Part shown: one piece after another, positions 1 through 64,000 of the stretch
How the letters are laid out: each line of letters opens with the position of its first letter
Position numbering within the stretch: position 1 is the stretch's first letter
Translations under genes and position numbers: made by a program
Assembly: GCF_009688965.1 (NCBI RefSeq)
Contig: NZ_AP021875.1
Span: 4,960,001-5,024,000 of the forward strand
Source: Desulfosarcina widdelii
Lineage (GTDB): Bacteria > Desulfobacterota > Desulfobacteria > Desulfobacterales > Desulfosarcinaceae
DNA length: 64,000 bases
Direction: 5' to 3'
The notes under the pieces: model-generated
What the model was told of the DNA's origin: nothing
Seen by the model: the letters and a program-made list of their open reading frames with translations, nothing else
Databases searched by the model: none

Positions 1-224
1 CCGGCCCCGAGAAATACCTTATAGGCCGAAGAGGCCCCCATGCCGGCGGCCAGGCGGTCCATGTGCCCGTTGAGTTCCCATTCGGTCAAGGGGTCGGGCA
101 GGTTCATTTCGTCCTTCCGGCGGCAGTCGTCGGGAATGCTGGAAAAAAGCGCCTCCAGATCCGCCGCGCCCGCCACCTGGAGCATCTGTTGAATGTCTTC
201 CTGGGTGTGGGGCAGGTATCGCAT
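1..224 (-). CDS. gcvPA: Glycine dehydrogenase (decarboxylating) subunit 1, N-terminal part
   Basis: Only the first 74 or so codons lie in the window; the gene runs off the left edge. The start ATG is at 224, and the N-terminus (MRYLPHTQEDIQQML, then LFSSIPDD and GASSAYKVFLGAG) is typical of the split P-protein alpha subunit used by anaerobes and Gram-positives. The P-protein decarboxylates glycine with pyridoxal phosphate and passes the aminomethyl group to the lipoyl arm of GcvH. It starts five bases after the gcvH stop, so it is translated from the same transcript as gcvT and gcvH. The PLP lysine is carried by the other subunit in split enzymes, so nothing catalytic can be judged here. Confidence 0.85.
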   Translation of the reverse strand, partial: MRYLPHTQEDIQQMLQVAGAADLEALFSSIPDDCRRKDEMNLPDPLTEWELNGHMDRLAAGMGASSAYKVFLGA

Positions 225-229
225 GGTTG

Positions 230-628
230 CTATCCTTTCAACATTTCGAGGTAGTCGGCCTTGGGTTTGAGGGCGTCGAATTCGCCCGCATCGCTGGCCT
301 CGATTTCGATCATCCAGCCGCCGTCGTAAGGATCGTTGTTGACCCGCTCGGGTTCGTCGGCCAGGCTTTCGTTGACGGCCGTTACCTTACCGCCCATGGG
401 CATGTACAGCTCGGATACGGCCTTGACCGACTCCACGGTGCCGAATTCCGCGCCTTTGTCGAAGGTGCTGCCGACCTCGGGCAACTCGACGAAGACGATG
501 TCGCCCAACTGGTCCTGGGCGTAATCGGAAATGCCGATGCGGACGGTATCGCCATCGGGTTTGGCCCACTCGTGGTCATCGGTGTAGCGAACGTTATCCG
601 GCAGTTTCAATTCGCTGATCGCTTTCAT
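230..628 (-). CDS. gcvH: Glycine cleavage system H protein
   Basis: The product has 132 residues, the usual length. It carries the lipoyl attachment motif ESVKAVSEL with the lipoylated lysine at about residue 69, and the DHEWAK and GDIVFVELPEVG segments of the family. GcvH shuttles the aminomethyl group between the P, T and L proteins in the cytoplasm. It lies 44 bases downstream of gcvT and just before gcvPA. In sulfate reducers the system can run as glycine catabolism or be coupled to one-carbon metabolism; the sequence does not decide which. Confidence 0.95.
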   Translation of the reverse strand: MKAISELKLPDNVRYTDDHEWAKPDGDTVRIGISDYAQDQLGDIVFVELPEVGSTFDKGAEFGTVESVKAVSELYMPMGGKVTAVNESLADEPERVNNDPYDGGWMIEIEASDAGEFDALKPKADYLEMLKG

Positions 629-672
629 TGATTTCCTCCCTGGTATCGTTGTTGCGATTCAAAGCGCGGCAA

Positions 673-1953
673 TTACCGCGACAATAACATTTCTGAAAAT
701 GGTTTACGGGCGGTGCGGTCGGGGCGTACATCGTCCGTGATGGTGACGGTAATTTTGCGGCGGCTGTCGGCCAGATCCACATGTTCGCCCGGGGACAATT
801 TCCGATCGACTTTCACAAAGCCGCAGCACAGCCCCCGGGCCTTGAAGGCCTCCGGCCGGTCCGGACTGGCAACGCTGAAAATCCTGCCATCGGCACGTCC
901 GATGCCCATGTCCGTTGCGCAGGTAAGTACGGTGCCGATGCTGCGGCCGTCGGCATCAAGTACGCGGGATTCTTCGCCGGCCGTTATTTTGCGCAAATCC
1001 TTTCCCACGAAGGCTTGGGTGAAGAGGACTTCGGCGGGATTTTCCAGGGCGGGCCTACCGATGAAATCCTTGGTGAACCCGGTCTGGTCGGCCGTAAAAG
1101 GCAGGGCAAAGGGCCAGGGGTGGTTGATGAACGGCCAGTGGCCGATGTCCTGATGGGAAAGGGGCAGCACGGCGCCGGCCCGCAGGCTGTCCCTTGCGGC
1201 CAGACCGCAGGGTTTGATGCCGTAGGCATAACCGGCGGCAAGCAGGTTTTCCCACAGACTTTCGATTTTATCCGGCGCCAGAAAAATTTCAAAGCCGAAC
1301 TCTCCGGTATAGCCGGTGCGGGACAGCAGGATTGGTGTGCCGTCGTTTAAACGAACGGCATCGGCCACAGGAGAGGCCGGGTCGAAATGTCCCTTGAAGG
1401 AAAAGTAAGGCATGCCGGTAAATACGGCATCCGGATCGGCAAGCAGCGGGGCGAGAATTCTGGCCGCCGCCGGTCCCTGGATGTCCATTTTTCCCAATCG
1501 GTCCGTCAGGTCGACCACTACCGCGTGCCGGCCGCCCCGGTTCTTCTCAAGGTGGTCGGCAATGGCCCCGCCCATGCCGGCATTGACCACCACGAAATAG
1601 CTTTCCGCCGCCATGAAAAAAACGATGGCGTCATCGATGCTGTGGCCTTTTTCGTCCAGAAAGGCGCCGTAGACGGCGCGCCCCGGCCACAGCGGCTTTC
1701 TGGACGGTCCCATACAGGCGTTAAGGTCATTGGTAAAGCAGTGCTGCAGCAGGTCTGATGCATCCGGTCCGGTGACCGTAACGGCCGCCATATGGCTGGT
1801 ATCGAACATGCCGGCCGCGGTGAGGACGGCCAGATGTTCGTCCTTCACTGACGCGTACCACAGGGGCATGTCGTAGCCGCCGAAATCGGCCATGTTGGCG
1901 CCCTGCTTTTTATGCCAACTGTTGAGGGGGGTGGTTTTGATGGTGGTTGGCAT
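673..1953 (-). CDS. gcvT: Glycine cleavage system T protein (aminomethyltransferase)
   Basis: The product has 426 residues, somewhat longer than the roughly 360-370 typical of GcvT. It has a GcvT-type N-terminus (TPLNSWHKKQGANMADFGGYDMPLWY), the D-x-S-H motif (FDTSHMAAVTVTGPDA) and the GYTGEFGFEIF motif of the folate-binding core. The enzyme moves the methylene group from lipoyl-bound aminomethyl to tetrahydrofolate and releases ammonia. A strong AGGAGG ribosome site precedes ATG 1953. The gene stands between the Lrp-type regulator and gcvH. The extra length and a C-terminus rich in basic residues suggest a divergent lineage-specific T protein. Confidence 0.9.
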   Translation of the reverse strand: MPTTIKTTPLNSWHKKQGANMADFGGYDMPLWYASVKDEHLAVLTAAGMFDTSHMAAVTVTGPDASDLLQHCFTNDLNACMGPSRKPLWPGRAVYGAFLDEKGHSIDDAIVFFMAAESYFVVVNAGMGGAIADHLEKNRGGRHAVVVDLTDRLGKMDIQGPAAARILAPLLADPDAVFTGMPYFSFKGHFDPASPVADAVRLNDGTPILLSRTGYTGEFGFEIFLAPDKIESLWENLLAAGYAYGIKPCGLAARDSLRAGAVLPLSHQDIGHWPFINHPWPFALPFTADQTGFTKDFIGRPALENPAEVLFTQAFVGKDLRKITAGEESRVLDADGRSIGTVLTCATDMGIGRADGRIFSVASPDRPEAFKARGLCCGFVKVDRKLSPGEHVDLADSRRKITVTITDDVRPDRTARKPFSEMLLSR

Positions 1954-1978
1954 GATGCCTCCTAATCAATGCGGTATC

Positions 1979-2422
1979 TCAAAATATATACGGAACCTTC
2001 AAGTTGTAGCTTTTATAAACCACGAACGTTTCCACGGACTGCACGCCGTCCAGCTTGGAAACCTCTTCGGTATAAAATTCCAGGAGTCCGAAGCCTTCTT
2101 TGAGCAGGACCACCAGGATCAGGTCGAAGCGCCCGGTGACCACGCTGACCGATACCACCCCGCGAATCTGGCTGAACTCGGCGCCTTTTTTTACCAGATC
2201 CATGGTGCTCAGTTTGACGCCTACCATCACAACCCGGTGCCGGGGAACGGTTTCCGGGTCCACCAGGCCGACGATTTCCAGCACGCCCTCCTCTTCGAGC
2301 TTGCTGACCCGCGACCGGACCGTATTTTCGGAAACGCCGAGTTCATCGGCGATGATTTTGTAGGACTTCCGCCCTTCGCGCAGATGGCGGACAATGGAAA
2401 CATTAAGATCGTCAATTTTCAT
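1979..2422 (-). CDS. Lrp/AsnC family transcriptional regulator
   Basis: A 147-residue protein with an N-terminal AsnC-type helix-turn-helix (residues about 5-50, LREGRKSYKIIADELGVSENTVRSRVSKLEEEGVL by segments) and a C-terminal RAM ligand-binding domain with alternating strands (VVSVSVVTGRFDLILVVLL region). These proteins sense amino acids and form octamers. It is the first gene of the gcv set and its stop is only 25 bases from the gcvT start, so it most likely controls its own operon in response to glycine or a related amino acid. That role is inferred from position. Confidence 0.88.
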   Translation of the reverse strand: MKIDDLNVSIVRHLREGRKSYKIIADELGVSENTVRSRVSKLEEEGVLEIVGLVDPETVPRHRVVMVGVKLSTMDLVKKGAEFSQIRGVVSVSVVTGRFDLILVVLLKEGFGLLEFYTEEVSKLDGVQSVETFVVYKSYNLKVPYIF

Positions 2423-2597
2423 CGGTAGCCTTTCGATCGAGCCTTATCTTTTGTTCTAATTGTATATGTGGAATCTGTCAAACAAAATTTATAAAACCGA
2501 TGAAAACATCAAAAATATTTTAAAAAAGCGATGGAAAAATAAATTAGCTCGTTTGTGAAGAACCAAATACGATGGTCTCGTAAAAAGTACCAAATTC

Positions 2598-2667
2598 GTC
2601 ATGCCGGACTTGATCCGGCATCCAGAACACATTGAAATAACTGGATTCCGGCCTGCGCCGGAATGAC
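2598..2667. repeat. Dispersed palindromic repeat element (two hairpins in a larger palindrome)
   Basis: The element begins with GTCAT and ends with ATGAC. Inside are two perfect hairpins: ATGCCGGA/TCCGGCAT (2601-2608 with 2614-2621) and ATTCCGGC/GCCGGAAT (2645-2652 with 2657-2664). An inner TCCAG (2620-2624) also matches CTGGA (2641-2645), so the whole element folds as one long imperfect cruciform. This layout is that of the non-coding palindromic elements dispersed in many proteobacterial genomes. It lies in the gap between the Lrp gene and the DMT exporter. The rest of 2423-2736 is AT-rich at its left end and probably holds the gcv promoter. Confidence 0.75.
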
Positions 2668-2736
2668 ATCAATGGGCCAATTCGACTTCTAAGGAAGTGG
2701 TATCTATTGAGGGCATTTTTTTCGTTTGAGCGGCTT

Positions 2737-3582
2737 TTAAATCGCAATCAGAATCAATGCCCCGCCTGCGGCTGCCACCCCGATCCATTGCTGGCGGCCA
2801 AGCCGCTCGTGGAACACCAGCCAGGCCAGCATTACGGTAGCGGCCGGATAGAGCGAAGCCAGAATGGCGGCGATGTCCAGGCGGCCGACGTGGGCGGCCA
2901 TGGCAAAGGCGGCATTGCCGGTCGTGTCCAGGATGCCTGCCAGGGCAATGGCGGTGAATTGGCCCCGGAACGGTTTGGTCAACTGCCGGCGGGCAGCCAA
3001 CAGGACGAACATCGTCCCGATGGCCGCCGCACGGGCGGTCACCAGGGGCCACAAGATGGCCTGGCTGCTGGCATGATCCAGGAAGATGAAGAACAGGCCG
3101 AATCCCAGGCCTGCCAAAAGAGACAATTGCAGTTCTCTGCGTTCGATTTTTAAATGGCCTCCCGGAGAAGAAAGCAGCCATACCGCTGCCATGGCAATGG
3201 CAAATCCGATGATTCTCGGCAGCCCGGGAAAGCCTTCTACCAGAATTGAAAAAGACAACGGAATCAGGGCGGTCACTACTGCGGACAGGGGCGCCACCAG
3301 GCCCATGCGTCCCAGGGCCAGCCCTTTATACAGGAAGATCAATCCCAGCACGCCGAAAACACCGGCCAGACAGCCGGATAAAAGATGGGCAGCCGGCGGC
3401 AGGCTGCGGGAAAAAAGCATCGCCAGGACGAACAGGAGGGTGCCGCCGATCAACTGGGAAAAGAACACCACGGTGAGAGCGCTGCCCCGCCGGGAGGCCA
3501 ACCCGCCGGCAAAATCCCCGGCTCCCCAGGCCAGGGCGCTGGCCAGCCCGCAGACGATGGACATGGATTCGGCAGCGATCAT
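2737..3582 (-). CDS. EamA/DMT family transporter
   Basis: A membrane protein of about 281 residues with ten predicted hydrophobic segments arranged as two EamA repeats (the second begins near the LQLSLLAGLGFGLFFIFLDHA region). The motif ALAWGAGDFAGGLASRRGS at the N-terminus and AAILASLYPAATVMLAWLVFHERLGRQQWIGVAAAGGALIL by segments at the C-terminus are characteristic. Members export small metabolites or amino acids; the substrate here is unknown. The start is uncertain: ATG 3582 follows a weak AAGAGA, an in-frame ATG at 3564 is nearer the first helix, and the frame is open to 3645. It is divergent from the stator gene at 3784. Confidence 0.82.
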   Translation of the reverse strand: MIAAESMSIVCGLASALAWGAGDFAGGLASRRGSALTVVFFSQLIGGTLLFVLAMLFSRSLPPAAHLLSGCLAGVFGVLGLIFLYKGLALGRMGLVAPLSAVVTALIPLSFSILVEGFPGLPRIIGFAIAMAAVWLLSSPGGHLKIERRELQLSLLAGLGFGLFFIFLDHASSQAILWPLVTARAAAIGTMFVLLAARRQLTKPFRGQFTAIALAGILDTTGNAAFAMAAHVGRLDIAAILASLYPAATVMLAWLVFHERLGRQQWIGVAAAGGALILIAI

Positions 3583-3783
3583 TTTTTCTCTTTTCGGCTT
3601 CCCGTTTTTTTGACGCATAAAATTCAGACCGGAAATTATTACCAACCCGGCAATTTTTTCTCAAGCGGACAGACATTCGAAAAGCAAAAAAATCAACAAT
3701 TGCGCTGATTTTCTCTTTGAATGGGAATGGCATAAAATCTGCTTAACCGTGAACGTGAAATCACCAAGCGGAGGGAAGCAGAC

Positions 3784-4611
3784 ATGTTCAAAGGTTCCAT
3801 TTTGTGGGCGGGAATCATGGTTTTCGGTATTGTTGCCGGTGACGCCATCGGCGATATTCCCGTGCTGGTTAACCTGAAGAGTGCGGTTCTGGTTCTTGTG
3901 GGAACCCTTATCGGAGGCTTGCTTTCGGCACCCGTCAACACGGTTGGAGGCTTCATTCACAATATATCCGCCAGCCTGAAAAGAAAACCGTCGGATCCGG
4001 AGGAATTGATCCGACAGATTGCCTCTCTGGGCCGCCTGCGACGGACGATGGGCATCCGGGAATTGAGCGTTCGTTATGAGGCCGTGGAAAATCCCTTTTT
4101 ACGCCAGGGGTTGCTGCAGGTTCTCGATCAACGCAATCGGCAGCAGGTCGAAGAGGGCATGGAAAAAAAGATTTCTCTCTATCTGTCCGGACTGCAATCC
4201 CACCTTGCGGTGATCCAGTATTTTGTCAAACTTGCGCCGGTCTTCGGGTTTGTCGGCACCATTATCGGGCTGATCAATGTCTTGAATCATATGGGGGACG
4301 CCTCGCAGATCGGCTATGGCATGGCGATTTCGCTGCTGACAACGTTTTACGGGCTACTTCTGGCCAACTTCCTTTTCGCACCCCTGGCCGGAAAACTGGC
4401 CGTCCATATCCAGCGGGAAACCGTGACGTTGAATATCGTCATCGAAGGCGTGATGGCCATTTTCGACGAGTGCGCCTCGCTGGAAATCACCCACAGGCTG
4501 CTTTCCTATGTCGAAGCCGGGAACTCTTCCGGGATGCGGGAAGATACGGTAGGAACGCGCCCGTGGCAAAAATGGTTTGCCGCAACAAAGCAAAGCGGCA
4601 TCGCCAGGTAG
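3784..4611 (+). CDS. MotA/TolQ/ExbB-type proton channel protein
   Basis: A 275-residue inner-membrane protein with a MotA layout: two N-terminal helices (residues about 5-22 and 30-50), a cytoplasmic loop rich in charge (LGRLRRTMGIRELSVRYEAVENPFLRQG), and two C-terminal helices around YFVKLAPVFGFVGTIIGLI and YGMAISLLTTFYGLLLANFLFAPLA. In the family this pair of helices lines the ion channel. A GGAGGGA site lies seven bases before ATG 3784. The partner OmpA-type protein follows at once. No flagellar genes are nearby, so the pair may be a flagellar stator encoded apart from the flagellar cluster or a related energy-transducing stator. Confidence 0.88.
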   Translation: MFKGSILWAGIMVFGIVAGDAIGDIPVLVNLKSAVLVLVGTLIGGLLSAPVNTVGGFIHNISASLKRKPSDPEELIRQIASLGRLRRTMGIRELSVRYEAVENPFLRQGLLQVLDQRNRQQVEEGMEKKISLYLSGLQSHLAVIQYFVKLAPVFGFVGTIIGLINVLNHMGDASQIGYGMAISLLTTFYGLLLANFLFAPLAGKLAVHIQRETVTLNIVIEGVMAIFDECASLEITHRLLSYVEAGNSSGMREDTVGTRPWQKWFAATKQSGIAR

Positions 4612-4634
4612 TGTAGATCCAGAAACAGGCAGCC

Positions 4635-5462
4635 ATGATGATTCCGAATCGACATCATTCAACCTGGCGGGTATCCAAAACGCCGAATTGGAGGCGCAGG
4701 GGAAAACTGTTGCGTGCCGGTCAGGGCATGACCGTGGAAACGGATTCTTTTTTGTGGAGCCTGGCTGATCTGATGACGCTCATGCTCATCTTTTTCATCA
4801 TGCTTTATGCCAACGCCGTTCAGCGTCCAACGCAGGCGGTCGTACAATCCGCGGCAACCGGAACCGCCGAAAGCGAAGCAAAGCCCGCAACCGATGATCG
4901 CATGGATGGGGTTTTTTCGGAAAACAGCGCTGAAATGGCGGTCCAGAAGGTTGACGGAATCAACGTGCAGCCGATTGAAGCTTCTGAGCAAAAGGCGCCC
5001 CGGGTCGAAAAGCATTCGCCGGACGAAGACCTGAACCATCGATTGATCGATGACCTGGCGGATCGTTTCACAGAGGATTTTTACGTTCGGTGGGAGGATC
5101 GACAGCCGGTGTTCGTGCTGGGTGAGCGGATTACCTTCAATGTCGGCCAGGCGGGACTGCTGGATGAGGCAAGGGGAACGCTGAGACGGGTGGCCCGGCT
5201 GATTTCCCGGATGAGCGTTTGTCAGGTCGTGATCACCGGCCATACCGACGACCTGCCGATTCATACCAAGGCGTTCCCCTCCAATTGGGAGCTGTCTGCC
5301 GGTCGCGCGGCCAGTGTGGCCAGGGCGCTGATCGAAAGCGGTGTGTCTCCCCGCCAACTGGTCATCCAGGGGCAATCCCAGTTCAAGCCACTCGTAAACA
5401 ATACGAACGACACAGATCGGCGCACCAATCGGCGGGTGGAAATTTCCCTGATCTCCGGTTGA
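4635..5462 (+). CDS. MotB-like OmpA-domain stator protein
   Basis: A 275-residue protein with a single membrane helix (SLADLMTLMLIFFIMLYANAV, residues about 42-62) carrying the proton-binding aspartate in its first turn, as in MotB. A low-complexity periplasmic linker follows, then a C-terminal OmpA peptidoglycan-binding domain (residues about 180-270; VITGHTDDLPIHTK, LSAGRAASVARAL, NRRVEIS). It pairs with the preceding MotA-like gene, 23 bases away. Start choice is open: ATG 4635 gives a basic 40-residue N-terminus, while ATG 4728 would leave about ten residues before the helix; both have weak ribosome sites. Confidence 0.87.
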   Translation: MMIPNRHHSTWRVSKTPNWRRRGKLLRAGQGMTVETDSFLWSLADLMTLMLIFFIMLYANAVQRPTQAVVQSAATGTAESEAKPATDDRMDGVFSENSAEMAVQKVDGINVQPIEASEQKAPRVEKHSPDEDLNHRLIDDLADRFTEDFYVRWEDRQPVFVLGERITFNVGQAGLLDEARGTLRRVARLISRMSVCQVVITGHTDDLPIHTKAFPSNWELSAGRAASVARALIESGVSPRQLVIQGQSQFKPLVNNTNDTDRRTNRRVEISLISG

Positions 5463-5475
5463 AAAAGGGGCCGGA

Positions 5476-5937
5476 CTATTTCAACTGGTCGATTTTCTCC
5501 TGAAGCTGCCGGATCAGATTGTCCTTCATTCCTTGGGTAAAATTCGGACCCAAAGCTCTGTTGCGGACGGCTTCGATCTCTTTTTCCAGACGGTCCCGCT
5601 GCTCGGCGATCCGGCGATCCTTTTCCTCTTGCTGCTGCTGCTGGCGTTCTTCTTCCTGGCGGGCCTTTTTTTGAGCCTGCTGGTCAAAGTGCCGATCCGC
5701 CTCCTCGCTGGCCTCTTCCACCATGCGGTCATATTCCTGTCGTTTCTGGTCGGCGCCTGCCTGATCGTACTGTACCTCTTCGATGGTCTGGACCTTATCG
5801 ATGCCTTCAGGCGGCTGCTCGTTGGAATAGTGCTTGACGCCATCAGCGTCCGTCCATGTATAGATCGTTCCGGCCGGGACCGTATTGCTAACCAACAGTA
5901 AACAAGCGGTCAGGGCGATAAGGGATATCCAGCGCAT
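5476..5937 (-). CDS. Secreted DUF4124 coiled-coil protein
   Basis: About 153 residues. A signal peptide (MRWISLIALTACLLLVSNTVPAG) is followed by a DUF4124 motif (IYTWTDADGVKHYSNEQPPEG) and then a long glutamine- and glutamate-rich helix (QEEERQQQQQEEKDRR) likely to form a coiled coil. DUF4124 proteins are periplasmic proteins of unknown function. The start ATG 5937 is preferred because AGGAGG sits at a proper distance; a GTG at 5943 is too close to it. It converges on the stator gene with a 13-base gap and may share a terminator region with it. Confidence 0.78.
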   Translation of the reverse strand: MRWISLIALTACLLLVSNTVPAGTIYTWTDADGVKHYSNEQPPEGIDKVQTIEEVQYDQAGADQKRQEYDRMVEEASEEADRHFDQQAQKKARQEEERQQQQQEEKDRRIAEQRDRLEKEIEAVRNRALGPNFTQGMKDNLIRQLQEKIDQLK

Positions 5938-6322
5938 ACGCACCTCCTGATGCGGACCAGCGGGGTTGTCTCCATCAGTCGCTATGGCTGCGACCGCAGA
6001 GGAGAAAAATCATCGATTCGTACTTAACGTACGGAAAATACCTGTAAAATATATAATTATTTTCGCGCAAGTCAACCCATAAGTCGTTCCCGAACCTCTC
6101 CGAAGGGTGTGGGGTCGAGTTTCGTTGCACATCAAGGGAGTCCTATGCTAAATAAAAATACTTGTGCCGATTTTTTGTTCCCAAACCGGGTGCAATGCTC
6201 CCCGTACCAACCGCAACGTTTCAACTTCCGGTGTGTATTGGTTTCTTCGGCCGATGGTCGGAAAGCAGACCGCCTGTTTTGCGGATGGCTGTTGTTTCCC
6301 ATAAAGACAAAGAGAGCTGACC
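5938..6322. other. Intergenic region upstream of ftsH
   Basis: This 385-base gap separates the divergent DUF4124 gene and ftsH. An AT-rich stretch around 6020-6065 probably holds promoters. Near 6268 there is a small possible stem (CCGC and GCGG around CTGTTTT). A frame open from 6109 to 6345 overlaps the ftsH start, has no ribosome site and no protein-like composition, so I do not call it a gene. Confidence 0.5.
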
Positions 6323-8140
6323 ATGGAAAAAAAACATCAGTTTAACCTCTCCTACATCCTGATGGCCATCCTGGGAGTACTGATCCTGCAAAATTTGCTC
6401 ATGGGGCAGTTCAGACCCCGGGTCATTCCTTACAGCGAGTTTGTGCAGGCGGTTATGGATGATCGGGTCAAGGAGGTTTCAATCGGTTCGACGGCCATTC
6501 ACGGTAAAATGAAGGATGCCGGCGGTGATGAATTTCTTTTTAAAACCGTCCGGGTGGACAACGATCTGTCCACAAAACTCTCCGAACACAATGTTAAATA
6601 CTCCGGTCAGGTGGAGAACACGTTTTTTCAGACTCTTTTTTCATGGCTGATTCCCATTTCCATTTTTTATTTCATCTGGTTTTTCCTCATGCGTCGCATG
6701 CAGGCGGGGGCTGCCGGCATGATGACGCTTGGAAAGAACAAGGCCAAGCTGGTTGGCGAACACGATATCGAAACGCGGTTTGCGGATGTGGCAGGTGCCG
6801 ATGAGGCCAAGGAGGAACTCCAGGAGGTTGTCAGTTTTCTCACCGAACCGGAGCGCTACCAGAATCTGGGCGGCCGGATGCCGAAAGGTATTTTGCTGGT
6901 GGGCCCGCCGGGAACCGGCAAGACGTTGCTGGCCCGGGCTGTGGCCGGCGAGGCCGGTGCACCGTTTTTTTCCATCAGCGGCTCCGATTTTGTGGAGATG
7001 TTTGTGGGAATGGGGGCCGCCCGAGTACGCGACCTGTTCACCCAGGCCCGGGAAAAAGCGCCCTGCATCATTTTCATCGACGAGTTGGATGCATTGGGCA
7101 AAGCCCGGGGCGCAGGCATGGTTGCTGGACACGACGAGCGCGAGCAGACATTGAACCAGTTGCTGGTGGAAATGGACGGATTTGATTCCAGAAAAGGCGT
7201 GGTCATCATGGGAGCAACCAACCGTCCGGAGGTGCTGGATCCTGCGCTGCTGCGCTCCGGTCGATTCGACCGGCAGGTTTTGGTGGACCGCCCCGATGTA
7301 AATGGGCGCAAAGCGATTTTAGAGATTCATGCCAAAAACATCAAGCTGGCCGCGGATGCGGACCTGGAGGTGATTGCCCAGAAAACACCCGGATTTTCCG
7401 GCGCGGATCTGGCCAACGTGGTGAATGAAGCGGCGCTGCTGGCAGCCCGCAGGCACAAGGATGCCGTGGGACTGGCCGAATTGGACGAGGCGGTGGACCG
7501 TCTCATCGGCGGGCTGGAAAAGAAGAACCGGGTGATCAATCCCAAGGAAAAAAAGATCGTGGCCTACCACGAAGTGGGCCACGCCCTGGTGGCCGCACTG
7601 ACGCCGGGATGCGATGCCGTGCACAAAATTTCCATTATTCCAAGGGGTCTGGCGGCGCTGGGATACACCCAGCAGCGGCCCACCGAGGATCGCTACCTGA
7701 TGAGCCAAAAAGAGCTGGAGGCTAAGATCGACGTGCTTTTAGGGGGACGGGTGGCGGAAAAGATTATGTTTCAGGATGTGACCACCGGCGCCCACAATGA
7801 CCTCCAGCGGGCCACCGATATTGCCAGGGCCATGGTTTCCGAATACGGCATGGGCGAGACGCTGGGACTTTCCACCTATCCGCGCAACCAGGGGCCGGGC
7901 TTTCTTGGGCAGTCCGCATTCGGCGCAACACGGGAATACAGTGAAAAAACCGCTGCCCACCTGGACGAAGAGGTCCGTCAGATCCTCGATCAACGGGAAA
8001 ACCGGGTCACCGAACTGATCATGAATAAAAAAGAAACCCTCATTGCGGTGGCCACGCGCCTGCTGGAAAAAGAAGTCCTCATGGAGGACGAGTTTATGGC
8101 CATGGTCGATGCTGGTATGAATGAAGACAGCGGCGAATAA
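6323..8140 (+). CDS. ftsH: ATP-dependent zinc metalloprotease FtsH
   Basis: A 605-residue membrane-anchored AAA protease that degrades misfolded or short-lived membrane and cytoplasmic proteins as a hexamer. Visible parts are two N-terminal membrane helices (about residues 8-26 and 98-118), Walker [14 protein letters not shown] at about 194, Walker [16 protein letters not shown], the second region of homology ([23 protein letters not shown]) and the zinc site HEVGH at residues 416-420. It is a little shorter than E. coli FtsH because of a short C-terminal tail. The start has an AGAGAG site. The cardiolipin synthase gene follows after 17 bases, so membrane quality control and phospholipid synthesis look co-transcribed. 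Confidence 0.95.
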
Positions 8141-8157
8141 GTGCGGGAGATGGTAAC

Positions 8158-9594
8158 GTGCATTCCATACAGTTGGTGATCGATTACTGGGTGCTTCTGG
8201 TGCCCTTGCTGCTGCACGGCCTGGGCATCCTGTTCATATTCGACGTTCTCATGCACGGCCGAACCAGCCAGGGCACCATCGCCTGGGTGATGGCACTATT
8301 CTTTTTTCCTTACCTGGCTGTCTTTCTCTACATGATGTTCGGCGCCCGACGCATTGAGGATTACACGGCCGCCCATCAACACGGGACCACGGATATTCAT
8401 CAACTTGGCAAGCAACTGCGTCAGGATAAAAAACTGCGGGAACTCATGGTACGGGAGACGCCGCAGATCGACGTGCTCAGCGACATTTACCAGCTGCCCG
8501 TCATGAAAGGCAACCGCTGCACGATTCTGGTCAATGGGCCGGCCACCTTCGAATCCATTCTCCAGGGGATTGCCGAGGCGCGCCATTACATCCTGATTCA
8601 GTTTTTCATCGTACACGCCGATGGTATCGGAAACCGCCTCAAGGATGCCCTGATCGAGCGGGCCAGGGCTGGTGTCCGGGTCTATTTTCTCTATGACCGA
8701 GTCGGTTCCGTCCGCCTGGCCCGGGCCTATACGAATGCATTGAGAGCGGCAGGCGTGCACATCGGCGTTTTCCGGGTGGGGCGCGGATGGCTCAACCGGT
8801 TCCGGATCAATTTCCGCAACCATCGCAAGATCGTGGTGGTGGATGGAGAAAAAAGCTGGGTCGGGGGGCACAATGTCGGCGACATGTACCTGGGAAAAAG
8901 CCGACGCTTTTCGGGTTGGCGGGATACGCACGTGAAGATGGCCGGCCCGGTTACTCTCGGTGTGCAGCTTTCCTTTGTGGAGGATTGGCACTGGGCCTGC
9001 GGTCGGCTGCCGGAAGTGTCCTGGGAACCGCCGCCTACGTTTGGCAGCGAACCGGTCCTGTGTATTCCCACCGGCCCCGGCGATATGGTGGAAAGCTGTT
9101 CGTTGATGATGGTGCAGGCCATCAATGCCGCCACCCGGCGCTGCTGGATGATCAGCCCCTATTTCGTACCCGATGTGGCGGTAATCAAGGCCTTGCAGCT
9201 GGCCGCCATGCGGGGGGTGGATGTACGCATTCTCATCCCCGCCAATCCGGACAAGCGAGTAGTATGGTGGGCGGCGCACAGCTACCTGTTCGAGGTGGCT
9301 GTAGCCGGTGTGCGCATGTACACCTACCGTGAAGGGTTCTTGCACCAGAAGGTATTTCTTGTCGACGACTGCCTGGCTGGCATCGGCACGGCCAATTTGG
9401 ACAATCGTTCCCTGCGCATCAACTTCGAGATCACCATGACCTTTACCGATGCCGATTTTATCCGTCGGGTGGAAGCCATGTGCCTGGATGACTTTGCCCT
9501 GTCCGACCCCTTGACCACCGATGATGTTTACCGCCGTTCGCTGGCGTTTCGGTTGGCCATCCGTTCGGCGCGATTGTTCTCGCCCATTTTGTAG
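8158..9594 (+). CDS. cls: Cardiolipin synthase (phospholipase D family)
   Basis: A 478-residue inner-membrane enzyme that condenses two phosphatidylglycerols into cardiolipin. It begins with GTG 8158 behind a GGGAGATGG site, and has two N-terminal helices (LVIDYWVLLVPLLLHGLGIL, IAWVMALFFFPYLAVFLYMM). Two phospholipase D HKD motifs are intact: H222-K224-D229 in HRKIVVVDGEKSWVGG and H396-K398-D403 in HQKVFLVDDCLAGIGTANLD. Length and order agree with bacterial ClsA. It lies downstream of ftsH in the same direction, and a long antisense frame over it is a GC-rich shadow. Confidence 0.93.
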   Translation: MHSIQLVIDYWVLLVPLLLHGLGILFIFDVLMHGRTSQGTIAWVMALFFFPYLAVFLYMMFGARRIEDYTAAHQHGTTDIHQLGKQLRQDKKLRELMVRETPQIDVLSDIYQLPVMKGNRCTILVNGPATFESILQGIAEARHYILIQFFIVHADGIGNRLKDALIERARAGVRVYFLYDRVGSVRLARAYTNALRAAGVHIGVFRVGRGWLNRFRINFRNHRKIVVVDGEKSWVGGHNVGDMYLGKSRRFSGWRDTHVKMAGPVTLGVQLSFVEDWHWACGRLPEVSWEPPPTFGSEPVLCIPTGPGDMVESCSLMMVQAINAATRRCWMISPYFVPDVAVIKALQLAAMRGVDVRILIPANPDKRVVWWAAHSYLFEVAVAGVRMYTYREGFLHQKVFLVDDCLAGIGTANLDNRSLRINFEITMTFTDADFIRRVEAMCLDDFALSDPLTTDDVYRRSLAFRLAIRSARLFSPIL

Positions 9595-9651
9595 CCGCGA
9601 TATCGTCGAAAATAACGAAAACGGCGAAAGAACGCCACAGGGAGAAAATAA

Positions 9652-9993
9652 ATGGAAAAAGATCACCTTTATGTGCTCTGGACAAACGACAATCCCATAA
9701 CGGCTGAGAAGATGGTATTCATGTACACCATCAATTCTCTTGCCCAAGGCTGGTGGGAAAAGGTTACGCTGATCGTCTGGGGAGCCACCCCGAAACTGGT
9801 TGCCGAGGACGCTGCGATGCAGGCCAAGATCAAGGAAGCGCAACAGGCCGGTGTGCATGTAACGGCCTGCAAGGCCTGTGCGGACCAACTCGGTGTGACG
9901 CAAACTCTTCTAGATTTGCAGATCGAAGTCAAATACTGGGGCCAGCCGTTGACCGATCTGTTGAAGAATAATGAGCGGCTTTTAACCATATGA
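9652..9993 (+). CDS. DsrE-like family protein
   Basis: A 113-residue cytoplasmic protein (YVLWTNDNPITAEKMVFMYTINS, VTLIVWGATPKLVAED). The fold pattern is that of small DsrE/peroxiredoxin-like proteins, which carry or relay sulfur in sulfur-oxidising and sulfate-reducing organisms. Two cysteines stand in ACKACADQLGV (about residues 74-77), at the place where active DsrE proteins have their sulfur-carrying cysteine. The ribosome site is GGGAGAAAATAA before ATG 9652. Sulfur transfer is an inference from the family. Confidence 0.78.
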   Translation: MEKDHLYVLWTNDNPITAEKMVFMYTINSLAQGWWEKVTLIVWGATPKLVAEDAAMQAKIKEAQQAGVHVTACKACADQLGVTQTLLDLQIEVKYWGQPLTDLLKNNERLLTI

Positions 9994-10019
9994 AAAACGT
10001 TGAGAAAAAAGAGGCGTAG

Positions 10020-10523
10020 ATGCCCCGGGCCATCATCGTCTGCGGAAGTCCCGGCTCCGGAAAGACCACCTACGGGAAACGATTGGCAGCGGCATCAGGG
10101 GCGGTCTTTTTAGATATCGATACCGCAACCGAGCGACTGGTCCGACTGAGCTTGCGGCAATCGGGCGGCGACCCCGACGACAGGGACAGCACCGCTTTCA
10201 AGCAGACATACAGGGACCCGATCTACGAGCAACTGTTCGATATTGCCTGCGACAACCTGCCGTTCAACAGCGTCGTGATCACGGGGCCTTTCACCCGCGA
10301 ACTTCAGGATGCCGATTGGCCCCGAAAAGTCTCCCGACGGCTCGGCGTGCCGGCTGAAATCCACTATGTCTTCTGCCGACCGGAGGTGAGAAAAAAGCGC
10401 CTGCTGGCACGGGCCAACGCCAGGGATCGGTCGAAACTGGAGAACTGGAACAGCTACCTGAAATATTACGCAGACGAAGCACCCCCGTGCTTCGATCATG
10501 TTTTCGTAGAGGGCGATGGGTAG
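10020..10523 (+). CDS. P-loop kinase-like protein (AAA_33 type)
   Basis: A 167-residue protein with Walker A GSPGSGKTTYGKRLA at residues 9-23 and a short Walker B-like FLDIDTATERL. The lid region CRPEVRKKRLLARANARDR resembles small nucleotide or sugar kinases and zeta-toxin-like P-loop proteins. The substrate is unknown. It begins 26 bases after the DsrE-like gene, probably on the same transcript, but nothing ties the two functions together. Confidence 0.75.
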   Translation: MPRAIIVCGSPGSGKTTYGKRLAAASGAVFLDIDTATERLVRLSLRQSGGDPDDRDSTAFKQTYRDPIYEQLFDIACDNLPFNSVVITGPFTRELQDADWPRKVSRRLGVPAEIHYVFCRPEVRKKRLLARANARDRSKLENWNSYLKYYADEAPPCFDHVFVEGDG

Positions 10524-10789
10524 ATCCCGGCATGGATCCACGGGTGTCATCCCGTCACATCTTTCCTGTCCCCCGATAGTACAACCATTTTGGTAAGGAT
10601 TTTCCAGATTGTGGAATCTGTTTCATACCTTTTTTTCCGTGCTTATCCGTTGCCGAATCTATTTCTCCTTGATTTCATAGTGGATTTTAGCATTTTTGCC
10701 ATCAGGCACGTGTTTTGCTCTCTTTTTTTGCGGAACACGAAAAATTTGACCCATATGAAACCAATAACCGATTACTGATAGGCCATACC

Positions 10790-10990
10790 ATGATTGATCG
10801 AATCGAGACGCACCCGACAGCGGAGGGATACAACAACATCAATCTGCGCAGCGGCAAGGATCGGCGCAAAGGATACAGCGTGATTGACCCGGACATGGAC
10901 CGGCGCAAAAGGGAACGGCGCAAAAACGACAAGCCGTCCGGAGGCCAGGAATCCGCATGGAGTTTCTTGAAGGATTCGGCATTCCGGTAG
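10790..10990 (+). CDS. Small basic protein with DRRK repeats
   Basis: A 66-residue protein with two arginine-lysine blocks, RSGKDRRKGYS and DMDRRKRERRKNDK. Short proteins with such GKDRRKG blocks are common in deltaproteobacteria but I know of no assigned function. ATG 10790 is chosen because it follows an AT-rich stretch and begins the charged sequence; the frame is open to 10715. The upstream 266 bases (10524-10789) show no other gene. Confidence 0.5.
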   Translation: MIDRIETHPTAEGYNNINLRSGKDRRKGYSVIDPDMDRRKRERRKNDKPSGGQESAWSFLKDSAFR

Positions 10991-11012
10991 TGGGCCCGCG
11001 ACGGAACTTGCT

Positions 11013-11993
11013 TTACTCCTCTATCGGCTTTCGGATGGGCATTTCCAACAGGGCCCTGATATCTTCCAACTTCTCCTTGACCCCGATATATCCCTCTTCG
11101 ATGGCCAGCTCCACTTGGTCGAAATCCATCATTTTCAGCGCACCGAGACGCGGCTGAATGAGGACGTCCGGCGGGTCTACGGCCAGGTTGATACGGGTGA
11201 TGCGCTCCTGCATGATGTTGATGGAGGTCATGACCGTATCGATAATGTAAGGCATATCCTCCTCCCGCCCAAGCAGTTCGTTGACCTTGGCTTTGAAGCT
11301 GGCCTCTGCCGTCTCGTAGTAGTCGGTTAGTTTGGTGAGCAGTTCGCTTTTGGCTTCAGCATCTTCAGGCACCGTCATTTCGGCTTCCTCCACTACAGGC
11401 TTGCGCATCCGCCGGGAAGTGATTCCGCTGTTCAGGTCAACGGCGATGACCACATCGGCCTCGGTGGCCCGCGCCGGACCCACCGGCACAGGATCCACCA
11501 CCCCGCCGTCAACCAGCCAGCGGCCCTTGACACGGGCCGGCGCAAAAAGACCCGGTACGCTCATGGTGGCCCGCAATGCGGGCAGCAATTGGCCGGATCG
11601 CAGCACCACCTTTTCTCCGTGATGCAGGTCGGTTGCCACCATCGACATCGGGATGTTCAATTGAGAAAAGTCCTTCACGTCGGTGTGCATGGAGAAAAGT
11701 TCGGCCACTTTTTTGGCGCCGTCCAGCAGCCCCGAGCGGGGAAAGACGACATCAAAGTAGGAAAAGACTTTTTTGCCGTTCATGCGCAGCACGAAGTCCT
11801 TGAGGCTGCCCAGACTGCCGCTGGCGTATATGGCGCCCACGTAAGAACCTACGCTGCACCCCGAGATGAAATCGATGGGAATATCCTCTTCTTCCAATGC
11901 TTCGATGGCACCGATGTGAGCCCATCCACGGGAAGATCCGCTTCCCAGAACCAGGGCCACTGTTTTGCGCCTCCGTTGGCTTTTTGTTTTCAT
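11013..11993 (-). CDS. Patatin-like phospholipase family protein (RssA type)
   Basis: A 326-residue hydrolase of the patatin family. The oxyanion-hole segment VLGSGSSRGWAHIG (about residues 15-28), the nucleophile elbow GCSVG with Ser47 and the catalytic aspartate in LVDGGVVDP (Asp162) form a complete Ser-Asp dyad. A C-terminal helical extension (residues about 210-326) contains ITRINLAVDPPDVLIQPRLG. Family members hydrolyse acyl ester bonds in lipids; the precise lipid is unknown. It starts six bases after the DJ-1 gene stop, so they form one operon. Confidence 0.9.
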   Translation of the reverse strand: MKTKSQRRRKTVALVLGSGSSRGWAHIGAIEALEEEDIPIDFISGCSVGSYVGAIYASGSLGSLKDFVLRMNGKKVFSYFDVVFPRSGLLDGAKKVAELFSMHTDVKDFSQLNIPMSMVATDLHHGEKVVLRSGQLLPALRATMSVPGLFAPARVKGRWLVDGGVVDPVPVGPARATEADVVIAVDLNSGITSRRMRKPVVEEAEMTVPEDAEAKSELLTKLTDYYETAEASFKAKVNELLGREEDMPYIIDTVMTSINIMQERITRINLAVDPPDVLIQPRLGALKMMDFDQVELAIEEGYIGVKEKLEDIRALLEMPIRKPIEE

Positions 11994-11999
11994 AGGAGT

Positions 12000-12551
12000 T
12001 TAAATAGCCAGGGATCCGGCCACCTCGTCGCGTTTTTCCTTGCTGTAAAGCCTTTCCACCAGCGCCAGTGCGAACATTACGGCGGTTCCCGCCCCCCGGC
12101 TGGTAAGGCAGTTGCCGTCCATCACCACGGGTTCGTCGATTCGCGTCTTGTCGGACAAGCCGCCTGTGAATCCCGGATGGCAGGTGGCCTGATGACCGGC
12201 CAATAGCCCATGGTGCTCCAGAACGATGGCCGGGCTGGCGCATATCGCCCCATAGAGGCGCTCCTTTTCCCGCTGGCGAATCAATATCTGTTTCAGCAGG
12301 TCGGAATCGCGCAGGTTCTGGGCGCCGGGAATACCGCCGGGCAGCACCACCAGGTCGTAATCCTTTTCCAAACACGCCTCGATCAGGTCGTCAGCGACGA
12401 TGACCACTTCACGAGATGCCGTGATCTGTCGATTGCCGCTTACCGAAGCCATGGTAACGGCCGCGCCGGCCCGGCGAAGCACGTCGATAATGGCAACGGC
12501 TTCCAACTCTTCGGTGCCGTCGGCGACGGGCACCAGTACGCTTTTTTCCAT
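12000..12551 (-). CDS. DJ-1/PfpI family protein
   Basis: About 183 residues of the DJ-1/ThiJ fold: VLVPVADGTEELEAVAIIDVLRRAGA at the N-terminus, VVLPGGIPGAQNLRD, and the nucleophile elbow AICASPAIVLE with Cys104. The glutamate in GTEELE that supports the reactive cysteine is present. DJ-1 proteins act on reactive carbonyls or as redox sensors. ATG 12551 is used because AAGGAGA lies eight bases upstream; the open frame extends to 12584. It is first in a two-gene operon with the patatin-like lipase. Confidence 0.9.
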   Translation of the reverse strand: MEKSVLVPVADGTEELEAVAIIDVLRRAGAAVTMASVSGNRQITASREVVIVADDLIEACLEKDYDLVVLPGGIPGAQNLRDSDLLKQILIRQREKERLYGAICASPAIVLEHHGLLAGHQATCHPGFTGGLSDKTRIDEPVVMDGNCLTSRGAGTAVMFALALVERLYSKEKRDEVAGSLAI

Positions 12552-12737
12552 AACTTTGTCTCCTTGTTTGGTTAGAGGGGGCAACGAGGGGTTTTTCGAA
12601 TATACACCAGCAGCGGCCGCTTGGAAAGGGTCCCAAAAAATTCGCGAAACGGGAATTCAGCGCTTGACCCGTCTACGGCTTCACAGTTTATGCAGGTGGA
12701 CAGAAGCCAAATGACCCATCACCAAGGAGATGCAACG

Positions 12738-13259
12738 ATGAACGACTTTGCCGCCGAACGGATTGTCAAAAGCTACACCATGCACCTTTGCGCCCCACCT
12801 GCCGAGGTATTTCCGCTACTGTGCCCTGTGCGCGAATACGAGTGGATCGAACCCTGGTCCTGTGATATGGTTTTTTCGATCGGCGGCATGGCCGAGAACA
12901 ACGCCGTTTTTACCACCGATTTCGAGACCCAGGGCGGCGCGGAAATTTGGGTGGTGTGCCGCTACGAAAAGGACCGGGCCATCGAATTCATCCGGGTCAC
13001 CCCGGGGCTGAAGGTCAACCGGCTGGATATATCCCTGGCTGCCGCAAATAACGCCACCCGGTCGATCTGGACCAATACGTTCACCGGACTGAGCGAAGCC
13101 GGCAACCAGTGGATCCGGAACCTTACGGAAGAGGCTTTTGAACTGGAAAAATCCGCTGTCGAAAAGATGCTCAATCACTATCTGAAAACCGGGGCCATGC
13201 TCAAGATGGCCGACCTGAATATCGAAACCCGATACTATGGCCAAGACAGCCGCCATTGA
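12738..13259 (+). CDS. SRPBCC (START-like) family protein
   Basis: A 173-residue protein with a START-like pattern: APPAEVFPLLCPVREYEWIEPW at the N-terminus and a long C-terminal helix (WIRNLTEEAFELEKSAVEKMLNHYL). Such folds bind hydrophobic ligands. ATG 12738 follows AAGGAGATGCAACG. The MerR gene overlaps its last 23 bases, so the two are translationally linked and the regulator may control or sense the same ligand. Confidence 0.75.
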   Translation: MNDFAAERIVKSYTMHLCAPPAEVFPLLCPVREYEWIEPWSCDMVFSIGGMAENNAVFTTDFETQGGAEIWVVCRYEKDRAIEFIRVTPGLKVNRLDISLAAANNATRSIWTNTFTGLSEAGNQWIRNLTEEAFELEKSAVEKMLNHYLKTGAMLKMADLNIETRYYGQDSRH

Positions 13260-13827
13260 GCCGGTCTACCGCATATCTCAACTGGGCCGTCTGCACGGAT
13301 TGTCCCGCAGTACCCTGCTTCACTATGACCGCATCGGACTGCTGCGGCCGTCGCAGCGCAACCGTGCCAACTACCGGGTATACAGCGCAGCCGACCGCCG
13401 GCGGCTGGCGCAGATCTGCCGTTACCGCAGCGCAGGACTCTCCTTGCAGGAGATCAAGTCCATTCTGGCAGCACCTCGGCACAAAACTGTGCAGGCCCTG
13501 GAGCGCAGGCTGGAAGCCCTGAACCGGGAGATCAAGGCCCTGCGCACCCAGCAGCGGGTGATCGTTGACCTGCTCAAGGACCGTTCGCTACTGGCCGGGA
13601 CCCGTATGCTGGACAAAGCGCGTTGGGTGGCGGTGCTGCGCGACGGCGGTCTGGACGAGGCGGCCATGGGGCAATGGCATGTGGCCTTCGAACGCATGTC
13701 TCCCGAGGCCCACCAGGATTTTCTGGAGTCGTTGGGGATGAGCGCCCCTGAAATCAAAGAGATCCGATCATGGTCCGCCGGAAAAATCTTTGACATCTGC
13801 CAAAAAAACGAGTTTCCAGATGGCTGA
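13237..13827 (+). CDS. MerR family transcriptional regulator
   Basis: A 196-residue regulator. The N-terminal MerR winged helix (YRISQLGRLHGLSRSTLLHYDRIGLL, NYRVYSAADRRRLAQI) is followed by a coiled coil (residues about 85-115) and a C-terminal ligand region. No metal-binding cysteine pair is visible, so a small-molecule effector is more likely than a metal. The start overlaps the SRPBCC gene. Its own target is not identified; the LysE-type exporter 50 bases downstream is a natural candidate. Confidence 0.85.
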   Translation: MAKTAAIEPVYRISQLGRLHGLSRSTLLHYDRIGLLRPSQRNRANYRVYSAADRRRLAQICRYRSAGLSLQEIKSILAAPRHKTVQALERRLEALNREIKALRTQQRVIVDLLKDRSLLAGTRMLDKARWVAVLRDGGLDEAAMGQWHVAFERMSPEAHQDFLESLGMSAPEIKEIRSWSAGKIFDICQKNEFPDG

Positions 13828-13877
13828 AACTATTCTGGAAATGTGATTTTAATTCGCATGCCGGGAGGGCATAAACG

Positions 13878-14492
13878 ATGTTCAGTATGGAATTTCTGAC
13901 AACATCCTTGATCGTGGTTCTCGTTCCGGGGACCGGGGTGATCTACACGGTGTCCAATGGTCTTTTCTCGGGTTGGAAAGCCAGCGTCGCCGCCGCCATC
14001 GGCTGCACGGCCGGTATCCTGCCTCACCTGTCGGCCAGCATCCTCGGGCTTTCGGCCATTTTGCACACCAGCGCGATCCTGTATCAGGGAATCAAATACG
14101 CGGGCGCGGTCTATCTGCTTTATCTGGCCTGGAACATGTGGCGCGAGACCGGTTCGTTAACACTGGACGCATCCGGGTTGAAAACCGGATGGTGGCCGAT
14201 TGTCAAAAGGGGATTTCTGATCAACATCCTGAACCCCAAGCTGTCCATTTTCTTCCTGGCGTTCCTGCCGCTTTTCGTCCCGCCCGGCACGGCGTCGCCA
14301 ACCGTTCAAATGATTTTTTTGAGCATCATGTTCATGGCCATGACCCTGATTATCTTTGTCCTGTACGGAATCTTCGCCAATGGGGTCCGCAAGTATGTTG
14401 CCCACTCGCCGAGACTGATTGGCCGGCTGCAGCGCACCTTTGCAGCAACGTTTGCAGTGCTGGGCGTTAAGCTTGCCATGACGGATCAATAG
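13878..14492 (+). CDS. LysE/RhtB family exporter
   Basis: A 204-residue membrane protein with about six helices. VLVPGTGVIYTVSNGLFSGWKASVAAAIGC by segments at the N-terminus and the GFLINILNPKLSIFFLAFLPLFV segment (about residues 113-137) are LysE hallmarks. Members expel amino acids or their analogues. The substrate is unknown. It lies after the MerR gene on the same strand with a GGAGGGCATAAACG site before the start. Confidence 0.87.
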   Translation: MFSMEFLTTSLIVVLVPGTGVIYTVSNGLFSGWKASVAAAIGCTAGILPHLSASILGLSAILHTSAILYQGIKYAGAVYLLYLAWNMWRETGSLTLDASGLKTGWWPIVKRGFLINILNPKLSIFFLAFLPLFVPPGTASPTVQMIFLSIMFMAMTLIIFVLYGIFANGVRKYVAHSPRLIGRLQRTFAATFAVLGVKLAMTDQ

Positions 14493-14786
14493 GTAGTGTA
14501 CATCCGGAAATGGCCATGCCGATCTTACCCTTGGCCGATATCTTTGTTGCTCGAAAAAAGCGCCTTGGAATATCGACCCGATGCACCCGACACCTGCGGA
14601 TGCATTTTTCATTCTCCTTTCGCGGTTGGTTCCCAACGTTGCCGTTGTTGACAGCTATCGTTTGCAAGCCTACTTTACCCGAAAGGCATCTTTCGACAGC
14701 TGACTTCCTGCCAGACAAAATCCCGTGCCGTCGGGGGATGCACCGGTGGCGGCGATGACAACCCATTTCCAAAACGCAGGTGACGT
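14493..14786. other. Intergenic region, no gene seen
   Basis: No supported gene in this 294-base gap. Its first 19 bases (14491-14509, AGGTAGTGTACATCCGGAA) match 4606-4624 after the MotA-like gene with two differences, a possible fragment of a dispersed sequence. Frames open here on the minus strand have no coding character. Confidence 0.4.
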
Positions 14787-15254
14787 ATGAAAACAGCCCA
14801 TGACATGATTCAGGAAAAAGGAAGGGATCTCCTCTGTGTTCCGGAGGGGGCCACGATTCGGGAGGCCTTGGAGAAGATGAACGCCGGCAAGGTGGGGGCG
14901 ATTCTGGTTACCCGGAAAGAGAAGCCGGTGGGTATCTGGACGGAACGGGATCTGCTGCATAATATTCTCGATGAGACCTTCGACCCCGGACGTTCCCGAA
15001 TCGAGGCCTTCATGACCCGCGAACTCATTCTGGCACCGCACACGGATACGGTCTATAACCTGATGGACAAGTTCCTCGGGCGGCGGGTCCGCCATCTGCT
15101 TATCGAAAAAGATGGGGAAATCATCGGCATGGTTTCCGCGGGCGATGTGATGAAGGCGTCCATTCAGGAAAAAGACAGCGAACTCAAGCAGTTGAACTCC
15201 ATGGTAGGTTGGGACTACTATGAGAACTGGTGCTGGAGGCCCGAATCGAAATAA
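14787..15254 (+). CDS. CBS domain protein
   Basis: A 155-residue protein made of two CBS motifs (residues about 8-62 and 72-130), with VPEGATIREALEKMNAGKVGAILVT, PVGIWTERDLLHNIL, VRHLLIEKDGEIIGMVSAGDVM. CBS pairs bind adenine nucleotides and act as energy or ligand sensors, usually in another protein's service. No partner gene is evident. ATG 14787 follows an AGGTGACGT site. Confidence 0.88.
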   Translation: MKTAHDMIQEKGRDLLCVPEGATIREALEKMNAGKVGAILVTRKEKPVGIWTERDLLHNILDETFDPGRSRIEAFMTRELILAPHTDTVYNLMDKFLGRRVRHLLIEKDGEIIGMVSAGDVMKASIQEKDSELKQLNSMVGWDYYENWCWRPESK

Positions 15255-15368
15255 CGACCCCGAAAATGGCCGATAGGAGCGGCTTCCCACCGCAACGCGT
15301 CCTTCTGCATCGCGGGTGGGAAAGCGCCTTGTCCGCCCGAATTCAATACCACAATTTTTATAGGAGGC

Positions 15369-15491
15369 TTTGGACGGCCGGGGGGGACTGACCAGCGCTT
15401 CGCCCTCCAGCACCTTGACACCCTTCTGATTCGTGCAGATGGTCTTCAGCCGGATTCTTTTTTTCTCATCCAGCTTTTCAATTACTTCCAC
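15369..15491 (-). pseudogene. C-terminal remnant of a MaoC-like (R)-hydratase
   Basis: Read on the minus strand from 15491, about 41 codons (VEVIEKLDEKKRIRLKTICT, then NQKGVKVLEGEALVSPPR) match the usual C-terminal end of MaoC-like enoyl-CoA hydratases, which finish with a CTNQ-G-x-V-x-x-GEA block. A TGA stands one codon upstream and the hydratase active-site domain is absent; downstream the frame runs on into unrelated sequence. I see no start signal. It is a decayed fragment. The surrounding gap (15255-15651) has nothing else. Confidence 0.6.
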
Positions 15492-15651
15492 CGTTCAAGA
15501 TTCGTTTACCGTCAAATCAACCGAATTGCAACGGGCCGACCGAACGCCATTCGCGTGCGGGTCCAATGAGGGTTTGACTTGCATCGGCGTGTCGGGTATC
15601 AGTTGATTCATTCCCGCAACCAACGATTTTTTCAGGAAAGAGCTGCCATCG

Positions 15652-18600
15652 ATGATCTGTCCCAAGTGCCACCGTGAGGCCGGCAGACAGGCTTTATCCT
15701 GCAGCAACTGTGGCTCGGTGCTGGTGCCGATGAAAGTATGCCCCCATTGCCGGAATTCGAACCCACCGGAGAGTCGATACTGCGATCAGTGCGGCACGCC
15801 GCTGAAGGACGATCCCACCAAGGAAGTCGAGAAGCTCAAAAGCGAACGCAAGCATGTTACCGTCCTGTTTTCGGACATCAACCGGTATCGGGAGATCGTC
15901 AACCGGGTCGATCCGGAAGAGATCCGGGAGGTCACCCGCCAGCTTTTCGAAGAGACGGTAAAAATTATCGCCCGTTACGACGGCCATGTCGACCGCATTT
16001 TATGGGACGGCGTCCTGGCCGTTTTCGGTATGCCGCATGCGCATGAAGACGATGCTATCCGGGCCGTCCGGGCGGCCATGGAGATCCATCGAATGGTTGC
16101 ACAATTAGAGAGCCGTCTCACCGACCGGATCGGCGTTGCATTGGCCATGCGCTCCGGCGTTGCCACCGGTCTGGTGGTTACCGGATCCGCGGAAGAGCGA
16201 ACCGGCCGGCACGGCATCACCGGTGAAACCGTGAACCTGGCCGCCCGCATCCGGGACATGGCCCGCCCGGGCGAGGTCCTGGTGGAAAGCAGCGTTTATT
16301 CGGCCGCCGCTGGCTTTTTCCGTTTTGCCCCGCGTAAACCGGTGTCGGTTAAAGGACGAACCCTTCCGGTGCTGGTGCATAGCGTGCAATCGTTGATTTC
16401 CCGGCCGGACAAGGTGCGGCGTATCCATGGGCTGAAGGCCAGGCTGGTGGGCAGAGAGCGGGAACTGAAGACAATGGAGGACGCCGCGCTCCGGCTGCAG
16501 CGCAGAGAAGGCACGGTCATCACCATATGCGGGGATGCGGGCACCGGCAAAAGCCGTTTGATCGCGGACTTCAAACGCTCCTATTGTGCACGCGACATCC
16601 GCTGGCTGGATGGCTACGCCTATGCTTACAACGGCGGTGTTCCGTACTACCCGTTTATCGACATGCTTTCGCGACTTTTCGATATCAGCGATGTCGATGG
16701 ACAGGCCATTATCGAGGCCAAGCTCCGTACCGGCATCGGTCCGCTGCTGGACGACCTGGAAGCGGTCGTTCCCTTTCTGGCCGGCTTGTATGCCATTTCT
16801 CCTTCCGAAGCCCTGCAGGCCGGTCCCGAAGTTTATAAAGCCCAGCTTCAAAATGCCTTCATCGCTTTGTTTTCGGCGCTGGCCCGCCAGGGGCCGACCA
16901 TTGTCTGCATCGAGGATCTGCATTGGGCGGATCCGTCCTCCCTGGCCCTGCTGCGGTTTATTCTCAGGGAATCTGGGCTGCCCATCTTGTTTGTCATCAG
17001 CCACCGGCCGATCCTCGATTTTCTTGGAGATCGTCACGGCCAGCGGTTGTCCTACGAACACAAAAGCATACTGCTCAAAGACCTGGATGCCCCTTCGTCA
17101 AGGGAAATGGTGCGCTCTTTGATGAACACACGGACCATACCGGCGGCATTCGAGCGGTATATTTTCTCACGTGTGGAAGGCAATCCTTTCTACCTGGAAG
17201 AGGTCGTCAACTCCCTGCTTGACAACCGCTGCCTCAAACGGATCGACGGAGGTTGGCATTTCGACGAGACCTTCGATATTTCAGATATCTCTTCCACCAT
17301 CAACGGCATTATCCACGGTCGCCTGGATCGGCTGGGGGGCGAGGCCAAGACCTTATTGCAGGAGGCATCGGTCATCGGCCGGGTGTTCCGGATCGACCTG
17401 CTGAAACGAATCACCGCTTTCCCCCAAGCCTGTTCCGGCTGCATCGCCGCCATCGAACGCATGAACCTTATTCATCGGATACCGGAGCATAAAGAACCGA
17501 CATACGGTTTCAAACATGCCATTGTCCAGGAAGTGGTATACAAGAGCTTGCTGAAAAAGGATCGGCGCATTATCCATGGGAAGATCGCCATCACACTGGA
17601 ATCCCGGTTCCAGGGCCGCCAGGACAGCATTCCCGAGCTTTTGGCGCTTCACTACGCAAACAGCGATCAGTCGCAAAAAGCGGCGGAATATCTGATCCTT
17701 TCCGGAGAGAAGAGCCTCAAAAAATACTCGGTGGAAGAATCTCACCGCTACTATGAAAAAGCATATCGGCTGTTGAGCCGAATCGAATCGCCCTCTGCCG
17801 ACGAGCAGGCCATGCTCATCGATCTGATTGTCAAATGGTACTTTACCTTTAACAAACAGGGCCTGTTTCGTGAGATGCTGGACCTGTTGCGCACTCACGA
17901 ATCCGATGTTCGAGCCTTCGGCGATGCCAGAAGAACGGGCATGTACGAGGTCTGTCTGGGATGGGCGCTGCAGCGCAGGGAATTGTTGATCGAATCCTAC
18001 GACTATCTGACACGGGCTCTGGCCGCCGGCTGGAAACTCGGAGACGATTCGCTGATCGCCTACAGCAGCGCCTGCCTGTGCTGGACGTGTGCCGACTTGG
18101 GGCGCATGGAGGAAGCCGTGGCGTTCGGGCATCAGGCGGCCGAAATTGCCCGGCGGATCGAAACCGACCATGAGTTAACCCGGTTTAATTTGACCGGTAT
18201 GGGGGTGGCGTTTATTCACGGCGGGAACCTTGCCGCCTGCTGGAAGACCGGCGAACAATTGCTCGAGTTCGGTGACGCTGTGGGAGATGTGCGAACCTTT
18301 TCCGAGGGCTACCTGCTGATGGGCAATGTCCGGATGGCAGCAGCAGATTTCGTACAGGCGGAGTTTTACCTCAAAAAGGCCATCGAGGTTGCCGTCGATC
18401 CCATTTATAGCCTCAATGCCCGTTTCTGCCTCAGTTACGTCTATTTTTCCCAGGGTAATGCGGCCCTTGCCGCCCAGACCCTCGAAACCGTCATCGACGC
18501 CACCAGAAAATCCGGCTATGAATTTGTCGGCACATCGGCCACGGCCTTTTACGGCATCGTCTCGGCCGCTATGGGCGACATGGAAAAGGGCATCTCCCTG

Positions 18601-18999
18601 GTCTGCGAACAGATCCGCAAACAACGCAAACGGGGCAAACGCAACCACGATATGATTTTTACGTACATGCTGGGCCGGTTCTACCTGGATCTGGCTCGGA
18701 AAAAGGTGCCGTTGGGAATCCGGTGCGCCGTGAAAAATGCCCGGTTTCTATTGCGCTCCCTGCCGGCGGCTTCCAGACTGGCCGAACGGTATTTGCGGGA
18801 GGCCATCGACATCGGTACCCGGATCGATGCCCGTATCCGACTGGCCCAGGCGCATTTGGATCTCGGGCGGCTCTATATGCACAAAAAACGTTTCGGCGAT
18901 GCCCGGTCCCATATTGAACAAAGCATCTCCCTGTTCGACCGCTGCGACGCCCCTATCCTGCTTGCCGAAGCTCAGGCGTTGCTGGGCAGCCTTTCCTGA
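15652..18999 (+). CDS. Zinc-ribbon/adenylate cyclase/AAA/TPR signalling protein
   Basis: A 1115-residue cytoplasmic protein. In order: two zinc-ribbon CxxC pairs (CPKC/CSNC at 3-20 and CPHC/CDQC at 30-47), a class III nucleotide cyclase domain (about 68-245), an AAA ATPase domain (Walker A GDAGTGKSRL at about 294; IEDLHWADPSSLALL as Walker B), and a long TPR region (about 700-1115). The two metal-binding aspartates of the cyclase are kept (Asp75 in FSDINRY and Asp119 in WDGVLAVFG), but nearby positions differ from the usual FADLVGFT and GDG. The layout is common for large bacterial regulators that couple ligand or protein sensing to cyclic nucleotide signalling. The methyltransferase gene follows after 23 bases. 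Confidence 0.9.
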   Translation: MICPKCHREAGRQALSCSNCGSVLVPMKVCPHCRNSNPPESRYCDQCGTPLKDDPTKEVEKLKSERKHVTVLFSDINRYREIVNRVDPEEIREVTRQLFEETVKIIARYDGHVDRILWDGVLAVFGMPHAHEDDAIRAVRAAMEIHRMVAQLESRLTDRIGVALAMRSGVATGLVVTGSAEERTGRHGITGETVNLAARIRDMARPGEVLVESSVYSAAAGFFRFAPRKPVSVKGRTLPVLVHSVQSLISRPDKVRRIHGLKARLVGRERELKTMEDAALRLQRREGTVITICGDAGTGKSRLIADFKRSYCARDIRWLDGYAYAYNGGVPYYPFIDMLSRLFDISDVDGQAIIEAKLRTGIGPLLDDLEAVVPFLAGLYAISPSEALQAGPEVYKAQLQNAFIALFSALARQGPTIVCIEDLHWADPSSLALLRFILRESGLPILFVISHRPILDFLGDRHGQRLSYEHKSILLKDLDAPSSREMVRSLMNTRTIPAAFERYIFSRVEGNPFYLEEVVNSLLDNRCLKRIDGGWHFDETFDISDISSTINGIIHGRLDRLGGEAKTLLQEASVIGRVFRIDLLKRITAFPQACSGCIAAIERMNLIHRIPEHKEPTYGFKHAIVQEVVYKSLLKKDRRIIHGKIAITLESRFQGRQDSIPELLALHYANSDQSQKAAEYLILSGEKSLKKYSVEESHRYYEKAYRLLSRIESPSADEQAMLIDLIVKWYFTFNKQGLFREMLDLLRTHESDVRAFGDARRTGMYEVCLGWALQRRELLIESYDYLTRALAAGWKLGDDSLIAYSSACLCWTCADLGRMEEAVAFGHQAAEIARRIETDHELTRFNLTGMGVAFIHGGNLAACWKTGEQLLEFGDAVGDVRTFSEGYLLMGNVRMAAADFVQAEFYLKKAIEVAVDPIYSLNARFCLSYVYFSQGNAALAAQTLETVIDATRKSGYEFVGTSATAFYGIVSAAMGDMEKGISLVCEQIRKQRKRGKRNHDMIFTYMLGRFYLDLARKKVPLGIRCAVKNARFLLRSLPAASRLAERYLREAIDIGTRIDARIRLAQAHLDLGRLYMHKKRFGDARSHIEQSISLFDRCDAPILLAEAQALLGSLS

Positions 19000-19022
19000 C
19001 AGCTACACGAAAAGGAACAGTA

Positions 19023-20108
19023 ATGACGGAAGAAGTAAAATCATTTCAGGAAAAGATGATCGCCATTCTCAATTATGGCTCGTTGAACCTGGCCATTGGG
19101 CTGGGGTATCGTGTCGGCCTTTTCGACGTCATGGATGCCGAAAATCGGCCCCGCACCGCGGCCGAAATCGCCGCCGCGGCGAACCTGGCGCCCCGCTATG
19201 TCAGGGAATGGCTGGGGGTGATGGTGTGTGGGGACATCGTGGAATTGGTTCCCGGCGACGACGGCCAGCCCTGCTTCCTGTTGCCCGAAGCCCATGGAGA
19301 TCTTCTGGCCCGCCGAGCCGGTAATGGCAATCTAGGCGTTTACACCCAGGAAATTCCACTGCTGACCGCCAGCGCCATGGAGCCGGTCGTTCAGGGATTT
19401 TTCAGCGGCGAAGGGGTTTCCTACAGCCACTATCCCGAATTCCATGATTTCATGGCACAATTGGGGGATGCCAAGCATCGCCAGGTGCTGGTCGATGTTT
19501 TTTTGCCGTCGGTTGACGATGGGTGCCTGGTGCGGGCGCTGCAACGGGGCATTGATGTATGCGATCTGGGATGTGCACAGGGTGTGGCCACGATCATCAT
19601 GGCCCAGGCCTTTCCAGCCAGCCGGTTTACCGGAATCGACATCAGCACCGAGGCTCTCGATACCGCCCGATCCGATGCCCGTGAGCAGGGCCTGGACAAC
19701 ATCCGCTTCGAACGCAGAGATGCGGCCGAACTGCGCCGTCCCAACACCCTGTCGGGCCGGTTCGATTACGTCACGGCCTTCGATGCCATTCACGACCAGA
19801 CCCGCCCTATGGAAGCGCTTCAGGGCGTTGTCGAGCTGTTGAAGGACGACGGCGCCTTTTCCATGATCGACATCGCCGCGGAAAGTGAAATCGAAGGCAA
19901 TCGCGACCATCCCATGGGGGCCTTTTTGTACACGGTCAGCCTGATGCACTGCATGCCCGTAGGGCTTCTGGATGGCGGGGCCGGTCTGGGCATGATGTGG
20001 GGGCGACAGCTGGCCGAACGGATGCTGCGACAAGCGGGATTCAGCCGGGTGGCCGTCGCACCGATCCCCAACGATCCTTTCAATCTGCACTTTTTCTGCA
20101 GAAAATAA
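19023..20108 (+). CDS. SAM-dependent methyltransferase with N-terminal winged helix
   Basis: A 361-residue protein. The N-terminal region (residues about 35-90, RTAAEIAAAANLAPRYVREWLGVMV) is a winged-helix dimerisation fold like that of O-methyltransferases. The SAM-binding core follows with motif I DLGCAQGVATIIMAQAF (about residues 180-197) and FTGIDIS. It resembles Rv2258c-type methyltransferases of unknown substrate. It is co-directional and nearly contiguous with the cyclase/AAA/TPR gene. Confidence 0.85.
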   Translation: MTEEVKSFQEKMIAILNYGSLNLAIGLGYRVGLFDVMDAENRPRTAAEIAAAANLAPRYVREWLGVMVCGDIVELVPGDDGQPCFLLPEAHGDLLARRAGNGNLGVYTQEIPLLTASAMEPVVQGFFSGEGVSYSHYPEFHDFMAQLGDAKHRQVLVDVFLPSVDDGCLVRALQRGIDVCDLGCAQGVATIIMAQAFPASRFTGIDISTEALDTARSDAREQGLDNIRFERRDAAELRRPNTLSGRFDYVTAFDAIHDQTRPMEALQGVVELLKDDGAFSMIDIAAESEIEGNRDHPMGAFLYTVSLMHCMPVGLLDGGAGLGMMWGRQLAERMLRQAGFSRVAVAPIPNDPFNLHFFCRK

Positions 20109-20163
20109 CTTTGATGAACGCGTGAAAAGTCGCTTTTCCGACCGACTCGTAAAAAAAGCTCGT

Positions 20164-20622
20164 CTACTCCGAACGAAATTTTCGATATCCCACATCGTCA
20201 TAGTACTTGAGCTTTACCGGTTTCTTGGACTCATGGGATTCGATGGCATCCGCCAAAGGGTCGTCATCGAGTCCCTCGCTAGCGGATTCGGTCGCTTCCC
20301 GTGACTCCATCACCCTGAACTCTTTCGAATGAATCAAAGAGAGGCTGCCAGGGGCTTTCGGTGCATGCAGTAGGTAGGGTTCCGCAAGCGTGGTCATGTC
20401 CGACTCGTTGCCGTTTTTATCGATTGCCGTCACTCCGAACAGGATCGGACGATCCGGCAGGGCAACATCATCAGGCAGGTCGATTTCCGTGGCATTGCCA
20501 ACGTCGATGAATTCGGAATCGTAGCCGATATTCGTGCCTTCCGACCAATACAGTCTATATCCGGTAACCGTGTCGGAATCCGAATCGTTCCAGGACAATT
20601 TGAGTTTGCGGATTTTTGCCAT
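20164..20622 (-). CDS. Fibronectin type III-like domain protein
   Basis: A 152-residue protein with no signal peptide. The first 90 residues look like a fibronectin type III fold (LKLSWNDSDSDTVTGYRLYW, FGVTAIDKNGNESDMT). The C-terminus is acidic then basic (LDDDPLADAIESHESKKPVKL) and unrecognised. A cytoplasmic FN3 domain is unusual. It lies 33 bases downstream of the TerB-like gene on the same strand. Confidence 0.7.
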   Translation of the reverse strand: MAKIRKLKLSWNDSDSDTVTGYRLYWSEGTNIGYDSEFIDVGNATEIDLPDDVALPDRPILFGVTAIDKNGNESDMTTLAEPYLLHAPKAPGSLSLIHSKEFRVMESREATESASEGLDDDPLADAIESHESKKPVKLKYYDDVGYRKFRSE

Positions 20623-20655
20623 TTGAGGTCGCTCCCCTGTCAGATGGTTAAGTGG

Positions 20656-21114
20656 TTATCCATGCAAGACCTTGAGCTTGGCGTCGATGAGCTGTTTGTG
20701 CGACAGACGAAGCAGTTTGGAGAGTTTGTTCATCAGGTAGTGCTCATGGCTGTCCATTTTCCCGTCCAGAAAGACAATTCGCCACAGGCGTTCGATCAGT
20801 TTTTCTTTTTGCGGAACGCTATAATGATCGTTGATGACACGGGCAAACTGCCATAAATCGACGCTCTCCTCCAGTTCCCGGTCCGCTTCCTTGATCAGGG
20901 CATCGGCATGGTCTCGGGAGAGACCGTATTTTTCCGTCAGCAAAGAGAGTACCTGCTGCATTTCCTCTTGAGTGAAGGTTTCATCGATGCGGCCCATTTC
21001 CAGGAACAGGGCGCAAACCGCTATCATGGCTGCCTGCTCCTCGTCCTGAGCGGCCGGGTTGCCGTTGCTGTTGGTGGTGATGTTGCCGATCAGCTGTTTG
21101 AAAAGATTGATCAT
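20656..21114 (-). CDS. TerB-like tellurite resistance family protein
   Basis: A 152-residue all-helical protein with a TerB domain (about residues 25-145: AAMIAVCALFLEMGRIDETFTQEEMQQV, LWRIVFLDGKMDSHEHYLMNKLSKLL). TerB folds bind divalent metal through acidic residues; Asp and Glu occupy the expected places (GRIDETFTQEE, LDGKMDSHE). Despite the name most members are not tellurite genes. Upstream is a 308-base gap then the response regulator. Confidence 0.82.
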   Translation of the reverse strand: MINLFKQLIGNITTNSNGNPAAQDEEQAAMIAVCALFLEMGRIDETFTQEEMQQVLSLLTEKYGLSRDHADALIKEADRELEESVDLWQFARVINDHYSVPQKEKLIERLWRIVFLDGKMDSHEHYLMNKLSKLLRLSHKQLIDAKLKVLHG

Positions 21115-21422
21115 GATATCCTTCTATGGCGGGTGAAAAGATTGTTCGTTCAAACCATGCGTTTCCCCGTCCTCTTTATTGGTTTTTGAACATAAAAACA
21201 AGATGGCACCCTGACATTGAAAGGCATTCAGCCTGCTGTTTTTTGGCTTTTGATGGGGTGTACAGGGGTATCTCTGGTCTGGTCGGGAAATCGATAGGAA
21301 AGCCATGTTGCCAGGCCTAAAGTGGAAAAACGTAAAGCGCCAGAGACGAAGAAATGGCACGCAAGAATATTGGAACCGGTCTCTATGGGCAGGAATCGGA
21401 AACGGTTGCTGAACTAAATCCG
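21115..21422. other. Intergenic region, no gene seen
   Basis: This 308-base stretch lies between the response regulator and the TerB gene, both minus strand. Frames on either strand overlap the neighbours and lack ribosome sites. It probably carries the promoter of the TerB/FN3 pair, but no clear motif stands out. Confidence 0.4.
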
Positions 21423-21773
21423 CTATCCGATCGTATTTTTCACGATCCCTACCAGTTTTTCCGGATCGAAGGGCTTTTTGACGAAGGCGATGGCGTCCTT
21501 GATGGCGTGGTCGCCATCGATGCCGCTGACGACGATGACCGGTATGTCGCGCAGTTCCTTGTCCTTGCGCAGTTTGCGATAGAAGCGGGGGCCCCACTCG
21601 CCGGGCATCTGCAAATCCAGAGTGATGAGGTCGGGTTTTTCCTGCTTGACCACGTCGAGGCCTTCCATGGTGCTGGAAGCGGAGCAGGTTTCATAGCCGT
21701 TGTCGCTGAAAACGGCTTCCAGATATTTTACCACGATGGGGTCGTCGTCGATGATAAGAATTTTTTTAGGCAT
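21423..21773 (-). CDS. Single-domain response regulator (CheY-like)
   Basis: A 116-residue receiver domain without an output domain. Acidic pocket DDD at 9-11, phosphoacceptor Asp53 in LITLDLQMPG, Thr/Ser site in VIVVSG and the lysine in AFVKKPFDPE are all present. It lies 52 bases downstream of tmcA on the same strand, so it may be read with the Tmc operon, and acts through a partner protein. Receivers near Tmc genes are also found in Desulfovibrio. Confidence 0.9.
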   Translation of the reverse strand: MPKKILIIDDDPIVVKYLEAVFSDNGYETCSASSTMEGLDVVKQEKPDLITLDLQMPGEWGPRFYRKLRKDKELRDIPVIVVSGIDGDHAIKDAIAFVKKPFDPEKLVGIVKNTIG

Positions 21774-21825
21774 GGATACCGTCCCCCCTTTTATTGGCTA
21801 TCGTTGTACTTCAGGAGCGTTTATA

Positions 21826-22206
21826 CTATCTTTTGTGGCATTCTCCGCATAGTACCGGCCCCTTCCCCTCCGCCTGATGGCACCCCTTGCAATTGGCGTG
21901 AAAGGCGTTCATCAGCGACGGCTGGCCGTCTCCTCCCTCCAGGCTGTGACAGTCCGAACAACTGGAGTCCTCCGAAGACTCGTCTTCCACGAGTTCACCG
22001 TCCTCGTAGACGTGGTGGCAAGTGGCGCAGTCGTCGATGCCGGCAATTTCGTTGTGTTCGTCGTGGACGAAAACCGAGGGTGTTCGCTGGGGATTGTCGA
22101 AGACCGAATTGTCTACGGCGGTCATGTCTTCCTGTGCCCATGTCGCGGTAATGGCCAGAACGCTTGCAATCAGAAGCGGCAGGGTGATCCGGGTGACGTT
22201 TCTCAT
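21826..22206 (-). CDS. tmcA: Tetraheme cytochrome of the Tmc complex
   Basis: A 126-residue periplasmic protein with a signal peptide (MRNVTRITLPLLIASVLAITATWA) and four CxxCH heme motifs: CATCH, CSDCH, CKGCH and CGECH. It is acidic, as expected for the type II cytochrome c3 (acidic c3) that takes electrons from hydrogenase-linked type I c3 and passes them to the Tmc membrane complex. It is the last gene of the set, 18 bases after tmcB. Identification rests on the four hemes together with the three neighbouring subunits. Confidence 0.9.
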   Translation of the reverse strand: MRNVTRITLPLLIASVLAITATWAQEDMTAVDNSVFDNPQRTPSVFVHDEHNEIAGIDDCATCHHVYEDGELVEDESSEDSSCSDCHSLEGGDGQPSLMNAFHANCKGCHQAEGKGPVLCGECHKR

Positions 22207-22224
22207 TTCTCCTCCTGGCCTTGC

Positions 22225-23559
22225 TTACTCGGGTTTTTCCATGACTTCATAAATGATGTCCCCGAAAAACTTGATATCCAATCCAATTTCGTAGTGATGA
22301 ACGATGTCTTCCAGCCCGCTGTGGCAGTTGTGGCAGGGCGCCACTAAGACCTCGGCACCTTTGGTTTTGGCTTCGAAGAGCTGTTCGGCCTTGACCCGGT
22401 TGCCTTCGATTCTTGTCATCTTGAACGGCGGGCCGGTGTTGATTACTCCCCCGCCGGCGCAGCAGCAGTAATTGTGTTCGCGATTGGGAATCATTTCGAT
22501 CACGGTTTCGCACAGAGCATGGGCCACATAACGGGCCTTTTCATGCAAACCGCCGCCGCGCACGACGTTGCAGGGGTCGTGCAACGTAATGGGTTGCTGG
22601 TATTTTTTGGCGATCTTGATGCGGCCTTCTTTGATCAGGTCATAATACAACTCGATTGCATGGACGATGGTGAAAGGCGGCGTGGCCCATCCCAGCCAGC
22701 GGTTGCCCACATCGTAAACCGAGCGAAAGGCATGGCCGCATTCCCCCATGACGATCTTTTTGACTTTAAGCCGTTCGGCCGTTTCGAAGTGGGCTCGCTT
22801 GATCCGGCCCATGATTTCGTTGTCTCCGGTGAACATGGCCATGTCGCTGTTGTCCCAACCCACCGAGGCCGGCATGGTCCAGTTGAGGCCGGCCACATGA
22901 AGGATCACCGCGGCTTGGTAGATCAACTGGGCCTGGAACTTGGGCTCCGGGGCGATGACGCTGTACATGATGTCGGCACCCTCCTTTTCTAAGGGGATGC
23001 GCAGATCGGGAATTTCGGCCTGAGCCTCTTCTTCCTGCCATTGCAGGGTGTCCGGCCATTCGTCGCCCTTGACCCACATCTGGTTCATGGTCACGGAATG
23101 GCTGTGGGCCGTGTCCTGAATATACAGCGGGGTGACGCCCAATCGGTGAATGATCCGCCGCACCACGAGCATGAGGTAGGCGATGTCGATACCGAAAGGG
23201 CAGTACTGGGCGCAGCGTTTGCACAGGTTGCACTGGGTGTGGGCGATGATGGCCGCCTGCCGGATGAATTCCGGGCTTACCCGACCCTTTTTCTTGAGCA
23301 TTTCCCAGATGGTCTGCTTGACCTTGCCCACTGGGGAGTAGTGCGGGTCGTTGTCGTGGGAAAGGTAATAGTGGCAGGCTTCCGAGCACAGACCGCAGTG
23401 GATGCAGGTGTCCACGTAGGTTTTCAACCGGGCTCCGGTTTCCGTGTCGATGACGCTGTTGATGACTTCCTGGATCTTCTCTTCGGTGAGCCGGGATATG
23501 CCGACATCGATCCCATCGTCGACGACTTCGTTTGCTTCTTTTTTTGACGGTTCCGCCAT
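22225..23559 (-). CDS. tmcB: Tmc complex iron-sulfur subunit (CCG domains)
   Basis: A 444-residue cytoplasmic-side protein like HdrD/GlpC. It has two 4Fe-4S motifs, CIHCGLCSEAC (about residue 52) and CNLCKRCAQYC (about 112), followed by cysteine-rich CCG domains that include HDPCNV, YCCCAGGGVINTG and CHNCHSGLED near the C-terminus. In the family these bind a second cluster type that handles two-electron disulfide-like chemistry or electron transfer to the sulfite reduction pathway. The gene precedes tmcA and follows tmcC. Confidence 0.92.
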   Translation of the reverse strand: MAEPSKKEANEVVDDGIDVGISRLTEEKIQEVINSVIDTETGARLKTYVDTCIHCGLCSEACHYYLSHDNDPHYSPVGKVKQTIWEMLKKKGRVSPEFIRQAAIIAHTQCNLCKRCAQYCPFGIDIAYLMLVVRRIIHRLGVTPLYIQDTAHSHSVTMNQMWVKGDEWPDTLQWQEEEAQAEIPDLRIPLEKEGADIMYSVIAPEPKFQAQLIYQAAVILHVAGLNWTMPASVGWDNSDMAMFTGDNEIMGRIKRAHFETAERLKVKKIVMGECGHAFRSVYDVGNRWLGWATPPFTIVHAIELYYDLIKEGRIKIAKKYQQPITLHDPCNVVRGGGLHEKARYVAHALCETVIEMIPNREHNYCCCAGGGVINTGPPFKMTRIEGNRVKAEQLFEAKTKGAEVLVAPCHNCHSGLEDIVHHYEIGLDIKFFGDIIYEVMEKPE

Positions 23560-23607
23560 ATCGAGAACTCCTTTTACGCTGACCGCTGGTTCAAAGGGGT
23601 AAATCGG

Positions 23608-24267
23608 CTACCAGTCCCGTGCGTGTCTCACACCCCCGAACTCCGATCCCATGTACGCCCGGGTAAAGGGCGAGAAGAGCATGTGGCTGAGCCGGGTGAA
23701 GGGAATGGCCGCCAGCATGATATCCCCGGCCAGAACGTGCAGACCCATCATCAGTGGATAATTGAACCACTGGTGATAGGCGATGAATCCGGTAACGAAA
23801 GGGGCCGCCACGATGGCCAGGATTACGTAATCCGATGCCGTGGTGACAAATTTGACTTCAGGCTGCGTGATTCTCCGGATCAGAAAGTAAACGCCCCCCA
23901 GGATGACGATCACGGTCATCCAATCGGCCACGGCGTCGGGAAGGGACCACCAGCTGATGCCGAAGGCTTCGTCCCAGAGCACCGCATGGGAGAGCAGAAA
24001 CAGGGGAACGGCGAACAGGCAGATGTGGAAGGCAAAGGTCACCACGGTGAGTACGGGCTGGCGCCGCCAGTTTACCGTTGCAAAGGGGATGATCCAGTGG
24101 AAAATGGAGCGCAGGCTGTAGCGCCAGCTCATGTAGGTGAAGATGAATCTTTCCTTTTGGGCCACCAGCCTCAACATGCTGACGATTCGGTAAATGCTGC
24201 CGCCGAAAAAGAGCAGGAAGGCCACCCATGCCAGCGGACCGCTCACGAAGTTGTAGAAGCTATGCAT
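23608..24267 (-). CDS. tmcC: Tmc complex membrane subunit (cytochrome b-like)
   Basis: A 219-residue protein with about five or six membrane helices (WVAFLLFFGGSIYRIVSML, LTVVTFAFHICLFAVPLFLLSH, WMTVIVILGGVYFLI, LAIVAAPFVTGFIAY). Histidines in the helices (HICLF, LLSHAV, MMGLHVLAGD) can ligate heme b, as in NarI/DsrM-like subunits. It links the periplasmic cytochrome to the cytoplasmic CCG protein and may couple electron flow to proton movement. It lies between tmcD and tmcB with small gaps. Confidence 0.88.
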   Translation of the reverse strand: MHSFYNFVSGPLAWVAFLLFFGGSIYRIVSMLRLVAQKERFIFTYMSWRYSLRSIFHWIIPFATVNWRRQPVLTVVTFAFHICLFAVPLFLLSHAVLWDEAFGISWWSLPDAVADWMTVIVILGGVYFLIRRITQPEVKFVTTASDYVILAIVAAPFVTGFIAYHQWFNYPLMMGLHVLAGDIMLAAIPFTRLSHMLFSPFTRAYMGSEFGGVRHARDW

Positions 24268-24276
24268 GACAATCTC

Positions 24277-25542
24277 CTAACCGGTGATATCCGTAGCCGG
24301 CACGATACGCCGGACGTAATCGCTGCCTTCGATGGTGCGCAGCATCAGATGGGTCCCGTCGGGGCTGAATACCGGCTCCCATGCGCCGTCGCAGGCGGTT
24401 GACCAGACGCTGCCGTTTACCGTGTATGTATACTTGCCGTCTTTTTCAACCTTGGCCGCCACCATTTGGCCGTCAGGGCTGAATACCGGTTTCCAGGCCA
24501 TGTCCCAGGTATCCTTCCAGGGGATGCCGTCCACCACCACTCGGAAAGTTTCGTCGTCCTTGGCCAAGGCGGCGATGCGGCGGTTGTCGGGACTGAACAC
24601 GACATCGGTGACCAGTTTGGTGAAGGTGGCCGGCCAGGGCTCGCCGTCCACGGCCACGGTCCAGCGTCCGTAGGAAGGCGCTACGACTGCGGCCAAGCGG
24701 CTGGCATCGGGGCTGAACTGCTGGTGCCAGGCCTGGACAAAAGAGCGGTCCCACAGCGGTTTCCCGTTTTCGGCCAGCGTCCACAGCCCTTTTTCCCGCA
24801 CCGGAGCCACCACAGCTCCGCTGACCGGGTTGAACACCGGCTCCCAGACCGTCGAGTAGCACGTTTCCCACGGTATGCCGTCCACGGCAATGGTGTACTC
24901 CTGCAGGTTGAGCCGCACCTCGGCGGCCAGATGAAGGCCGTCCTGGCTGATGGCCAGATTCCAGACGTTGACGAAGCGGGCGTCCCAGGCCTGGCCGTCC
25001 AGGGCGGCGGAAAAGCTGCCTTCCTGGAACTTGTGGATTTCGCCCGAATCCACATCTTCCACTTGAACGGCGCCGGCGGTGTGCTTCCCGTCCGGGCTGA
25101 GGGCGAAATAGGTCATGTTGGCGTACATCTGTTCCCATGGCGTCCCGTCGAGAACCATGGCGTACTGCATGTCCTGCTGGACGGCGGCGGCGATATGGGC
25201 GCCGTCGGCGCTGAACCGGGGCTCCCAGATGTAGCCGAACTTGTTTTCCCAGGCCGTGCCGTCGACGGCCATGGTCCACTCACCCATTTCGGAAACGATG
25301 GCGGCGAGGCGTCCGTCCGGCGAGAAGCGCAGGTGCCAGATCTTATCGAATACCGTTTCTCCCCAGGGCTGGCCATTGACGCAGACATTGAACTCGCCTT
25401 CGTCCAGATTGACGATATTGGCAACCCTTTCGCCGTCCGGGCTGACGTAGGGCTCCTCGACCCATTGGTAGTTTTCTTTCCAGGAATCCAGAGGAATCTT
25501 TTTTTCCCCGGGTTCCCAATCCCATTTGCGGGAATCAACCAT
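24277..25542 (-). CDS. tmcD: Tmc complex tryptophan-rich repeat subunit
   Basis: A 421-residue protein of about nine WD40-like/PD40-type repeats, each of the form VDGxPWxxxxxxxWxPxFSPDG. Tryptophan is unusually abundant. No membrane helix or signal peptide is seen, so it is probably a cytoplasmic scaffold of the complex, as the tryptophan-rich TmcD of Desulfovibrio. It is first in the run D-C-B-A, with a GGAGG site before ATG 25542. The repeats make its identity secure in context, though its role is unknown. Confidence 0.85.
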   Translation of the reverse strand: MVDSRKWDWEPGEKKIPLDSWKENYQWVEEPYVSPDGERVANIVNLDEGEFNVCVNGQPWGETVFDKIWHLRFSPDGRLAAIVSEMGEWTMAVDGTAWENKFGYIWEPRFSADGAHIAAAVQQDMQYAMVLDGTPWEQMYANMTYFALSPDGKHTAGAVQVEDVDSGEIHKFQEGSFSAALDGQAWDARFVNVWNLAISQDGLHLAAEVRLNLQEYTIAVDGIPWETCYSTVWEPVFNPVSGAVVAPVREKGLWTLAENGKPLWDRSFVQAWHQQFSPDASRLAAVVAPSYGRWTVAVDGEPWPATFTKLVTDVVFSPDNRRIAALAKDDETFRVVVDGIPWKDTWDMAWKPVFSPDGQMVAAKVEKDGKYTYTVNGSVWSTACDGAWEPVFSPDGTHLMLRTIEGSDYVRRIVPATDITG

Positions 25543-25706
25543 GATGCCTCCTCGTAGCCACGCGGATGCTCAGATGCGTTAATGGTTTCATTCGATTGAG
25601 GTTGTTCAGGATATTAGCAAAAGTCGATCTTAATACTGATTGCATTTCGAATTCGCAAGGGGATTTTGGTCTTTTGTTTCGAAACCACGGTCTAAAAACC
25701 CGTGAA

Positions 25707-26435
25707 TCAGCAATCGTTGCAAACATCGGCATCGGTCGCGATATCGATGCACGGAGCGATGCGCGTAATTCCAAGCATGTCAAAGATGGTCCTAAAATTT
25801 TCCGAAAGCCCGGCGATGCGAACCTCTTTTCCTGCGGACCGGATGTTCGACAGCAGGCGGGTGAGCATGGCGATACCCGTACCATTCACCGCCGAATGGT
25901 GGTCAAAACGGATTTCCACGGCTTTGCATTCCGAACCCAATACATGATCGAAGCAGGCTGTGAGGGTTTCTTTGTGGCGGCCGGAAAGGGTGTCGCGGAT
26001 GAAGATGGTTCCCGTCTCCGACGATAGGTCCGCTTCTACAGGCGCTTTATCGGCCCTGTCATTGGCCAGCCGGGCCTCGGCCCTTTTGAGGGCGGCGTCC
26101 AGGGCATTGCGGCCGATGGGTTTGTTGATGAAATCGGTGGCCTCCAGGTTCAGGGCCTGGACCACATGGTCCATGTCGCCATGGCCGGTAATCACGATCA
26201 CTTCGGTCTGCGGCGCCTCTTTTTTAATCTCTTTGAGCACCGAGAAACCATCCATCCCGGGCATTTTAAGGTCGGTGAAAACGATTCCCGGCCGATGGTC
26301 GCGCGCCAGTTGGAGCCCGGTTTCCCCGTTTTCGGCGGTGAGAACGGCGTATCCGTAGGCATTGAGAAACAGGCGGAACATGGTCAACGTAGCGGCTTCA
26401 TCGTCAATGACCAGAACCGTTTGCCGTGCGTTCAT
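25707..26435 (-). CDS. Response regulator with STAS-like output domain
   Basis: A 242-residue protein: receiver domain (residues 5-120; phosphoacceptor Asp55 in IVFTDLKMPG, Lys in FINKPIG) then a linker and a C-terminal STAS-like domain (about 150-240; AVEIRFDHHSAVNGTGIAMLTRLL, FRTIFDMLGITR). STAS domains of this anti-sigma-antagonist type act in partner-switching pathways, yet the usual phosphorylatable serine after the D-x-S motif is replaced here by SAVNGTG. It stands 164 bases upstream of tmcD on the same strand, a probable regulator of Tmc. Confidence 0.83.
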   Translation of the reverse strand: MNARQTVLVIDDEAATLTMFRLFLNAYGYAVLTAENGETGLQLARDHRPGIVFTDLKMPGMDGFSVLKEIKKEAPQTEVIVITGHGDMDHVVQALNLEATDFINKPIGRNALDAALKRAEARLANDRADKAPVEADLSSETGTIFIRDTLSGRHKETLTACFDHVLGSECKAVEIRFDHHSAVNGTGIAMLTRLLSNIRSAGKEVRIAGLSENFRTIFDMLGITRIAPCIDIATDADVCNDC

Positions 26436-26714
26436 GGGACATTTTCCCCATTAGGATTTTGAACGGATGGTGTCGCCTGCTCGTTTTTGAACGGCCACGG
26501 CCTGTTCCCATACAGGCCCCGTCAGGCTCATCGCTGCTTTCAACCACTTTGAATCATGATACCTAAAACCGGAACATTTGCAACGATTTCCTTGCCATTG
26601 CGTTTGCACGGTCATCTTGCTGTGGTATACATAATATTCTAAGGAAAGTGCGATCCTTTTGTTATGTTGCCCGGTGTTTCCCTTTGACACCTCAATGATC
26701 GATGGGTTGGCAAA

Positions 26715-29700
26715 ATGGTCGATGTCCGTACCACAGCCAAAACCACCCTGCCGGATCTGACAAGGGCCATCTTTCGCCAGCGGCTGATCCAGCGCATAAC
26801 CGCGGCAAACAGCGCCCGCGTGATCCTGATTACCGGCCAGGCCGCCCAGGGGAAAACCACTCTGGCCGCGGGACTGGCCCGCCAGCCCGGTCCCGCCTGC
26901 GCCTGGATGCACCTTGATGCCTCGGACCGGGACCCGATGAATCTTTTTCGTCTGCTGGCCCATGCCCTGGCAACATCCCTGGCGGAAACGGATGTTTCGG
27001 CCTTTTTGAAAAATCCGGCTATCTCTTTCGGGTCCAAAACTGGATCCGGGAGGATTGCCGAAATGGCCGGTGCACTTCTGGAAGAAATAACCGCCAGGGG
27101 ACCGGTACGTGTCGTCATGGACGGAATCGATGCGCTTGGCGGCAATGCGGACAGTTTGGCGATTGTGGAACGGGTTCTCGATGCCGTCGCCCCGCCCGGC
27201 TGCCTGATCCTGGTGTCGCGGGAAACGTTACCGCTGAAGCTGGAATCCATGCGCATCCGCCGGGAACTTTTCGAACTGACCAACGACGATCTGGCCTTTT
27301 CTCCCGAGGAGATCCACCGTTTCTTTCTTGATTTGTATGGGCTGCGGCTGGAAGATTCCCAACTGACGAGAATCAGCCAGCTCACGGATGGTTGGGCCGG
27401 CGGTCTGGTGCTGGTGTGGGAGGCTTTGCGCCACATTTCCGAAAACCAGCGCGGGGCATTTATTGAAAACGGCCTGCCCGAGGCCCTGCGGGGAGAACGG
27501 CTGAACTATTTTTCCGAAGCGGTTTTTTCGGGGCTGAATGCGGCCACCCGGGCGTTTCTGATCCGTTCGGCCATTTTCGACACCATCGATTCACGCATCG
27601 CGCTTCGATGTCTACAGGAACAACCTGCGGAAGATGCGGCCGCTATTTTAAACGGCCTGGTGCGGCAAAACCTTTTCATCCAACAGCTTTATGATCCCAA
27701 AACCGGCTGGGGATATCGCTACAACCAGCTTTTCCGCGACTTTCTGCTCGACAAATTCCACCATACCATAGACAGCCAGACCCAGCGGACGTTTTTGGTC
27801 CGGGCGGCAAATCTGGCCTGGGATGAAGGCAACTTCGAAGAGGCCATCCGCTTTTTTTTGAAAGCCGGTGCTTTTGACAAGGCGGCGGCGGGGATCAAAA
27901 AAATAGCCATGGGGCTGTCGGCCCAGGGCCGTTTTGCCGACCTGTCCGGGTGGATTGAAATCCTGCCCGATCGCATGGTTGATGACGATACCTGGCTGGT
28001 TTTCTACAAGGCCATGGGGCAGCGCATCAGCGGCGGGCGCAAAAACATTGACGCCTTTTCGAGCGCCTACCATCGCTTCAAGGAAGAAGGGGAACGCAGG
28101 GGGCAGCTTCTGTCCCTGGCTTATCTAATCGAAGCTGCCGTTTTTCTCGGCCACCCGACCGCCGACCTGAAACGCTGGCTGAAAGCGGCCTGGACCCTGC
28201 TGGAAACGGTAAGCGGCAACCGTTACTACCCCTTCGCCAAAACCGTGTTGTGGACGCAGGTGGCCTTCGGCTCACTTTCCGTGGCCGGGGATCTTCAAAA
28301 GGGCCTGTCCGCCTGCCGCAACGCGTTGCTGCTGGCCAACACCATCGGCGATGACACCCTGACGGTGAATGCCACCATCATCCATGTTTTCGGTCTGGCA
28401 CTTACCGGCGAGTTCGCTGCCGCGGAAAAAGAACTCGCCGCCATCGACCGGTTGGTGGGGGCGGCCTACCCGGAGTATCGGGCCCTGAAAAATGTTGTGC
28501 ATATGGACCTGGCTTTGTCCCAAGGGGATCTGGCCGGTGCCCAGCGCCTGCTGGACATCAACCAAGAAGATATCGACACGTTCGGCCTGCTCTTCCTTTA
28601 TCCGATTCACGTGGATCTGTCCGGCCAGCTTCAGATTCATCAACGGCGTTTCGATGACCTGGCACAGACCACCCGCCATCTCCAGGATGTGGCTACGCTG
28701 GCAGCCAATCCTTTTTACCATGGACTGGCCCAGCGCCTTCGGTCCCTGAACGCCTACCACCAGGGCCGATTTGAATTGGCTCACAAATGGGCGCAAAAGG
28801 CGGCCCGAAAAATTGATCGAAGTCTCGGGGACAGCGTCCATCTGTTTCGCTGCCGTCTGATCGAAGGCATGGCAGCCTATCATCTCGACGACCCGGCAGA
28901 TGCGCGCAGGGCGCTGGAATCGGCCCGGGAATTATTCAGTCGTGTTTCAAGCAACCTCTCCCTGGTCGAGGCCTGTCTAGGCCTGTCCCTGGTTGAACGG
29001 GCACAGGGCAATACGGCGGAAGCGGACCGTCTGCTGGAGTCCGCCCTGACCATGGCGGCCTCACGGGGGTACCGGACCCTGCCGATTCTGGCGGCCCCCG
29101 ACATTTTGGCCGCGTGTTCGCCGGCCCATGGGAACGAACGCCCGGAATTGGCCCGCATGGCCCGCTTGCTGACGGAGACCCTGCCCGCCGAAAAGACAAC
29201 GCCGCCTCGGCCAGCAGAAACGGTGGATACGGTCGAGGCAGCCGGAGCGCAGATCCACATCCACACCCTGGGCCGGTTCGAAGTTCGCCGCGAAAACGAT
29301 GACGTGATTTCCGATGGTCAATGGGGTGGAAATCGCCAGAAGCTGATGCTCAAGGCCATTGTCGTCAACGGCTGCCGGGAGATTCCCAAAGATATCCTCA
29401 TGGATGCTATCTGGCCGGACAGCGGCACCGATGCCGCCCTCGGGCGCTTCAAGGTCACCCTTCACCGGTTGCGCAAAATCCTGGAGCCCGATATGAACGG
29501 CCGCAAGGGCGCGTCCTGCATTTCCCTGAAAGATAATCGGGTCAGCCTGGACAGCGAGCGCTGCCGGGTAGACGTTAACGATTTTCTGGCCGCATGCGAC
29601 GAGGTCCGCCAGGTCAAACAGGAAGACGATGACGGCCGGAGCCTGTCGGCCTGCCAGCGGGCCATTGAAATTTACGGCGGCGATTTTCTTCCCGAAGAGC

Positions 29701-30014
29701 CCTATTTGAGCTGGGCCGAAATGAAGCGCTCGGCGTTGCGGGATCAGTACCTCGGGGTTTTGATGGAAATGGCAATACTTTTCGAGCGCAAAAACGATCT
29801 TGAACAGGCGGTGAACTGCTGCCGAAGGGCGATCCAGACCGATCCCTTGGCCGAACACTTTCACCAGCGGCTGATGCGGCTGTTGCGGCGCCAGGGACTG
29901 AATAGTGCCGTTGTCAAAGTCTATCGGGATTTGACGGCCAAACTCGCCGTCGAACTGGACACCATGCCCGACCCCGCCACGACCCGGATTTATGAGGATA
30001 TGATAAAAAAATAG
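26715..30014 (+). CDS. STAND ATPase/TPR/BTAD transcriptional regulator
   Basis: A 1099-residue regulator. An N-terminal MalT-like STAND ATPase has Walker A GQAAQGKTTL at residues 41-50 and a Walker B-like VRVVMDGIDAL near 130. A helical TPR-like middle (about 380-830) follows, then a SARP/BTAD module: winged helix at about 848-945 (IHTLGRFEVRR, GGNRQKLMLKAIVV) and BTAD domain to the end (DFLPEEPYLSWAEMKRSALRDQYL). Such proteins bind direct repeats and activate transcription when an effector triggers the ATPase. The fdh genes begin 283 bases downstream on the same strand and are the obvious target. ATG 26715 has only a weak ribosome site. Confidence 0.85.
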   Translation: MVDVRTTAKTTLPDLTRAIFRQRLIQRITAANSARVILITGQAAQGKTTLAAGLARQPGPACAWMHLDASDRDPMNLFRLLAHALATSLAETDVSAFLKNPAISFGSKTGSGRIAEMAGALLEEITARGPVRVVMDGIDALGGNADSLAIVERVLDAVAPPGCLILVSRETLPLKLESMRIRRELFELTNDDLAFSPEEIHRFFLDLYGLRLEDSQLTRISQLTDGWAGGLVLVWEALRHISENQRGAFIENGLPEALRGERLNYFSEAVFSGLNAATRAFLIRSAIFDTIDSRIALRCLQEQPAEDAAAILNGLVRQNLFIQQLYDPKTGWGYRYNQLFRDFLLDKFHHTIDSQTQRTFLVRAANLAWDEGNFEEAIRFFLKAGAFDKAAAGIKKIAMGLSAQGRFADLSGWIEILPDRMVDDDTWLVFYKAMGQRISGGRKNIDAFSSAYHRFKEEGERRGQLLSLAYLIEAAVFLGHPTADLKRWLKAAWTLLETVSGNRYYPFAKTVLWTQVAFGSLSVAGDLQKGLSACRNALLLANTIGDDTLTVNATIIHVFGLALTGEFAAAEKELAAIDRLVGAAYPEYRALKNVVHMDLALSQGDLAGAQRLLDINQEDIDTFGLLFLYPIHVDLSGQLQIHQRRFDDLAQTTRHLQDVATLAANPFYHGLAQRLRSLNAYHQGRFELAHKWAQKAARKIDRSLGDSVHLFRCRLIEGMAAYHLDDPADARRALESARELFSRVSSNLSLVEACLGLSLVERAQGNTAEADRLLESALTMAASRGYRTLPILAAPDILAACSPAHGNERPELARMARLLTETLPAEKTTPPRPAETVDTVEAAGAQIHIHTLGRFEVRRENDDVISDGQWGGNRQKLMLKAIVVNGCREIPKDILMDAIWPDSGTDAALGRFKVTLHRLRKILEPDMNGRKGASCISLKDNRVSLDSERCRVDVNDFLAACDEVRQVKQEDDDGRSLSACQRAIEIYGGDFLPEEPYLSWAEMKRSALRDQYLGVLMEMAILFERKNDLEQAVNCCRRAIQTDPLAEHFHQRLMRLLRRQGLNSAVVKVYRDLTAKLAVELDTMPDPATTRIYEDMIKK

Positions 30015-30082
30015 GCTGCAGGTTGAAGTCGGACAGATGAATTCCTAAATTTTTTAATTCTCAATCCCATCAATTCTTTTTC

Positions 30083-30127
30083 TGTAACTCCCACTGTATC
30101 CCCATTGTAACCCTGCCCATGGTAACC
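30083..30127 (+). promoter_or_regulatory. Direct GTAAC repeats, candidate operator upstream of fdhA
   Basis: TGTAAC at 30083, TGTATC at 30095 and TGTAAC at 30106 repeat with a 11-12-base pitch, and a fourth GTAAC lies at 30122. BTAD/SARP winged helices bind direct repeats at about 11-base spacing, one turn of DNA. The repeats lie between the STAND/BTAD gene and fdhA, so they may be its operator. The fourth copy is off phase. Confidence 0.4.
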
Positions 30128-30179
30128 ATTATCCACGCGGGGCCAGTTTTCAAGGCCGCCGTGTTTCCAATTTTCAGGG

Positions 30180-30230
30180 TGTTCGGGTCTTCATCTGCTG
30201 AGTCGGCACCTCCGGGTGGGGACCCGAACA
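30180..30230 (+). promoter_or_regulatory. Leader stem-loop upstream of fdhA
   Basis: A perfect 10-base inverted repeat, TGTTCGGGTC (30180-30189) and GACCCGAACA (30221-30230), encloses 31 bases that contain a second stem CACC/GGTG. No T-run follows, so it is not a simple terminator. It could shape the fdhA leader RNA. I do not recognise it as a known riboswitch. Confidence 0.45.
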
Positions 30231-30297
30231 ATCCATTTCATGCGGATTCTTTCCAATCATAAGATTTTATAACCGGTTACAGAAAAGGAGAAGGATT

Positions 30298-33200
30298 ATG
30301 GATGTCAACCGCAGGCAGTTTATCCAGATCACCGGCGCCGGTGCGGCCGGCCTGGCCGTGGGCGGGCTGGGCTTCGACCTGAAACCGGTCAGGGCCCATG
30401 CCGGTATGCTGAAAACCAAGTACGCCAAGGAAACCACCACGATCTGCTGCTATTGTGCGGTGGGCTGCGGGGCCATCGTGCACACCAGCAAACGGGGCGA
30501 CGGACGGGTGATCAATATCGAAGGCGATCCCGGCCATGTCATCAACCGCGGGGCACTGTGCTCCAAGGGCGCGTCCTTGAAGCAACTGGCCGAGAACGAA
30601 AAACGGCTGACCGAGCCCATGTACCGGGCACCCTATTCGGATAAATGGCAGTCGGTATCCTGGGAATGGGCTCTGGAGAAAATCGCCCATCGCGTCAAGG
30701 AGACCCGCGACGCAAATTTCACCTTCAAAAACGACAAAGGCCAGGTCGTCAACCGCACCACGGCCATCGCCTCGGTGGGCAGCGCGGCCATGGACAATGA
30801 AGAGTGCTGGGTCTACCAGGCCCTCATGCGATCCCTGGGACTGGTGTATATCGAACATCAGGCACGCATCTGACACAGCGCCACAGTTGCGGCTCTGGCA
30901 GAGTCGTTCGGACGCGGTGCGATGACCAACCACTGGATCGATCTCAAGAACAGCGACTGCATCCTGATCATGGGGAGCAACGCTGCCGAAAACCACCCGG
31001 TCTCGTTCAAGTATGTTACCGAGGCCATGGAAAAGGGGGCCACCCTCATCAATGTGGATCCCCGCTTCACAAGGACCTCCGCCAAGGCGGACATCTATAC
31101 CGCGTTGCGCTCGGGGACCGATATCGCCTTTCTCGGAGGCATGATCAAATACATCCTGGACAACGATCTCTACAACCAGGAGTATGTCTCCCTTTACACC
31201 AATGCGCCGTTTATCGTCGGCAAGAAATACGGTTTCAAGGACGGCCTTTTCTCGGGCTACGAGAAAACGCCCAAAGGCCCGGCCATGGGGAAGTATGACA
31301 AAAGCCAGTGGGCCTTCGAGATGGACAGCAACGGCGTACCCAAGATGGACCGCTCGCTGAAGCACAGACGCAGCGTTTTTCAACTGCTGAAAAAGCATTT
31401 CAGCCGCTACGATCTGAAAACCGTATCGATGGTGACGGGAACCTCCGAAGCCGACCTGAAGAAGGTGTACAGCACCTATAGCGCCACCGGAAAACGGGGC
31501 CAGGCCGGAACCATCATGTACGCCATGGGTTGGACCCAGCACACCGTCGGCACCCAGAACATCCGCACCATGGCCATGATCCAGCTGCTGCTGGGCAACA
31601 TGGGCGTGGCCGGCGGTGGCGTCAACGCCCTGCGCGGCGAATCCAACGTCCAGGGCTCCACGGATCACTGCCTGCTGTGGCATATCTGGCCCGGCTATCT
31701 GAAGACCGCCAGGGCTTCCAACACCACGCTGGCGGCCTATAACGAAAAGTGGACGCCGATCAGCAAGGACCCCCTGTCTGCCAACTGGTGGCAGAACTAT
31801 CCCAAGTACAGTGTTTCCCTGCTGAAATCCTACTTTGGCAAGGCGGCCGGATCGGCCAACGAATTCGGCTATTCGTGGCTGCCCAAAGTGGACGACGGAG
31901 TGGCCTACTCCTGGTTCGATCTGTTCGACGCCATGTACAAAGAGAAGATCAAGGGTTTTTTCGCCTGGGGCCAGAACCCGGCCTGCAGCGGGGCCAACTC
32001 CAACAAGACCCGCGAGGCCATGGCCAACCTGGACTGGATGGTCAACGTCAACCTTTTCGACAACGAGACCGGTTCGTTCTGGCGGGGGCCGGGAATGGAT
32101 CCGGGCGCCGTCAAAACCGAAGTGTTCATGCTTCCGGCCTGTGTCTCCGTGGAGAAGGAAGGGTCGATTACCAACAGCGGCCGCTGGATGCAGTGGCGCT
32201 ACCAGGGCCCCAAGCCACTGGGCAACAGCCGGCCGGACGGAGACATCATCCTGGAACTCGGAGAGAAAATCAAGGAGGTGTACAAGTCCGGCGGAGTTTT
32301 TCCCGAGCCGATTCTCAATCTTAAATGGGATTATGCCACCGAAGGCGCCTACGATCCCCACAAGGTGGCCAAGGAGATCAACGGCTATTTTGTCCAGGAT
32401 GTCACCATCAAGGACAAAATCTACAAAAAGGGCACCCTGGTGCCCAGCTTCGCTTTTCTCCAGGACGACGGGTCCACCTCTTCGGGCAACTGGCTGTACT
32501 GCAACAGCTACACCGAAAAAGGCAACATGGCCGCCCGCCGCGGCCAAGAGGACGCGGTCAACAAGATCGGCCTGTATCCCGAATTCGCCTGGTGCTGGCC
32601 GGTCAACCGGCGCATCATCTACAACCGGGCTTCGGTGGATGCCAAGGGCATTCCCTGGGACCGCAAGGACTGGGTGATCTACTTCAAGGGAGAAGAGCAG
32701 GGCGGCAAGTACGTTTCACGCAAATGGCTGGGGGACGTGCCCGACGGCGGCTGGTATCCGATGCAGAATCCGGACGGCTCCTGGCGCAAAGACACCAAGT
32801 ACCCCTTTATCATGCGCAAGCACGGCCATGCCCAGATCTTCGGACCGGGGCTGAATGACGGCCCCTTCCCAGAGCATTACGAACCCCTGGAATGCCCCAT
32901 CGAGAAAAATTACTTCAGCTCCCAGATGGTCAATCCAACCGCGGCGGTCTATTCTTCCGAGGCCGATACCCATTTCACCTGCGATCCGCGCTTTCCCTAT
33001 GTGGGGACCACCTACCGGGTGTCGGAACACTGGCAGACGGGTCTGATGACACGTCCCCAGGAATGGCTCATGGAACTGCAGCCTCAGATGTTCGTGGAGA
33101 TGAGCGAAGAGCTGGCCAGGCTCAAGGGCATCCGCGGCGGCGAACGGGTCCTTGTAAAATCGGCTCGCGGTCAGGTGGAGTGCAGCGCCATCGTCACCAA

Positions 33201-33387
33201 ACGCTTCAAGCCGTTTATCATCGGCGGGCTGACAATCCACCAGGTGGGCGTCCCCTGGCATTACGGATGGCGCTGGCCAGCCAGCGGTAAGGAGGAGAGC
33301 GCCAACCTGCTGACCCCGTCGGCCGGGGATGCCAACACCCGTATTCCGGAAACCAAGGCCTTCATGGTCAATGTGGTCAAAGCCTAA
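30298..33387 (+). CDS. fdhA: Selenocysteine formate dehydrogenase catalytic subunit, UGA read-through
   Basis: Continuous coding for 1029 residues if TGA 30871-30873 is read as selenocysteine 192. The residues around it, EHQARI-U-HSATVAALAESFGRGAMTNHW, are those of the formate dehydrogenase active site. N-terminus: a Tat signal (NRRQFIQITGAGAAGLAVGG) and a 4Fe-4S site with Cys50, Cys53, Cys57 and Cys88 (CCYCAVGCGAI, ALCSKG), then the molybdopterin/tungsten domains and a C-terminal dinucleotide-binding domain. The enzyme oxidises formate in the periplasm and passes electrons to FdhB. A hairpin follows the UGA. Ribosome site AAGGAGAAGGATT precedes ATG 30298. Homology continues unbroken across the UGA, so a frameshift or pseudogene is unlikely. 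Confidence 0.95.
30871..30908 (+). promoter_or_regulatory. Selenocysteine UGA codon and SECIS-like hairpin
   Basis: TGA at 30871-30873 is followed by GCCACAG (30880-30886), TTGCGG loop (30887-30892) and CTCTGGC (30893-30899). This is a seven-pair stem with one mismatch and a G-rich loop, at the short distance from UGA used by bacterial SECIS elements, which recruit SelB. Fold and loop sequence are my reading, not a computed structure. Confidence 0.7.
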
Positions 33388-33402
33388 AAGGAGGGAATCG
33401 GC

Positions 33403-34122
33403 ATGAGCTACTCATTTTTCATTGACACTGAACGGTGCACCGCATGCCGGGCCTGTCAGGTGGCCTGCAAGCAGTGGCATGACCTGCCCGCCGAAAAGAC
33501 CCAGAACTGGGGCACCTTCCAGAACCCGCCGGACCTCTCTTTTATGACCTACAAGCTGGTCCGCATGAAGGAAGAGGTGATCGACGGCAAGCTGCGATGG
33601 CTTTTTCTGCCCGAACAGTGCAGGCACTGCATCGAACCCCCGTGCCTGGAAACCGCGGACGACCCACAGGCCATTTACAAGGATGAGAAAACCGGCGCGG
33701 TGATTTTTACGGCCAATACCAAAAATCTGGATGCGAACGAGATCATCGAGTCCTGTCCATACAATATTCCGCGCAAGGCCGCCGACGGCACCCTGGCCAA
33801 GTGCGACATGTGCAACGACCGGGTGACCAACGGCCTTTTGCCGGCCTGCGTGCAGACCTGCCCGACCGGTGCCATGAATTTCGGTGAGCGGGAGGATATG
33901 CTTTCCCTGGCCGACCAGCGGTTGGCGCAGGTTAGAAAAAAGTATTCCAAGGCCCAACTGGTGGATTCGGACGATGTCAACGTGATTTACCTGATCACGG
34001 CAGCCCCGTCCGATTATCATCGGAATCTGATGGCCGCCGCCGGCGTCCACGGGTTTACGCGCCAGATGGCCCTGAAAAAAATGATGCGGCCGTTTGGCCG
34101 GGCGATACGCCAGTTGGCATAG
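33403..34122 (+). CDS. fdhB: Formate dehydrogenase iron-sulfur subunit
   Basis: A 239-residue electron-transfer subunit with four ferredoxin-type cluster motifs. The clear ones are CTACRACQVAC near residue 12, CRHCIEPPC near 73, CPYNIP and CDMCNDRVTNGLLPACVQTCP near 128-150. It takes electrons from the FdhA cluster and hands them to periplasmic cytochromes. No signal peptide is present; it would be exported as a Tat hitch-hiker with FdhA. It starts 15 bases after fdhA. No cytochrome b gene follows, so the enzyme looks like the soluble periplasmic FdhAB of sulfate reducers rather than the membrane-bound FdnGHI type. Confidence 0.92.
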   Translation: MSYSFFIDTERCTACRACQVACKQWHDLPAEKTQNWGTFQNPPDLSFMTYKLVRMKEEVIDGKLRWLFLPEQCRHCIEPPCLETADDPQAIYKDEKTGAVIFTANTKNLDANEIIESCPYNIPRKAADGTLAKCDMCNDRVTNGLLPACVQTCPTGAMNFGEREDMLSLADQRLAQVRKKYSKAQLVDSDDVNVIYLITAAPSDYHRNLMAAAGVHGFTRQMALKKMMRPFGRAIRQLA

Positions 34123-34150
34123 CTTCAACGCCAAGAAGGAAAAAGAAGGG

Positions 34151-34184
34151 AAGGAGAGGTTCTTCACTTGTGGGGCCTCTCCTT
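34151..34184 (+). terminator. Hairpin terminator between fdhB and fdhE
   Basis: AAGGAGAGG (34151-34159) pairs with CCTCTCCTT (34176-34184) around a 16-base loop, followed by TCTTTGTTATATTT. It is a reasonable intrinsic terminator or a partial one, since fdhE starts 68 bases on. Confidence 0.7.
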
Positions 34185-34251
34185 TCTTTGTTATATTTCC
34201 GTGAATTAATAAAGCACTTCACCGCGGAATAACATAGAAAGGAACCCTCCA

Positions 34252-35130
34252 ATGACCCATACGCCATTGTGGGATGAATCTGCCGTAGAAAAAGCCGTGG
34301 CCCAAATGACGGCCAAACGCCCTGCCTATGCTTCCATACTGGGTTTTTACGGTCCGGTTTTCATTGCACAGATCAAAGCGGGTGCGCACGTTTCTCCTGC
34401 CGCCATTGCAGTGGATGAGTCCATCCTGAAGATAAAAATCAAGGAAGGGTTTTCACTGATTGCCCCGGCGGACTTCACGATTGACCTTCCCGCAGCCGAA
34501 AAACTGTTGGCGGATATCTGCAGCATTGCCGCAGTATCGGGCGAGAAACTGTCGGGGGCCGGCAAGGAACTGGCCCTGGCCATGGCAGAGCGAGAATCAT
34601 TGGAGGATCTATTTCATGATGTGCTGGACAACAAGGGCCGCCTGGATGCCATGGCCGGAAAAAGCAATGTCCCGGCGGACATGCTCTCCCTGCTGCTCTA
34701 CCTCTCTATAAAGCCCAGCATCGAGTCCGGCTCCCGGCAACTGGCGGCGTTTTTGGAAGAGAATGCCGACGGTCATGGGAACTGCCCGATTTGCGGCAGT
34801 GCTCCGATCATCGGTGAGCTGGATGCCGACGGCCGGCTATGGGTCCACTGCAGCCTGTGCGGTCATCGCTGGTCGATCGAGCGCATGGTTTGTCTGTTTT
34901 GCGGCAACCGGGACAGCGCCTCCCTGGAATACCTGTACAGCGAGAATGAACCCGAGTACCGCGTGTACCTGTGCAATGAATGCCGGCATTATCTGAAAGT
35001 CGTGGATACCCGCAAACTGGCGCGCGTTTTTTACCCTCCCCTGGAGCAGGTGGTTTCCCTGCATCTGGATCTGATGGCTTCCGAGAAGGGGTTTACGCAT
35101 GTTTTGGGAGCCGGAACGGCAATGGCGTAA
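34252..35130 (+). CDS. fdhE: Formate dehydrogenase accessory protein FdhE
   Basis: A 292-residue cytoplasmic maturation factor. Its C-terminal half has four CxxC pairs (CPIC, CSLC, CLFC, CNEC; about residues 181-245) that form rubredoxin-like knuckles binding iron. FdhE proteins help assemble the formate dehydrogenase before Tat export. It is two genes after fdhA, separated by a terminator-like hairpin, with an AAAGGAACC site before ATG 34252. Bases 34918-34971 recur 6.6 kb downstream as an isolated fragment. Confidence 0.9.
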   Translation: MTHTPLWDESAVEKAVAQMTAKRPAYASILGFYGPVFIAQIKAGAHVSPAAIAVDESILKIKIKEGFSLIAPADFTIDLPAAEKLLADICSIAAVSGEKLSGAGKELALAMAERESLEDLFHDVLDNKGRLDAMAGKSNVPADMLSLLLYLSIKPSIESGSRQLAAFLEENADGHGNCPICGSAPIIGELDADGRLWVHCSLCGHRWSIERMVCLFCGNRDSASLEYLYSENEPEYRVYLCNECRHYLKVVDTRKLARVFYPPLEQVVSLHLDLMASEKGFTHVLGAGTAMA

Positions 35131-35198
35131 ACGATAGAAACGATTGCCGATAAAAATGGTGTATGCGGTTTTGTGTCGCCGATCAGGTGATTTCTATT

Positions 35199-36530
35199 TT
35201 ACGAAACGTTAAAACGGATTATTTTGCGTCGCAATGTATTTTTATGAATGCCGAGTTCTCTGGCTGTTTTGCTTTTGTTCCATTGGTTTCGCTCCAATGC
35301 TTGGGTGATGGCTTCTTTTTCGATATCCTTAAGCACCCGACTTGGAGGGTCTTTAATTTTTTTGTCTAAAGGCAAAAACCTTTCTGGCAAGTGCTCTCGG
35401 CGGATGAGCTTTTCACGGCACATGACAAAAGCATGCTCGATGGCATTTTCGAGCTCTCTCACATTTCCCTGCCAATCGTATAACATCAGCAAGGCCAATG
35501 CCTCCTGTGATACGCCCAAGATCTCTTTCCCATTGAGAACATTGAAGCGCTCAATGAAATGATCGATCAGTGATGGGATATCTTCTTTGCGGTTCCGTAG
35601 CGGTGGCAGCACCAGCCGGACAATGTTGATGCGATAATACAGATCTTCCCGGAAGTTCCCATTTTGTACCATTTGATACAGGTTGTGGTGAGTGGCGGCA
35701 ATAACCCTGGCATTGGTGCGAACCGGTTCGACAGAACCCAGGGGTTCGTATACTTTTTGTTCCAGTACACGAAGCAATTTGGCCTGAACAGCCAAAGAGA
35801 TGTCGCCGATTTCATCCAATAAAATCGTTCCCTTATGAGCCTGGTCGAAGCGACCGGGCTTGTCTTTTTTCGCGTCCGTAAAGGCACCGACCTTATATCC
35901 GAACAATTCGGACTCAAACAGGTTGTCCGGCAATGCACTGCAGTTCACAGCCACAAAAGGGCCTTTTGCCTGGAAGCTGCTATTATGAATCGCCCGTGCA
36001 ACAAGCTCTTTTCCGGTGCCGCTTTCTCCCTCGATCAAGACCGTGCTCCTGCTCTGGGCGATCTGGGGGAGAATGGCGAAAATTTTCTGCATTTGCTTGT
36101 TTTTACTAATGATGTCTTCAAATGTATGCTGCTTTTGGAGTTCTTTATGGAGTGTATTGATGTCGGATAAATCTCGGAAGGACATCACACCGCCGATGAT
36201 CCTGTTTTCCGCATTTCTTAAAATGCCGGTCGTCATGTTAATGGGAATTTGTTTCTGGTCTGCACGGATAATGTAAATTGGACGGTTAGGAACGGTTTTT
36301 CGGTCTTCCATGACCTGTTTCAGGGTGCATTGATCTTCGCACATGCTGCTTCGCAGCACCTCGAAACATTTGCGCCCGATCGCCTCTTCATTGCTGATCC
36401 CTGTGATCCTTTCGGCTGCTTTGTTGAAAGACGTCACTCGCCAGTTCAAATCAACCGTATAGACACCATCGGCAATGGAATCCAGAATGCTTCGATACAA
36501 TCTGGGAAAGGGTTTGTCCAACTCGAACAT
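35199..36530 (-). CDS. PAS/sigma-54 interaction domain/Fis transcriptional activator
   Basis: A 443-residue enhancer-binding protein. Residues 5-125 form a PAS domain with a conserved cysteine cluster (Cys55, Cys64 and Cys68 in KCFEVLRSSMCEDQCTL), perhaps a redox or metal sensor. The AAA+ domain has Walker A GESGTGKE at 168-175, DEIGDIS, and the loop GAFTDA (215-220) in place of the consensus GAFTGA. A Fis-type helix-turn-helix ends the protein (WNKSKTARELGIHKNTLRRKII). ATG 36530 is chosen over the open frame from 36641 because AAAGGA stands nine bases upstream. It is divergent from the module at 36869 and very probably activates its sigma-54 promoter. Confidence 0.9.
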   Translation of the reverse strand: MFELDKPFPRLYRSILDSIADGVYTVDLNWRVTSFNKAAERITGISNEEAIGRKCFEVLRSSMCEDQCTLKQVMEDRKTVPNRPIYIIRADQKQIPINMTTGILRNAENRIIGGVMSFRDLSDINTLHKELQKQHTFEDIISKNKQMQKIFAILPQIAQSRSTVLIEGESGTGKELVARAIHNSSFQAKGPFVAVNCSALPDNLFESELFGYKVGAFTDAKKDKPGRFDQAHKGTILLDEIGDISLAVQAKLLRVLEQKVYEPLGSVEPVRTNARVIAATHHNLYQMVQNGNFREDLYYRINIVRLVLPPLRNRKEDIPSLIDHFIERFNVLNGKEILGVSQEALALLMLYDWQGNVRELENAIEHAFVMCREKLIRREHLPERFLPLDKKIKDPPSRVLKDIEKEAITQALERNQWNKSKTARELGIHKNTLRRKIIRFNVS

Positions 36531-36652
36531 ACTGTTGCGTCCTTTCCGCTGATGGTTTGCAGACAGGTGCAAATTGGTACCCACCGCACATAAAATGGCT
36601 GCATTTTGTTCTACTTTCGCCTTAATAATCACAGAAGGCAAATATCTGTCAA

Positions 36653-36673
36653 ATAATAAATTAGCTTTATTAT
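36653..36673. promoter_or_regulatory. Inverted repeat, candidate upstream activator site
   Basis: ATAATAAA (36653-36660) and TTTATTAT (36666-36673) are perfect inverted repeats around TTAGC. Their centre lies about 50 bases upstream of the -24 element, in a normal place for a dimeric Fis-domain activator. The AT-rich sequence could also pair by chance. Confidence 0.4.
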
Positions 36674-36711
36674 ATTAGAATAATTAAAAAAAATATAAAA
36701 TTCATATAAAT

Positions 36712-36727
36712 TGGAATGCATTTTGCC
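36712..36727 (+). promoter_or_regulatory. Sigma-54 (-24/-12) promoter
   Basis: TGGAATG-CATT-TTGCC has GG at 36713-36714 and GC at 36725-36726, ten bases apart as sigma-54 requires, and TTGC at the -12 element. It faces the cytochrome gene with 141 bases of leader and lies next to a sigma-54 activator gene. Confidence 0.75.
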
Positions 36728-36801
36728 CCATTGGTCCTGTCGAATAGGGCTATCATTAAATTTCACACCATTTTTCACCCCCGAACATTTCGTCTTAAAA
36801 A

Positions 36802-36837
36802 GCTGCAAGCGGGTTCCCACGTAAGATTCCTTGCAGC
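36802..36837 (+). promoter_or_regulatory. Leader stem-loop before the cytochrome gene
   Basis: GCTGCAAG (36802-36809) and CTTGCAGC (36830-36837) are perfectly complementary with a 20-base loop. The stem ends 25 or so bases before the ribosome site and lies inside the predicted sigma-54 transcript, so it may affect translation or stability. Confidence 0.4.
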
Positions 36838-36868
36838 CCAAACAGGGAAAAGAAAAGAGGAGGGCTTT

Positions 36869-37201
36869 ATGAAGAAAAGGCATGTGGGTTGGTGGCGGGT
36901 ATCTACCTTTTTTATTTGTGCGCTTTTTTTGCTGGGGGGACTTTGCATCATGGCGAATCAGAGCATGGCAAAAAACAAGTCCGTTGCCCATAAGGCGGCG
37001 TTCGCCCTTTATGCAAAAAAATGCCTTGGCTGCCACGACTCGGTCGCCGACCCCGAAAAACCGGGTCGTACGCGCGATGACTGGCACCTTGTGGTCAACG
37101 TCATGCACAAATACGGCATGGACCTGACAGCAGATGAAGCGGATATGATTGTCGACCTGCTTTACGATCTAAGGCAGGGAATGGAAAGAGAAGCTGGATA
37201 A
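36869..37201 (+). CDS. Small monoheme c-type cytochrome
   Basis: A 110-residue protein. A signal anchor (STFFICALFLLGGLCIMANQS) is followed by a single heme motif CLGCH at about residues 53-57 and a helical C-terminus (DWHLVVNVMHKYGMDLTADEADMIVDLLYDL), which supplies a plausible distal methionine. GAGGAGGGCTTT precedes ATG 36869. It is the first gene behind the sigma-54 promoter. It probably carries electrons for the rest of the module in the periplasm; partner unknown. Confidence 0.75.
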   Translation: MKKRHVGWWRVSTFFICALFLLGGLCIMANQSMAKNKSVAHKAAFALYAKKCLGCHDSVADPEKPGRTRDDWHLVVNVMHKYGMDLTADEADMIVDLLYDLRQGMEREAG

Positions 37202-37250
37202 ATAAAATAGTCCACAGATATCGATTATTCTTACTTAAAAAGGAGAACTC

Positions 37251-38348
37251 ATGAAACGAAGGACTTTTCTTAAATCAATGGCGGCCACCGGGATAGCCTC
37301 TTCCATGACAGGGGCTGTGATTCCAAGCAGTGCTGAAGCAGCCAAAAAGCTGGATATCGGTGAAATCAAGGGACTTAAAATCGATGTGCTGACGGAAACG
37401 AGCTGGTTCGACAACGATGTTTTCAAAAAAGATATCATGGATTACGGCGGGGCCATGACCAACCAATACACGATTCCCTGGAAATGGGACAATGCCGGTG
37501 GGTATGCGGTTTTGATTACGGTCACCACGCTCGAAGGCCAGGAACGCAAATTCATGATGGACTTCGGTTGGAACAATGAGTGGATGGATTATATCTACGA
37601 AGAAAAAAGCGATGTCGCTTCCTTGATCAGCAAAGATGAAATCGAATTCTGGGTTCTGTCTCACTGGCATCTGGATCATTATTGGGGCGTCGAATCCACG
37701 TTGAAACGCAAACAGGATATCACTTTGTATGCGCCGGCAACCTACTACCCCGAAGATATGGCGCTGCTCAAGGACAAGGCCCATCACAAAGCGAAGAACA
37801 AAGAAACCGGCCAGATGGATCATATCTGCAAGAACGATTACCCCCATACGGGAAAACTGGTTCTGTGCGATCCCAAAGGTGAAAACGGGGAAGGGATTTA
37901 TCGAATGATGCCCGGCGTGGCGGTTCGAAATTTCGATGTGCCGATTCTTTTGAGGGTTCGGGGTGAAAACGTTCTCTATTTCAACGTAAAAGACAAAGGC
38001 GTGGTTACGGTAACCGGCTGCTGCCATCCCGGAATTCTTTCACTGTTTTCCTATGCGAGAAGGAACTTCCAGGGATATAAACCCTATGGCTGTTATGGCG
38101 GACTGCACATCAGTCTGTTTGAGACCTGGGATCCCAAATTTGACGATATCATCAAAGGCGTAAAGTCCTTCAAGATTCAAAAGCTCGGCTGCAACCACTG
38201 CACCGGCTGGATATGGGCTGAAAAGGCGGCCGCATCAGGCGTTCCGGTAGTTAAAGGGACGGATAAATATAAATCCTACAAGAAATTTTCAACGGTGGCC
38301 AAGGCCAGCAATGTTTTCCTCACCAATGGGGATACTGTCACGTTTTGA
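37251..38348 (+). CDS. Tat-exported metallo-beta-lactamase-fold hydrolase
   Basis: A 365-residue protein. It starts with a Tat-type signal (MKRRTFLKSMAATGIASSMTG) and has the MBL metal site HWHLDH (His138, His140, Asp142, His143). The later TGCCHPGI (His259), GGLHIS (His286) and GCNHCTGW (His316) resemble the dihydropterin-ribofuranosyl-aminobenzene phosphate synthase branch of the fold, where GCSHPGI and HCTG are typical. Natural substrates of exported members are unknown to me. It lies 50 bases after the cytochrome gene, behind an AAAAGGAGAACTC site, which suggests a periplasmic reaction. Confidence 0.78.
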   Translation: MKRRTFLKSMAATGIASSMTGAVIPSSAEAAKKLDIGEIKGLKIDVLTETSWFDNDVFKKDIMDYGGAMTNQYTIPWKWDNAGGYAVLITVTTLEGQERKFMMDFGWNNEWMDYIYEEKSDVASLISKDEIEFWVLSHWHLDHYWGVESTLKRKQDITLYAPATYYPEDMALLKDKAHHKAKNKETGQMDHICKNDYPHTGKLVLCDPKGENGEGIYRMMPGVAVRNFDVPILLRVRGENVLYFNVKDKGVVTVTGCCHPGILSLFSYARRNFQGYKPYGCYGGLHISLFETWDPKFDDIIKGVKSFKIQKLGCNHCTGWIWAEKAAASGVPVVKGTDKYKSYKKFSTVAKASNVFLTNGDTVTF

Positions 38349-38389
38349 TCATTCGCTCTGCCTTTAGGGTCAATGTGGTGAATGGAAGG

Positions 38390-38421
38390 AAAGGGGATGT
38401 CCTGTCCCAAGGCTCCCCTTT
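38390..38421 (+). terminator. Hairpin between MBL gene and membrane protein gene
   Basis: AAAGGGGA (38390-38397) pairs with TCCCCTTT (38414-38421), followed by TTCCCC. It is terminator-like but weak, and lies within a co-directional run, so it may set a lower level for the downstream genes. Confidence 0.5.
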
Positions 38422-38448
38422 TTCCCCTAAAAGCGTAAGGAGGCTTGT

Positions 38449-39672
38449 ATGACCGAGGAGAGTTCGGATTTCAAATTCAACTATTTTTTCGGACTGGTTA
38501 ATCTTGTTGCCGTGTTTTTGATCGTCTGGTTCCTCTGGTATATTTTTATGAATCCAAATACGGTCATGAAATTGTATACGCCCATGTATGGCTTTTCGTT
38601 GATCGTGGTATTTTTATCGGGCATTATTCTCATGGCAAAAGTTCTCAAATGGCCTGCATGGTATAATCGACTATTCCAGAAAGACAAGCCGATCACCAAA
38701 GGAATCCTGTTGACGATCATCGCTTTTTTATTAATGATCGGGTTGAATTACATCGTTTTCTGGGGCTTTATCGGAAAATTCGGTATCGCCTATTTCAGTC
38801 CGGATTCCATTGTGGCTTCCGGCGGTATCGGGGCAGAGCCCTTTGTGGCGCGGGAAAACGCCTCCACGGCCATTGTCTACTTTTTTACAGCATTTCTTTG
38901 GATGGCGCTGTTCTGGGATCTTGGTTTCGGGCGCTGGCCCTGGCAGAATGACACTTATGGCGTACAGGCATGGTCCAAGTTGTTTGCGATCCTTTTTTTT
39001 GTAGTACTTTTCTATATTCTCCTTTTCCATTCCCATGTCTGCTATCTTTTTTATCCCGCGCAGGATAAAGCTGCCGTGACTCCCTGGTGGGAGGAATTAG
39101 CCGGCACCGGCAGCGCCTTTTTCAGCCTGGGGCTCATTCTCTGTACGCTTGTTTGGATCGTCTTTTCCGACCTCTTGTGGGAGGGCAAACCCTGGAATCG
39201 GTATGAAGTGGACGGCGAAAGCACCTTCGGCAAAGGGTTTGTCGTATTTTTCAGCACCCTGACCTTCGGCATTATCCTGATATTTATTCTACTGATGATT
39301 TTTAATTATGTGTGGATGGAGCCGTTCGTGGGCGGTCAGTATACGGATGGCCCGGACTGGCGATATATCCACGCCGGTGAAATTGCCGGTTTTTTTATTT
39401 TAGCGGCATTTATCTGGAAAAACTATTTTAACAATTTTCCCAACCTTGACAGCCTGTGGCTGCGAGCTCTGATCCGAAGTATCATCGCTGTTGTCTTAGG
39501 ATTGCTCATTTACTGGTTTTACTATTCACCGCTGGCCACCTTTTTTCTGGCCAAAGTGGAAGGTTTTGCCCAACCGGGGGATACTCCGTTGGTTTGGGCA
39601 TTGCTGTTTTTAAGTATCATTTTGGTACAGAGCGAATTCTTTGATGGATGGCCGTTAAAAAGAAAGAAATAG
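38449..39672 (+). CDS. Unrecognised ten-helix membrane protein
   Basis: A 407-residue integral membrane protein with about ten hydrophobic helices. Examples are VNLVAVFLIVWFLWYIFM near residue 17, GFSLIVVFLSGIILMAKVL near 48, LFAILFFVVLFYILLFHSHV near 185 and SIIAVVLGLLIYWFYYSP near 350. It is rich in aromatic residues, and a helix-end motif FHSHVCYLFYP has histidines and a cysteine. I do not recognise the family. ATAGGAGGCTTGT precedes ATG 38449. It sits after the exported MBL gene and could be its transporter or membrane partner. Confidence 0.65.
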   Translation: MTEESSDFKFNYFFGLVNLVAVFLIVWFLWYIFMNPNTVMKLYTPMYGFSLIVVFLSGIILMAKVLKWPAWYNRLFQKDKPITKGILLTIIAFLLMIGLNYIVFWGFIGKFGIAYFSPDSIVASGGIGAEPFVARENASTAIVYFFTAFLWMALFWDLGFGRWPWQNDTYGVQAWSKLFAILFFVVLFYILLFHSHVCYLFYPAQDKAAVTPWWEELAGTGSAFFSLGLILCTLVWIVFSDLLWEGKPWNRYEVDGESTFGKGFVVFFSTLTFGIILIFILLMIFNYVWMEPFVGGQYTDGPDWRYIHAGEIAGFFILAAFIWKNYFNNFPNLDSLWLRALIRSIIAVVLGLLIYWFYYSPLATFFLAKVEGFAQPGDTPLVWALLFLSIILVQSEFFDGWPLKRKK

Positions 39673-39684
39673 ACAGGACGAACC

Positions 39685-39957
39685 ATGGCGGATAGCAGCA
39701 GACGGCGGTTTCTGAGCGATTATTTTCTGCATCAGGCGGGTCGATGTTTGCAGGGATTTGAAGACGGCTTGGAAGAAGCGCGACAGAAAGCCGAGTTCGA
39801 CCAATTCTTCGATTCCTATGAATCGAGCTATGCCCTGACACTGGCGTATCCGGATGATATCCTGCTTGAAACCGCCAGAAAGTACGATATTGAAACAGAA
39901 GGCCGTCCGAAAAAAGATATCGTGAAGGAACTTTTTATTAAAAAAGGGGGATTTTAA
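39685..39957 (+). CDS. Small unrecognised cytoplasmic protein
   Basis: A 90-residue helical protein, highly charged, beginning MADSSRRRFLSDYFLHQAGRC and ending with a KDIVKELFIKKGGF tail. The early SRRRFL resembles a Tat motif but no hydrophobic stretch follows, so it is not a signal peptide. I do not recognise the family. It begins 12 bases after the membrane protein stop and its own stop abuts the next reading frame. Confidence 0.6.
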   Translation: MADSSRRRFLSDYFLHQAGRCLQGFEDGLEEARQKAEFDQFFDSYESSYALTLAYPDDILLETARKYDIETEGRPKKDIVKELFIKKGGF

Positions 39958-39958
39958 C

Positions 39959-40903
39959 ATCGAACTCGAAAGCTTTTTCAGAAGCCGGATCGAAGGGATG
40001 CTGATTGTTTCGTCCTGGAGCGAGCAATTCAGGGCCGATGTCGGTCTAAAGGGTTTCAGCCAGGTATGGGGAGGCCCGCCTGCGTGGTACATCTGGCTGG
40101 CAGATGCCCCCGGTGTTTATCATTTAGCGCTTATAGATACCGAAGAAGAGAAACACAAAGGTAAGGCTTTCAGTAAAGCCGTTTTTGCCGTCAAATGTTA
40201 TCCGTATCCTGATAACGCGTGTTATTCATCGTTTTCTTTCATTGAGCAAAAACTTATTCAAAGCAGCTTTTTCGATGAAACACATACACCGGTTTTCGAG
40301 TGCAAAGAAAAAATCCCTTCGGATCTTTTTAATATAGCGATGCTTGAAATTACTATGGATGACGAGGCAAATATGGCCAGCTTCTGTGTTGAAACGCTGG
40401 ACATCCTTCGAAGCCGCTATGCTTCCAAAACAGATCAAATCTTTCCAGTCCTGGATATTGCCCGAAAGTTTGTCGTGGACGAGATCGATCGGGATATTCC
40501 GGGATTGGAAATCGCTTACCCCTTGTTTGACTGTTTAATGTGCCTGTATGCCAATGCCGGCAAACAGGCACCTGTTCAGGTTCAATGTTCCAAAACACCT
40601 GGTTTTGAAGTCGTTATCGAACGTGGCAAAGTGAGTGCCAAGCCGAACAAGGCCATCAACGGTTACAGGTTGACCGTCCTTTATGCTGCAGCTGATTGTC
40701 ATGAGCAGATAAATACTGAACCCATGCAGATCGATATAGAAGAATGCGGAGAATCGCCTTTCTACAGGCGAATATTCGCCTGTGGTCATTTTCATGATGA
40801 AGAAGTGGATGGAAACCTGCCGATAACCATCAACAAGAATTGGTGGTCCCTTGCGCACAGGCACTATGTTTCTGAATTAGCCTCGTCATGCGGTTGTCAC
40901 TGA
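39959..40903 (+). CDS. Unrecognised 314-residue protein with irregular start
   Basis: No known family seen. It is cytoplasmic, with GGPPAWYIWLADAPGVYHLALIDTEE near the N-terminus, YPLFDCLMCLYANAGK in the middle and a cysteine-rich end (LASSCGCH). Coding quality extends upstream of the first ATG (39998), and GGGGG lies eight bases before ATC 39959 (codons IELESFFRSRIEGM). No ATG, GTG or TTG occurs in frame between TGA 39923 and 39998, and the site before ATG 39998 is too close. The start is therefore either a rare ATC or the 39998 ATG; I give the longer form. It follows the 90-residue gene by one base. Confidence 0.55.
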   Translation: MELESFFRSRIEGMLIVSSWSEQFRADVGLKGFSQVWGGPPAWYIWLADAPGVYHLALIDTEEEKHKGKAFSKAVFAVKCYPYPDNACYSSFSFIEQKLIQSSFFDETHTPVFECKEKIPSDLFNIAMLEITMDDEANMASFCVETLDILRSRYASKTDQIFPVLDIARKFVVDEIDRDIPGLEIAYPLFDCLMCLYANAGKQAPVQVQCSKTPGFEVVIERGKVSAKPNKAINGYRLTVLYAAADCHEQINTEPMQIDIEECGESPFYRRIFACGHFHDEEVDGNLPITINKNWWSLAHRHYVSELASSCGCH

Positions 40904-40972
40904 TAAAAGTAACTTTATGAATAGCGATGCAAATACAAAGGCTATTTGCGCTAAGAATAAAGAATCTTTAAA

Positions 40973-41329
40973 ATGACAAAGATTGCCATCCCGACATTTC
41001 GGAAGCGGGTATCACCGGTATTTGATACATGCAAGCATATGCTGGTGATCAATTGTAAAAATGGATCTGAAGTCGGTCGCGAAAGTATCTTCCTCGACAA
41101 TATGACCTTGAACGAAAGGTGTCGTATTATCGAAAATTTGGGAGTTACCGTTATTATTTGTGGTGGTATCAGTGAGGCTTTCGGGAAAATTCTCAAGTGC
41201 GTCAAGATCGAATTGACCAATGGAATAGCCGGTGAGGTTGAGGACGTGCTATCGGCGTATTTGGATGGCTGCCTGGATACTCCGAAATTCTACATGCCGG
41301 GTTTTAACCCAAACGGCGAGCGGAAGTAA
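40973..41329 (+). CDS. NifX/NifB-type metal-cluster-binding protein
   Basis: A 118-residue protein of the dinitrogenase iron-molybdenum cofactor family (TKIAIPTFRKRVSPVFDTCKHML, GVTVIICGGISEAFGKIL). NifX, NafY and NifB C-termini share this fold and carry Mo- or Fe-S-cofactor precursors. Outside nitrogen fixation such proteins are common in sulfate reducers, where some act in metal cluster handling. It is the last gene of the module, 69 bases after the previous stop, with a weak ribosome site. Confidence 0.75.
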   Translation: MTKIAIPTFRKRVSPVFDTCKHMLVINCKNGSEVGRESIFLDNMTLNERCRIIENLGVTVIICGGISEAFGKILKCVKIELTNGIAGEVEDVLSAYLDGCLDTPKFYMPGFNPNGERK

Positions 41330-41818
41330 ACGCTTTCTCAATATCAACGATGCCTTACGGTAAAGCTCTGGATCTGACAACCAAGCTCAAACGGATTGAT
41401 AATGCTGGCTCAACCGTCGCGCCGGCAAACATGATTTTACGTCCATTCGACATCGCGCTTCAAGTGCGTTTGCATCTGCAACGATACCCAATTTGCTCAA
41501 GTCCTGCGTCTTTCCTCAAGAGACCGTGCCTCCCTGGAATACCTGTACAGTGATAATGAACACGAGTACCGCGTGTAGCTGGAATCGTTTTGCCTAAAAT
41601 TGAACGGATTCTATTTTTTTAGCCTTGGCGTATCGAACAAGGATTGGTTGAATTAACGATATATTATGTGGTAGCTTAAAACATTCGTTTGCTTCCAACT
41701 CTCTATTATGCCCCAACTTGACGCTATTGATAGTGGAGATTGTTGCAAACAAAGTGAAGGACAGCATAAATGCCGATGTGCTGGCTTAGGTGAACTTTAT
41801 TCAGCTTATGTGTCTAAG
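41330..41818. other. Degenerate AT-rich intergenic region with fdhE fragment
   Basis: This stretch between the NifX-like gene and the binding-protein gene has no supported gene. A 67-codon frame (41350-41553) overlaps the fdhE fragment and shows no recognisable protein. The sequence from 41580 on is AT-rich. Confidence 0.5.
41528..41581 (+). pseudogene. fdhE: 54-base fragment of fdhE
   Basis: These bases match fdhE 34918-34971 with only four differences and the same reading frame would give ASLEYLYSDNEHEYRV before a stop. Nothing else of fdhE flanks it. It is a recent partial duplication and lies 6.6 kb from the source in the same orientation. Confidence 0.85.
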
Positions 41819-42544
41819 ATGCGAGTGATCTTAATTTTTCTATTATTGCTTCCCACGCTCGTTTTGGCTGAAGAACCAATGCGTTTTGTGTATTATGACG
41901 ATTATCGACCGCGTTCATGGAGTGAAAATGGCACAGTCCGTGGCATCCTTGTTGATATTGTAGATGAGGCCGTTGGAAAACGATTGGGCATTCCAGTTTC
42001 CCATCTTGGATATCCATGGAAGCGTGCTCAAGAAATGGTAAAAACTGGTCTGGCCGATGCGTTTGTTACCCTGCCAACTCAAGAGCGGCGCAGCTACACG
42101 GTGGTTGGAAATGAACCAATCATCGTATTTACACTTAAACTTGCTACTCGGCGAAATCATCCAAGGATTAGCGAAATAGAACAAATAGCGACCATTGAGC
42201 AACTCAAAGATTATAAGGTTGTTGACTATCTCGGAGATGGATGGGCCCAGCAGCATTTAAAAAATATGAATGTCCATTGGCTGTCGGATATCGATAGTAT
42301 CTTCCCTTTCTTAATTCAAGGTCGAGCTGATGTTGTTATTTTATCCAACCGGACCATTTTTGAAATGCACCGCCAAGGCTACGACCCTCTAATTAAAATT
42401 TTGCCTAATAATTTGTCTTCAGTATCTTTTTATTTGTGCGTAAGTAAACATTCGTCATACAAAGACGAGTGGTCCCGCCTTAATCCCTTGATTTCTCGCC
42501 AGGTTGTGCCAAAGGCCCCTGGACGTTCATGGACTTCAATATAA
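41819..42544 (+). CDS. Solute-binding protein family 3, probably truncated
   Basis: About 241 residues from the signal peptide MRVILIFLLLLPTLVLA, chosen as the start because the upstream codons to 41708 lack coding character. The family 3 fold begins FVYYDDYRPRSWSENGTVRGILVDIV and includes WKRAQEMVKTGLADAFVTLPTQERRSYT. The last residues (VVPKAPGRSWTSI) are the antisense of the neighbouring gene. Compared with the SBP at 54438, which ends GIVDKIKKAYF, about 20 C-terminal residues are missing. AT-rich compared with the window. Function may be lost. Confidence 0.7.
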   Translation: MRVILIFLLLLPTLVLAEEPMRFVYYDDYRPRSWSENGTVRGILVDIVDEAVGKRLGIPVSHLGYPWKRAQEMVKTGLADAFVTLPTQERRSYTVVGNEPIIVFTLKLATRRNHPRISEIEQIATIEQLKDYKVVDYLGDGWAQQHLKNMNVHWLSDIDSIFPFLIQGRADVVILSNRTIFEMHRQGYDPLIKILPNNLSSVSFYLCVSKHSSYKDEWSRLNPLISRQVVPKAPGRSWTSI

Positions 42545-43011
42545 TAATCCCAGCTCTCGGACTTGGCGGTTTCCCACTCCTGATAAGTGATATGCCCCAC
42601 CGAGGTGGAAAAACGAAACCGCTGCCCCTGTGAAGTCCGACCTTTTAGGAAATAGTTCCAGTATCCCGGCTTTGAACCGGCATCTTCGTACTCTTTGCCT
42701 TTGGCTGTCACATAGTATTTTTTCACTGCCGGGCTGTGCCAGTCCAGCATGCCGTTGCCCATAAAGTAGAAACCGGTCAGCAAAAAAAATCCTCCCAATG
42801 CCAGCATGATGCTTTGAAAAATATCACCTGTCCACAGAACGCCCAGCAGCGCGCTCAGAATCAATGCGCTGAAAACCACCAGCCAGTGGTCCGCTATCAT
42901 GGTTGCGGGGTTAAAGGGGGATGTGGGGCAGAAATGCACGAAACAGAAAATGCCGAAGGCGCACATGCCTGCGGTCAGACCGGAAACTATAAAAGGATTT
43001 TTACGTTTCAT
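42430..43011 (-). CDS. Unrecognised membrane protein
   Basis: A protein of about 193 residues with three N-terminal helices (GLTAGMCAFGIFCFVHF, WLVVFSALILSALLGVLW, IMLALGGFFLLTGFYFMGN), then a soluble tail with YYVTAKGKEYEDAG and HITYQEWETAKSESWDYYIEVHERPGAFG, reminiscent of DUF3592-type domains. ATG 43011 is used; the frame opens at a TTG 43017. Its 3' end overlaps the binding-protein gene by 115 bases on the other strand, so its last residues (after HERPGAFG) may be misread. Confidence 0.6.
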   Translation of the reverse strand: MKRKNPFIVSGLTAGMCAFGIFCFVHFCPTSPFNPATMIADHWLVVFSALILSALLGVLWTGDIFQSIMLALGGFFLLTGFYFMGNGMLDWHSPAVKKYYVTAKGKEYEDAGSKPGYWNYFLKGRTSQGQRFRFSTSVGHITYQEWETAKSESWDYYIEVHERPGAFGTTWREIKGLRRDHSSLYDECLLTHK

Positions 43012-43087
43012 GGGCAAATCAACTTCCGTTATGGTACTTATCTATGAATGATTTATTGATAGGTGTATTCATCGCATCTCACGGCCC

Positions 43088-43114
43088 GATAAGCGGAACG
43101 CAGCACCGCTTATC
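43088..43114. repeat. Perfect hairpin GATAAGCGG/CCGCTTATC
   Basis: GATAAGCGG (43088-43096) and CCGCTTATC (43106-43114) are exact inverted repeats with a nine-base loop. No T-run follows, so it is more like a REP-type element than a terminator. It lies in the 43012-43446 gap, which holds no other supported gene. Confidence 0.6.
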
Positions 43115-43170
43115 CTAGTTTAGACGGCCTAATAGCCGCTTTATAGTACGACCATTTTGCAGACCTAATC

Positions 43171-43240
43171 GGGTTAGAAGCCCAATTGGCCTTCTAATCC
43201 AATCATATACCGGATTAGGAGCCGAATTGGGCTTCTAATT
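43171..43240. repeat. Two tandem AATT-centred palindromes
   Basis: Copy one (43171-43200) reads GGGTTAGAAGCCCAATTGGC then CTTCTAATCC; copy two (43211-43240) reads CGGATTAGGAGCCGAATTGG then GCTTCTAATT. Each is a near-palindrome of 30 bases centred on AATT, and the two are similar in sequence, ten bases apart. They could be operator sites or a small mobile-element relic. Confidence 0.6.
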
Positions 43241-43446
43241 ATTTGGCTATTGGGAAAAGTTACTTAAAGATCGGGTCGCCTATCTCAACCACTTGTAATT
43301 AAATAAAAAATGTCGCGAATCATGACCTGAAAGGGTGCTATATTGCGATTTTCAGAGCTAAAAATCGAATTATAGGCCCAGTTTTATCGCGAAGCAGCGG
43401 TTCTAATACCCAGCTACTTGCGGCGGTGTAGTTCATTGAAATGAAA

Positions 43447-43764
43447 TCAGCTTTTCGTTTCTGCCAACACTTCCTGCACCCAGCTCAAAGCCGCAATTGT
43501 GTTGGGAAAACCGGTGGTGGTCATCGCCAGAAGAATGGCATGTTCTACTTCTTCAACCACTGCGCCAGCGGCCATGGCTTTGCGGGTATTAGACATCACG
43601 CCCCCACGCGAGTTTGCACCCGCAGCGATGCCCAGTTTGATCAGGTCCTGGGTTTTCTCGTCCAGGGGGCCCGCCTCCCTGGTCGCTTTGCCGAGCTGTT
43701 TGAAATGGTTGAAGACTTCAGGGAACCGTTCCTGGAATTGCTGGTAGACTTTTGGAAGATACAT
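43447..43764 (-). CDS. Carboxymuconolactone decarboxylase/AhpD-like protein
   Basis: About 105 residues of the CMD fold (DLIKLGIAAGANSRGGVMSNTRKAMAAGA, EEVEHAILLAMTTTGFPNTIAAL). The paired active-site cysteines of AhpD are absent; the segment reads NSRGGVMSN. It therefore belongs to the non-peroxidase branch of the family, of unknown role. ATG 43764 follows AAAGGAGACAAT; the open frame extends to 43788. It is the last gene after the histidine kinase. Confidence 0.8.
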   Translation of the reverse strand: MYLPKVYQQFQERFPEVFNHFKQLGKATREAGPLDEKTQDLIKLGIAAGANSRGGVMSNTRKAMAAGAVVEEVEHAILLAMTTTGFPNTIAALSWVQEVLAETKS

Positions 43765-43794
43765 ATTGTCTCCTTTCATTTTTCTCATAATCTG

Positions 43795-45633
43795 TTACCC
43801 TGCGGCCGGAAAAGTGAGAACGAAGGCGGTGCCGCCATGGATGCCGCTGCCGATCCGGATGGTGCCGCCGTAATCCTCGACGATCTCATTGGTGATGGAC
43901 AGCCCCAGCCCCATGCCTTCGCCCATCTGCTTGGTGGTAAAAAAAGCTTCGAAGATCCGATCCTTGACCGTATCCGAAATGCCCACTCCAGTATCGGATA
44001 CGGTCAGGCGAACATGCCTGTTGTCCTGTCCGCTGGAGATGCGGATGCAATGATCGAGGTCTTCGTCTCCGCTTTCCTGCCGCTGAACGATCGCATCGCG
44101 TGCGTTGGTGAGCAGGTTGAAAATCACCTGCTCCAGGCGATTGTTGTGGGCCATCACCGGCGCGATCCCTTCCGAAAGCTCAAGGTCCAGGCGAATGTTC
44201 TGCAGGGTCAACTGCCGGCCGATGATCTCTATAACGCTCCGTACACAGTCGTTAATCTGCACCTGGTTTTTACTGAAATCCGATTTGCGTCCGAAATCCC
44301 GCAGCCGCTGAATGATGGCCACGGCCCGATCCACCTGTCCGCTGATTTCCGCCACCACGTGTAACAGATCTGCCTGGGGAATCTTTTTTCCGGACTGGGC
44401 CATGAATTCCAGAAATTCGCTGCCCATTTTTATGGCGTTGAGGGGTTGGTTGACCTCGTGAGCGATGCCCGCGGACATCTCCCCCAGGGTGGTCATTTTG
44501 CTGGCCTGAATCAGTTGGCTGTCTTTTTCGACCATTTCGCTGATGTCCGTGGTGGCCACAATCAGGGCATCAACGGATTCGTAACGGGCCGGGATGGCAT
44601 GCACGTTGACGTGGATGGGGCTGCCGTCCTTTTTCGCATATTGTACCTTGGAAATGGCCACCTCTTCGTTTTTCCCGCCAAAGCACTGCTGCCCCGAATC
44701 GTCAATGGGGCCCAAGTCCGAAAAGGGCCGTCCGATAAGTTCTTCCCGCGAGTAGCCGAACACGGCCTCGGCCCTGGGATTGGCATCCAGTATGCGATGC
44801 CGGTTCTGATCCAGAGCGAAAATGGGGTTGGGGCCGCTGTTGAAGAGGGACCGGTATTTGGCCTCTGACTCCTGCAGGCGAACCTGGGATTCTTTGATCC
44901 GCTGGGCCATGTTCATGAAGGAACTGGCCAACTGGCGAACCTCGTCTTCACCGCTCATGCGGTTTTCCAATGGCACGGAAAAATTGAAATTCCCCCGGCT
45001 GATTTCATCGGAAACCCGGGTAAGCTGCGAAATCGGGCGGGTGATGTAGCGCGCCAGGCCGTGGCTGATGACGAAAAAAATGATGGTTACCGTGGAAACA
45101 AACCCCAAAAAGGTGGTGCGCAGTTTTCCGATCAACTGATCGATATGGTTTTTATCCACCCCCAGGTGAACGTTTCCGATCCGGTAGATTCCCTCCAGCA
45201 CCGGGATGGCCACGTCATAAACGGAGCTGCCCGTCATCTTCAGCAAGCGGATGGCGTGGGGCTGATCGGGAGGCAGGGGGTTGGCATCGATCAGGCCCTG
45301 GGGAAAAGGACGGGTGAAGGTGTGGGCCAGCACACGGTCCTTTTTATCCTGAATGTAGACATAGACGATAAGAAGCTTACGTTCGCCCAGGCGGGCGTCG
45401 AACAGGAGGCTGGTGAGCTGTGGAATGTCTTCCGTAAGAATAGGACCCCGACAACTTTCGGCGATGCTCTGGCCGATTCCCAGCCCCCGCCGTTTGAGTT
45501 CGGATGTCAGGCTGGAGATAAGCACCCATCGGGTAAAAAGGGCGATCAGCACGCTGATGAGAAGAATCACCAATGTGATGGAGAAGAAGATTTTGTTCTT
45601 CAAAGAGGAGCGTTTAATCTTTTCCAGTGGCAT
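43795..45633 (-). CDS. Sensor histidine kinase (periplasmic sensor, HAMP, PAS)
   Basis: A 612-residue kinase. A membrane helix near residues 13-34 ([22 protein letters not shown]), a periplasmic sensor region, a second helix and a HAMP segment ([20 protein letters not shown]), a PAS domain (residues about 275-390), then HisKA with H-box [16 protein letters not shown]-box and [11 protein letters not shown] 45633 is favoured because GGAG precedes it; the frame opens at 45678. No response regulator gene adjoins it. The binding lipoprotein just upstream may be its sensing partner. Confidence 0.87.
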
Positions 45634-45720
45634 AGGGCTCCAGGTGAATTGACCGCTCTTTTTCGATGTTTTGGTCAACGACGTTCAAACCGGTCAGTGC
45701 CGGGGCTATGAACGAAACAC

Positions 45721-46923
45721 TCAGTCTTCCAGCAGTACGAACCGCCCTCCCTCTATCTTTGTAAAATAAACCCGCTCCAGGCCCTGATGGTCCTGGGGAC
45801 TGAAGGAAAGCGGATTGGCGATGCCCAAATCGTAATCTCGAATCGACTCGATGGCCCGGACAAAGGATTCCCGGTCCAATTGCCGGCCGGCACGCCTCAG
45901 CCCTTCCACCAGCACGCGGGCGTTGATATACCCTTCGAGGCCGACGAAGTTGGGGCGGTCTTCCGGATAGTAGGCCGCCAGAAGCTTGACGTATTCTTCG
46001 GCCCCCCAAAGCGGTTTGTCTTCTCCGATGGTTTCGGGAGGAGGCACCACCTGAGAGACAATAACGCCTTCCCCTTTTTTGCCCAGCAGGCGGGCCAGTG
46101 CATCCGCTCCCACGAAAGAGACATTGTAAAACACCGGATCATAGCCGCCTTCCCTGGCCATGCGGATAAACTTGGCGCAGGGTTCGTAGGTGCCGATCAT
46201 TACCACGGAACGCGCCCCGCTGGCGCGGATACGATCCAGACCGGCTTCCACATCCAGGGTTCCCCGGACATAACTGCCATTGGCAACCGGCACCAGACCG
46301 TGCGCCTTCAATGCCAGTTCGGTACCGCGCAATCCGTCGAATCCATAGGCGTCGTACTGGTAGAAAACGGCGATCTCCCTGATGTGCAGGCGTTCGACCA
46401 GGTAGCGGACAGCGGCGGCGGTTTCCTGGTAGTAAGACGCCCTGACATTGATCAAATAGGGATTCAACGGTTCCCGCAGGGCATTCGCGCCGGTGAACAT
46501 CCCCACCAGGGGGATGCGGGCCTCTTCGATCAGAGGAAGTACCCTTACGGTGGTGGGGGTGCCCACATAACAAAAAAGGGCAAAGACGCGGTCTTCGATG
46601 AGCAGGCGCTGGGTGTTCACCAGGCAGTGGGGCGGATCGTAGCCGTCGTCGTAGGCCACGACCCGGATGCGGCGGCCGTTGACGCCGCCGGCGCCATTGA
46701 TGTGCCGCAGATAAGCCATGGCTCCGTGCAGGGTCTGGGTGCCCAGATATCCGGCGTGCCCTCCCATGGCCAGCGATGACCCAATCAAAATTTCGTCATC
46801 GGTGATGCCGGTTTGCAGATCGGCCGTCAACTGATCCCTGCCGGCGTCCTGGCAGGCGCCAAGAAGCAGAACAGCGGTCAGGGCAATCCATAAAATGATG
46901 AATTGGGTCTGGTTGTTTTTCAT
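45721..46923 (-). CDS. Branched-chain-type periplasmic-binding lipoprotein (LivK-like)
   Basis: A 400-residue protein with a lipoprotein signal (IILWIALTAVLLLGAC) and a two-lobe Peripla_BP_6 fold (ILIGSSLAMGGHAGYLGTQTLHGAMAYL, VNTQRLLIEDRVFALFCYVGTPTTV). Family members bind amino acids, amides or urea. No ABC permease or ATPase genes lie nearby, so it may serve the adjacent kinase as a sensor subunit. The kinase gene follows after about 90 bases. Ligand unknown. Confidence 0.87.
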   Translation of the reverse strand: MKNNQTQFIILWIALTAVLLLGACQDAGRDQLTADLQTGITDDEILIGSSLAMGGHAGYLGTQTLHGAMAYLRHINGAGGVNGRRIRVVAYDDGYDPPHCLVNTQRLLIEDRVFALFCYVGTPTTVRVLPLIEEARIPLVGMFTGANALREPLNPYLINVRASYYQETAAAVRYLVERLHIREIAVFYQYDAYGFDGLRGTELALKAHGLVPVANGSYVRGTLDVEAGLDRIRASGARSVVMIGTYEPCAKFIRMAREGGYDPVFYNVSFVGADALARLLGKKGEGVIVSQVVPPPETIGEDKPLWGAEEYVKLLAAYYPEDRPNFVGLEGYINARVLVEGLRRAGRQLDRESFVRAIESIRDYDLGIANPLSFSPQDHQGLERVYFTKIEGGRFVLLED

Positions 46924-46962
46924 TGGAACGGCAGCGCAGATTTTAGACTTCCTGCGATATGT

Positions 46963-48033
46963 TTATCCCATGAATCCGGTGTACAGGAACACCCCATAGG
47001 CAATGGTCAGCAATGCCCCCATGAACCGGGGAAGCCGGCCGATAATGGCGACGAAAAATAGATGCAGCAGTCCGGCCCCGAGAATCACCAGGATGCCCAG
47101 AACCATTCGGTCCGGTACCTGGATGACGGAAAAGAGGGCAAAAAGGCCGATGCACATGGGGATGCAGATATGGCCGTCTCCCACTTGGGAGCTGTAAACA
47201 ATATCCGCCCGTCGGGCCCAGGCATAGTACATCGCCAGAACCGCGTTGGGCAGCACCATGAGGCAGCCGCTGAGAATGCCCAGCTGATCGTAGAGAATAA
47301 AGCCGGGACCCAGGGCCATGACCCAAACCACCAGCCGGTCGATGCCGGAAAGCACACCGGCCCCGAGAACCACCACCAGCAGGACGTCCACGAAGACAGT
47401 CCACGGCAGCGAGCGCCGCTGGTGGATGTTGTATTTGAGAACGTCGAATACGTGCAGGACCTGCCAGAAGAGAAAAAGGCCCACCAGCACCAGACCGTCG
47501 CCGAAATCCAGGCGGCCGTCACGCCCCAATGCCCACAGGGCGCCGGTAAAAAAAAACAGGGCCACGAGGGTGAGCATCAAAGAAAGGGTGTTAAGCTGCT
47601 GGAGTTTGGATGCGGAAGGGCGCACATTGCGCACAGACCGGTTCGTCGCGATGTTCAGGCCCCAGATCAGGGCCGGCAGCCCGATGAGCAGGGTCAGGTT
47701 GGTGACGTTGTTGACGATGCAGTTCTCGACGATGACCGCGCCGCTGCCGCCCTGGCGGCCCAGGGAAAAGGCAAACACCAGGTTGGGGAATCCGGAGGCA
47801 TAGGGCATGACCAGCGTGCCCAGGACAGTGCCTTCGAGGCCCTTGCGCTCTAAAACGTTGAGGCGGTAGACCATGAGCATGGAGCAGGCCAGAAACAGGA
47901 TCAGCGAAAACCAGGGGTCCAGCGACGAAAGAAACTGCCATAGACCGTCCAGCCGCGTAAGAACCGCCTTCAGATTGGCCGACACCGAGTTGAGGATACC
48001 CATAAGGGAGTCGAGAAATCCGTCGTTATTCAT
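46963..48033 (-). CDS. Sodium/calcium exchanger-family membrane protein
   Basis: A 356-residue protein of about ten helices. The first alpha-repeat GTLVMPYASGFPNLVFAFSLG followed by NNVTNLTLLIGLPALIWGL is that of NCX/CaCA transporters; the second repeat is less clear. Such proteins exchange calcium or other cations for sodium or protons. It overlaps the end of the TerB-like gene by eight bases. The P in PYASGFPN and the low second-repeat similarity suggest a divergent subfamily. Confidence 0.75.
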   Translation of the reverse strand: MNNDGFLDSLMGILNSVSANLKAVLTRLDGLWQFLSSLDPWFSLILFLACSMLMVYRLNVLERKGLEGTVLGTLVMPYASGFPNLVFAFSLGRQGGSGAVIVENCIVNNVTNLTLLIGLPALIWGLNIATNRSVRNVRPSASKLQQLNTLSLMLTLVALFFFTGALWALGRDGRLDFGDGLVLVGLFLFWQVLHVFDVLKYNIHQRRSLPWTVFVDVLLVVVLGAGVLSGIDRLVVWVMALGPGFILYDQLGILSGCLMVLPNAVLAMYYAWARRADIVYSSQVGDGHICIPMCIGLFALFSVIQVPDRMVLGILVILGAGLLHLFFVAIIGRLPRFMGALLTIAYGVFLYTGFMG

Positions 48034-48448
48034 CAGTGTGCCCGGCTACCAAATCCTTCCATCGCTCATCCAGCGCTTTCAACTCGCCGACGAGAACTTC
48101 AAGGGTGTCCACATCGGTGCGGGGAATGTCCAATCTTTCCGCATAGGTATAGATTTTCTGCTTTTCGGGCAGAGTGAAGTTGCCGTCCATGGAGGCGATC
48201 ATGATAGCATCTTTGAGAACGCGCATGGCGGTCAGGCGGGAGACTTTATGGGTGCCGATGTCAAAATTCGGGTCCGTTTCCCGGAGGACCTTTTCGTAGT
48301 TGACGCCCATCTGGATGGCCTGTTTGCGGATAAAACGGTACTCCGGCGGGCCGTTTTCCTTGTCAGCCCGGGCAATGGCGATCAGCATTTTCACGTAGGT
48401 TTCGCGGTCGAATGAAGCGGAGCTTTTTTCCTGACTTTCGCCTGACAT
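48026..48448 (-). CDS. TerB-like protein
   Basis: A 140-residue all-helical protein resembling TerB (YVKMLIAIARADKENGPPEYRFIRKQA, LKDAIMIASMDGNFTLPEKQKIYTYAERL). Two acidic clusters in the right places suggest metal binding. Its stop overlaps the start of the exchanger gene by eight bases, so they are translationally coupled; a role in cation-linked signalling or stress is plausible but unproven. GGGGAGGAAAGGC precedes ATG 48448. Confidence 0.75.
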   Translation of the reverse strand: MSGESQEKSSASFDRETYVKMLIAIARADKENGPPEYRFIRKQAIQMGVNYEKVLRETDPNFDIGTHKVSRLTAMRVLKDAIMIASMDGNFTLPEKQKIYTYAERLDIPRTDVDTLEVLVGELKALDERWKDLVAGHTDE

Positions 48449-48698
48449 GCCTTTCCTCCCCCTGCCGATTCCGGCTGAATGATGCTGAACGAACAGGATC
48501 GATCAAGCAATGTGATGGCTATGAACGAAGTTAACCGTTTTCTATAACACATTCTGCCCATCGTTGCATAAAAAACATTTTAAAATTATTATACTCATTT
48601 GAAATGATTGATGAATAAAGCCATCAGACCGCAGCGGTTGCCAATTGCGCCGAATTGTGATTTGAAAACCGCTTTCCCGTGAGACAGAAAGAGTGCCC

Positions 48699-51600
48699 AT
48701 GGCAGCAAGCGACATCCGGAAAATTCCGTACAATTACACCAGCGCCGACGACAGTCAGATCGTGCGTCTGATCATCGGGGACCGTGGATACCGGCGCCTG
48801 CAGAAAAGCCGGCTGCTCAAAGGCAGCGGTCCGGCCCTGCACCCCCTGATGCGTTTTTTCGGCGACATGTTCATGCTGCGGCGCAATCCCTTCGTACGCA
48901 ACGAGTTGATCGTTTCCCCCCGACGCCATCGACGGTTTTTCGAGGCCGCAGCCCTGGATCTGGAAATGGCGGCCGCTGCCGTGCCCGATCAATCTGACGG
49001 GCATCCCGAAGGATCGGCGGTGCTGGAGGACTGCCGCCGCTGCCTGGAAGCGACCGACACCGACATCCGGCAGATTGGCAACCGCCAGCGGCGGATTCAC
49101 AAACGCCTGGCCGTTTTGATCGGCAAGGACAACATTTTCACCGACCCGTTCACACTCAATGCCCATGTGACCGACGCCACCAACTGGCGCCTGCACCTGC
49201 CGCTGGCCGTGGTGCGCCCCACCCGTGAAGATCAGATCCCTGAATTGATCCGGGGATTGGCTGCCGAGGGCTTCAAGGTTATCCCCAGGGGCGGGGGTAC
49301 CGGATTGACCGGCGGCAGCGTACCCCTGGACAACGGATGCGTGATCGTCAACACTGAAGGGCTCAACCGCATCCACGGCATCGAAACCGTTGAAATGGGG
49401 ACCGCGGAGGGGCGGCAGGCGGTTCCCGTCATTCACCTGGAGGCCGGGGTGATCACCCAGGCGGCCATGACCGCCGCCAAGGCACAGGGCCTGGTCTTTG
49501 CCACCGATCCCACCAGCGCCTGGGCCTGCACCATCGGGGGCAACATTGCCGAAAATGCCGGCGGCAAGACCGCCGTGCTCTGGGGCACGGCCATCGACAA
49601 CCTGCTCTCTTTTTCCATTGCCATGCCCGACGGCCGGCTTTACACGGTCCGGCGGAGCGCCCACAGCCTGCGCCGCATCCGGCCCGAAGACCGCATCGAT
49701 TTCGATGTGCTGGACGATGCCGGCGCCACCGTGCGCAAGATCTCCCTGGACGGACTTCAGATCCGGCAGGCCGGTCTGGGCAAGGACATCACCAACAAGG
49801 CCCTTTCCGGGTTGCCCGGCATCCAGAAAGAGGGCACCGACGGCATCATCACGTCGGCGCGCTTCATTCTCCACCGGGCTTACAAAGCGAAGGCCACCTG
49901 CTGCCTGGAGTTTTTCGGCGCGGACATGGACGAGGCCAGCCGGGCCATCGCCGCCATCTGCGAGGCGTTTGCCAACCGGGGAGAAGAGACCCTCATGGCC
50001 CTGGAGCATTTCGACGATGCCTACGTGCGGGCCATCGGTTACAAGGTCAAGGCCCCCCGCCAGGATCTGCCCAAGGCGGTGCTGCTCATGGACATGGTGG
50101 GGCACGATCGCGCCCAGATTGAACGGGGGCTGGTGCGACTCAAGCAATTGATGTCGCTCTACCCCAACACGCATCTCTTTGTGGCCGATTCCGAGAGCGA
50201 GGCCGAGCGCTTCTGGCGGGACCGTAAACGGCTGGGGGCCATCGCCCGCCGGACCCGGTCGTTCAAGCTCAACGAAGATATCGTGCTGCCCATCGATGCC
50301 CTGGCCGAGTTCGCCCAGTTCGCCGACGACGTCAACGCCGAAGAGCAGCGCCGCAACCAGAAGGACCTGGTTTTTCGCCTGGGCGCCCATCTGGAAACGG
50401 CCCAGCCCCTGGAAGATCCCGAGTGGCTGGCCGCCAAACGTCCCGCCGCCAAGGAATTGTTCATGGCTGCCTTGGAGCGTCTCCGGCTGGCCGGCAAGCA
50501 CCACCTCCAGGAGGAAACCCACATCCGGCGGCTCAAGGAAGATCTGGCCGAACTGTTCAGCGGCTACGTCAAGATCAACAGCGAAATCGAGGAGATCTAT
50601 GCGGATACGCGTTCGCGCCTGATCGTCATCGCCACCCACATGCACGCCGGGGACGGAAATATTCACGTCAACGTTCCGGTGTTTTCCAATGACCGGGAGA
50701 TGATGATCCGGGCCGCCGAAACCGCCGATGCGGTCATGGCCAAGGCGGTGGAACTGGACGGGGTTGTCAGCGGGGAGCATGGCATTGGGTTCACCAAGTT
50801 CAAGTACCTAGATCCGGACCGCCTCGAGGAACTGGCCCGCTATCGAGAGCAGGTGGACCCGGACGGAATCATGAATCCGGGCAAGCTCAGCGATCCGCAG
50901 GCGCCGGGTTTGGTCTTCGCGCCCTCGTTCAACCTGCTGGAACTGGAGGCCGGCATCCTGCGCCATGCCGAGCTGGAGGCCCTGGCCGAGAAAATTTCCG
51001 GCTGTGTGCGCTGCGGCCGCTGCAAGACCCCCTGCTGCGTGTTTCATCCTCAGAAAAATCTGTTTTACCACCCGCGCAACAAGAACCTGGCCGTGGTGGC
51101 CCTTATCGAAGCGATCCTTTACGAGACCCAGCGCTTCCGCTCCACCGGACTCAACGCTTTAAAATATCTGGGCCAGGTGGCCGACCACTGCACCATTTGC
51201 CACAAATGCCAGCCGCCCTGCCCGGTGGACATCGACAGCGGTGAAGTCGCGATTCTGGAGCGCAAGATCCTCGCCGCCCGCCGCTATTGCAAGACCAAAG
51301 CGGCCACCAGCATGGCGTTGACCTACCTGGACAGCCGTTCGCCGGTGTTCAACGCCGTGGTGCGGCCCACGGCCCTGTGGGCGGGCAGCCGGCTTCAGCG
51401 GACCGGCGCCTGGATGCTCCGGCATCTGCCGGGTGCAGGAACGCCGCGGCCGGCAGATCCGCTGGCGCTGCTGCGAACGCCCATGCCGCAGGTGCCTTCC
51501 GGAACGCTTTTCGATCGCCTGCCGGCCTGCGGCAGGAATCAGGCGGTGATCGTCGAACCGTCCGGCGACATCCGGCGCACGGTTTTCTATTTTCCCGGCT

Positions 51601-52325
51601 GCGGTTCCGAACGCCTCTATTCACGGGTGGCCCTGGCCTCCATCCATGTTATGCTGTCCACGGGCGCCCGTGTGATTCTGCCGCCGCCGTTTCTGTGCTG
51701 CGGCTTTCCGGCGCGGGTCAACGCCAAAACCGATCTGCATCGCCGCCAGGCCATGCGCACGGCGGTGATTCTGAACCAGATCCGTGAGCGGCTGGGCCAC
51801 CTGCGTTTCGATGCCCTGGCCGTCAGCTGCGGCACCTGCATGGAATCCCTGGTCGATATGCAGGCCCCCGCCATATTCGGCTGTTCGATTGTCGATGTCA
51901 GCCGGCTGGCCGTGGATCACGGCCTTACGGTCGAAATTCCGGGGCCCCGGATGTATCATGCGCCCTGCCACGATTCTCTGGAAGGGGAGGGAGAAGTCTT
52001 ACTGGGCCGCCTGGGAAGCCCGGTTGTCGCCGTGCCCCACTGCTGCGGCGAGGCCGGCACCCTGGCCTTGAGCCGGCCCGATATTGCCGCGGCCATGCGG
52101 GCGCGTAAACAGGATGCGCTGCTAAATGCGATGGGCGAGTCGGTGGACGTGGAGAAGATCGTCCTCACCAACTGCCCCTCCTGCCTGTCCGGTCTCGGTC
52201 GGCAGGAAACCCTGGGAATCCGGGTCCGGCACCTGGCAGAGGAGTTGGCCGAGGGGCTGGACGGGGAGAAATGGTTCGAGGAAACGCTTGCGTGGCGCAA
52301 ACGGGCGCGGGCCCTCGACTTTTAA
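48699..52325 (+). CDS. DUF3683/FAD oxidase/Fe-S CCG fusion oxidoreductase
   Basis: About 1208 residues, close to the size of other DUF3683-type fusions. In order: DUF3683 N-terminus (IRKIPYNYTSADDSQIV), FAD-binding 4 domain (about 165-400; VIPRGGGTGLTGGSVPL, ENAGGKTAVLWG), FAD oxidase C domain (about 420-740; THMHAGDGNIHVNVPV, SGEHGIG), then two 4Fe-4S sites (CVRCGRCKTPCCVF and CTICHKCQPPCPVD) and CCG cysteine-rich domains (YFPGCGSERLYS, CCGFPA, CCGEAG). The FAD parts resemble D-lactate/glycolate dehydrogenases, so it likely oxidises a 2-hydroxy acid and passes electrons on through Fe-S clusters. ATG 48699 is preferred to GTG 48693. Confidence 0.88.
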   Translation: MAASDIRKIPYNYTSADDSQIVRLIIGDRGYRRLQKSRLLKGSGPALHPLMRFFGDMFMLRRNPFVRNELIVSPRRHRRFFEAAALDLEMAAAAVPDQSDGHPEGSAVLEDCRRCLEATDTDIRQIGNRQRRIHKRLAVLIGKDNIFTDPFTLNAHVTDATNWRLHLPLAVVRPTREDQIPELIRGLAAEGFKVIPRGGGTGLTGGSVPLDNGCVIVNTEGLNRIHGIETVEMGTAEGRQAVPVIHLEAGVITQAAMTAAKAQGLVFATDPTSAWACTIGGNIAENAGGKTAVLWGTAIDNLLSFSIAMPDGRLYTVRRSAHSLRRIRPEDRIDFDVLDDAGATVRKISLDGLQIRQAGLGKDITNKALSGLPGIQKEGTDGIITSARFILHRAYKAKATCCLEFFGADMDEASRAIAAICEAFANRGEETLMALEHFDDAYVRAIGYKVKAPRQDLPKAVLLMDMVGHDRAQIERGLVRLKQLMSLYPNTHLFVADSESEAERFWRDRKRLGAIARRTRSFKLNEDIVLPIDALAEFAQFADDVNAEEQRRNQKDLVFRLGAHLETAQPLEDPEWLAAKRPAAKELFMAALERLRLAGKHHLQEETHIRRLKEDLAELFSGYVKINSEIEEIYADTRSRLIVIATHMHAGDGNIHVNVPVFSNDREMMIRAAETADAVMAKAVELDGVVSGEHGIGFTKFKYLDPDRLEELARYREQVDPDGIMNPGKLSDPQAPGLVFAPSFNLLELEAGILRHAELEALAEKISGCVRCGRCKTPCCVFHPQKNLFYHPRNKNLAVVALIEAILYETQRFRSTGLNALKYLGQVADHCTICHKCQPPCPVDIDSGEVAILERKILAARRYCKTKAATSMALTYLDSRSPVFNAVVRPTALWAGSRLQRTGAWMLRHLPGAGTPRPADPLALLRTPMPQVPSGTLFDRLPACGRNQAVIVEPSGDIRRTVFYFPGCGSERLYSRVALASIHVMLSTGARVILPPPFLCCGFPARVNAKTDLHRRQAMRTAVILNQIRERLGHLRFDALAVSCGTCMESLVDMQAPAIFGCSIVDVSRLAVDHGLTVEIPGPRMYHAPCHDSLEGEGEVLLGRLGSPVVAVPHCCGEAGTLALSRPDIAAAMRARKQDALLNAMGESVDVEKIVLTNCPSCLSGLGRQETLGIRVRHLAEELAEGLDGEKWFEETLAWRKRARALDF

Positions 52326-52340
52326 GACAATGAGGATTGC

Positions 52341-53075
52341 ATGAAAATCGAGCAGACATCCATTGTGGAATACGAAGAAGTGGACACCGATTTTCGCATG
52401 AAGCTGCCGGCGCTGTTCCAGCGGCTCCAGCGGGCGGCCCTGAACCATTCGGATTCGGTGGGCCTGGATACGCAGACCATGGTCGCCGCCGGTGCGGTCT
52501 GGATCCTGAACAGGATACGGGTTAAGATCCAGCGGATGCCCGGATACCGGGAACCGCTCACCGTGAGGACCTGGCACAAGGGATCGGCCGGATTCCGGGC
52601 CGGCAGGGATTTTTTCGTTCTGTGCGGGGACGAGCAGGTTGCCGCCGCTGCCAGTCAATGGCTCTACTACGATATCGGCCGCAAGCGTATTGCCAAGATT
52701 CCGGAGCGGGTATCGGCACCCTACACCGATGAACGGGACGAAGCGCTGGAACCCGGTGCCATCGATTTTGCCGTGGACAAGACCTTCGAACCCGAAGAGA
52801 CGCTGGCCCTGACCACCCGTGAGGGGGATTACGACCCCAACGGCCATGTGAACAATACGGTTTACCTGGATTACCTGGACACCCTGATCAAACGTTCGGG
52901 CATTGCCGGCGGCAGCATCGGAGAAGTAGGCATCCAGTACCTGAAGGAGATCGACCGTCATGTCCAGGCCATTCAGGGCGGGCTGGTAAAGGACAACGAT
53001 GTGATCCATTTCCGGTTTTTTCAGCAGGAGACGGTCTTTGCCGCCGGTTTTGTCCGCACGAAGGATGCGCTGTGA
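52341..53075 (+). CDS. Acyl-ACP thioesterase family protein
   Basis: A 244-residue double hot-dog protein. The motif DPNGHVNNTVYLDYLDTL (residues about 165-182) contains the Asp165, Asn167 and His169 of FatA/FatB-type thioesterases. The first hot-dog holds MKLPALFQRLQRAALNHSD. It releases acyl chains from acyl carrier protein. It starts 15 bases after the FAD/Fe-S gene, probably in one transcript. Confidence 0.85.
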   Translation: MKIEQTSIVEYEEVDTDFRMKLPALFQRLQRAALNHSDSVGLDTQTMVAAGAVWILNRIRVKIQRMPGYREPLTVRTWHKGSAGFRAGRDFFVLCGDEQVAAAASQWLYYDIGRKRIAKIPERVSAPYTDERDEALEPGAIDFAVDKTFEPEETLALTTREGDYDPNGHVNNTVYLDYLDTLIKRSGIAGGSIGEVGIQYLKEIDRHVQAIQGGLVKDNDVIHFRFFQQETVFAAGFVRTKDAL

Positions 53076-53084
53076 AATAAAAGG

Positions 53085-53879
53085 TTAGATTTCTTTTGGA
53101 TCATCGAAGCCCGGTCGTTTAACGGCTCTTGCATTTGGGAAGCCGAGTTCAGTTCTTTTTCTCAGATCCTTCAGGTGCAATATTTTTTGAATTACTTCTT
53201 TTCTTTGTTCAGGAAAGTTGTTCAATAGTATATGCCAAGCCGCCATCGATTTTTCTATGCCGATTAGCGCAACTTTGGCCGATCCATCGGAATCATCAGG
53301 AAGATCGTCTTCTTTTGTGACGATATCCTCGCATTGATTTTCGCTGGCCCTCTTAATCTTGACACCAATCTGAAACAGGTACCATTTGATTACTTCAATG
53401 GAGTCTTTTATATTCGCAAATTCTTTTTCAGGATTTTCTTCCGAAGAAAGAAGACGGATTCGCGTCATTTGATCTTGTGTCCGATGCAGCAGATCCTTGT
53501 TGGACTGGAGCCACCTCCGCGCCGAAACGGCGTATTCCTCTGCCAGATGGAATAACATATTCGATATTCGATTTTCACTTTGTTTTGATACTAAATTTTT
53601 CTGATTTTCATTTTCGAACGAATTTAAATCGATACCTTTTTGCAGCGCTAACTCGGCAATCATTTCCATTGTGTCTCGAAACAACCCGGACAGCTTTTCC
53701 CAGAATTCTTTATTCCGAATATCGATCTCTTCGAGATTGCCGAACGTCTCTTCCGTCAAGGCGCAATTCAAGCACCTGGAAGTAAATTGGCAGCGTTCAC
53801 ACCAACGATCACAGTAATTGTAAATACCTCGAATATACTTCGGATCCTTGGCTTGTTTCAATAGAATTTCCTTTTTCAT
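53085..53879 (-). CDS. Unrecognised protein with N-terminal cysteine cluster
   Basis: A 264-residue cytoplasmic protein. The N-terminus YNYCDRWCERCQFTSRCLNC has five cysteines spaced like a metal or Fe-S site (Cys23, Cys27, Cys30, Cys36 and Cys39). The rest is helical and charged, without domain I recognise. Short proteins with a YCDRWCERCxFTSRC start occur in several anaerobes. It is AT-richer than its neighbours and may be acquired. It converges on the thioesterase gene. Confidence 0.65.
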   Translation of the reverse strand: MKKEILLKQAKDPKYIRGIYNYCDRWCERCQFTSRCLNCALTEETFGNLEEIDIRNKEFWEKLSGLFRDTMEMIAELALQKGIDLNSFENENQKNLVSKQSENRISNMLFHLAEEYAVSARRWLQSNKDLLHRTQDQMTRIRLLSSEENPEKEFANIKDSIEVIKWYLFQIGVKIKRASENQCEDIVTKEDDLPDDSDGSAKVALIGIEKSMAAWHILLNNFPEQRKEVIQKILHLKDLRKRTELGFPNARAVKRPGFDDPKEI

Positions 53880-53949
53880 TATGGATGGGTGTCGTATTCA
53901 CCGCGAGAGGTATTCGTCCGATGCGAGTACTGCCACAGGTGAAATCGAC

Positions 53950-54423
53950 CTACCGCTCCGGCCGATCCTCAAGGGACAGAATGAAGTCCCACTCGTTTTT
54001 GGACACAGGCATGATTGAAAGCCGGTTGCCCTTGCGCACCAGGGGCATGTTTTCAAGCGATGCATGGTCCTTGATTTCGGCCAGGGAGATAACCCGCCTG
54101 GTGTGCCGCAGGTATTTGATGTCCACCATGTACCAGCGCGGGTTGTTTGGATCGCTTTTTTCATCGAAATACTTGCTGTCGGGTTCGAAGGCGGTATGGT
54201 CCGGGTAGCCTTCGCGCACCACTTCCATCAATCCGACAATCCCCGGCACTTTGCAGTTGGAGTGATAAAAAAAGGCACGGTCGCCGACCTTCATCGTATC
54301 GCGCATCATGTTGCGGGCCTGGTAATTGCGCACGCCGTCCCAGTGTTCCGTCCGGTTTGGCATCGATTTCAGATCATCGATGCTGAATGCCGAAGGCTCG
54401 GATTTCATCAGCCAATAGTTCAT
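53950..54423 (-). CDS. EVE domain protein (YTH-like fold)
   Basis: A protein of about 157 residues with the EVE/PUA-like fold: MNYWLMKSEPSAFSIDDL at the N-terminus, WDGVRNYQARNMMRDTMKVGDRAFFYHSN and VVREGYPD. EVE domains bind modified bases in nucleic acids. ATG 54423 is chosen because GGAGAGG lies just upstream; the frame opens at 54441. It starts 14 bases after the binding-protein gene, but a functional link is not evident. Confidence 0.88.
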   Translation of the reverse strand: MNYWLMKSEPSAFSIDDLKSMPNRTEHWDGVRNYQARNMMRDTMKVGDRAFFYHSNCKVPGIVGLMEVVREGYPDHTAFEPDSKYFDEKSDPNNPRWYMVDIKYLRHTRRVISLAEIKDHASLENMPLVRKGNRLSIMPVSKNEWDFILSLEDRPER

Positions 54424-54437
54424 ATGCCTCTCCATAA

Positions 54438-55208
54438 TCATTTAGAAGAATACTTCTCAAAATACGCTTTCTTTATTTTGTCGACAATCCCAGTTTCCAA
54501 TAACTGCCCATGAATTCGATTGAATTCGGCGAACCGGGACGCCAGCGGAGATTTTTTACTCACCGTGATATAAGACTCGTTATGACTTGCCGGACACCTG
54601 TAAGACGTCTCTTCAAACGCCCCCTGCAACCCCATTTCGGAAATGATATAATTTAAAGGCTCTTTGTATCCGATGACACCGTCAATGCGTTCCGCATTCA
54701 GCAGGTTTAGAAGCTTGTTGTATGTATGCCAGGGGACTTTTTTCAGCTTTGTGTCATTGTCAAAGCGGTTAAAGTAAACGGCTCCTCGCTCGTAACCGAT
54801 TGTGTAATTGTAAAGGTCCTCATAGGTTCTGACAGCACGTCCTTTCCCTTTTTTGAAATAGAAAACAATAGGAAAATCGGTAAGAAAAGGCTTATCACAG
54901 TAGAGCATATATTTTTCTCTGTCCGGCTTTTTTACCGCATTGGTCAGGACGTCGACGGTACCTACTTCCATGCTTTTCAGGCAGCGCTTCCATGGGCATC
55001 TGTATAAAGAAACATCGAGATTCATTCTTCCGGCGATTTCCTTTACCACATCGACATCGACTCCGCTTATCCAGTCGTCCTTTTCCGCAGCAATGACATA
55101 AGGCGGATAATGATAAATGGACAGTTTCAGTTCTTCTGCCCTCAGGTCAAAAGGCTGAATGACGAAAACAGTAAATAAGAAAACGGCTGCAAACAGACTT
55201 TTTCTCAT
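54438..55208 (-). CDS. Solute-binding protein family 3 (periplasmic)
   Basis: A 256-residue protein with a signal peptide (MRKSLFAAVFLFTVFVIQPFDLRA) and the family 3 fold (IYHYPPYVIAAEKDDWISGVDVDVVKEIAGRMNLDV, WKRCLKSMEVGTVDVLTNAVKKPDREKYM). No ABC transporter genes adjoin it. It follows the hybrid kinase gene by 14 bases, so it may report ligand to that kinase, or act on its own. It is a complete relative of the truncated protein at 41819. Confidence 0.82.
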   Translation of the reverse strand: MRKSLFAAVFLFTVFVIQPFDLRAEELKLSIYHYPPYVIAAEKDDWISGVDVDVVKEIAGRMNLDVSLYRCPWKRCLKSMEVGTVDVLTNAVKKPDREKYMLYCDKPFLTDFPIVFYFKKGKGRAVRTYEDLYNYTIGYERGAVYFNRFDNDTKLKKVPWHTYNKLLNLLNAERIDGVIGYKEPLNYIISEMGLQGAFEETSYRCPASHNESYITVSKKSPLASRFAEFNRIHGQLLETGIVDKIKKAYFEKYSSK

Positions 55209-55222
55209 TATTTCCCCATGCT

Positions 55223-57853
55223 CTATTCGCTTGTTATCGCCTCGCTGACTTTCTGAGCCAGTTCACGCGTGGAAAAGGGCTTCTGGATAAAATTCACGCC
55301 CTCATCCAACACACCGCGATGGGCGATCACATTGGCGGTGTAGCCGGACATGAAGAGGTATTTGATGTCGGGGTAAAGCTTTTTAAGGCGTTCGGCCAGT
55401 TCCCGTCCGTTCAGCTCGGGCATAGCCACATCGGTGACGACCAACTCGATATCGCCGGTGTGCGCCTCGGCCAACTGCAGCGCTTTCTTGGGACTGTCCG
55501 CCGGGAGAACCGAATAACCGAGGGTTTTCAGCATTTTTTCAGCCAGCGTCAAAATCAGCGGTTCGTCCTCTACGATGAGCACTACTTCCCCGCTGCCGCG
55601 GGGAATCGTCTCAGCTTCCCGTTTTATATCCTCAACTGCCTCTCCCATATAGCTCGGCAGGTAGATCCGAAACGTGGTCCCTTGGCCCGGTTCACTGTAA
55701 ACGTTGATAAAACCGTTGTTCTGTTTGACGATCCCGTAGACCGTGGAGAGCCCCAATCCGGTGCCTTGCCGAGACCCTTTGGTGGTGAAAAACGGTTCGA
55801 AAATTTTGTCCTGGGTCTCCTTGTCCATGCCGCAGCCGTCGTCGCTGACCGCCAGCATGATATACTCCCCGGGAAGAAATCCCCGGTGCTGCCTGCAATA
55901 CGCTTCGTCCAGGATCTGCGTGCCCGTTTCGATGACGATTTTGCCCACATTCTCGATTGCATCACGGGCGTTTACACAAAGATTGGTCAGCAACTGGTCG
56001 ACCTGGGAGGCGTCCAGCTTGACGGGCAAGAGATTTCCTTCCGACTGCCAGATCAGATCGATATCTTCTCCCAGAAGGCGGCGCAGCATTTTCAGCATAC
56101 CCTCCAGGGTCTTGTTCAGATCGAGCACTTTGGGGGTGACGGTCTGCTTACGGGCGAAGGCCAAAAGCTGCCGGGTGAGATCGGCCGAACGGCTGGCTGC
56201 CTTGCGGATTTCCTTCAGGCTCCTGAAAAGCGGTTGGGTCTCGTCCAGTTTTGCCAACTCCAGCTCGGTATAGCCGAGGATCACACTGAGCATGTTGTTG
56301 AAGTCATGGGCCACCCCTCCGGCCAATCGGCCCACGGATTCCATCTTCTGAGCCTGCAGGAGCTGCGCTTCGGTCTGTTTCACCTGGGTGACATCCCGGA
56401 GAAAGACGACGATTCCGGCGCGGTTGCCCGTATCGTCGTCGTAACAGGAAGAACTGAGCAGGACATCCAGTATGCGGCCGTCCTTGGTAGACCGGCGAGT
56501 TTCCATGCTGAAAACGGGCTCGCCACCGAGCACCTGTCTGATGCCGGCTGTCGATCTTTCCCTTTCTTCTTCGGGAACGAAGGGGATGCGCCGACCCTTG
56601 ACGTCTTGCATGGTAAACCCGAAGGTACTTGTAAACGCCGGGTTGACATAAATCGCCTGGCCGTCGAGGTTGTATATCACCAGAGGCATGGGAACGGATT
56701 TAAGCAGGGATTCGTATAGCCGCGTCCGTTTCAGGGATTCCTGGTAAAGCGACTGATATCTCACGCGGGAGCGCTGCAGCCTTGTTTCGGCTTTTTTTCG
56801 GTCGGTGGTGTCGCGGCCGATCCCCAGCACCCCTATGAGTCGGCCGTCGCTGCGGTACATGGGAGTCTTGATGGTTTCGAGAATTTCGCGATGGCCATCG
56901 CTGGCGAAAATAAACTCGCTTTCATTCCGGATCGGGCCTCCTTTTTCAAGGACCTGCCGATCCTCCTTGCGATAAAGTTCAGCTTTTTTTTTACTGAGAA
57001 AGTCGTAATCTGTTTTGCCGACGATGTCCTTTTCCCTGGCCCCGAAATGCGCTTCGAAGCGCGGGTTGCAGGAAAGATAGACGCTCTGGGGATCTTTCAA
57101 CCAGATCAGGTCGGGAAGGGTCCGGATCAAGGTCTGCAGGCGAGCCTCGCTCTCTTTCAGGGCCTCTTCCGTCTGCTTGAGGTCGGCGATGAACCGGACC
57201 TGTTGAATGTTCTGATAGGCGATGGCAGACAACTGGTTGGCCAGGGTGAAGAGCATCCGGGCAATATTTGTGAACGTCTCGACGGACATGGACGGCACCT
57301 CCCGGAAAGCCTCGATCACGGTCGCCTCGTCGATCTCGATCTCACGCGCGTACCTGCGCATATTCTCCTCGGTTTGTGTTTCGTCGCGAACCTGCCCGAT
57401 GAGCCAGTTGGCAATGTGTCTTCCGCTGATCGAGATGCCGGCACCCGCATCCCAGAGACCGCCGCTCATGCAGGGCTGGATGATCGGTCCGTCGGAACTC
57501 AGCTTGCCGAGAGCCGCATCGGATTTGCAGCAGTTGGCAAACCCCTTGTCCGTTTTGCGAATAATTTTTTCGCATAGCCTGCAAAAATTGCTCGGCCGAG
57601 TGATCGGGCTGCCATCCACCCGGGTGATAATCGAAGCTACGCCGGTGGCCCTGGCAAATTCATCCTGGAGGCGCTGGATATCCTCCATATCGAACAGGTC
57701 TTCCAGTTCGAGCCCCTCGGCATTGTCACGGGGCTGGGTCAGCGCAAGGATCCGCCGATTCAGGGCCTTTTCTGTGCGATCTTTTTCGGCCAGGGAGTTC
57801 TCCAGTTCCCGGACCTGTTGGAGCAAAGCTTCGTACGTTGGTTTTCCGGCCAT
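55223..57853 (-). CDS. PocR/PAS hybrid sensor histidine kinase
   Basis: About 876 residues and soluble. A coiled coil, a PocR sensory domain (about 50-215; FCRLCEKIIRKTDKGFANCC with clustered cysteines), two PAS domains (about 235-350 and 370-480), HisKA with GGVAHDFNNMLSVILGY, a HATPase with DGCGMDKETQDKIFEPF and GTGLGLSTVYG, and a C-terminal receiver (VVLIVEDEPLILTLAEKM, Asp in VVTDVAMPELNG). PocR domains sense hydrocarbon derivatives or small molecules. ATG 57853 follows a GGAGGAGA site; the open frame goes to 57952. It heads an operon with the binding protein and EVE gene. Confidence 0.88.
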   Translation of the reverse strand: MAGKPTYEALLQQVRELENSLAEKDRTEKALNRRILALTQPRDNAEGLELEDLFDMEDIQRLQDEFARATGVASIITRVDGSPITRPSNFCRLCEKIIRKTDKGFANCCKSDAALGKLSSDGPIIQPCMSGGLWDAGAGISISGRHIANWLIGQVRDETQTEENMRRYAREIEIDEATVIEAFREVPSMSVETFTNIARMLFTLANQLSAIAYQNIQQVRFIADLKQTEEALKESEARLQTLIRTLPDLIWLKDPQSVYLSCNPRFEAHFGAREKDIVGKTDYDFLSKKKAELYRKEDRQVLEKGGPIRNESEFIFASDGHREILETIKTPMYRSDGRLIGVLGIGRDTTDRKKAETRLQRSRVRYQSLYQESLKRTRLYESLLKSVPMPLVIYNLDGQAIYVNPAFTSTFGFTMQDVKGRRIPFVPEEERERSTAGIRQVLGGEPVFSMETRRSTKDGRILDVLLSSSCYDDDTGNRAGIVVFLRDVTQVKQTEAQLLQAQKMESVGRLAGGVAHDFNNMLSVILGYTELELAKLDETQPLFRSLKEIRKAASRSADLTRQLLAFARKQTVTPKVLDLNKTLEGMLKMLRRLLGEDIDLIWQSEGNLLPVKLDASQVDQLLTNLCVNARDAIENVGKIVIETGTQILDEAYCRQHRGFLPGEYIMLAVSDDGCGMDKETQDKIFEPFFTTKGSRQGTGLGLSTVYGIVKQNNGFINVYSEPGQGTTFRIYLPSYMGEAVEDIKREAETIPRGSGEVVLIVEDEPLILTLAEKMLKTLGYSVLPADSPKKALQLAEAHTGDIELVVTDVAMPELNGRELAERLKKLYPDIKYLFMSGYTANVIAHRGVLDEGVNFIQKPFSTRELAQKVSEAITSE

Positions 57854-58152
57854 GATGATTCGGTCTCCTCCAGGTGCGCTATACCTGATATTATTGGAAA
57901 CTGATCGTAAACAGAGCGTCGAGAACTGCCAGGATGTGCATGAGGACTGCAACGTCAGGAAAGTGCATTAGTGTAAAAAGTTAAGATGAAAAGCCATTTG
58001 TGTCAACACGTCCGGCTTGATCTCCTTTTTTCTTGGCAACCCGAACGACAACCGGTAAGATTGCCGGAAAAAGGGGCCAGGCCGCCGATGCCGGATGTTG
58101 GCTACCCCCATTTTTTGACTTTTAATCCCCCAGCTTCGCTAATATATCGTAA

Positions 58153-59427
58153 ATGCCATACCTTAAGACCAGCCGCAGACGTTTTCTCAAAACGGTGGGT
58201 AACAGCGCCGTTGCATTTCCTTTTCTTCTGAATGCAGGCTTGCTTTCGGGGTGCGGCAAGCGGTCATCGCGTACCGGCGTCATGGTCCGACACCCTGTCT
58301 ATCTCCTCAAAAATGGATCGGTTTTTCTGAACGGAAGCTTCGAAAAAGCGGACCTGGTCGTAGAAAACGGCCTCATTACAAAGATTGGAAAGGAGAAGGG
58401 TGGTTCCGGGGTTGCGGACGCCAAGGTCATCGACTGTTCGCGTTTTTTCATATCGCCGGGATGGATTGACTTTCACTGCCACCTGGGCGGCATCGGCGTC
58501 GATTTCGATCTTTTGGGCCCCGAAATGGGCATTACGGCGATGGTGGAAGCGGGAACATATGGTCCCGAAACATTTGACGCGTTCATGAACCGGTTCTGCA
58601 AGCACGCCAAGATCCCGGTTTATGTTTTTCTCAATGTCAGGAAAAACGGCATCCAAATTAAAAACATTTTCTTTAAAAGCAAGCCCGGCATAGAGGATGT
58701 CGATGGCGCACGTCGTCTCATCGATCAACATCCAGATGTCATCAAGGGATTGAAAGTACGTCTGGATTCAATGAACGCGCCGGACGAGAATCCGGCTTAT
58801 CTGGCGGATGTGACGGCGAAACTGGGGAGAGAACGGCAACTGCCGGTGATGTACCATCTTGGCAATCCGAAACCGTCGATCACCGATTTTCTGAAAATGT
58901 CCAAACCCGGAGACATCATCACCCATTGTTTCAGAAAAAGTAATAATTCCGTTGTCGATGCCTCCGGAAATATGAGGGGCGAAGCCCTTCACGCAAAAGC
59001 CGAAGGAATCCTTTTCGATGTCGGTCATGGCGTGGGAAGTTTTGAATTCGACTCCGCAAAAAGGGCGTTCGACCGGGATTTCATGGATTTCACGATCAGT
59101 TCGGACTTGTGGCTGCTGCCCTCCTGGTTCAAAAGCCGAACCTTGGCCAATGTCGCTTCGAAATTTTTCGCCCTGGGATTGAGCCTCGAAGAGGTGACCT
59201 CGCGAATTTCCTCCCGGCCAAGGCGGCTGCTGACGGTAGAATCTGAAATACAAATCGGAAGGCCCATGGATTTGACGATTTTTTCCATTGCCGACGGCAC
59301 GTTTGAATACGTCGATACCGGTGGCCATGCATTGACCTGCGGCAGACGAATCCTTCCTGAATATACCATCGTCGGGGGCAATCTGATCCGGGCGGGGGAT
59401 CGTGACAGAAGGTTGTTTATGTCCTGA
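58153..59427 (+). CDS. Tat-exported amidohydrolase lipoprotein
   Basis: A 424-residue protein of the amidohydrolase superfamily with a Tat signal (SRRRFLKTVGNSAVAFPFLL) ending in a lipobox (LLSGC, Cys34), so it is probably anchored outside the membrane. The metal motif DFHCHLGG (His108, His110) starts the barrel; YHLGNP and ITHCFRKSNN supply further histidines, and the aspartate is in TISSDLW. It is close to dihydroorotase/D-aminoacylase type enzymes of unknown substrate. ATG 58153 has only weak ribosome signals. It is divergent from the hybrid kinase gene. Confidence 0.82.
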   Translation: MPYLKTSRRRFLKTVGNSAVAFPFLLNAGLLSGCGKRSSRTGVMVRHPVYLLKNGSVFLNGSFEKADLVVENGLITKIGKEKGGSGVADAKVIDCSRFFISPGWIDFHCHLGGIGVDFDLLGPEMGITAMVEAGTYGPETFDAFMNRFCKHAKIPVYVFLNVRKNGIQIKNIFFKSKPGIEDVDGARRLIDQHPDVIKGLKVRLDSMNAPDENPAYLADVTAKLGRERQLPVMYHLGNPKPSITDFLKMSKPGDIITHCFRKSNNSVVDASGNMRGEALHAKAEGILFDVGHGVGSFEFDSAKRAFDRDFMDFTISSDLWLLPSWFKSRTLANVASKFFALGLSLEEVTSRISSRPRRLLTVESEIQIGRPMDLTIFSIADGTFEYVDTGGHALTCGRRILPEYTIVGGNLIRAGDRDRRLFMS

Positions 59428-59436
59428 TTTTAAGAC

Positions 59437-60411
59437 TCAAGGAAACATCGTGATGACGACGTTTCCCTTTTTGCGGCCGGTATCGACGTAGCGGTGCGCA
59501 TCGACGATCTGTTCCAGGGGGTATTGCCGGTCGATCACCGGCTTGAATTCTCCAGCCTCGGCCAACCCCGCGAGGAAATGCAGATCTTCTCCGCTCCCGC
59601 TTGCCGCGCCGGCAATGATTCGCCGACTACCGGTCATAGCCGCCCTTGGGATCTGAAGCATGTCCGGTAATCCGCCTACAATCAGAAGCAGGCGGCCGCC
59701 TTCCTTCAGTGAACCCCTGCTCCGGGAGAAACCGGCCGTACCGGCAGTATCGACGATAACGTCATAGGTGTCATCCGTTTTCGTGAAATCCTCCCGAGTA
59801 TAGTCGATTATCCGTTCGACGCCCAGAGATTTCACCAGCGCCACGTTGGCGGTGCTGCACACCCCGGTTACCTCTGTACCGAAATGCCTGGCAAGCTGCA
59901 CCGCAGCGATGCCCACGCTGCCGGAAGCGCCGTTTACCAGCACTTTTTCTCCACGTTTCAGCGATGCTTTTTTCAAAAAATACAAGGCGGCCGTCCCGCC
60001 AAAGGGGATCGCCGCAGCTTGGTCCCAGGTCAGGTTGGATGGCTTGGCAGCGATGGCCTGGTCCGCCCGCATACATTTGTATTGAGCATGGGCCGCCATT
60101 TCAGCGCCGCATAGGGCGAACACGGCATCGTCCGGTTTGAATCGATTCACGTCTTTTCCAATCGCTTCGATCCTGCCGGCCAATTCCATGCCGAGAATTT
60201 TCCTCCTCGGCCGCATCAGTCCGAAAGCCAGGCGCGATATGAGCCGAAACCCGGCCGGCACGTCCATGCTGCGCAACCGCCGATCCCCGGATGTCACTGT
60301 CGTCGCCTTCACCTTGATGAGAACCTCGTTGCCCTTGGGTACCGGTATGGCAACTTCCTTGATTTCGAGAACATCCGGCGGACCGTATCTTTCGTAGACA
60401 ACTGCTTTCAT
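59437..60411 (-). CDS. Medium-chain zinc-less alcohol dehydrogenase/quinone oxidoreductase
   Basis: A protein of about 324 residues with the MDR fold: MKAVVYERYGPPDVLEIKEV, the GroES part (ILGMELAGRIEAIGKDVNRF) and the nucleotide-binding motif VNGASGSVGIAAVQLARHFG. No structural zinc cysteines are seen, so it belongs with the NAD(P)H quinone reductase-like members. ATG 60411 is chosen from the conserved start. It converges on the amidohydrolase gene. Confidence 0.88.
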   Translation of the reverse strand: MKAVVYERYGPPDVLEIKEVAIPVPKGNEVLIKVKATTVTSGDRRLRSMDVPAGFRLISRLAFGLMRPRRKILGMELAGRIEAIGKDVNRFKPDDAVFALCGAEMAAHAQYKCMRADQAIAAKPSNLTWDQAAAIPFGGTAALYFLKKASLKRGEKVLVNGASGSVGIAAVQLARHFGTEVTGVCSTANVALVKSLGVERIIDYTREDFTKTDDTYDVIVDTAGTAGFSRSRGSLKEGGRLLLIVGGLPDMLQIPRAAMTGSRRIIAGAASGSGEDLHFLAGLAEAGEFKPVIDRQYPLEQIVDAHRYVDTGRKKGNVVITMFP

Positions 60412-60616
60412 ATTTCGCCTGCTACTCCAGGGAGAGAATGTCTTTTCCAAACAACTTCGCACAATCCCGGTCAGCATATCGACTTGTCAGGATTGCAGCC
60501 TGATCGGGCAACAATACCAAAACAACCGTGTTGTGCAATTGTTTTTAGGTGATCGGCTTGCGCCTTTGTGTCAATGCCGAATCATGACCTGGTCCCAAGC
60601 GGTTCCGTTTTATGGA

Positions 60617-60982
60617 CTAGATCCATTCTACGTCGCTATCCGTCATTTCTCCGCCCGCATGCCCGGTGTTGACTGTCTTAGCAGGTTCGATGAGAAGGAT
60701 TTTGCACTCGCTTTGGCTGGCAGGTTTGTGTTCGACGCCTTTGGAGATGACGACCATTTCTCCCTTTTCAAGATGCAGGGTTTTGTTCCGAAGATGAATT
60801 TGCAGGCTGCCGTCGATGAACATGAAGACTTCATCGGTCTCCGGATGCTTGTGCCAGATGAATTCTCTTTTCATACGCACCAGCTTAAAATCGACCTCGT
60901 TCATTCGGGCGATGCGTTTATACTTGTGAAGCTCGTCGATTTTGCTGAGTTTGTCCTTGATGTTGACCACCGAGATACTCAC
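60617..60982 (-). CDS. Cupin domain protein
   Basis: A 121-residue single cupin (residues about 35-100): WHKHPETDEVFMFIDGSLQIHLR then LHLEKGEMVVISKGVEHKP give both cupin motifs with the metal-binding histidines and glutamate. GTG 60982 follows GGAGGCGTAAC, a better start than any ATG; a longer frame upstream overlaps the next gene. It is the last gene of the set behind the LysR regulator. Confidence 0.82.
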   Translation of the reverse strand: MSISVVNIKDKLSKIDELHKYKRIARMNEVDFKLVRMKREFIWHKHPETDEVFMFIDGSLQIHLRNKTLHLEKGEMVVISKGVEHKPASQSECKILLIEPAKTVNTGHAGGEMTDSDVEWI

Positions 60983-61001
60983 GTTACGCCTCCTATTGTT
61001 T

Positions 61002-61535
61002 TCATGCGTTTGCTTTCTTGCCCAACACGCCCGTAGCGACGGCCACGCCCTGCCCATTGAGAGGCAGCCGGCCGACGATGACGCTGACGAAACCGGCTGA
61101 AACCAGAAGACTGTCGATCCGTTCCGAGTCGACCTGCCGGTTGTAAAAGTTTTCGGAAGCGATCCCCAACACCAGCCGGCCGCCCGGTCGCAGGCTGTGT
61201 CGCAGGTTTGCCAGGAACCGAACCGGATTGTCCCGCAGGAAACCACCCACAGCCCAGAGAATGGCGTCGATACAGGCATCTTTTTTACGCCGCAATTTTC
61301 GTCCCCAACCGGCACCGGAGGCCGTCGAGATTGTCCGGATAAGGGCACCTCTGGCGGATAACGCCTCTTCCACAAAGGCACGCTCGCCATCCAGGCACGC
61401 CACCGCATCGCCTGCGCCAATGCCGGCAATGTTGAGGATGCGATTGTAAAAGTCGCTGGTGCGGACCGCCGGGAGGCAAGGGCCCTGCGTTCCGGAAGTT
61501 TTGTCGCGGTCCGGGTCAATGGCTGCAGGATTCAT
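61002..61535 (-). CDS. Class I methyltransferase-like protein
   Basis: A 177-residue protein with a Rossmann-like pattern (LNIAGIGAGDAVACLDGERAFVEEAL, HSLRPGGRLVLGI) that suggests a SAM methyltransferase, but the motif I glycine signature is weakened (AGIGAGDAV). Substrate unknown. It follows the small membrane protein by 32 bases and precedes the cupin gene by 19. Confidence 0.65.
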   Translation of the reverse strand: MNPAAIDPDRDKTSGTQGPCLPAVRTSDFYNRILNIAGIGAGDAVACLDGERAFVEEALSARGALIRTISTASGAGWGRKLRRKKDACIDAILWAVGGFLRDNPVRFLANLRHSLRPGGRLVLGIASENFYNRQVDSERIDSLLVSAGFVSVIVGRLPLNGQGVAVATGVLGKKANA

Positions 61536-61567
61536 GATGATATTCCTTTCCTTTCATTTGGCGCTCG

Positions 61568-61759
61568 CTAATTCAGCTGCCCGATGGCCAGGCCGGCAGC
61601 GATGGATGCCACAACCCAGAACAGGGCTTTGATCGAAACGGGCCCCACATGCTGATAAGACCGGATGATAGGAACCGGCGTGCATTTTTCGCAGGACATT
61701 TGCAGGGAATGCTCCGGTCGGAAGAGGTCGGCTATCATTGATAGCTTTCTGGTGCCCAT
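61568..61759 (-). CDS. Small single-helix protein with CEKC motif
   Basis: A 63-residue protein. AAGGAGGACC lies eight bases before ATG 61759, a strong site. MSCEKC has a CxxC pair, and a C-terminal membrane helix (IKALFWVVASIAAGLAIGQ) anchors it. Function unknown; it starts the minus-strand gene set opposite the LysR gene. Confidence 0.65.
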   Translation of the reverse strand: MGTRKLSMIADLFRPEHSLQMSCEKCTPVPIIRSYQHVGPVSIKALFWVVASIAAGLAIGQLN

Positions 61760-61931
61760 GATGGTCCTCCTTGTCCTGGCTTTACTCGGGTCGATGATGG
61801 GAACGTAAAGCGGAGGCAGGCAAAAATCCAATCGTAAGAATGGATAAGGGCCTTCACAAAAGCTGATTGACAGGGACTTCTCCGATCGCTAAAGTCCAAT
61901 TTCTTTCCCCACCCGAGCGATGTCGATTGCC

Positions 61932-62810
61932 ATGGAACTCTATCAGTTGAAAACATTCGTTACCGTAGCCGAAGAGGGTCACTTGGCCTGTGCGGCCCAG
62001 CGGTTGAACACAAGCCAGCCGGCTGTCAGCGCCCACATCAATAACCTGGAGGAGGAGCTGGGTTTGAGTCTGTTTACGCGCACGCCCAAGGGCATGCGCC
62101 TGGCCGAGGAAGGCGCCGTAGTGAAAGCCCAGGCCGTCGAGGCGCTCTCCATGATCGACACCATTCGCGATCAGGCGGGGGCGCTCAAGGAGGAGATCTC
62201 CGGCACGCTGCGGTTGGGGCTGCACATCGATCCGCGCTACCTGCGCATCGACCGGCTGCTTTCCCACCTGCAGCGCACCCATAGCCGTCTGGATATCCAC
62301 CTGCTCCAGCGCTGGACCTGGCAGCAGTTCGACGACCTTGCCAGGGGCCGCATCGATGCCGGATTCGTTTACAGAGATCCGCCGCACAAAAAGATCGCGG
62401 CCCTTTTGCTCAAGCGCTGCAACATCCGCGTGGTAGGGCTGGCCGCCTGGGAGGATCGCCTGCGCGGTGCCGACTGGTCGCAGATGTCAGCCATGCCGTG
62501 GGTTTGGACGCCGCCCAACTGCGCCTTCTGCGCCATTGCCGAAGAGGCCTTCGCGAAGCACAACCTCAAACCGGTCAAGGTGACCATTGCCGACCAGGAG
62601 CCGGTGGTGGCCGTTCTTGTGGCTTCGGGTATCGGCCTTGCCATCATGATCGAAGAGGAAGCCCTGTATTACCGGGATGCCGGGAAGATGGCCGTCTGGG
62701 ATGAGGTGGTCGGCAGCATCGATTTGAACTTCGTTTACAACCGCAAGCGGGAAAAAGAGGCCATGGTCTGTGCGGCCATCGAAAGCGTCCGGAAGGTCTG
62801 GGAAAACTGA
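61932..62810 (+). CDS. LysR family transcriptional regulator
   Basis: A 292-residue regulator. The winged helix (LYQLKTFVTVAEEGHLACAAQRLNTSQPAVSAHINNLEEELG by segments) is at the N-terminus and the type 2 periplasmic-binding ligand domain at the C-terminus (TLRLGLHIDPRYLRIDRL, VASGIGLAIMIEEEALYY). ATG 61932 is used; the frame opens at 61920. It is divergent from the small-protein/methyltransferase/cupin set, its likely target. Confidence 0.9.
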   Translation: MELYQLKTFVTVAEEGHLACAAQRLNTSQPAVSAHINNLEEELGLSLFTRTPKGMRLAEEGAVVKAQAVEALSMIDTIRDQAGALKEEISGTLRLGLHIDPRYLRIDRLLSHLQRTHSRLDIHLLQRWTWQQFDDLARGRIDAGFVYRDPPHKKIAALLLKRCNIRVVGLAAWEDRLRGADWSQMSAMPWVWTPPNCAFCAIAEEAFAKHNLKPVKVTIADQEPVVAVLVASGIGLAIMIEEEALYYRDAGKMAVWDEVVGSIDLNFVYNRKREKEAMVCAAIESVRKVWEN

Positions 62811-62829
62811 TTTATCCGATTGAGGATGT

Positions 62830-63780
62830 TTAGGGAGTGCTTTTTTTCACGATAATTTTTCTTACGGATGAGCAGCTTTTTTCGCTGATACCCCCTTCTT
62901 CGGCGGCAGATAGAAAGTCTTGCCAGGCCTCGGAGGAATCCTTTTTCAAAGCCGCTTCCAGTGCCGGAATCCATTCCGGCGGTTGTGCAGCATTGTTTCT
63001 GTTTGCCTCCCCCACCAGATACGGGAAGGTATGATACGGTGCTTTTTCGGTGATTTGATAGGTAACCTGATATACGTGTTCCTCATCGCTTTCCGATAGA
63101 ATATTCAGCCTGTATTCCACCTGGCCGCCTGATCTGCTTTTGGTAAGCCAGCCATTGTACCGGCCTACGCCTTTGTAAGCGGCAACGATGTCAGGTCCGT
63201 CGATTTCCTTCATGATCAAGGCGACAACCTTTCCCATTTCCTCTTCGCCTCTTTCAGCGCAGCAGGTGATCTCTTCGGGTGTGGATTCGTAGGCGAGCAT
63301 CATCAATTCTGAAAATCGGACAGCGCCCCCATACATGGCTTTGGTCGCGGCAATCCCTTCCGCCGTGGTGATCATTTCAGGCTCTCCGATATCCGAAACG
63401 GCAAATACGTCCTCAAACGCGTCATTTTTATTGGCAAGCAGGCTGATTCGGATATCATCGGCCGCGGCCAGATGAAGGAGGTATCGGCCATCTGAATCTT
63501 TAAAGAGGAACACATGCTCAAACGCTGCAGGGGGCAGGATGACATCGATTCCGTTCCAGGTGAATACCCAGAAATTGTTATCATGGGATACTTCGGGCCT
63601 TTCGGTAAAGGTGACATTTAGAAAGTCCGCTGAAAGGTGTTCCTGCATAAAGGTTTCGCAAGGAATTCCATCGCGGAATGTATAATGGGTTTTGCATTGG
63701 GAATGCAGCTCCGTTGAATTTGAACAGGAAACGCATAGCGTGAGAAGAAGACAGGAGATGAGAATGATGCCTTTGTTCAT
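62830..63780 (-). CDS. Lipoprotein of unknown function
   Basis: About 316 residues. The signal MNKGIILISCLLLTLCVSCSNS has a lipobox with a cysteine at about residue 19. The mature part is acidic with GGQVEYRLNILSESDEEHVYQVTYQ near its middle; I do not recognise the domain. ATG 63780 is chosen over the open frame from 63840. It converges on the LysR gene. The last 220 bases of the window (63781-64000) show no gene. Confidence 0.7.
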   Translation of the reverse strand: MNKGIILISCLLLTLCVSCSNSTELHSQCKTHYTFRDGIPCETFMQEHLSADFLNVTFTERPEVSHDNNFWVFTWNGIDVILPPAAFEHVFLFKDSDGRYLLHLAAADDIRISLLANKNDAFEDVFAVSDIGEPEMITTAEGIAATKAMYGGAVRFSELMMLAYESTPEEITCCAERGEEEMGKVVALIMKEIDGPDIVAAYKGVGRYNGWLTKSRSGGQVEYRLNILSESDEEHVYQVTYQITEKAPYHTFPYLVGEANRNNAAQPPEWIPALEAALKKDSSEAWQDFLSAAEEGGISEKSCSSVRKIIVKKSTP

Positions 63781-64000
63781 CGATGTCACCTTAACGGTTT
63801 TATGATACGGATATATCCTTTGCGTAACCCGGTTGGGCATCGACGGTCAAGGCCCTTCCAAAAATCCAAATGCGGTAACCCTGTTGAAACGGCGCATCGA
63901 CCTTGATCCGCAACCTTCGATCTGATATTCCATTTCGATTCGGAAGGCGAAGCCAAAAACCATGAATCGAAACGACAATATCGACGCCGGCGAAATCGCC

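Follow-up and report, generated by a model that had tools for sequence, protein, structure and literature searches.

Which physiological task might be served by six co-directional genes of Desulfosarcina widdelii that encode a cytochrome, an exported hydrolase, a ten-helix membrane protein, two proteins of no recognized kind, and a NifX-like protein, and that lie opposite a sigma-54 activator? The locus is part of a window of 64,000 nucleotides, i.e., the whole stretch of DNA that was analyzed (contig NZ_AP021875.1, positions 4,960,001 to 5,024,000), and comprises the following features (positions within the window):

35199..36530, minus strand: sigma-54-dependent activator P0007 (PAS, AAA+ with GAFTDA, and Fis HTH)
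36712..36727, plus strand: near-consensus -24/-12 promoter TGGAATGCATTTTGCC with the right GG/GC spacing
36869..37201, plus strand: monoheme cytochrome c P0001 with a signal-like N terminus and one CLGCH; optional, class A only
37251..38348, plus strand: Tat-signal COG1237-type MBL-fold hydrolase P0002, predicted from Lactamase_B and a 2p4z alignment; core
38388..38423, plus strand: hairpin 3' of the MBL gene with the stem GGAAAGGGGA/TCCCCTTTTT, judged by stem counts across loci
38449..39672, plus strand: ten-helix membrane protein TM10 (P0003) of a new family (no Pfam or NCBIfam match; AF2 model); core
39685..39957, plus strand: P4 (P0004), 90 residues, with an N-terminal SRRRFL; core in classes A and B by locus counts
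39959..40903, plus strand: P5 (P0005) with a C-terminal SCGCH and no visible signal peptide (AF2 model; class C homologs); core
40973..41329, plus strand: NifX/ORP-like protein P0006 (Nitro_FeMo-Co, 8.6e-7, above the cut-off); optional

The activator facing six co-directional genes (36869-41329), as described in the initial annotation, was confirmed with all of its parts, and protein-by-protein searches recovered the MBL with its RR motif, the ten-helix protein, and the NifX-like domain, and for P0001 a weak match to Cytochrome_CBB3 (6e-4, under the Pfam cut-off). The gaps within the six-gene run measure 49, 100, 12, 1, and 69 nt, the value of 1 assuming that P5 begins at 39959. The P5 frame is open from this position and contains no ATG, GTG, or TTG before 39998, and the frame upstream of 39998 is conserved; P5 probably starts at a non-AUG codon (ATC). 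A P4-P5 frameshift at the A6G5 tract was rejected because the required shift differs in locus L053 (sequences compared by eye). As judged from homologous loci, the gene set is a real, shared, and undescribed module in a bacterial group including many sulfate reducers. It appears to make an enzyme, load it with metal, and export it to the cell envelope, where its partner would be a membrane protein whose family has no known relatives.

Architecture, inheritance, and control of the module

The comparison set consisted of 103 nonredundant TM10 loci with four architectures (classes A to D). The MBL gene adjoins TM10 in 74 of these 103 distinct loci and P5 is present in 70 of the 74. The P5 search apart, all co-occurrence counts given here, these two included, refer to loci that were retrieved because they contain TM10. 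Among 389 genomes of the class, TM10 was also found in 51 of the 56 that have P5. Its distribution is patchy (12 of the 40 nearest genomes); a TM10 search returned 34 loci whose titles name deltaproteobacterial groups or are unspecific, and no plasmid homologs were found in PLSDB. Since many related genomes of this phylum, which is rich in sulfate reducers, carry homologs of the six genes together, the objection foreseen in the initial annotation, i.e., that they might never do so, falls away. Tree distances of TM10, MBL, and P5 correlate within each class (r of 0.75 to 0.94; Mantel p of 0.001) and over all classes (r of 0.90 to 0.92), a mirror-tree correlation that also includes the signal of the species phylogeny.

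By these comparisons, the conserved core is a set of four genes for the Tat-signal COG1237-type MBL, TM10, P4 with its RRxF motif, and P5 with its CxC tail, and the cytochrome, the NifX-like gene, and the sigma-54 activator are optional parts. P4 was found at all 33 class A loci and all 15 of class B, and 47 of these 48 proteins have an RRxF-type motif. The earlier label of a redox module did not hold up, since the cytochrome turned up in class A only, and the loci of classes B and C retain MBL, TM10, and P5 without a cytochrome being found. Formate dehydrogenase and fdhE, which adjoin the module in the window and in genome G004 (L024), were excluded from its parts because they are absent beside the module in D. 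alkanivorans (L025).

Control of the window operon by sigma-54, which had been claimed before, is likely: a -24/-12 site with an imperfect -24 element and a divergent activator were found, and the genome encodes rpoN. P0007 matches the Pfam families Sigma54_activat (4.6e-67), PAS (8.7e-14), and HTH_8 (2e-15) and carries GAFTDA, not GAFTGA, in what we take to be the sigma-54 contact motif; GAFTDA is common to all 13 class A activators found. Of the loci with enough flanking sequence, 12 of 26 in class A and 6 of 10 in class B have a divergent sigma-54 activator. The promoter TGGAATGCATTTTGCC, with GG and GC ten bases apart, had been called canonical, a grade that was lowered to near-consensus because two bases of the -24 element deviate from TGGCAC and the site ends in C. 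When the surrounding intergenic sequence was shuffled 200 times, 3% of the shuffles scored equally well (p = 0.03); over 20 distinct loci that have a divergent activator, the window among them, the best -24/-12 site reached p <= 0.05 in 13.

The predicted exported hydrolase and its putative metal factors

P0002 is a predicted hydrolase, the chemistry of which we infer from its motifs. The Lactamase_B match is marginally over the Pfam cut-off (23.5 versus 22.7 bits), and P0002 resembles the COG1237-type MBL hydrolases (2p4z, 7dck), aligning with 2p4z (8.3e-10) over the HxHxDH, GCxHxG, GGxH, and HCTG regions. The motif set that, like the number itself, we take to denote COG1237 (HxHxDH, GCxHxG, GGxH, CxHCT) is complete in P0002; across the family, HxHxDH is found in 74/74, GCxHxG in 62/74 (it is missing in 11 class C MBLs and one of class A), GGxH in 73/74, and the C-terminal CxHCT in 73/74 members. 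Unlike COG1237-type MBLs, P0002 bears a Tat signal and is linked to TM10, P4, and P5. Its N terminus has the twin-arginine motif RRTFLK (MKRRTFLKSMAATG) and a hydrophobic stretch, tatC is encoded in the genome (TatC match of 2.3e-74), and Pfam TAT_signal stayed below its own cut-off; 72 of 74 family members have the RR motif.

Behind the MBL gene, 26 of 32 class A loci (4.1 expected), 10 of 15 class B loci (1.6), and 20 of 23 class C loci (2.4) have a stem of at least 9, which adds up to 56 of 70 loci over the three classes; the window hairpin taken alone has a p of 0.13. The hairpin accompanies the MBL gene wherever it is placed in the operon, irrespective of gene order, and might hold the output of the enzyme above that of the neighboring genes, so that an excess of MBL would result. 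Stems after TM10 are in mild excess in classes A and B (12/46 versus 4.5 expected), and no RNA family reached the gathering threshold at window positions 35000-42000.

P5 (314 residues; AF2 pLDDT 90, pTM 0.89) had no Pfam or NCBIfam match at E 1 and no PDB match by sequence, and no PDB entry listed by Foldseek went under E 0.06; START/Bet v1-like entries of the Foldseek lists were nonsignificant and given no weight. The tail motif CxC/CC is found in 45 of 47 class A/B P5 proteins, compared with 8 of 527 windows taken from the protein body. Class C proteins carry P5 joined to a metal-chaperone GTPase of the COG0523/CobW type, e.g., P0009 (Pfam cobW 6.1e-43; CobW_C 4.1e-15); these fusions combine the COG0523 features P-loop, CXCC, and CobW_C, all 23 adjacent fusions having both CXCC and the P-loop and 21 having NKxD. 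Plasmid matches of the class C fusion concern mainly the GTPase part (among ten of 2094 records listed). According to Pfam, the P5 of the window lacks the GTPase domain and has only the partner domain and the CxC tail. COG0523 GTPases, e.g., the nitrile hydratase activator, are tied to metallocenter assembly (PMC2770081), and class C P5 likewise has CobW, CobW_C, and CXCC, whereas the N-terminal P5 domain is new and the P5 of classes A and B comes without GTPase. Two features, the tail motif and the CobW fusion, suggest that P5 handles or delivers metal. From the metal-carrier idea of the initial annotation, metal handling survives, but the evidence favors P5 and not the NifX-like protein as the carrier. 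P4, for which a Pfam search gave chance-level matches only and no family at the cut-off, is a candidate maturation factor for the MBL.

Working model and competing explanations

We tentatively favor, at somewhat less than even confidence, an inducible exported metallo-hydrolase system with metal-maturation factors (P5, P4) and TM10 as a periplasm-facing partner. The gene set, its co-inheritance, the Tat and metal motifs, the CobW fusion, and the hairpin can be read directly from the sequence. P0007 would turn on the operon via sigma-54, and the MBL would be folded and metal-loaded in the cytosol with the aid of two dedicated proteins. Of these, P5 would handle the metal through its CxC/His tail or its fused CobW GTPase, and P4, whose N terminus resembles the RRxFL motif of the MBL, would act as a helper of the enzyme. 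The loaded enzyme would then leave the cytosol by Tat and act on or beside TM10, the conserved loops of which are predicted on that side; TM10 may dock the MBL or import its product. Class A would often add the small cytochrome c and a NifX-like carrier.

TM10 (AF2 pLDDT 84, pTM 0.89) has no Pfam or NCBIfam match at E 1, as is the case for 14 family members tried, and no PDB relative by sequence or fold (Foldseek against PDB, nothing below E 0.24). Over classes A and B combined, conservation of 97% or more is seen at 26 of 110 periplasmic-loop positions, 7 of 84 cytosolic positions, and 14 of 213 helix positions; the underlying topology is a prediction, oriented by a positive-inside bias that is modest, with segment borders placed by hand. 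In class A only, the loop bias is weaker (22/110, 9/84, and 20/213). The loop conservation mostly vanishes once class D is included, in which TM10 occurs without MBL and therefore has a function of its own. A five-hairpin repeat in TM10 is suggestive only: units u1-u5 (7e-5), u4-u5 (2e-4), and u1-u3 and u3-u5 (about 4e-3 to 5e-3) match each other, the other six of ten pairs have E >= 0.02, and the column-shuffled controls also lose hydrophobic periodicity.

Carboxylate scavenging, in which the exported MBL would open a lactone, ester, or amide, TM10 as a permease of a new family would import the acid, and cytosolic enzymes would oxidize or activate it, draws on the gene neighborhoods. Of 29 class D loci, 13 have AMP-forming acyl-CoA synthetases near TM10, and four of the 13 additionally have a DUF294 protein (Pfam on examples). 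The class B copy of this genome and that of a relative adjoin LutB, GlcD, and GlcF-like genes, and a TRAP transporter neighbors three loci of class B and one of class A; the PAS and GntR-FCD regulators adjoining class C loci and the sigma-54 regulators suggest substrate induction. TRAP, GlcD/F, or LutB neighbors are nevertheless rare (2-3 of 15 in class B, 1 of 33 in class A, GlcD in 2 of 26 class C loci), and most class A and C loci lack them within 9 kb, many contigs being short. Loops more conserved on one side than the helices are unexpected for a permease, and TM10 had no transporter fold match with Foldseek against PDB, leaving this explanation unlikely. The neighbors vary among the loci and point to no one substrate, an observation that also runs against the favored metallo-hydrolase system.

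The conserved H194 and H308 of TM10 (classes A to C) and a cytochrome homolog, which 22 of the 29 class A loci with sufficient upstream sequence carry (exactly one CxxCH in 20 of the 22), would suit a periplasmic redox module, in which TM10 would pass electrons between the quinone pool and cytochrome c, with the MBL as a redox or sulfur enzyme and the NifX-like protein as a cluster carrier. This is quite improbable, as no cytochrome was detected at the 15 loci of class B or the 26 of class C, CxxCH is present in 0/103 TM10 and 0/49 P4 sequences, and TM10, P4, and P5 have no Pfam redox domain. The alternative complex III subunits among the Foldseek entries of TM10 are no match (E 0.25, TM-score 0.16; over the complex III entries listed, E 0.25-1.1 and query TM-scores 0.14-0.16), and TM10 thereby shows no fold match to an alternative complex III or NrfD-like quinone protein. 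Envelope defense or detoxification, with the MBL destroying a harmful compound or signal (e.g., a lactone or antibiotic) sensed by PAS regulators, would fit the MBL fold, inducible regulators, and patchy TM10 distribution but is very improbable, with 0 of 7 proteins matching a PADLOC family at E 0.01 and with dedicated metal machinery and a membrane partner unusual for such a purpose.

Relation to known systems

Dedicated cytosolic maturation factors of Tat enzymes are known, e.g., HypB of hydrogenases and TorD-type chaperones, and the module is similar in that an exported metalloenzyme is encoded alongside presumed cytosolic helpers; in contrast to those helpers, no Pfam or PDB relation was found for P5 and no Pfam relation for P4. 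In agreement with the earlier claim of an undescribed cluster, a full-text search of open-license papers gave no description among the matches listed (e.g., the best 12 of 59), and term searches inside individual papers found no passage on it. The module is a conserved multigene system comprising three families for which no Pfam match reached the cut-off (TM10, P4, P5), two of which (TM10, P5) are well modeled and matchless in PDB. A more far-reaching proposal, that P5 represents a new metal-delivery class (lone CxC/His tail or CobW fused) cooperating with P4 in the loading and proofreading of an exported metallo-hydrolase prior to Tat transport, and that TM10 is a new five-hairpin membrane fold acting as catalytic or uptake partner in the periplasm, is doubtful. 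If the metal-delivery reading were true, this would be a new way of filling a metalloenzyme ahead of Tat export, and the CxC tail versus the fused GTPase would be a natural experiment on the contribution of COG0523 GTPases. The function of a ten-helix family without known fold becomes directly testable.

In the orp operons of Desulfovibrio vulgaris, genes encoding NifX/ORP-like domains reportedly neighbor a sigma-54 activator. The terminal part of MrpORP is similar to P0006 (a match of 2.7e-9 that falls well short of the cut-off of that model), and the NifX-like gene is optional in the module: 11 of the 24 class A loci with sufficient sequence have it 3' of P5.

Gene set and architectures around the ten-helix protein

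The genome that holds the window, a single contig of 7.3 Mb from the phylum Thermodesulfobacteriota (Desulfobacterota in GTDB), carries the following arrangement:

35199-36530, minus strand: divergent sigma-54 activator (Pfam/NCBIfam)
36869-41329, plus strand: six co-directional frames

Pfam and NCBIfam assign the activator, the Tat-signal COG1237-type metallo-beta-lactamase-fold hydrolase (MBL), the NifX-like protein and, weakly, the cytochrome. No usable assignment was obtained from either database for the window's ten-helix membrane protein (TM10), small RRxF protein (P4) and CxC-tailed protein (P5), and their relatives gave none or isolated weak matches (TM10, n = 14, Pfam and NCBIfam; P5, n = 31, and P4, n = 17, Pfam). 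Genes were called as longest frames, and some starts are thus too far upstream. The homology of P5 reaches 13 codons 5' of its first ATG (39959-39998), where inspection by eye revealed no in-frame ATG, GTG or TTG; translation likely starts at the ATC at 39959, eight bases 3' of AAGGGGG. By eye, an ATC occupies the same place in three other loci (L024, L038, L039), and P5 of L041 has a GTG start overlapping the P4 stop.

TM10 was detected in 12 of the 40 nearest genomes, in 76 of 389 genomes of the class and in 33 of 395 of the phylum (the samples overlap), and on 34 named contigs. Surroundings were retrieved for most, not all, matches, which gave 128 TM10 frames and, after identical 120-residue cores had been dropped, 103 loci, all selected by TM10 presence and many from fragmentary assemblies.

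Table. Four architectures around TM10 in the 103 non-redundant loci
Class A; 33 loci; (cytochrome)-MBL-TM10-P4-P5-(NifX)
Class B; 15 loci; MBL-TM10-P5-P4
Class C; 26 loci; TM10-MBL-P5::CobW
Class D; 29 loci; TM10 without MBL; AMP-forming ligases within 9 kb in 13

Within class A, L044 alone is without P5, and its sequence stops at that point. The class C fusion is adjacent in 23 of 26 loci, lies about 3 kb behind MBL in L169 and on the opposite strand in L182, and was not seen on the short contig of L181. In trees of 70 loci, classes A, B and C each form a clade for TM10; for MBL and P5, B and C are clades and A is not separated from B. Inside classes, the tree distances of the three proteins correlate (r 0.75-0.94, Mantel p 0.001). 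Searched for independently, P5 was detected in 56 of 389 genomes, 51 of which contain TM10; in two of the other five (G012, G205, G258, G314, G371), namely G205 and G314, the match starts at most 6 bases from the contig start.

On sequence grounds, the best explanation of the set is an exported metallo-hydrolase accompanied by factors for its metal maturation and by a partner in the membrane. The rival reading, a redox system, draws on the cytochrome and the NifX-like protein; since both are additions, the "redox module" of the initial annotation is not borne out as the core.

A second, class B module is present in the same genome (G000:C1:4847627-4851787; L022, L036), with a 55% identical MBL. 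LutB, GlcD and GlcF-like genes lie alongside it, and these lactate/glycolate-type genes, together with the acyl-CoA synthetases of class D, give a hint, from a minority of loci, of organic acids. A TM10 copy with an internal TAA (G018:C6:75730-76569) is apparently decayed.

Metal motifs and protein models

MBL carries HxHxDH in 74/74 members and an RR motif close to the N-terminus in 72/74. P5 has a C-terminal CxC or CC in 45/47 class A and B members, versus 8/527 same-size windows from protein bodies. Class C has such a tail in 1/23 and a fused COG0523 GTPase domain with CXCC in 23/23, and it is mainly this exchange that argues for P5 as a metal-handling maturation factor. An RRxF-type motif is found in 47/48 class A and B members of P4. 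Of the fusion-bearing loci, 17/26 have a small frame 5' of TM10 that carries such a motif, an uncontrolled count in which the L105 case may be chance; this frame may be a P4 counterpart.

The AlphaFold2 model of TM10 has ten long helices (pLDDT 84, pTM 0.89), and that of P5 has a pLDDT of 90; neither protein has a PDB match, by sequence or by model. With segment borders placed by hand on the TM10 model helices, lysine plus arginine number 13 in 84 cytosolic versus 6 in 110 opposite-side loop residues, and by the positive-inside rule the five conserved loops would be periplasmic.

Table. Conserved TM10 positions (identity to the window's residue of 97% or more) among 110 loop, 84 cytosolic and 213 helix positions
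A alone; 22/9/20 (contrast weaker than in A+B)
A+B; 26/7/14
A-C; 16/5/8
A-D; 4/5/6

Loop conservation falls once class D, which is without MBL, joins, and over distant members it thus goes with the presence of MBL.

Hairpin, promoter and regulators

Behind the MBL stop, a stem of at least 9 pairs (G-T included) is present in 26/32 class A, 10/15 class B and 20/23 class C loci, with 4.1, 1.6 and 2.4 expected from mononucleotide shuffles. By the same criterion, 4/26 class C loci (expected 3.4) have one after TM10, and 12/46 class A and B loci (expected 4.5), a mild excess. Stem sequences vary among loci, and the window's hairpin by itself is not significant (p 0.13). Because the hairpin tracks the MBL gene, be it 5' or 3' of TM10, it is read as acting on MBL output, which it would raise by 3' stabilisation or partial termination.

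The top -24/-12 site in the gap facing the activator is TGGAATGCATTTTGCC (36712-36727), equalled by 3% of 200 shuffles. It is a probable sigma-54 promoter, and the genome encodes rpoN; the description of the site as "canonical" was overstated. Genome-wide, the strict pattern has 22 occurrences (3 for the reversed control), which do not include this site. The scoring weights were our own, built on a consensus that matches the tGGcacg/tTGCt of PMC4641369. When repeats of one region were dropped by eye, 34 loci with a divergent activator reduced to 20 distinct ones, the window among them; the best site reached p ≤ 0.05 in 13, 0.055 in two and 0.11-0.40 in five, and in three of the 13 (L030, L064, L071) it lies about 910 bases 5' of MBL.

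In the window's activator, GAFTDA replaces GAFTGA. The activators found in class A (13) and class C (3) all have this variant; class B has six GAFTGA and one GAFTDA. Class C loci have a PAS protein nearby in 14/26 (four on the opposite strand) and a GntR regulator in 10/26, and on the favoured reading the module would be induced via PAS-bearing or GntR regulators.

Flanking genes

30298-33387: formate dehydrogenase alpha chain, interrupted by an in-frame TGA, probably selenocysteine (by inspection)
33403-34122: FdhB-like frame (by inspection)
34252-35130: FdhE-like gene (FdhE_central above cut-off)
41522-41581: 60-bp fdhE remnant 3' of the NifX-like gene, 90% identical to 34912-34971 of fdhE

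With fdhE on one flank of the module and a piece of it on the other, the arrangement suggests an insertion or duplication at fdhE; the counterpart of the remnant in genome G004 measures 50 bp (L024:5362-5411). Elsewhere, a CGGC-domain protein (Pfam 9.6e-21) is encoded 3' of the NifX-like gene (L039:12833-13261), and L049 and L059 also have frames from this protein cluster close to the module. In genome G660, genes for a glycine-betaine-type ABC transporter (ATPase with CBS, OpuAC) lie a little 5' of a class A module (L175:1992-6350).
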